In this document: piece after piece, positions 1-22,449 of the stretch
How positions within the stretch are numbered: position 1 is the first letter of the stretch
Layout of the letters: every line of letters starts with the position of its first letter
NCBI RefSeq assembly: GCF_000003605.2
Contig: NW_003144470.1
Span: 1-22,449, forward strand
Reading direction: 5' to 3'
DNA: 22,449 bases
Source of the DNA: Saccoglossus kowalevskii
Lineage: Eukaryota; Hemichordata; Enteropneusta; Harrimaniidae
The notes under the pieces: generated by a model
The model's input: the letters and a program-made list of their open reading frames with translations, nothing else
Database searches by the model: none
Told to the model about the DNA's origin: nothing
Position numbers and translations under genes: made by a program

Positions 1-423
1 TCATGCTTGTGTGTTCACCTACATTCACTTACATGAGACCATACACCGGCCCCAAGAAACACGTTCAAGACCGAAAAGAGAATATACTAGTATTTTAACA
101 CACGTCAAAATATTCACATCTCGTATTTCTTGCATTCGAGCTTGCTATATGTTGCAGCAATTTAACAATGTATACGCTATTTTACCTGCGATATTATGAG
201 TACAATTCCCTGTAATGTGTTCAAACGCACCAGTGTATAGTGAGACACAGTCCGTCTAACCCCAGTCTTGAAATGAATATTGTTTAAAGTGCCAATCAGC
301 TGGCCCAGGGACAACGCTCGTAATAGAAATTCGCGAAGCGTGGTGACTTTGTCGGTCGTAGTTGTTTGGTCAAGATTTTAATGTTTGTTACAAGAATAAC
401 ACCTATTTTACGAATGAGTTTCA
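1..423. other. No gene seen
   Basis: AT-rich sequence with a 62-codon open frame at 11-199 that has no protein-like character. Nothing else supported. Confidence 0.5.
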
Positions 424-429
424 TTTATT
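424..429 (-). terminator. AATAAA polyadenylation signal next to the 431-601 exon
   Basis: Minus-strand AATAAA begins two bases after the TGA at 431-433. The tight spacing supports the exon but such hexamers are common in AT-rich DNA. Confidence 0.35.
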
Positions 430-430
430 T

Positions 431-601
431 TCACATTTGACAGTACATATCGCTATTCTGCGTAATGTGTCTCCCTGTGGAACTATGAGCTATTTCGTTC
501 GTTCTAACACGTCGTGAAGTTGCGTCTTCCAACGCAATGTTTCTGACCATGTTATTGATTCTGTTTATAATGTACCTGTTGTTTGTGAATGGTTGTGTAT
601 T
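431..601 (-). CDS. Possible terminal exon of an unrecognised minus-strand gene
   Basis: After a good acceptor (CTCTTGTGTTTTCAG) an open frame of 56 codons runs in phase 0 to TGA. It contains RYIINRINNMVRNIALEDAT and ends NSDMYCQM, a polar, charged tail. AATAAA at 424-429 begins two bases past the stop, giving a very short 3'UTR. No earlier exon was found, so the gene is incomplete as seen. The peptide was not matched to any family. Confidence 0.35.
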   Translation of the reverse strand, partial: NTQPFTNNRYIINRINNMVRNIALEDATSRRVRTNEIAHSSTGRHITQNSDMYCQM

Positions 602-2162
602 CTGAAAACACAAGAGATTATGCCTTGATATTTTTTGATTTTGACATGTATGGGGGAAGGTGGTCAAACCCTGCCAGTATAAGCTGTGACAAAACTAACG
701 AGATTAAACTATGAGTATATTGGATCGACTTGTCGGACATGGGTCTTAATATTTCATTCACCATCCAACTTTGTTTTCAAGTTGAAATGTCAGGTTTAAT
801 TGCATTTTCTGTCTACTTTTTGGACGACGATGATGGTGGTGGAATGTCAAAGTTGTCATTAAGGCTTCTCAAAATGTCACCTCTGAATGATTAGTCAGAA
901 ATGTTGAACCTGAACTGTAGAGGGCGCTCTATTGACTAATTTCTTGTAGTCACACTGTAAAATTACTGAATTTGACTGCCAAATCAGAAAAAAACAAACA
1001 GGTGAGTGGTTCATGAATATATTCATGTCATCCCCAATTTTATTAAGAAAACCAATTTATTAAATATTTTCAACCCTTCCTTATGTATGTATGTGTGTTG
1101 CCTTGGCAACTGATAGTATGGTCACAACTTTGAGCCCAGCAATGCCTGCTTAATGCCCCATACAAAACAAGAACCCTCTAAGATATAAAAAGAAATAAAC
1201 AGAGGGGAATTAACTTTATCACACTATACCAAATGGTGGACATTGCATTTTTTATCTTATATTCTCCGTATTATTAGCAAGTAATAATAAATTGATATTT
1301 GATCTAAGGTGTAATGTTTTTTTTCTTTCTTTTTTGGGGTATCTGTAAGAACAATATTTGTAAATAAACTGGCTGTTGTCTGAGAATGTATTAGTATTTA
1401 TTATAATTCTCTTACCACATAGGAATAAGGTTTTTGCTTTAATACTAGACATGTGCCTAGAAGTAAAATTGCTGTAGAGGTAGTCAGGAAATAAAATTTA
1501 CACCGATTATTTTCATAGAACAATTGTTTTAAGCCAAATAATATTGTACTGTGTCTGGTTTTAGCACATACATACCCGGTATCTTAGAAAACAAGAATGT
1601 GCAGCACACGTGCAACTATAGATATCAATTTCATATAACCTTAGTTATACTTCTCTATTCAATTCACATCTTAGGATGGCGACAAAAAAGCTATGTCAAC
1701 ACTAATAATGTTCCATCCTCTACTATTCCACCGATGGGCAATGGTTTCGGCCAGCATTTGCCACCCGGAAGTATTGGCCAGATGTGTGTTTCATATCTTA
1801 GATTGCGTCATTGCAGTTATATACTAGTAACTAGTAAGCAAGCACACAGCTCCTAAGCATGGGCTAGAGGTTGAAATATTCATAATTTCATTTCGCCATT
1901 CCCAACATGACACTTAACACGAGCACATTCTGGACATTATTCTTAAGAGAAAAGAAAACGGTCTGGCGACGAGACTGCACTACTTCCTGTTACTCTGCAA
2001 TCTAAACTTTCTTGACACATGGAACCGGAACAGCCACGGGTGACGCTGTAACCAATCAAAATCTATTACGCTCGTGCAGACTACTGTGTAAAGGCTAGAA
2101 ACACTTGTTTAGCAATTGGGTCTATCCGATATGCAAACAAGCCCGTAGCGTGAATATTGTGA
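602..2162. other. No confirmed gene; palindromes and an X-box-like site
   Basis: It contains a perfect 16-bp palindrome CATGAATATATTCATG (1012-1027), the RFX-type palindrome at 1097-1110, and a CTCF-core-like AGAGGGCGCTCT at 919-930. A plus-strand open frame (1551-1856) has an acceptor near 1674 but no good donor. Confidence 0.4.
1097..1110. promoter_or_regulatory. RFX X-box-like palindrome
   Basis: GTTGCCTTGGCAAC fits the imperfect-palindrome X-box recognised by RFX factors (GTNRCC, short spacer, RGYAAC) with both half-sites complete. No ciliary gene was recognised next to it. Confidence 0.4.
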
Positions 2163-2370
2163 GCATTGCGTATTTCTTATTATTTAGTTTATAATAGTAT
2201 GTTGCAAGTATGGCCCAGTTATATCATTTACTTATAAATCTATTTTAAAAGTATTGCGTATTCATATTTATTTACCAATAACTTGTACGTCAGAAGTATG
2301 GCGTATTTGAATTTAATTACTAATAACCCAGACGTTGCAATTACGGCTTAATCATATTATTTACTTCTGG
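2163..2370. repeat. Degenerate ~44-bp tandem repeat, about five units
   Basis: Units start near 2163, 2207, 2250, 2294 and 2340. Each opens with a form of AGTATGGCGTATT followed by an AT-rich stretch and a TAATA-type core. Units 3 and 4 are the clearest pair. Confidence 0.6.
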
Positions 2371-3372
2371 TGGAAAATAGTTGCCGAAATGGCTGCTAGA
2401 CTGTAACTAATCAGAATAATTACATTTTATCGAAACTGAGTGGCTCAGTCCATTCTATTGATACGAGTGAAAGTGAAAATTGCCATAGTAAGGGCTCTTT
2501 CACTATGAAAAAATGGAAGAAAAAACAAACGGGCTAGTTTTCTCTGCAAGGAAACAAAACTGCTTAGAGGAAAACAATGGTCTGTCAAACTTTGTATCTA
2601 ATCCGCTCGTTATACAGAGATAAATATGAATACTTAAAAATGAAACTGAAACTATTATTAATGGGATTAACTGTACTAGAAATTATAGCCTACATTGCAC
2701 ATTGTGAAAAAGGTGATGATGTCCCTGTCTTGTAATATTTCTAAGTTTACCGTTCGTCGCTATTCGTGCTTGCAAATACAATTTCACTTCACAGTGATAA
2801 TAATACAGTATTTCTCTAAAATTTCGGTCAAAAATTGAATTTCCGTGCATGTAGTATCTGTCACATTTACCATAGAGAGGGAATCGTACATTTCTATTTT
2901 ACAGGAAGGGGGTCGTACATTAATCATAGCTTGCAGAACAAATGTTTGTACTGCCTCCACTGACCTTTCCAGCTTACACACTTAGTACATTCTGTATCGA
3001 TCACAACAGCCGATTATTTACAAATAAGCTATATATAAATTTCATCCAAGCCTTTCGATAACAAAATAGAACAGTGCTAGCTTGATTTATTTTACAAATA
3101 CTCATTGAGGTAGCATCCTGATGAAATGTGTTTATTTACAATAATTCATCTATGTTTGAATAAAAGGTTTCATGTTTTTAAATTATTGTCAATGATATAG
3201 ACACAATTCAATTTTAAATACCGTGTCCATAATTAAATAGACCATAATTAAATGTTGGGCATGATTCAGCTGAATATCACTATGAAATTATATAAGAGAA
3301 ATAGAGTACCATCTGTCAAAATTAACAATTTATTTTCATTCTTTGTTATTGGCATAGACATTCGGGAAGAAT
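2371..3372. other. No confirmed gene
   Basis: AT-rich. A 65-codon minus-strand frame (2784-2981) looks fairly protein-like but has no clear splice or polyadenylation context. Confidence 0.4.
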
Positions 3373-3467
3373 GCAGTGCCCTCTGCGGTGGGAGGTTACT
3401 TGTTTTCAGCGGTTCTCAGGAATGCGGGGAATTGTCCAGCCTGGACGCGATGGTCAGAGGCCACTGC
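3373..3467. repeat. GC-rich inverted repeat with nested hairpin
   Basis: GCAGTGCCCTCTG (3373-3385) pairs with CAGAGGCCACTGC (3455-3467) with one mismatch. GTCCAG/CTGGAC (3434-3446) forms a small inner hairpin. The block is much richer in GC than its surroundings, and AATAAA follows at about 3510. Confidence 0.5.
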
Positions 3468-3479
3468 TGGGTCAGATGA

Positions 3480-4660
3480 CAATAGCATTTAAGTAGACCC
3501 TAGGTTTTAATAAAGCATTCTGGCTTTATAAAAAAAGTAATTAGATTGTGATATTGCATTGAAAAGAAGGGATTACATTGCTCGTGATCCTAAAATCTTG
3601 TCATAGATGCATATTTATACCATGCATCGAAGATCAATTTACTTTGTGTTTAGCTTTCATATTTATATCTTTTGATTTCTGCATTTTTGTGTTTTCAAAA
3701 TTTAGAGACTTCTGAATGCATTGCGTCGGGTTCAGACTTCTAGGGCTTTTCCGTTCGATATGCCTAACGTAGCTGTTACCTTTTCTGGTGTTATTTCCAT
3801 TATATGATGTCTTGTTTTAAATGTACCGTCATTCCGATTTATACACATTATGCCCTATGTACGTAACTAGCCAGCTGACTAGTTGCCCTCACTATGTTTG
3901 TTTGTTCGTTTGTCTGCCACTTTTAAGAGCATTTCTCCAGTACTTACAATGTGCGAGTGTACACTATACAACACATGGCACACCATAAAACCACGCGCAC
4001 ACCGGTAATCAGAGTGTAGTACCGTTGCCACGAGCACACTGATCACAATATTTATTAACAAATCTGTGTAGTAACTACGTATACATAAACGAGGAAATTG
4101 AACACGAGTAATGATCGTACATAGAATAGTAAAAACTGCGATCCCTGTAAACACAACAGAAAACCCCGAATAATGACGGGACTAAAAACCTCTGCACCCG
4201 TCGCATGCTCGAAGGCACCGGAGAGAGGGTGGTGGGTTTCATCCCTATGTATGTAATGAATTGTACATCTACGAGTATGCTTACTGCAATAAACAAATAA
4301 TGCTGTTATTTAAACTTACTCTGCTTCATGAGCTACATCGTAAATAAAACTGAATTAAAGGAGTGTGGTACACAAAGCTGCTAAATGCTACGTGGCAACA
4401 CGTATTCTGACGAAACGCCGTCAAATTATACACAAGCCATCGCGGTATGCGGGAAGCGCCCTCTAGGGGTCATGTAAACATCCATTTCCTGCTATACTGC
4501 GTAACGAAGGAAATGTCTTATTCTGAATATTTCTGTCATCGTTTATTTAATAAACGGCGAGCCAGCTACGTTTTATGTGATCACCTCGGCAACTGTATTG
4601 GATGTTGGGGTTTTGTATATAGTTTATAATTTCAAGTTGTTTATTCACATCGTTATCCTC
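3480..4660. other. No confirmed gene
   Basis: AT-rich with overlapping minus-strand frames (3879-4154 and 4075-4296) that are hydrophobic but lack splice or family evidence. CCCCTAGAGGGCGCT (minus strand, about 4455-4469) resembles a CTCF core. Confidence 0.4.
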
Positions 4661-4662
4661 GC

Positions 4663-4674
4663 GGGGGGGGGGGG
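4663..4674 (+). repeat. G12 homopolymer tract
   Basis: Twelve consecutive G, followed by TCTCTC. A C9 run at 4971-4979 could pair with it. Confidence 0.9.
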
Positions 4675-4745
4675 TCTCTCAATAAAATATGGTACGCAAG
4701 CTGCAGTAAAAAAAACGCATAAAAGGGGTGTTATTTAGTTATTTG

Positions 4746-4759
4746 ACGCGTATACGCGT
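4746..4759. repeat. Perfect 14-bp CpG palindrome
   Basis: ACGCGTATACGCGT reads the same on both strands and holds two ACGCGT hexamers. A second palindrome, CATGAATTCATG, lies at 4809-4820. Confidence 0.8.
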
Positions 4760-4969
4760 GTACCGGATGTAACTTAGAATATAGTAATAAAGTGTGAAAA
4801 AAGGAATCTCATGAATTCATGTTACCTCAACTTGGAAACAGTATGATTTTAGTGTGCATATAGGGTGTCTATTTTAAGAAAAGGGGTATAATTTCACAAA
4901 AAACAAGTTCGTGTTTAAAGGCTTTTTTTGAAAAGCTATACTTCAGCATGGGTACCAGGTCTGACTCGG

Positions 4970-4994
4970 ACCCCCCCCCGTTTTGGCGGGGGGT
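4970..4994. repeat. Poly-C/poly-G hairpin
   Basis: A run of nine C, then GTTTTGG, C and six G: the two halves can fold back into a very stable stem with a short loop. Confidence 0.7.
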
Positions 4995-5070
4995 GTTATC
5001 CCTCTATCACTATATTATTGTCTCAAATCTAATCAAGTCAAGTTGGCGGCGGAAGGCGCTACTATTCTTC

Positions 5071-5180
5071 ATGGACTGCATACGGCTTTTGCGGCCCGAG
5101 GTTGTGCAGCGGAAGCGCCCGAACTTGCGAGGGCGCGTAAGCCGTACGACATAGGGCAGCAAAAGCCGTATCCAGTCCAT
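5071..5180. repeat. 110-nt two-level stem-loop, GC-rich
   Basis: Left arm 5071-5097 and right arm 5154-5180 are inverted copies matching at 25 of 27 positions (core TACGGCTTTTGC). Inside, GCGCCC (5115-5120) pairs with GGGCGC (5131-5136) around a 10-nt loop. AAGCCGTA occurs twice on the right side (5138-5145, 5163-5170), allowing alternative folds. The size would suit a short hairpin RNA or a MITE core; neither is shown. Confidence 0.75.
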
Positions 5181-5511
5181 AAAGGTTTTATCATATACCT
5201 TATATGAAAAAAAGTCTTTACTTATGTTATTTTTCGCTCGTCTGGCCCAAAAGAAAACCTATTCCATTTAATCTGGGTTTCGATACGGGCATTTTTACTG
5301 GCGCGGTTTATACGATTCTAAACGACGCAAACGCGTCACAACTCTCACACAATGCCACCAAACAAACGAATATATCCACAAATCACGTTTTAATGAAACA
5401 GCAAATGAAAGTAAATTTATAACAATATTTTAACGGCAATAAATACGAACTCATTATATAGTTTCTTTCTTAAGAATGAACACTACACAGTCAAGCTAAA
5501 AAGTTGGTCAT
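5181..5511. other. No gene seen
   Basis: A 72-codon plus-strand frame (5204-5422) runs here without splice or family support. Confidence 0.45.
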
Positions 5512-5940
5512 TTACTGACCGTCCGTCAACGGGCGTTTTCTTGCAGCTGATGTTGTAGTCGCAGGTAGACACACATTGTTTTCACAGTTGTTAAAAACTG
5601 TAGTCGGTGAACGAGAAACAATTGCTTGACAAGAAGCACTTTGGTTTACAGTTCCAGATTCGGGCGTATCTCAACTAAGAAATACGCCGATGATCTTCCG
5701 TGGAGACAGTCGTCGCAGTCAGCTGGCATCGGTATTGTTGGGTGTATCCAGCGACATAGATGCCAACTGACTGTGAGTATTGGAGTGCTGTAAACTTGAC
5801 ACGTATTTGTGACCAGTTATCTTTATGATTGGTTGTGGTGGAATTCCGGCTTTCGTCAGGGTAATAATGAGTCCATCAGTCCAACTGGTCTTTCGGACGG
5901 GTATATTTCCCATCCACTGAATTATATCGCCAGCCATTAT
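5512..5940 (-). pseudogene. Crypton-like tyrosine recombinase remnant (C-terminal part)
   Basis: One frame reads ITLTKAGIPPQPIIKITGHK then YVSSLQHSNT, with a Ser-rich tail continuing to FNNCENNVCLPATTTSAARK and RPLTDGQ before TAA at 5512-5514. This matches the C-terminus of Crypton-type (DUF3504-like) tyrosine recombinases: the second catalytic Arg in VRKT, the His in TGHK, and a tail of the kind these proteins carry. The frame is interrupted by two in-frame TGA codons in the tail. The residue at the nucleophile position, nine after the His, is Ser instead of Tyr. Just upstream the match appears to shift frame (GKYT in another frame). Sequence up to about 6090 may be a further decayed part. 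It is a dead element and not a host gene. Confidence 0.65.
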
Positions 5941-6693
5941 CGAAGCGCAGACTCAAATTACGTGCGTTGTTTGTAAACAGAAAGTAGTTCCAGGAAATAG
6001 ACGCGTTTTCCAAATATGGAAAACGGGGCCCGGGCGTGGTATGGAAAATTATTGCACGGCTCGCGCATTGGGATTCCCATAGCGTTACGAGACCGGGCAA
6101 TACGAGGTATATGATAAATACAGTTTAGTTTAGCTTAGAGAAAACGGCTGAAAAATGGGTATATGTGTGTTTGTGTACGTATGAAAACTAATATTTATTT
6201 ATTATTTGATTAGATTTAGTATGTGAAGATCATTTAAAACTGCAAATAACTTCGACCTGATTTTGGAATTAGGTTGAATCATGCCTTAACTTTATTTCTG
6301 AATATATGGTATTTCAGTGATCTTCAGTGGTTCATTTTCAGGAGTGTTCCTGTTTTCAACGTTTTAACTGAAGCACAATCAACGACAAAATCTGCGGCCA
6401 TCTATATTGTTAAATTTTAATAAGCAAATTGCTTTATCTTCGATGTCACCATTTTTGGGTCTTGTCATTCAGTTCATCCACACATTCGGTCTAGAGGGCG
6501 TACTTATTGCTCAATGGTTTGCGTATTTGTGGTATCAAAATGGTTGATGTTTACACGTACACCAACAGAAACAGTGTTTAGAGGGTGTATATAAAAAATT
6601 CCGATATTTTGTTATAACAGTGAAATTGTACATCCCTTCACATGGTGGGAAGATGAGTGTGTTGAAAACCAATTTAATTACAATTTTTTTCAG
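5941..6693. other. Mostly featureless; possible further recombinase decay at the left end
   Basis: The minus-strand frame to about 6100 may continue the recombinase remnant, but similarity is weak. The rest is AT-rich; TCTAGAGGGCG occurs near 6490. Confidence 0.35.
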
Positions 6694-6863
6694 AAGGTGT
6701 TGATTGTCTGACCTTCGCAGTACAAAATACACTCGGAGGTCACACTGTGTACTGTGTGGAATACTCGAACATGACCCGAGGTGCAATCAGTACTGATATA
6801 GGATATTGCGTATTTGCGTTGCCAGTTACCAAAGAATCCATGCGTAGTGTAAATAGTTGTTAA
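6694..6863 (+). CDS. Possible terminal exon of an unrecognised plus-strand gene
   Basis: A strong acceptor (TTACAATTTTTTTCAG) is followed by two bases completing a codon and 55 open codons to TAA. The peptide begins GVDCLTFAVQNTLGGHTVYC, contains VEYSNMTRG (a sequon) and a further Cys in DIGYCVF, and ends in Cys. It looks like an extracellular domain piece but was not matched. No partner exon was identified. Confidence 0.3.
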
Positions 6864-7484
6864 AATAACACGCTACTAATACGGGGTATGCGTGTGAATT
6901 AACGGTCCAAAAGGATCCGTTCCAAACAGACCTTGCTCCGCAGACCCTTCAGAAAAAATCAAGAGACGGTGAGAAAAAATAGTTATTTTCTGTTATGGTC
7001 AGATTCGAACAGCATTTCCAGCAATACAGGATTATGTATGATTTTTAAAAAATGAATTAAACAGGATCCAAAAAACATGCTACAAACTCAGATTTCGTAT
7101 TTTCTCAGCAGAATTCCATTAAAAGCTAAATAAACAAACATATGGAAATTTCACGAACGAGGAAAGCATGGAGAAAGGTATCTGTTACAAGTGGCCTGAG
7201 TTATATTGCTTATTTTTTTAGTCATGCCGGTAATATCACGGGGGAATTTTCTTCTGGTCTGGGTTTCTTCAACACGTGTCAGAGGGAAATTCTCGTATGG
7301 TCTCTATGCACTTCTGCTTGAGGTACCGGACCGGGAAAGTCAATTAAGCTTTACAGTCAAATGGACGCACACAACGAAATACGTTTCAATAGATAATCCT
7401 TAGCCAGATCGAGAACGCCTCGGCGCAAACTGCCTCCTCGGGTTTCTGCCCAGCACTGACCAAGACTCTCTCGCCTCGTGGAGT
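6864..7484. other. No confirmed gene; dispersed-repeat trace
   Basis: A 16-bp string at 6965-6980 (GACGGTGAGAAAAAAT) recurs at 11730-11745. The minus-strand frame at 7357-7548 has only a TTG start and an RE-rich stretch caused by the TC/GA tract. Confidence 0.4.
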
Positions 7485-7500
7485 TCTCTCTCTCTCTCTC
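7485..7500. repeat. (TC)n microsatellite
   Basis: Eight TC units followed by CGTCTCC, in a locally GC-richer block. Confidence 0.9.
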
Positions 7501-7723
7501 CGTCTCCAAGGACTTAAAATGTTTATCACGTATCAAAATCTTAACCAATTACAAAGCAGCAGACATGGCAACAGTAACAGAAAGACTTCCCTGGCGGCGA
7601 TGATAACATACGAACACGGAGCCAACAGATGAGGTTTCAACTGGTACTGGTATTATTATACTCTGCAAATATCAAGTACAATAACGCGGTAAAACTCCAC
7701 TACTCCAATAACTAGATACTTAC

Positions 7724-7970
7724 ACTCCAATACAATTCAACGAGATCTCCGATCTGAACTCAGTGCTGAACAACTCTCCTCTATATACCCCACTGTCTAT
7801 AAATAGACCATTACACTAGCATACATAATGAGTCTGGAACTTACTACCAATTTCTAGAATGTTCCATTACCTTCTATTGCCTCCTGCAGTGTTCTATTAC
7901 CTATTCAACCATTTTCTAAAAAAAAAATCTAGAATATTCCACCCAGACACAGTACGGTTCTAGAACATTC
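7724..7970 (-). promoter_or_regulatory. Promoter-like block with three heat-shock elements and a TATA box
   Basis: TTCTAGAACATTC (7958-7970) and TTCTAGAATGTTC (7852-7864) are perfect three-unit heat-shock elements. ATCTAGAATATTC (7927-7939) is one base off. For minus-strand transcription they lie upstream of TATATAG (7781-7787). A start about 30 bases on, near 7756, would fall by TTCAGATC. A donor-like GAGT|GTAAGTAT follows at 7724/7723. No heat-shock protein reading frame was found downstream, so the driven transcript is unknown; an LTR or other element promoter is also possible. A plus-strand TATAAATA sits at 7798-7805. Confidence 0.5.
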
Positions 7971-7980
7971 TCAGTGACAC

Positions 7981-8823
7981 GGAAGTGATAAATAAGTCGT
8001 ATGCGACAACTGCAAATACCCAACTGTCAGAAATAGCGGTCCGGATGGCGACGGTCATATCGTAATTAGTTCCAAATCACTGAGTCAAGTTCCGTCCAGG
8101 ACCTCGCATGAGCCTAAATGATGACAGATATAACACAGCCATTCACTCGTAATCAACTAAATAAGTCAGTCAACAGATACGCGAAAACTAATTCATGACA
8201 GTGACATCATTTAGGAAAGAACTTTTCCTGAATGGTCGACGTTCAAATCAATTTACATATGAAAAGAATTGTTTAAGCATGATGTCATGGAAAAAGTCCT
8301 CGAGGCGGATGTGTATTACTGTGCAGTGTTGTTTTATTCAAATGTATTAATGTTTAAATGCGAGCAATTACAATATTTAAAATAGCATCCATATCCATTA
8401 AAACATGCCATGTGCGCTAATTCAATAGTTAAAGCTATTTTGTTAGAGAAAACAGGTTGAAGTAGGGCCAAAACAGAAAATAAGTCCCAAAACATTTGGA
8501 ATTTGTCGCAAATATTTCATAACTACATTTGGTATAACTGGTCTAACACATCGATTACTGTTATGCAATCATACCGACAATGAGTTGTATACAGAAATAT
8601 AATCTAATATAAATTATCTAAAATATGCATAATATATATTATTATTGCTGCATGGCGAAATGAATATTAATTAGAATCTATCTGTTGATAATAATGTCAT
8701 TTTACAACTTAGTTGTGCAATTCCATTACCGCATACAGAATACTACGGATTTTGAATAATGAAAATTGTTAAAACTCGATTTCATGACAAAAAATCATGT
8801 GTTATTTCGTTGTAAGCATGGTC
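7981..8823. other. No gene seen
   Basis: AT-rich intergenic sequence between the promoter-like block and the 3' end of the secreted-protein gene. Nothing supported. Confidence 0.5.
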
Positions 8824-8846
8824 TTTAATATGTTCTATCATGGTCT

Positions 8847-8972
8847 CTAACATGTTCTATCTGCCTTCCGAAATCTTTGAAATACGGTTTGCATCACTGT
8901 CGCGGATTTGCTTAGATCTTCCAATACAGAGTAATACACATCGGTGTTTCTTTCATCAGCAATAGTATTATT
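8847..8972 (-). CDS. Unknown secreted protein, terminal coding exon
   Basis: Acceptor TTTTCTTTGTCAG, 41 codons and TAG. It starts with a second NNT sequon and contains DVYYSVLEDLSKSATVMQTV, a strongly amphipathic helix. It ends with Cys as the last residue. ATTAAA follows 18 bases after the stop. Confidence 0.7.
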   Translation of the reverse strand, partial: NNTIADERNTDVYYSVLEDLSKSATVMQTVFQRFRKADRTC

Positions 8973-10295
8973 CTGACAAAGAAAACATACGTAACAAAGT
9001 TTACAACCGATTAAGTTCAATCTTTGGTTGTTAACAAGCACACTAGCATGAACGTGGACGAGTTTAAGTTGTTCTTTATAGCTCGTACTAATGCATTATC
9101 ATTCTTTGGTTATGAACACTGATGTTCCTACGATTATGCGTGAAGACATATCATATCGGTCCGATTTCTGTTTGAGTCACATTGCATGCACATTTCTGTT
9201 ACTTCTATGTATATTGCATAACGCAAATCTAAATAAAAAAGTACATACCCATACACAAAACTGTGGATCAGCTAATTCAATAGAATGTCGGCATGAATTG
9301 TGTGGTTCATACTCACCGCATGATACCATAGATGTCACCTAGATAAACATCATAGAGTTGTTTACTTAATGATCTCGCCTTTCTTAATAATGTTATACAC
9401 ATTTATCCGCAAATATTCCATTGACAATATTTTGTAAGTTCGGAATCACATTGACTGTGTGCGGTGAATATAGTTAACTCTCTTCACGCAGTGGTGTAGG
9501 TTAACAATTCATTTGATATCGATCGATTACGTTGAATGTTACAAGTGAATTGAAGTAACGATTGTGACATAGTTACAGTTTGTTTTCATACTTACAAAGT
9601 TGTGGATTAGATTGACTGTATTATTTATTGGTGCTATAAGGGACAACACTTCATGTCTCATGTTTTGGGTCCTACCATTCTCATCAATTGCTATCCTAGC
9701 TACCCACGGCAATAACTCAACCAGTTCACACTGATGAACCCACACTTGATTAACTTTCTTTAAACAAAATAAAACAACACAAATCAATCACCTAATTTGA
9801 ACTATTAATAACAAACATATCATCTGGAGTTGTTAAGAGTATAAAATATATGTTGTCGGTTTACAGAATAAATAAATGTAGGAATTAGTAAAATAGTATA
9901 CTCACATTCATACGTTCGTAGCAATCTCTATCAACGTTGTATTTCAAAATCCCAGAACTTGTTCCTTGTGGCGTCTTGTTATGTCTAAATGCCTGAAATA
10001 AATCATTCGAATTTTGAGATTTTGTTTTTGTTATCAAGAAAAGATGATATGGCATAACTTCATGCGACATTGAACATTTGAACGATGGAATAAACGTACG
10101 TACATATCTATTACGAAGAGACTGTACTTCAACTGACCAGTCATTATCATCAACCACCTGTTGACAAAAATTAACGTTCTGTCCGCACATACTCTGTCGT
10201 CTCAGTGCGCTATGCACTAAAGGTGTTGCTTCTGTTACAGAGACGAAATACATCATGGGACCGAGTGCCAATATTCGGAATAGTGTAACATACAT
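8847..10295 (-). CDS. Secreted 225-aa protein of unknown family, six Cys, helical C-terminus; three coding exons
   Basis: I do not recognise the family. Exons 9906-10295 (130 codons), 9596-9757 (54) and 8847-8972 (41 plus TAG) join in phase 0 with donors GTGAGT and GTAAGT and acceptors TTTAAAG and CTTTGTCAG. The ATG is the first base of its exon, directly after CTGCTTTCAG. Residues 1-23 look like a signal peptide ending in SVTEA. Cysteines are at 37, 44, 74, 125, 140 and 225 (last residue), an even number. N-glycosylation sequons are at N106, N175 and N185. Residues 163-184 and 197-218 show heptad spacing of hydrophobics (M163, V167, L170, I174, I181, F184; Y197, L201, L204, A208, M211, F215, F218), so two long amphipathic helices are likely. 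A TATA box and 5'UTR exon lie upstream, and ATTAAA at 8824-8829 follows the stop. A secreted helical ligand is an inference; an unrelated secreted protein remains possible. Confidence 0.75.
8973..9595 (-). other. Intron 3 of the secreted-protein gene
   Basis: 623 bases between two phase-0 junctions. I looked for an additional exon here and found none that keeps phase, but a small cassette exon cannot be excluded. Confidence 0.5.
9596..9757 (-). CDS. Unknown secreted protein, coding exon 2
   Basis: 54 codons, phase 0 at both ends. It begins KVNQVWVHQCELVELLPWVA and contains a predicted helix from MRHEVLSLI to LIHNF with a sequon INNT. The acceptor TTGTTTAAAG is chosen because it alone keeps phase. 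Confidence 0.7.
9906..10295 (-). CDS. Unknown secreted protein, coding exon 1 (signal peptide, four Cys)
   Basis: It starts MYVTLFRILALGPMMYFVSV. The acceptor CTGCTTTCAG abuts the ATG and the donor is GTGAGT after codon 130. It is the longest open stretch in the window. Cysteines at residues 37, 44, 74 and 125. Confidence 0.75.
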
Positions 10296-11168
10296 CTGAA
10301 AGCAGGATTTTGATAGACATGCTTATTTTAAAGTATACGCAATATAGTTTTAAGAACCCACATAAATCAAAAGATTACATAGTAGCAAACACTTCACCAT
10401 TTACGTTTATTGTTATTGCCTATTGATTATAACATCATTTAAAGTCTCAGCGGTTATCGGCTACAAATCACAACTTCGTTAATAGTTCATAAAACAGTAC
10501 TCTACTATTCAGTGCTGCGTGTTGGTATAAGTTAATATTTTATACACGTATAAGGGGGTCGGCCGAGCAACTGAAGTGTATGCATGGCGTTGCTCGGTGG
10601 TCAGTGATTATTTGTACACCATCCACAAAAGTGTACACAAAGGTTAATAATTCTTTTTTTAAAGAACAAATTACTAGAAATTCTGAGACTATTGAAAACG
10701 ATTCCGTTGATCATTATTGGGCACTGAGTTTGTAGATGCGTTAACAGTTTGGTGGTAATTTTACAAAAAGTGTTTGAAAGTGGTGTGTACGTGTGGCAAA
10801 TTGGTTTATGAAATAAAAAGAGTTTCCTGTATTCGCTGTTTAAAATATTAGTGATTACGATCTATTTGTCTCCCGAGTTACAAACACTACTTATAGAAGC
10901 TATTGCATTATTAAATAATCTACAGTGAGTACCTGATACTATAAGAGGCATGCGTAATAGTCGGAAAGTGTCATGAGAAACCAAACGGTTTGTAACATCG
11001 ATCAAGTAACAGTTAAGCTCATTAAAACAATTTCAAGTTATATATTTTTTATTTAAGTTTAGGATGCATGTTTCAATATTGTAATAATAAATTCAATTTT
11101 ATTTAATGATTATTCGGAAATAAAAAAACATAACACAAATTAAAAATAAAGCATTATAGTGTACTTAC
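10296..11168 (-). other. Intron 1 of the secreted-protein gene, with a perfect hairpin
   Basis: 873 bases between the 5'UTR exon and the ATG exon. CCGAGCAAC at 10563-10571 pairs perfectly with GTTGCTCGG at 10589-10597 around a 17-nt loop. No other coding signal was seen. Confidence 0.55.
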
Positions 11169-11224
11169 CTTTGCAAATGGTGTAGCTTCTTCTTGAAGTT
11201 GGTCGAGAGTTGAGTAGAAATAAG
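11169..11224 (-). other. 5'UTR exon of the unknown secreted-protein gene
   Basis: A strong donor CAAAG|GTAAGTAC ends this exon at 11169. The start is estimated about 31 bases below the TATA box. Splicing to 10295 places the start codon at the first base of the next exon. If transcription began further upstream, an ATG at 11234-11236 would start a different frame. Confidence 0.55.
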
Positions 11225-11247
11225 TTGCCACTCCATCGCAGCAACGC

Positions 11248-11255
11248 CTTATATA
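11248..11255 (-). promoter_or_regulatory. TATA box (TATATAAG) of the unknown secreted-protein gene
   Basis: TATATAAG on the minus strand lies about 30 bases before a predicted start and about 80 bases before a consensus donor. A perfect inverted pair CATTTCC/GGAAATG (11330-11336 and 11346-11352), an ETS-core-like arrangement, lies some 75-100 bases upstream. Confidence 0.55.
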
Positions 11256-12189
11256 CTGTCTTCTTGCGTTACAATGCAGTTGATTTTGGATATTCCTACT
11301 TTGATGGTAATATTATGTATTTCATCAGTCATTTCCACTTGGACAGGAAATGGTATAAATAGATACCAATGGTAGTAAATCGTGTTATAAACTATAGCGT
11401 AGGAGGAAAGAATGTACGTAAGCCTAGATAGAGAGTACATACTAACTCAAAAATGAACAGGTGAGTTTCTCTAATTTCCTCAATCAAAAAATCACTCTAT
11501 ATAGATACGTATTTGATGAGTTGCCCAAATTCTGTAGCTTGAGTAATAAAGGGAAAATGGGGATTTCTGTACATACCCATTAAATTAGTACCACAGCTTT
11601 TATTTAATTGCACTTCATTTTATTCTGAAAGTTGGCGATTTGATTTAAAATCCCGAAGACATGTTTAGAGTAAAAGGTGTTCTCGTTTTTGTAGTGTGGA
11701 ATTTTTGGGGGGGTTTAATAGCTCCGCCCGACGGTGAGAAAAAATGTTTTCCCTAGGAAACTAGGTTTCCTGACAGTCTTTGGCATAATTTACCTAGCGT
11801 AACTACCTACCTAGCTATCATACAACACGAGGTTTTGGTATTTTTTCGATGGATTAATTAAAAATACTGCTTTATTAAAACAAATATTTAGGCCATCTAA
11901 GCACTATAGCGATAATGAGCAGAAGTTATTAAAAAAAAATATCAAGCACAATTAAAAAATATTTAATAATTTTTTTACCAAAAAACTTTTCAAAAACAGT
12001 TTCTATTGCTTTCTAAATTACATAATTATTATGTTTTTGCTATACAATATCTGAAAACATTTAACAGATTTTAGCAGAATATCACCCCAAACGGTAAAAT
12101 ATACAAGTCATTTAAAATCCGCGGAGCAAGTTATTTGTTTGCCTCAGTAGTGTGTAGTGTTAAATTCCTACGAATAATGTGTTAGACAA
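11256..12189. other. Upstream region of the secreted-protein gene; divergent TATA box
   Basis: A plus-strand TATAAATAG lies at 11354-11362, facing away from the minus-strand TATA box. ATGAACAG|GTGAGT around 11453-11466 could be a short plus-strand first exon but has no proven partner. The rest is AT-rich. Confidence 0.35.
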
Positions 12190-12681
12190 ATGGAATATCA
12201 ACTCTTAAAAGCCTGTGGCCTTGATCAAAAGTTGGTAGACCAACTTGCCAGTGCTGTTAACATCAGTGTATGTAAAGTACAGTATATGTACTAAAATGCA
12301 ATACTTTCAATTAGGCGGTGTTTTCTTGACAATAATACTTATATTAGAAAACATAGATAGTAATACCGTGAAATTACAGTTCAATGGTAATACTGATGCT
12401 TTCAAAGGGATAGTTTCAGTTGTATTATTCAGCAACATCATTCAACATTTCATCCTAAAATTGGGAAAGAGTGTCAAATGTCAAATATTGAGTTGCTGAC
12501 TTATTTTTTTAGGGGTATTCTCCCCTTTTTGCAACTTATTTTTTTTCTGGAAATTGAGACGATTACTGCCAGTAACAAACTTGCTATGCGCATATTTATA
12601 GTATTTATTCCCACACTTTCAATTGACAACAATGGTATCATGATTTTTAGTAAATTGCCTTGGACTGGTGATGGATTTTAA
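12190..12681 (+). CDS. Weak two-exon gene candidate, unknown product
   Basis: Exon 12190-12267 starts MEYQLLKACGLDQKLVDQLA and ends at donor AGT|GTATGT. Exon 12433-12681 follows acceptor GTATTATTCAG in matching phase 0 and runs 82 codons to TAA, including IGKECQMSNIELLTYFF. AATAAA lies at 12855-12860. Together 108 residues. The first exon looks like a real amphipathic helix; the C-terminal half is hydrophobic and less convincing. No family recognised, no promoter seen. Confidence 0.25.
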
Positions 12682-14499
12682 ATACATTGGTTTTACCGTG
12701 TTTTTAACTGCAGTGAAATTTGATTTTGATACTGTAGTAACATTTAACTGTATTCTTGATGTCCTGGGACCGTGTAGAACCTCACATACAAGTACTGCAA
12801 TTGGCTCAAAATCATGGGCTCATTTCAAAAAGCAAACAGAAAGTCAGAACGTTCAATAAATTATCGCTAATATGATGTGTTATTTGGGTTTATGACAAAC
12901 GGAACTCCCTGGGTTGAATACAATTGACCAGTAAATTAATAATTATATTAATGATACAAACTCGATCGAGATATGAATACGTCAGGCGTCATCAAACAGA
13001 ACAATCAGTTCTCATCTAGTCTTGGTTGATTATCCCGCAATTGGCGAATACTACCTCAGACAATTTGCCGTTGTGTTTTAATGATAAACATAAAGGATAT
13101 TACAGGCACTTTTCACTAAATCGTTTATTTTATTCACAGAGGAATATGTCGTGGGCGAAGATAATTCAATTATCGAATGTTTATTTGTTGCAAATTTGCG
13201 GACGCCATCCAGTCGTATTGGTTGGCATGCGTTGACGGCCTAATGAACACACACCGTAGTAGCATACATCGACACGCCCATGATTACGATTTCTATGTTA
13301 GTAGTTTGGATGAATGTAGTGTGGGTAATGTGTATTTTATTCGCCGACCAATATGTTTATGGAGAAATGACTTTCAATTTTCAAAGGTTTATTTGTTTGA
13401 TGTTTATTATTTGCGGACGCCATCCAGTCGTTTTGGCGCGCGCGTTATTGGTCCAATAATAGAAACGCACCGATCATTTGTCTGTGGTAGTAATTCCTTT
13501 GATTTTTGAACTTAATGTGATAATAAAAATTAACCCAGCCTCGATCATCACGTCAATAAATGATGATATTATTAACGCTACTTGTTTTGTGTAGCCCATG
13601 TATGAACAAAACACTACACGATATCAGTAAATACAAATGAAGAAATAAGTAAACGAAAATTGGGAATTTTTCCAAACAAGCAAAGTCGTGATTTCACTAC
13701 GTTATAATTTGCTTCCAACTACGTAAATTGTGTGGAATTTACATCGTAACAACCTACGCCTTCTAAGCTTGGGAAGCACCTAAGACCAATAAGCTAGAGA
13801 AGCCACATACTACATAGTCGTGAATACAATTCAAAGTTCGTAAAATTACGATGTCAGATGGCACTGTCATCAACATATATTTTGTCGACCATTGCTATAA
13901 TGTATATACAGATGTTTATTATGTTGGAAATTAGTGCAACTCTTTTTTTCTATCGCAAAATGTATTAATGTGTAAATTCCACATCTCTGTCGCCCCCCAA
14001 AGACAGTGGTGGAAGAAAAACAACTTTGAACTGTGCAGTATCCTTACACCCACTAACTTAGTCAAATTGTTAGCAAAGATAGACATAGAAGAAACCGGTA
14101 CTCAAGAATTATTGACACTATAAATAAGCATAGAAGTCATGCTTTGTATATTTATGTGACTATATCGGCAATTTGAGAGTGTTGTCATGGTTTGACAGAA
14201 TAAAAGTAAGATAATGCTTATCGAGAGATAATTCCACAACTTCTAGACACAATTTCATACATTACAGAACAAAATTGCTTCAAAAAATAATACTAATGCA
14301 TTACATAATCTAAAATATACTAGTAATATAAGATGAACATTTTTTTAAAGTAAAGAGGGTACTATTAAAAAACCTACACACACGTAGTAAAAAAAGAATT
14401 TTCTGATATTATGACAGGAAGTACATGAATGAAACTTGAATGAATCTTTCCCAGAAAATACCTATTATATCTTGAACATGATTAGGAGTTTTAAGTGTA
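12682..14499. other. No confirmed gene; 23-bp direct repeats
   Basis: Two open frames (13026-13235, 13177-13509) overlap the repeated 23-mer at 13194-13216 and 13409-13431 and lack other support. TTATTGGTCCAATAA near 13445 is a short palindrome carrying CCAAT in both directions. Confidence 0.4.
13194..13431 (+). repeat. Pair of exact 23-bp direct repeats, 215 bp apart
   Basis: The 23-mer beginning ATTTGCGGACGCCATCC is identical at 13194-13216 and 13409-13431. Weaker similarity (TTTATTTGTT before; a GTTG- or GTTATTGG-type stretch after) extends it, suggesting an old tandem duplication or two copies of one element. Confidence 0.75.
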
Positions 14500-15000
14500 G
14501 GAATGCAAACGTGTTTGAATAAATCGATGTACTAAGAATGGAAGAGTATTTGAACTTTCCACCGTAGATATGATACAGTTAATGTGTATCCATTCAAGTT
14601 TGGCTTTCTGTGATGGTGTCTAGACATGAGAACAGTACTCCAGGTTACTAGTCACCGTAAAGAAAAGTGACTTCAAAACTCAAATATCATCAAAAAGAGA
14701 GCATGTACGCTAAAAGAGACATATCACTTTAAAAAGCCTTAGTAGCAATAATAATTTTGACACCCAGGTATTTTACAGACTTGGCTCTATCACTGGAAAT
14801 ACGATTGATTAACAATTGGGGATTTCTTATTATTCAAGGTAATTACATTTGTTCATACTAATTTCAGCTCCCATCGCTGACACCAACGAGTCAGTCTTAC
14901 TAGTAATACGAGTGAATAATTTAGAATGGCCAGTGTAAAGTGAGAGAGCGTAATGAGATATGACGTCATTCGTATACACCCCATTAACGGCCATAGTTAT
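14500..15000 (-). pseudogene. Non-LTR retrotransposon reverse transcriptase remnant
   Basis: Minus-strand pieces in shifting frames match the jockey/CR1/L2-like RT order: GVYTNDVISHYALSLYTGHS followed by KLFTRITSKTDS (position of the YADD catalytic box), then AEISMNKCNY, then DRAKSVKYLGVKI, then TVTSNLEYCSHV, stop, TPSQKAKLE. YADD has become YTGH. The Trp after LEYCSHV has become TAG, and two TAA codons follow CNYLE. The order and spacing identify RT; the clade is not certain. It is dead. Its start coincides with the end of the carboxypeptidase 3' region. Confidence 0.7.
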
Positions 15001-15018
15001 GTCGATTAAAATAAGCAG

Positions 15019-15043
15019 TTTATTATTGAAACAATTTTTTATT
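15019..15043 (-). terminator. Two AATAAA polyadenylation signals after the carboxypeptidase
   Basis: On the minus strand AATAAA occurs at 15038-15043 and 15019-15024, 65-90 bases past the TAA at 15108. A non-LTR retrotransposon remnant begins at about 15000, just past them. Confidence 0.5.
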
Positions 15044-15107
15044 GAATTTCAAAAATTCACGTAAATTACTTGAAATACGAATACGGTGCTACATATATTC
15101 TGATGCT

Positions 15108-15304
15108 TTACGAAGATACGCGTTTGTTCATAATATGTTCGTAAACCGCGACAAAGCCTGCGTATGTCTCCTGCGCTGTCGGAATAATCTGGTCTTCCGG
15201 AAGTAGAAATGAATATTCCCCAGTGTCCCTGAGTTCTGTGGTATGGGAATATTTGATACCCATAATGCCATGCCCCCAGTCAACGCTGCAACCTGACGAT
15301 ACAT
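15108..15304 (-). CDS. Carboxypeptidase terminal exon with Tyr248 and Glu270 equivalents
   Basis: Acceptor TTTTCACAG; it completes the split Tyr codon and adds 64 codons and TAA. It shows [20 protein letters not shown] and the catalytic TELRDTG, ending [15 protein letters not shown]. Compared with bovine CPA1 it has one extra residue between the DW and the catalytic Glu, a Cys in place of Gly253, and Thr in place of Phe just before the catalytic Glu. Confidence 0.96.
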
Positions 15305-18300
15305 CTGTGAAAATTGCAATTAACTAGATACAGGTATTAATACTGAGATATCGGAATAAAGTATTCGGAAAATTGAGCGCGGTGGTCATCGCGCAGCGCG
15401 TGTTCGAATATCATGTAAATAAACAATGTATTTTACACGCCTTGTATACGTCGCTATGAGTCCCATATCGAACAGAACACGGCGCGACGACTGCCGCCCT
15501 TTAAGTAAGTTATGGCATTCTTGAGTGTTTTATTATATTGAAATATGTTGAATTGATGAATGGGGCAATATCTTACCTATATATAGCTAGGTTATAACGC
15601 AATTAACTGATACATGTTCCTGGATTGTTGGTTGATTTATATTATTCCTTGACATAATATTACATGATATGAAAAAGTTACTTCATTTAAAAAGATGTTC
15701 AGTGTCTAGATATGAAAATCGTGGTCCATGTCCCTCCCATAAAACTATCCATTATATTGAGTTGCAGTGACAATATTTTAACACTCACATCAATTCACAA
15801 CGTATGACATATGGTTAGTATAAATAAATACACATTCTGTTTCAGGAAATCCCCATTTGATTTGAGCAGTCGGGTCAGTTGATGGTGACATATTACCAAC
15901 ATATTTATCGTATAGTTTCAGTGCCGAAAGACAAATTACAACACTTACAGAGTAAATCTGGGATGGTACCGTACGTATATTGTTGTCCATGGACTGACGC
16001 CACTGCTTCAGTGAATATCTCGCCAACTTTCATCTACAAACAAACATATTATTATTCTTTGTTAATGATGGCTAAGTTTTTATTAATACAATGAAACGGA
16101 CTTGGAATGTAATTGAGATGTGAAACGTGTTTTAGGTATGAACTGAGGAATGTCGATTTTGTATTTATTTCTGCTCAAATTGATGAAGCGAACTGAAACA
16201 GCTACCCAAAGTATTGATTTGTAAATCAACTTCCATTATTCCAGAGTATTTGATGTTATAAGACCGAGATGACCTTTTATTATATGTAGACAATTTTGGC
16301 TTTAAATTATAGCAAAAAAATCATTCAAAAATAGCGCCCTCCACAAGCGTAACAAAGTTAATGCACACGTTTTTTCTGCACACACACGAAAAAATAATCA
16401 TTCAAAAATATTGCCTCCTACAGGCGTAAAAAGGTTAATGCACGCGTTTTTTGCTTTTTACACACACAAATTTTCATTCGACCACACACACGTCATTTTT
16501 AAAAACAAACACGTCAGTTTTAAACACACATTATTTTAAAATACACACGTCGTTTTTAAACACACACGTCGTTTTTAAACACACGTCATTTTAAAAATAC
16601 ACATATCATTTTAATATACACATAATTTTTAAAACACACACGTCATTTTAATATACATATAATTTTTAAAATACACACGCCATTTTAATATACACATAAT
16701 TTAAAATACATACATAATCTTTTAATGCACATACATTTAATGAACACATACACACAACAGTCAATTTGAAACACACACCATTAAAACGCACAGTCACGCC
16801 GTTTTTAAAATGCACACATCATTTTAAAACACACACGCCACGGCCTCCAATACGTACGTAATTTTGAATTATTAGTCCGTTTTATTCTAGTATACACAAA
16901 ATAATCAATTGACATCCCGCGCCCCGTACGCATGCGTCGAATTGCTTACATGATCCTCGTAGTCCTCAGGATATTCTTCCGTGTAGCCCCAGGGATTCAA
17001 CCACATCTGCGAATACGAGTGAATATCCATGAAGAAGACAAACTCTTGTGTTTTTGCTCTCTCTAAAATGAAATCTGCCACGTTTCTGACTTCGACTTCA
17101 GAGTGTGGGTAAGGACCACGGTATGTATCGAAACAAGGAAACTTGCTGGCCCCACTGCCTGTGAATGAACAATACACAACTGACAAAACTAGGATCATTT
17201 CGCTGATGGTCAATGCTTTCTCCATGTACATAGTTGTTGATTTGGACTAGCTAACAGAACGAATAGAATTTAAGGTAGATATGCAGGTTCGTGGGCACTT
17301 GGGAGTGAATTTTTTTTTTTGCTTTTTATTAACCAAACAGTTGTTATGGACTGTTAACATTTTGTAGAATTGTGAATAGTGGAACATACTCAAAGACGAT
17401 TTTAAAATATAGAAAACAGGAACAAACATTCTTTCTTTTGAATGCTTAGCAATATTTAGCAAGGCTGTACATAAATAATAAAAAAAGAAACATTGTGAAA
17501 AAAAGAAATGACGGGATCTCCATATTAAGCACTATATTTAACTTTTAACAAAACGATAATACATTTAAATTTGAAACTGTTACAGCCATTTTAATTATGA
17601 GCATTAGCAAACGTCTTACTGAGTGAATTGTTATGCAAATTAGCAATTATCTCAGCTTATTTTTAGTGCACACCCCAGAACTTTAAAAAAATAGCTCCTA
17701 GACGCTTTGACCTTTTGTTTTGAAATTTTCGCAAATAATTGACAATGTGTTTATCTTCAAAACGCCGTCGGGGTATTGTTTTTGGTTGAACAGTGTTACA
17801 ACAATCGTACAGACAACTAGCCTGGATGTTAATTTATGCATAAACTTGAAGTAGTGAAATTAGAGCCGCTGCCCTGCAAAATTGAAAACTGTCTAAAACG
17901 GCACTTTCTTCATAATAAACAGATGTACCCATAAACCAATTTTGACAGGAAACAGAAGCATGTTTTAGAAGCAAATTTTTTGTAAATCACTTTTGACCCA
18001 AAAAGCACATTTCTGTGCATATTTCAAACTACAGTGTCCATAAAAAAAATACTAACGAAATTTTAAAATTCATACAATAGGCTTTCCGAAAATATATAGT
18101 TTTGTGGACAAAGGAGGTCATATTGGTTTCCTAATTAACTACTTAAAATACCTGTCAGGTAAACTGCATCTCTATCTTAATGAATGGTCGCCATTGTTAA
18201 GAACACTTGGGCGCCTTAGATGAGTGTTTTACTCAAAGAGTTAAGGCGTCTTAATTGACTGACACGACACTGTACATGGTTCAGTTGGGGACTGCACAGT

Positions 18301-20968
18301 GACTCAACTCAATGACCTATCACATCGGTCAGTGTGTCAATGTATATGGGAACCAAGAGAATGGCGTGCAATGCATGCATGGAATGTAGTGCGCCCCCAT
18401 CACAGACAGGACACTGTATACATATATTTGCAACATTTCATTGTATTTTCAGTCACTTTGAGAGACAAGTTAATATAAAACAACGTCCTCTGGTGTATTA
18501 CGTCTAAAGTTGTGTCATAGTTAGTGGAAAATGGTTTCACTTGAAAATGTCTACCTACCTCCCCATTCATAGGCCCAGTTACGATTAGGGTCTACGCCGA
18601 TGCACGTCGAATCGTCATTCACAGACCGAGTCTTGCGCCACATTCGATCCTAAAAAACAAATTTATATCATTGAAGCGAAAATACATACAATTATTTCAA
18701 AAAGAAAATGGGTTTCAATTCAATTTATAATATATAAAAATAAAATAAAAACGAAAGTCTATCATCGTGGTGGCGTACTCACATCTGTCCACGTGTATTC
18801 ATATCCATCAGGATTGGTAATTGGTAGAATGTAAAAATCGAATGTGTCCAGTAGCGTTCTCACAAGATCGTTTGTTGAATAATCGACAAGGAGCTGGTGG
18901 ATATATAACATAATATTACGTGTCGTTATCATGCATATGTATTATTGGTCTTGGAACTAAAATAAACGAAGTGTAATATCAAGATTTGTATGACCAACCA
19001 CAGTCCCCCAACATAGGACTGTGGACCAACCTATATGTTACGTTAGTTTACACTAGTCTCTGTAATATAAATAGTCGAGTGTAAATACATGCATTGTATA
19101 TTACGTAAATAATGTGAGGATGTTTCTTGTTATTAACCTGATTTGTCATCCATGTATTAGTAGCTGGCGTTACCCACTCTCTGGCATGAATACCACTATG
19201 GACCCACATTGCTGGCTTCACTTCACTCGATTCGCTTCCAACCTAAGTAAACAATAGTAGTACATTATCACAAATCACGTGAGACTGAACTGGGTCTAGT
19301 GTCAGACACACAACGATTGATCTCGGGAATATTAACGCTTGTTTATTGTTGCGCCAAAGAAACAGACCATTTATGGTCCTAAGTTTTTAGAAAAAAAATT
19401 ATCCGGAGATGCGTTGTTTTTCAACAATACTTCTATTAGTTGTTTAAATAGTTTGTTTTAAACCCTTTCAATATAAAAAAAATAGGCCAATGGCCTGTTG
19501 CTCAACGGCTATTGTACACAGGATTAGTGCTGTATATGACAAATACCCCAAAAGGCAGTGAGTGAGACAATAAAACATAATGCTAAAAGTGGAATTTTTT
19601 ACAAAAATAACATAAATATTCAATAAAATTAGAATCAAAGAGAGCTTAAAATGAACTCCAGCGTGTTGAGAGAATAACATAACATGATATTTGCAATTAT
19701 TCGTAATAAATGTATATACCAAGTTTTGTTGAAATATGTTGAATGGTTCTTGAAATAGCACCCAAATAGCTTGAATTTCACTAGCTGATATGCAAATTAG
19801 ATAAATTTCCACCAAAAACTAAATATATCTGGAAACTGACCCAACACATCTATGCACCAAGTTTTATTAAAACATATTAAATGATTCTCAAGATATAACC
19901 AAAATAGCCTATATATTGGTATGTAAATTAGGTAATTTGCATAATTTTCAACCAAAATCAATCATGTCTATACACATTTAAATATGTTGAGTGGTTATGT
20001 TTTCATTACAATCACAATAGACCAATCAAAGAAATTGATTTTTTAGTTGAAATTCCATTTTTAAACAAAAATTACAAAAATATTTGCCAAAATTAGAGAA
20101 TTAAAGATATGGCCATGGGATGAACAAATCTAGTAGATGTCAACACATACACACCAAGTATCAAAGCATTCAGGCTACCGATTTTGAAGAAGAAGTCGAA
20201 AATAGAATTTTTGACCAAAAATGACCATTTTAAAATATTCGCCAAAATTAGGAAATTGAAAATTTCCTTACCAAATTAACAAAACTGATAGAGGACAACC
20301 CATGGCACATGCACTATTAATATCAGCACTGTAGACCACTTAGTGTCATAGTAGTATAGATGAAATTTTAGAGTTTTTGGGGCTAATTTGCATAATTTTT
20401 GGCAGATCGACTTCTCATGAACAAATTACCATCTACACTCATCAAGGCATCCACACACCAAAATTCGAGTCAAGCAGTTCGGCGGTTTTTGAGAAGAAGT
20501 CGTACACACACACACACACAGAGACAGACAGATAGACGGACGACAGACGCAGGACAGAAACCCATCCCATAGGCTCAGCGGACCTATGGTCCTATGGTCC
20601 GTTGAGCCAACAATACACGCAATCTATATTTGCGTTTTGGACATGCGTTATAAAGTTGTGCGCCACCAAGAGGCGTCTTTCATCCTTTTTTCGTTTTAGT
20701 TTTCTTTAGTTTGTTTTTCTTCAAATACGCCATTTTTGGCATACTCGATATAATTTGTATAACGCATTTAGAAAAAAAACGAAATATTAGATCACATGAC
20801 GTTCTAAAACACAGTGTGTTGTTTTTATACAACTAAAATATGTTTTGCTCGAGTTAAATGACCTACCTTCAATGCTCTCATTACACGGTTTTCGTACGAG
20901 CTACCAATAACGAACTCTTTCGCTAGTGTTGGGTATCGAGCAGCTGTATCATTCACCCATTGGTCGAT
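15108..20968 (-). CDS. Carboxypeptidase A-type zinc metallopeptidase (M14), 5' partial, seven exons
   Basis: Predicted to remove C-terminal residues from peptides in a secretory or extracellular setting. Seven exons splice in frame to 299 residues: 34, 35, 37, 30, 69, 28 and 64 residues, plus one codon split between exons 4 and 5 and another between exons 6 and 7. Visible residues (bovine CPA1 numbering in brackets): zinc ligands H53 (69), E56 (72) in HAREW and H183 (196) in IHSYSQ; R55 (71); R111 (127) in RMWRKTR; N128-R129 (144/145) in PNRNW; Y235 (248); general base E258 (270) in TELRDTG. The C122-C145 disulfide pair is conserved. Position 255 is Val, which argues for CPA-like (aromatic or aliphatic) and against CPB-like specificity. 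Every junction has GT donor and AG acceptor with consistent phases (0,0,0,1,0,1). Signal peptide, propeptide and about 16 mature residues must lie beyond the right edge. AATAAA signals follow at 15038-15043 and 15019-15024. No stops or frameshifts, so it is likely functional. Confidence 0.97.
15305..15948 (-). other. Carboxypeptidase last intron
   Basis: 644 bases, phase 1. It holds a GC-rich imperfect inverted repeat around 15361-15410 (TATTCGG ... TTCGAATA) and no coding signal for this gene. Confidence 0.8.
15949..16033 (-). CDS. Carboxypeptidase exon, short helical segment
   Basis: 28 codons plus one base, acceptor TTTGTAG, donor [26 protein letters not shown] continues to GTIPDLL, matching the CPA helix and loop that leads to the Tyr248 region. 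Phase 1 donor fits the next exon exactly. Confidence 0.94.
16314..16470. repeat. Diverged ~77-bp direct duplication
   Basis: Two copies (about 16314-16388 and 16389-16470) share ATCATTCAAAAATA, a CCTCC-A-AGGCGTAA-type core, GTTAATGCAC and CGTTTTTT followed by CACACAC. It leads directly into the minisatellite. Confidence 0.75.
16451..16845. repeat. Degenerate ~18-bp minisatellite in a carboxypeptidase intron
   Basis: About 20 variants of ACACACACGTC followed by ATTTTTAAA, drifting to ATACACATA/ATTTTAAT forms in the middle. It fills nearly half of the 16034-16949 intron. Confidence 0.85.
16950..17158 (-). CDS. Carboxypeptidase exon with the third zinc ligand
   Basis: Acceptor TTCACAG, donor GTAAGC; two bases complete the split Gly codon, then 69 codons. 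SGASKFPC supplies the second disulfide cysteine, [14 protein letters not shown] is the conserved linker, and FMDIHSYSQ gives the third zinc ligand. The reading frame continues upstream into the intron as a hydrophobic stretch that is not coding. Confidence 0.96.
17159..18558 (-). other. Carboxypeptidase intron between the NRNW and HSYSQ exons
   Basis: 1400 bases, phase 1. It contains an octamer ATGCAAAT (17633-17640) in AT-rich repeat-like sequence, and an imperfect CGCCTTAG/TTAAGGCG inverted pair near 18211-18249. Confidence 0.8.
18559..18649 (-). CDS. Carboxypeptidase exon with RMWRKTR and NRNW
   Basis: 30 codons plus one base (phase 1 donor GTAGGT). It holds the Arg127-equivalent that polarises the scissile carbonyl, the Asn144/Arg145-equivalents that hold the substrate carboxylate, and the first cysteine of the conserved disulfide. 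Confidence 0.96.
18783..18893 (-). CDS. Carboxypeptidase exon with the NPDGYEYTW motif
   Basis: 37 codons, phase 0 at both ends, acceptor CCACCAG and donor GTGAGT. It ends in [19 protein letters not shown], the highly conserved M14 NPDG segment. Confidence 0.96.
18998..19024. repeat. Perfect 9-bp hairpin in an intron
   Basis: CCACAGTCC (18998-19006) and GGACTGTGG (19016-19024) around a 9-nt loop, inside the 18894-19137 intron. Confidence 0.8.
19138..19242 (-). CDS. Carboxypeptidase exon with the HxxE zinc motif
   Basis: 35 codons, phase 0 at both ends, acceptor TTAG and donor GTTAAT. It carries [18 protein letters not shown]: the two N-terminal zinc ligands (His, Glu) and the adjacent Arg that helps bind substrate. 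Confidence 0.96.
20504..20556. repeat. CA microsatellite followed by a GACA/GACG-rich tract
   Basis: About eight CA units, then GAGACAGACAGATAGACGGA-type sequence, at the right end of the dispersed repeat. Confidence 0.85.
20572..20608. repeat. Terminal hairpin of the dispersed repeat
   Basis: GGCTCAGCGGACC pairs with GGTCCGTTGAGCC with one mismatch; TATGGTCC is duplicated in the loop and right arm. Confidence 0.75.
20867..20968 (-). CDS. Carboxypeptidase exon, first visible (start of catalytic domain)
   Basis: 34 codons, phase 0 at both ends, acceptor TTTAG and donor GTAGGT. It encodes [19 protein letters not shown] followed by VIGSSYENR, matching the early CPA stretch with the conserved G-x-S-Y-E-x-R core. 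It aligns from about mature residue 17, so at least one earlier exon is missing. No convincing earlier exon is visible between 20969 and the window end. Confidence 0.95.
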
Positions 20969-21561
20969 CTAAATTTGCAAATGAGACAGGGAAAATGTTG
21001 ATCGATGATGGAAAGAAGTGATTACTAATGAAGTATTAATTAATTAATCAGTTAATTAATTTGTTTGTTTATTTATCTATGAATAATATTCCCTGGTGCG
21101 TATGATTACTGACATACATAAATGGAATAATCGTCACCATTAATATTATACTGCAGGGATTATGAAATGGTGGAATTCAGACATTACATGTTTATACTAA
21201 TGCCAGAATGACATTCGTGGCACAAAGATCTCAAACAATAAACATGTTGGTTCAATGGGCATATATTCTCACACCTGACTGGTGTTGTACAAAATATGAT
21301 ACACTATGATTCATTGGATCGAAAATTTAAAGAAGCTATACGGACACAAACTTATGTTTTTGAGTATCGTTGTTCAATACACCATACTGTAAATCGATTC
21401 GAATTATGGTTTATTGTCAACTAAAAAATTATTACTTAGATGAATCATTTTTTTTAGAACTCCCATGTGCTGAAGGTATTGGAGGCATGAATTACAAATA
21501 CTGTATTTACTATATTAGAATATATATATATATCATATATTTCACCAGACAACAAAATTAT

Positions 21562-21746
21562 AGCACTAGTCGCATGTCCCTATGTGCAACAGTACTTAAT
21601 TATAGTTATGTATATTAATGAGGTCACGCAACCATCTATTGTCATCTGATACATAACATTGTAAAATGTCTGTATTGTAGTACTGGTTGCATGTCATTAT
21701 TTGCAACAGTGCTTAATACGTTACAGGTATGCATATTAAGTAGGAG
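21562..21746 (+). repeat. Diverged tandem duplication, 117-bp period
   Basis: Copies at 21562-21626 and 21679-21746 share the order AG-ACT-GT, GCATGTC, TGCAACAGT, CTTAAT and ATATTAA. Confidence 0.75.
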
Positions 21747-21769
21747 ACATGAATCAATATGCATGGATT

Positions 21770-22160
21770 TCAACCCTGAATTAATCAGATATGTTGATTA
21801 TCCAAAAACAGCTATGTATCTAGTTTCATCAAAATTTGATGAGCGGTATGCGTGTTATCTGTGGAGCACCTATAAATTGGTTAATTTATGCAAATTAGTG
21901 AATTAGTAATTACAAAATGTTACCCTAAACTGAACATGTATATGGCTTATACCTAAGCATCTATGTACCAAGTTTCATTGAATCTGATATTAGCAGAAAA
22001 GTTAATTATATTTTATCATGCAAATTAGGTAATTATTATGCACTGATTTCATCCAAAACCCAATCAAATATGAGCATTATCCTAGTTTTATTATTTGTGT
22101 GTGCCTTTTGCACTGATATCTCTAGAACCAGACGCACACTGACATACACACAGACCCTTT
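21770..22160. mobile_element. Second, partial copy of the octamer-rich dispersed repeat
   Basis: ACCAAGTTTCATTGAAT (about 21968) and ATGCAAATTAG (21888, 22018) match phrases of the 19480-20610 repeat. A CACACTGACATACACACAGA-type tail ends it. Confidence 0.5.
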
Positions 22161-22449
22161 CACCACTAATACCAATGATAGTAAATTGCAGATATAGAAG
22201 AAGAACGTACATTACGCGAAATGTTGCGCTGGCCGTGATCCAGTCTTCCACGCGACATGTAACAATACGAATGTACATTCGGAATAAGGGAATAAGCTAA
22301 GACGTTGTTTATATCATGTTTCACTGATACCTGTAACACGAGTACACATACAATCAGTAAATGATGCCAATATTCCCACCAAGTTGTGTACTGTGACTGA
22401 TGCAATAGTTTTTTCCCACGTACATGTGCGTGCATGGCAATCTCGAAAT

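Follow-up and report, generated by a model that had tools for sequence, protein, structure and literature searches.

A probable orphan gene with a corrected exon chain, predicted to encode a small secreted protein, in Saccoglossus kowalevskii

The window (the whole stretch of 22,449 nucleotides analysed here, from contig NW_003144470.1 of Saccoglossus kowalevskii) reads on its minus strand, from 11255 to 8847, as one gene. By hand reading, it starts with a TATA box (TATATAA, 11249-11255) and an Inr-like TTATTTC, which places the transcription start near 11221, and the presumed start lies 34 nt downstream of the TATA box's first T. Exon 1 (11169-11226, 5' end approximate) is non-coding and ends in the donor G/GTAAGT, which has the top score among the 1427 GT sites of the minus strand under a generic matrix. 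Exon 2 (9906-10295) comprises 130 codons, with the ATG as its first base directly after the acceptor, and contains four cysteines, the sequon N106 and a candidate signal peptide (residues 1-23); it sits in a 145-aa frame, the longest among the stop-to-stop frames listed for the window. Exon 3 (9596-9757; 54 codons, phase 0-0) has one cysteine, the sequon N175 and an amphipathic helix, and its splice sites are weak, as on the minus strand 144 of 1022 AG sites and 133 of 1427 GT sites score as well. Exon 4 (9338-9249, VTSMVSCGEYEPHNSCRHSIELADPQFCVW) is an open, AG/GT-bounded segment of 90 nt (30 codons) with three cysteines and with phase 0 on either side of its borders, TATCTAG/GTGACA and GTATGG/GTATGT. 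Exon 5 (8847-8972) contains 41 codons plus the stop codon (8849-8847), the sequon N215, an amphipathic helix (224-251) and a C-terminal cysteine, and its acceptor ranks 6th among the 1022 AG sites of the minus strand.

Generally, GT/AG is found at every junction, all introns within the coding part (3 of 3) are in phase 0, and the spliced chain runs through 255 codons without a frame break. It turned out that the initial annotation, made before exon 4 was recognised, had described most of this layout correctly: the TATA box at 11255-11249, a 5'UTR exon (the non-coding exon 1, which ends at 11169 with the best-scoring minus-strand donor), the ATG with which exon 2 opens, and phase 0, which holds at each coding junction including those of exon 4. 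An alternative start, ATG at 11236-11234, was rejected by hand reading, since it lies upstream of where transcription is expected to begin and would lead into a different frame. The minus strand also carries exon pieces of an M14 zinc carboxypeptidase (20969-16950, ends approximate; Pfam PF00246, E 2.8e-74 for the joined pieces), which as cut begin in more than one frame, unlike those of the orphan secreted gene.

Exon 4 lies within a 623-nt stretch that was first taken as the last intron. In the splice chain proposed earlier, the sites after 11169, 9906 and 9596 and those before 10295, 9757 and 8972 stand, but the intron 9596^8972 contains this extra exon. Accordingly, the product of 225 residues with six cysteines described before is that of the form without exon 4 (mature chain 202 residues, 23.6 kDa), while the product with exon 4 has 255 residues (mature chain 232 residues, 27.0 kDa, nine cysteines). 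Dinucleotide shuffles of the intron produced an exon like exon 4 (90 nt or longer, with splice sites of similar quality) in 0 of 3000 cases and, with another seed, in 2 of 3000, under cut-offs that were chosen after exon 4 had been seen; with looser site cut-offs the count was 50 of 3000, and with looser sites and a length of at least 60 nt it was 138 of 3000. The same search found no comparable exon in the other two introns. Since exons 3 and 4 each have a length divisible by three and lie in phase 0, skipping either one preserves the frame. Exon 4, being symmetric, may be a cassette exon, and since both forms are in frame, the 225-residue product may exist as an exon-skipped isoform.

To judge the chain as a gene, we compared it with shuffled sequences and with other open windows. 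Chains of two exons comparable to 3 and 4 (at least 120 and at least 60 nt) occurred in none of 2000 shuffles, and in 7 of 2000 under a looser length rule (at least 60 nt for both). An ATG open frame of at least 130 codons with AG just upstream was found in 1 of 300 shuffled windows, and in 29 of 300 when AG was not required. A crude splice-chain search over the whole window gave with an intron cost of 10 a best chain that joined exon 2 to exon 5 and skipped exons 3 and 4 (score 16.8; 15 or more was reached by 32 of 400 shuffles, 18 or more by 7 of 400). With an intron cost of 12 the same chain scored 14.8, and 27 of 400 shuffles reached 15. An intron cost of 6 yielded a best minus-strand chain of 84.6 with the exact exons 2, 3 and 4 and without exon 5, compared with 47.7 on the plus strand and with a best of 69.2 (median 43.8) in 120 shuffles, and this setting was set aside and replaced by costs 10 and 12, because its chain runs through the carboxypeptidase and noise and merges genes. 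The search at costs 10 and 12 is of low power, because the carboxypeptidase gene scores poorly in it too. In the codon and amino-acid scoring, open windows of equal length from this sequence, with the exons among them, matched or beat exon 3 in 19%, exon 4 in 56% and exon 5 in 16% of cases, and exon 2 in 31% of only 16 windows; 4 of 5 carboxypeptidase control exons scored positive. In every exon frame 0 outscored the other two forward frames, partly due to stop penalties. The models used for amino acids, codons and splice sites were generic and not trained. The exon shuffle tests favour the chain. The score of the whole-window search is marginal, and the codon composition is unremarkable and gives no help.

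The predicted mature chain, near-neutral and of 27 kDa, carries nine cysteines and three N-glycosylation sequons and would form two or more long amphipathic helices. The N-terminus of the full product is its most hydrophobic stretch (19-residue mean 1.56 vs 1.15 for the best later stretch), with a candidate cleavage site VTEA/TP after residue 23, which we take to be plausible by the -3/-1 rule. The signal peptide proposed by the initial annotation has a plausible site, but its hydrophobic core is not distinctive, being equalled or exceeded at 50 of the window's 184 open ATG starts. The three sequons reported earlier were found again, at residues 106, 175 and 215. Among ten hand-picked, partly overlapping segments, residues 160-188 (p 0.013) and 224-251 (p 0.007) showed the strongest helical periodicity, and these uncorrected values support two amphipathic helices, the number claimed previously, one at the end of exon 3 and one in exon 5; for the presumed first helix in exon 2 (50-71) there was no clear helix (p 0.47). 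AlphaFold models from the single sequence gave a pLDDT of 34.0 for exon 2 alone, and for exon 3 alone helices at 2-13, 16-22 and 36-52 (mean pLDDT 61.7). These low-confidence models cover separate exons, which are parts of the protein, and have no bearing on a bundle.

For the relatives of the product, several collections were searched. No Pfam family matched the 255-aa product at an E cut-off of 10 (filters drop most matches above about 0.1), NCBIfam, a prokaryote library, gave no match, and no PDB sequence was found with the whole product, exons 3-5 or exon 2 at E up to 10, which agrees with the earlier remark that no homology was recognisable. Scans of viral and prokaryote contigs for exon 2 produced pattern matches in 1 and 12 stretches respectively, none of which was confirmed. 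Within the window, tblastn revealed no paralogue (best E 2.2 beyond the exons themselves), and Rfam had no hit at gathering scores. Pfam and PDB are the only collections among these that cover animal proteins, and the absence of relatives says little. The 225-aa product alone matched the Pfam family Rsd_AlgQ (E 0.02; 15.3 bits, where the cut-off is 35). We took this match as chance, because it is under the cut-off, is lost when exon 4 is included, and belongs to what we take to be a bacterial family.

On this basis, the gene is probably real with its exon chain corrected, and the cytokine reading is unproved. The gene is argued for by GT/AG and phase 0 throughout with the top exon 1 donor and the 6th-ranked exon 5 acceptor, by the rarity of exon 4 and of the exon 3 and 4 pair in shuffles, by a TATA box and an Inr-like start, by the periodicity of exons 3 and 5, the model helices of exon 3 and an N-terminal hydrophobicity that no later stretch matches, and by the longest listed stop-to-stop frame of the window, which holds exon 2. 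Against it stand the lack of relatives in the collections searched, the unremarkable codons, the marginal chain score, the undistinctive signal-peptide core and the weak exon 3 sites. Open frames that line up by chance, or a gene in decay, would fit the marginal whole-window score, a composition no better than that of other open windows and the lack of relatives, but we regard this as quite improbable in view of the absence of any phase-0 pair comparable to exons 3 and 4 from all 2000 shuffles, the unbroken frame over 255 codons and the strong first donor beside the TATA box. The explanation that we prefer, and consider fairly likely for gene and secretion together, is a minus-strand gene of one non-coding and four coding exons for a small secreted protein, rich in cysteine and helical in part, without known relatives. 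The sequence, splice signals, open frames and helix-like periodicity are observed, and from them we infer expression, secretion, fold and binding. A signal peptide of about 23 residues would bring the protein into the ER, disulfides would fix the chain, the odd cysteine count would leave one cysteine free (for a dimer, for instance), and the protein may act outside the cell through binding another protein. The single most likely role would be that of a soluble ligand that makes receptor contact through the helix encoded by the last exon, which is a doubtful proposal at present. A secreted, fast-evolving protein without signalling function (mucus, egg or sperm coat, defence or carrier) is a tangible, if tentative, possibility: the product is cysteine-rich and orphan and carries sequons, and its nine cysteines exceed, we believe, those of most helical cytokines, but there is no specific pointer to any single one of these roles, and the TATA promoter and the long helices are neutral toward it. 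This reading and the cytokine reading each describe the same gene more narrowly, and both overlap the preferred explanation.

The cytokine reading holds that the gene, found by its layout and not by its sequence, encodes a class II-like or class I-like helical cytokine of an invertebrate with a bundle of at least four helices, which signals through JAK-STAT receptors. Helices are supported in exons 3 and 5 but not in exon 2, where the first helix would be expected and the model of that exon alone reaches a pLDDT of 34. For class II profiles (IL10, interferon), the 255-aa product had no Pfam match, nor did it match any other cytokine family there, and for the class I type (IL-6, GH, leptin) no Pfam family and no PDB sequence was found. 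By eye, exon 5 may be likened to the last helix of growth hormone or leptin, and this was given no weight. With a phase-0 share near one half, all three introns would be in phase 0 in roughly one gene in eight or nine. An all-phase-0 layout argues weakly for a cytokine, because phase 0 is the commonest intron phase in nearly all genomes, as given in an excerpt of PMC3488318. Class II cytokine genes were sought by five coding exons, phase-0 introns, a signal peptide and helices in the excerpted part of PMC8863823, and the IL-10 family genes, IL3, IL21 and IFNL1 share a common five-exon structure without split codons in that of PMC2654155, where the introns of IL-10-family genes divide helices. 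Class II helical cytokines (IL-10 family, interferon-lambda, interferon-upsilon), as far as these excerpts describe them, are alike in having several exons, phase-0 introns, a signal peptide and helices, and the present layout, with its multiple exons, phase-0 introns, candidate signal peptide and several putative helices, appears to resemble the features of that search. It departs from them in its four coding exons instead of the usual five, its long exon 2 (130 codons) and its lack of a sequence match. Immune-type promoter sites are also few: the 1 kb upstream has no kB, IRF or AP-1 match, one STAT-type match (palindromic TTCNNNNGAA; counted on both strands, 2 vs 0.82 expected) and one C/EBP-type match vs 0.82 expected. 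A helical cytokine is possible for this gene, nothing found demonstrates it, and we hold it to be unlikely.

Known or claimed invertebrate counterparts were compared with the gene by description and not by alignment, each from an excerpt of its source. CgIFNLP of the oyster Crassostrea gigas is said to be class II cytokine-like in shape despite low identity and to have an IFN domain (PMC9756803), whereas the protein here has no Pfam domain. The amphioxus GH-like hormone is a class I-like, non-vertebrate protein of low sequence identity (PMC9010856), and the insect Upd1/2/3 are invertebrate ligands of the JAK-STAT pathway (PMC13203501); the present product has no match to the growth hormone family or to any other Pfam family. 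The excerpted PMC13203501 also reports JAK, STAT and IL6R-like receptors in invertebrates, the last from Mollusca onward, with IL6 and the IL6-family ligands found only in vertebrates, and this speaks for the cytokine reading. It would be a rather unlikely outcome that the gene encodes an invertebrate helical cytokine with an IL-10/interferon-like all-phase-0 layout and no detectable relative, one of the missing ligands of the IL6R/gp130-like receptors reported outside vertebrates. A confirmed helical ligand would help to fill the invertebrate ligand gap. For the present, the gene is another orphan with a predicted secreted product, and its corrected exon chain lends itself to direct testing.

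Besides, several other features were seen in the window. At 16498-16840, AT-rich imperfect direct repeats occur, many spaced 37 nt, with TTTTAAA and ACACACGTC blocks seen by eye, and the stretch at 19780-20600 resembles an interspersed repeat, near whose end (AC)n GACAGACAGA is found (by eye). A near-palindrome with two 54-nt arms (80% complementary, 10-nt gap) lies at 5067-5184 and is perhaps a short mobile element. On the plus strand, an open frame of 114 codons (13165-13509) had no Pfam match at E 0.1, and by eye the phrase TTTGCGGACGCCATCCAGTCG occurs twice in it.
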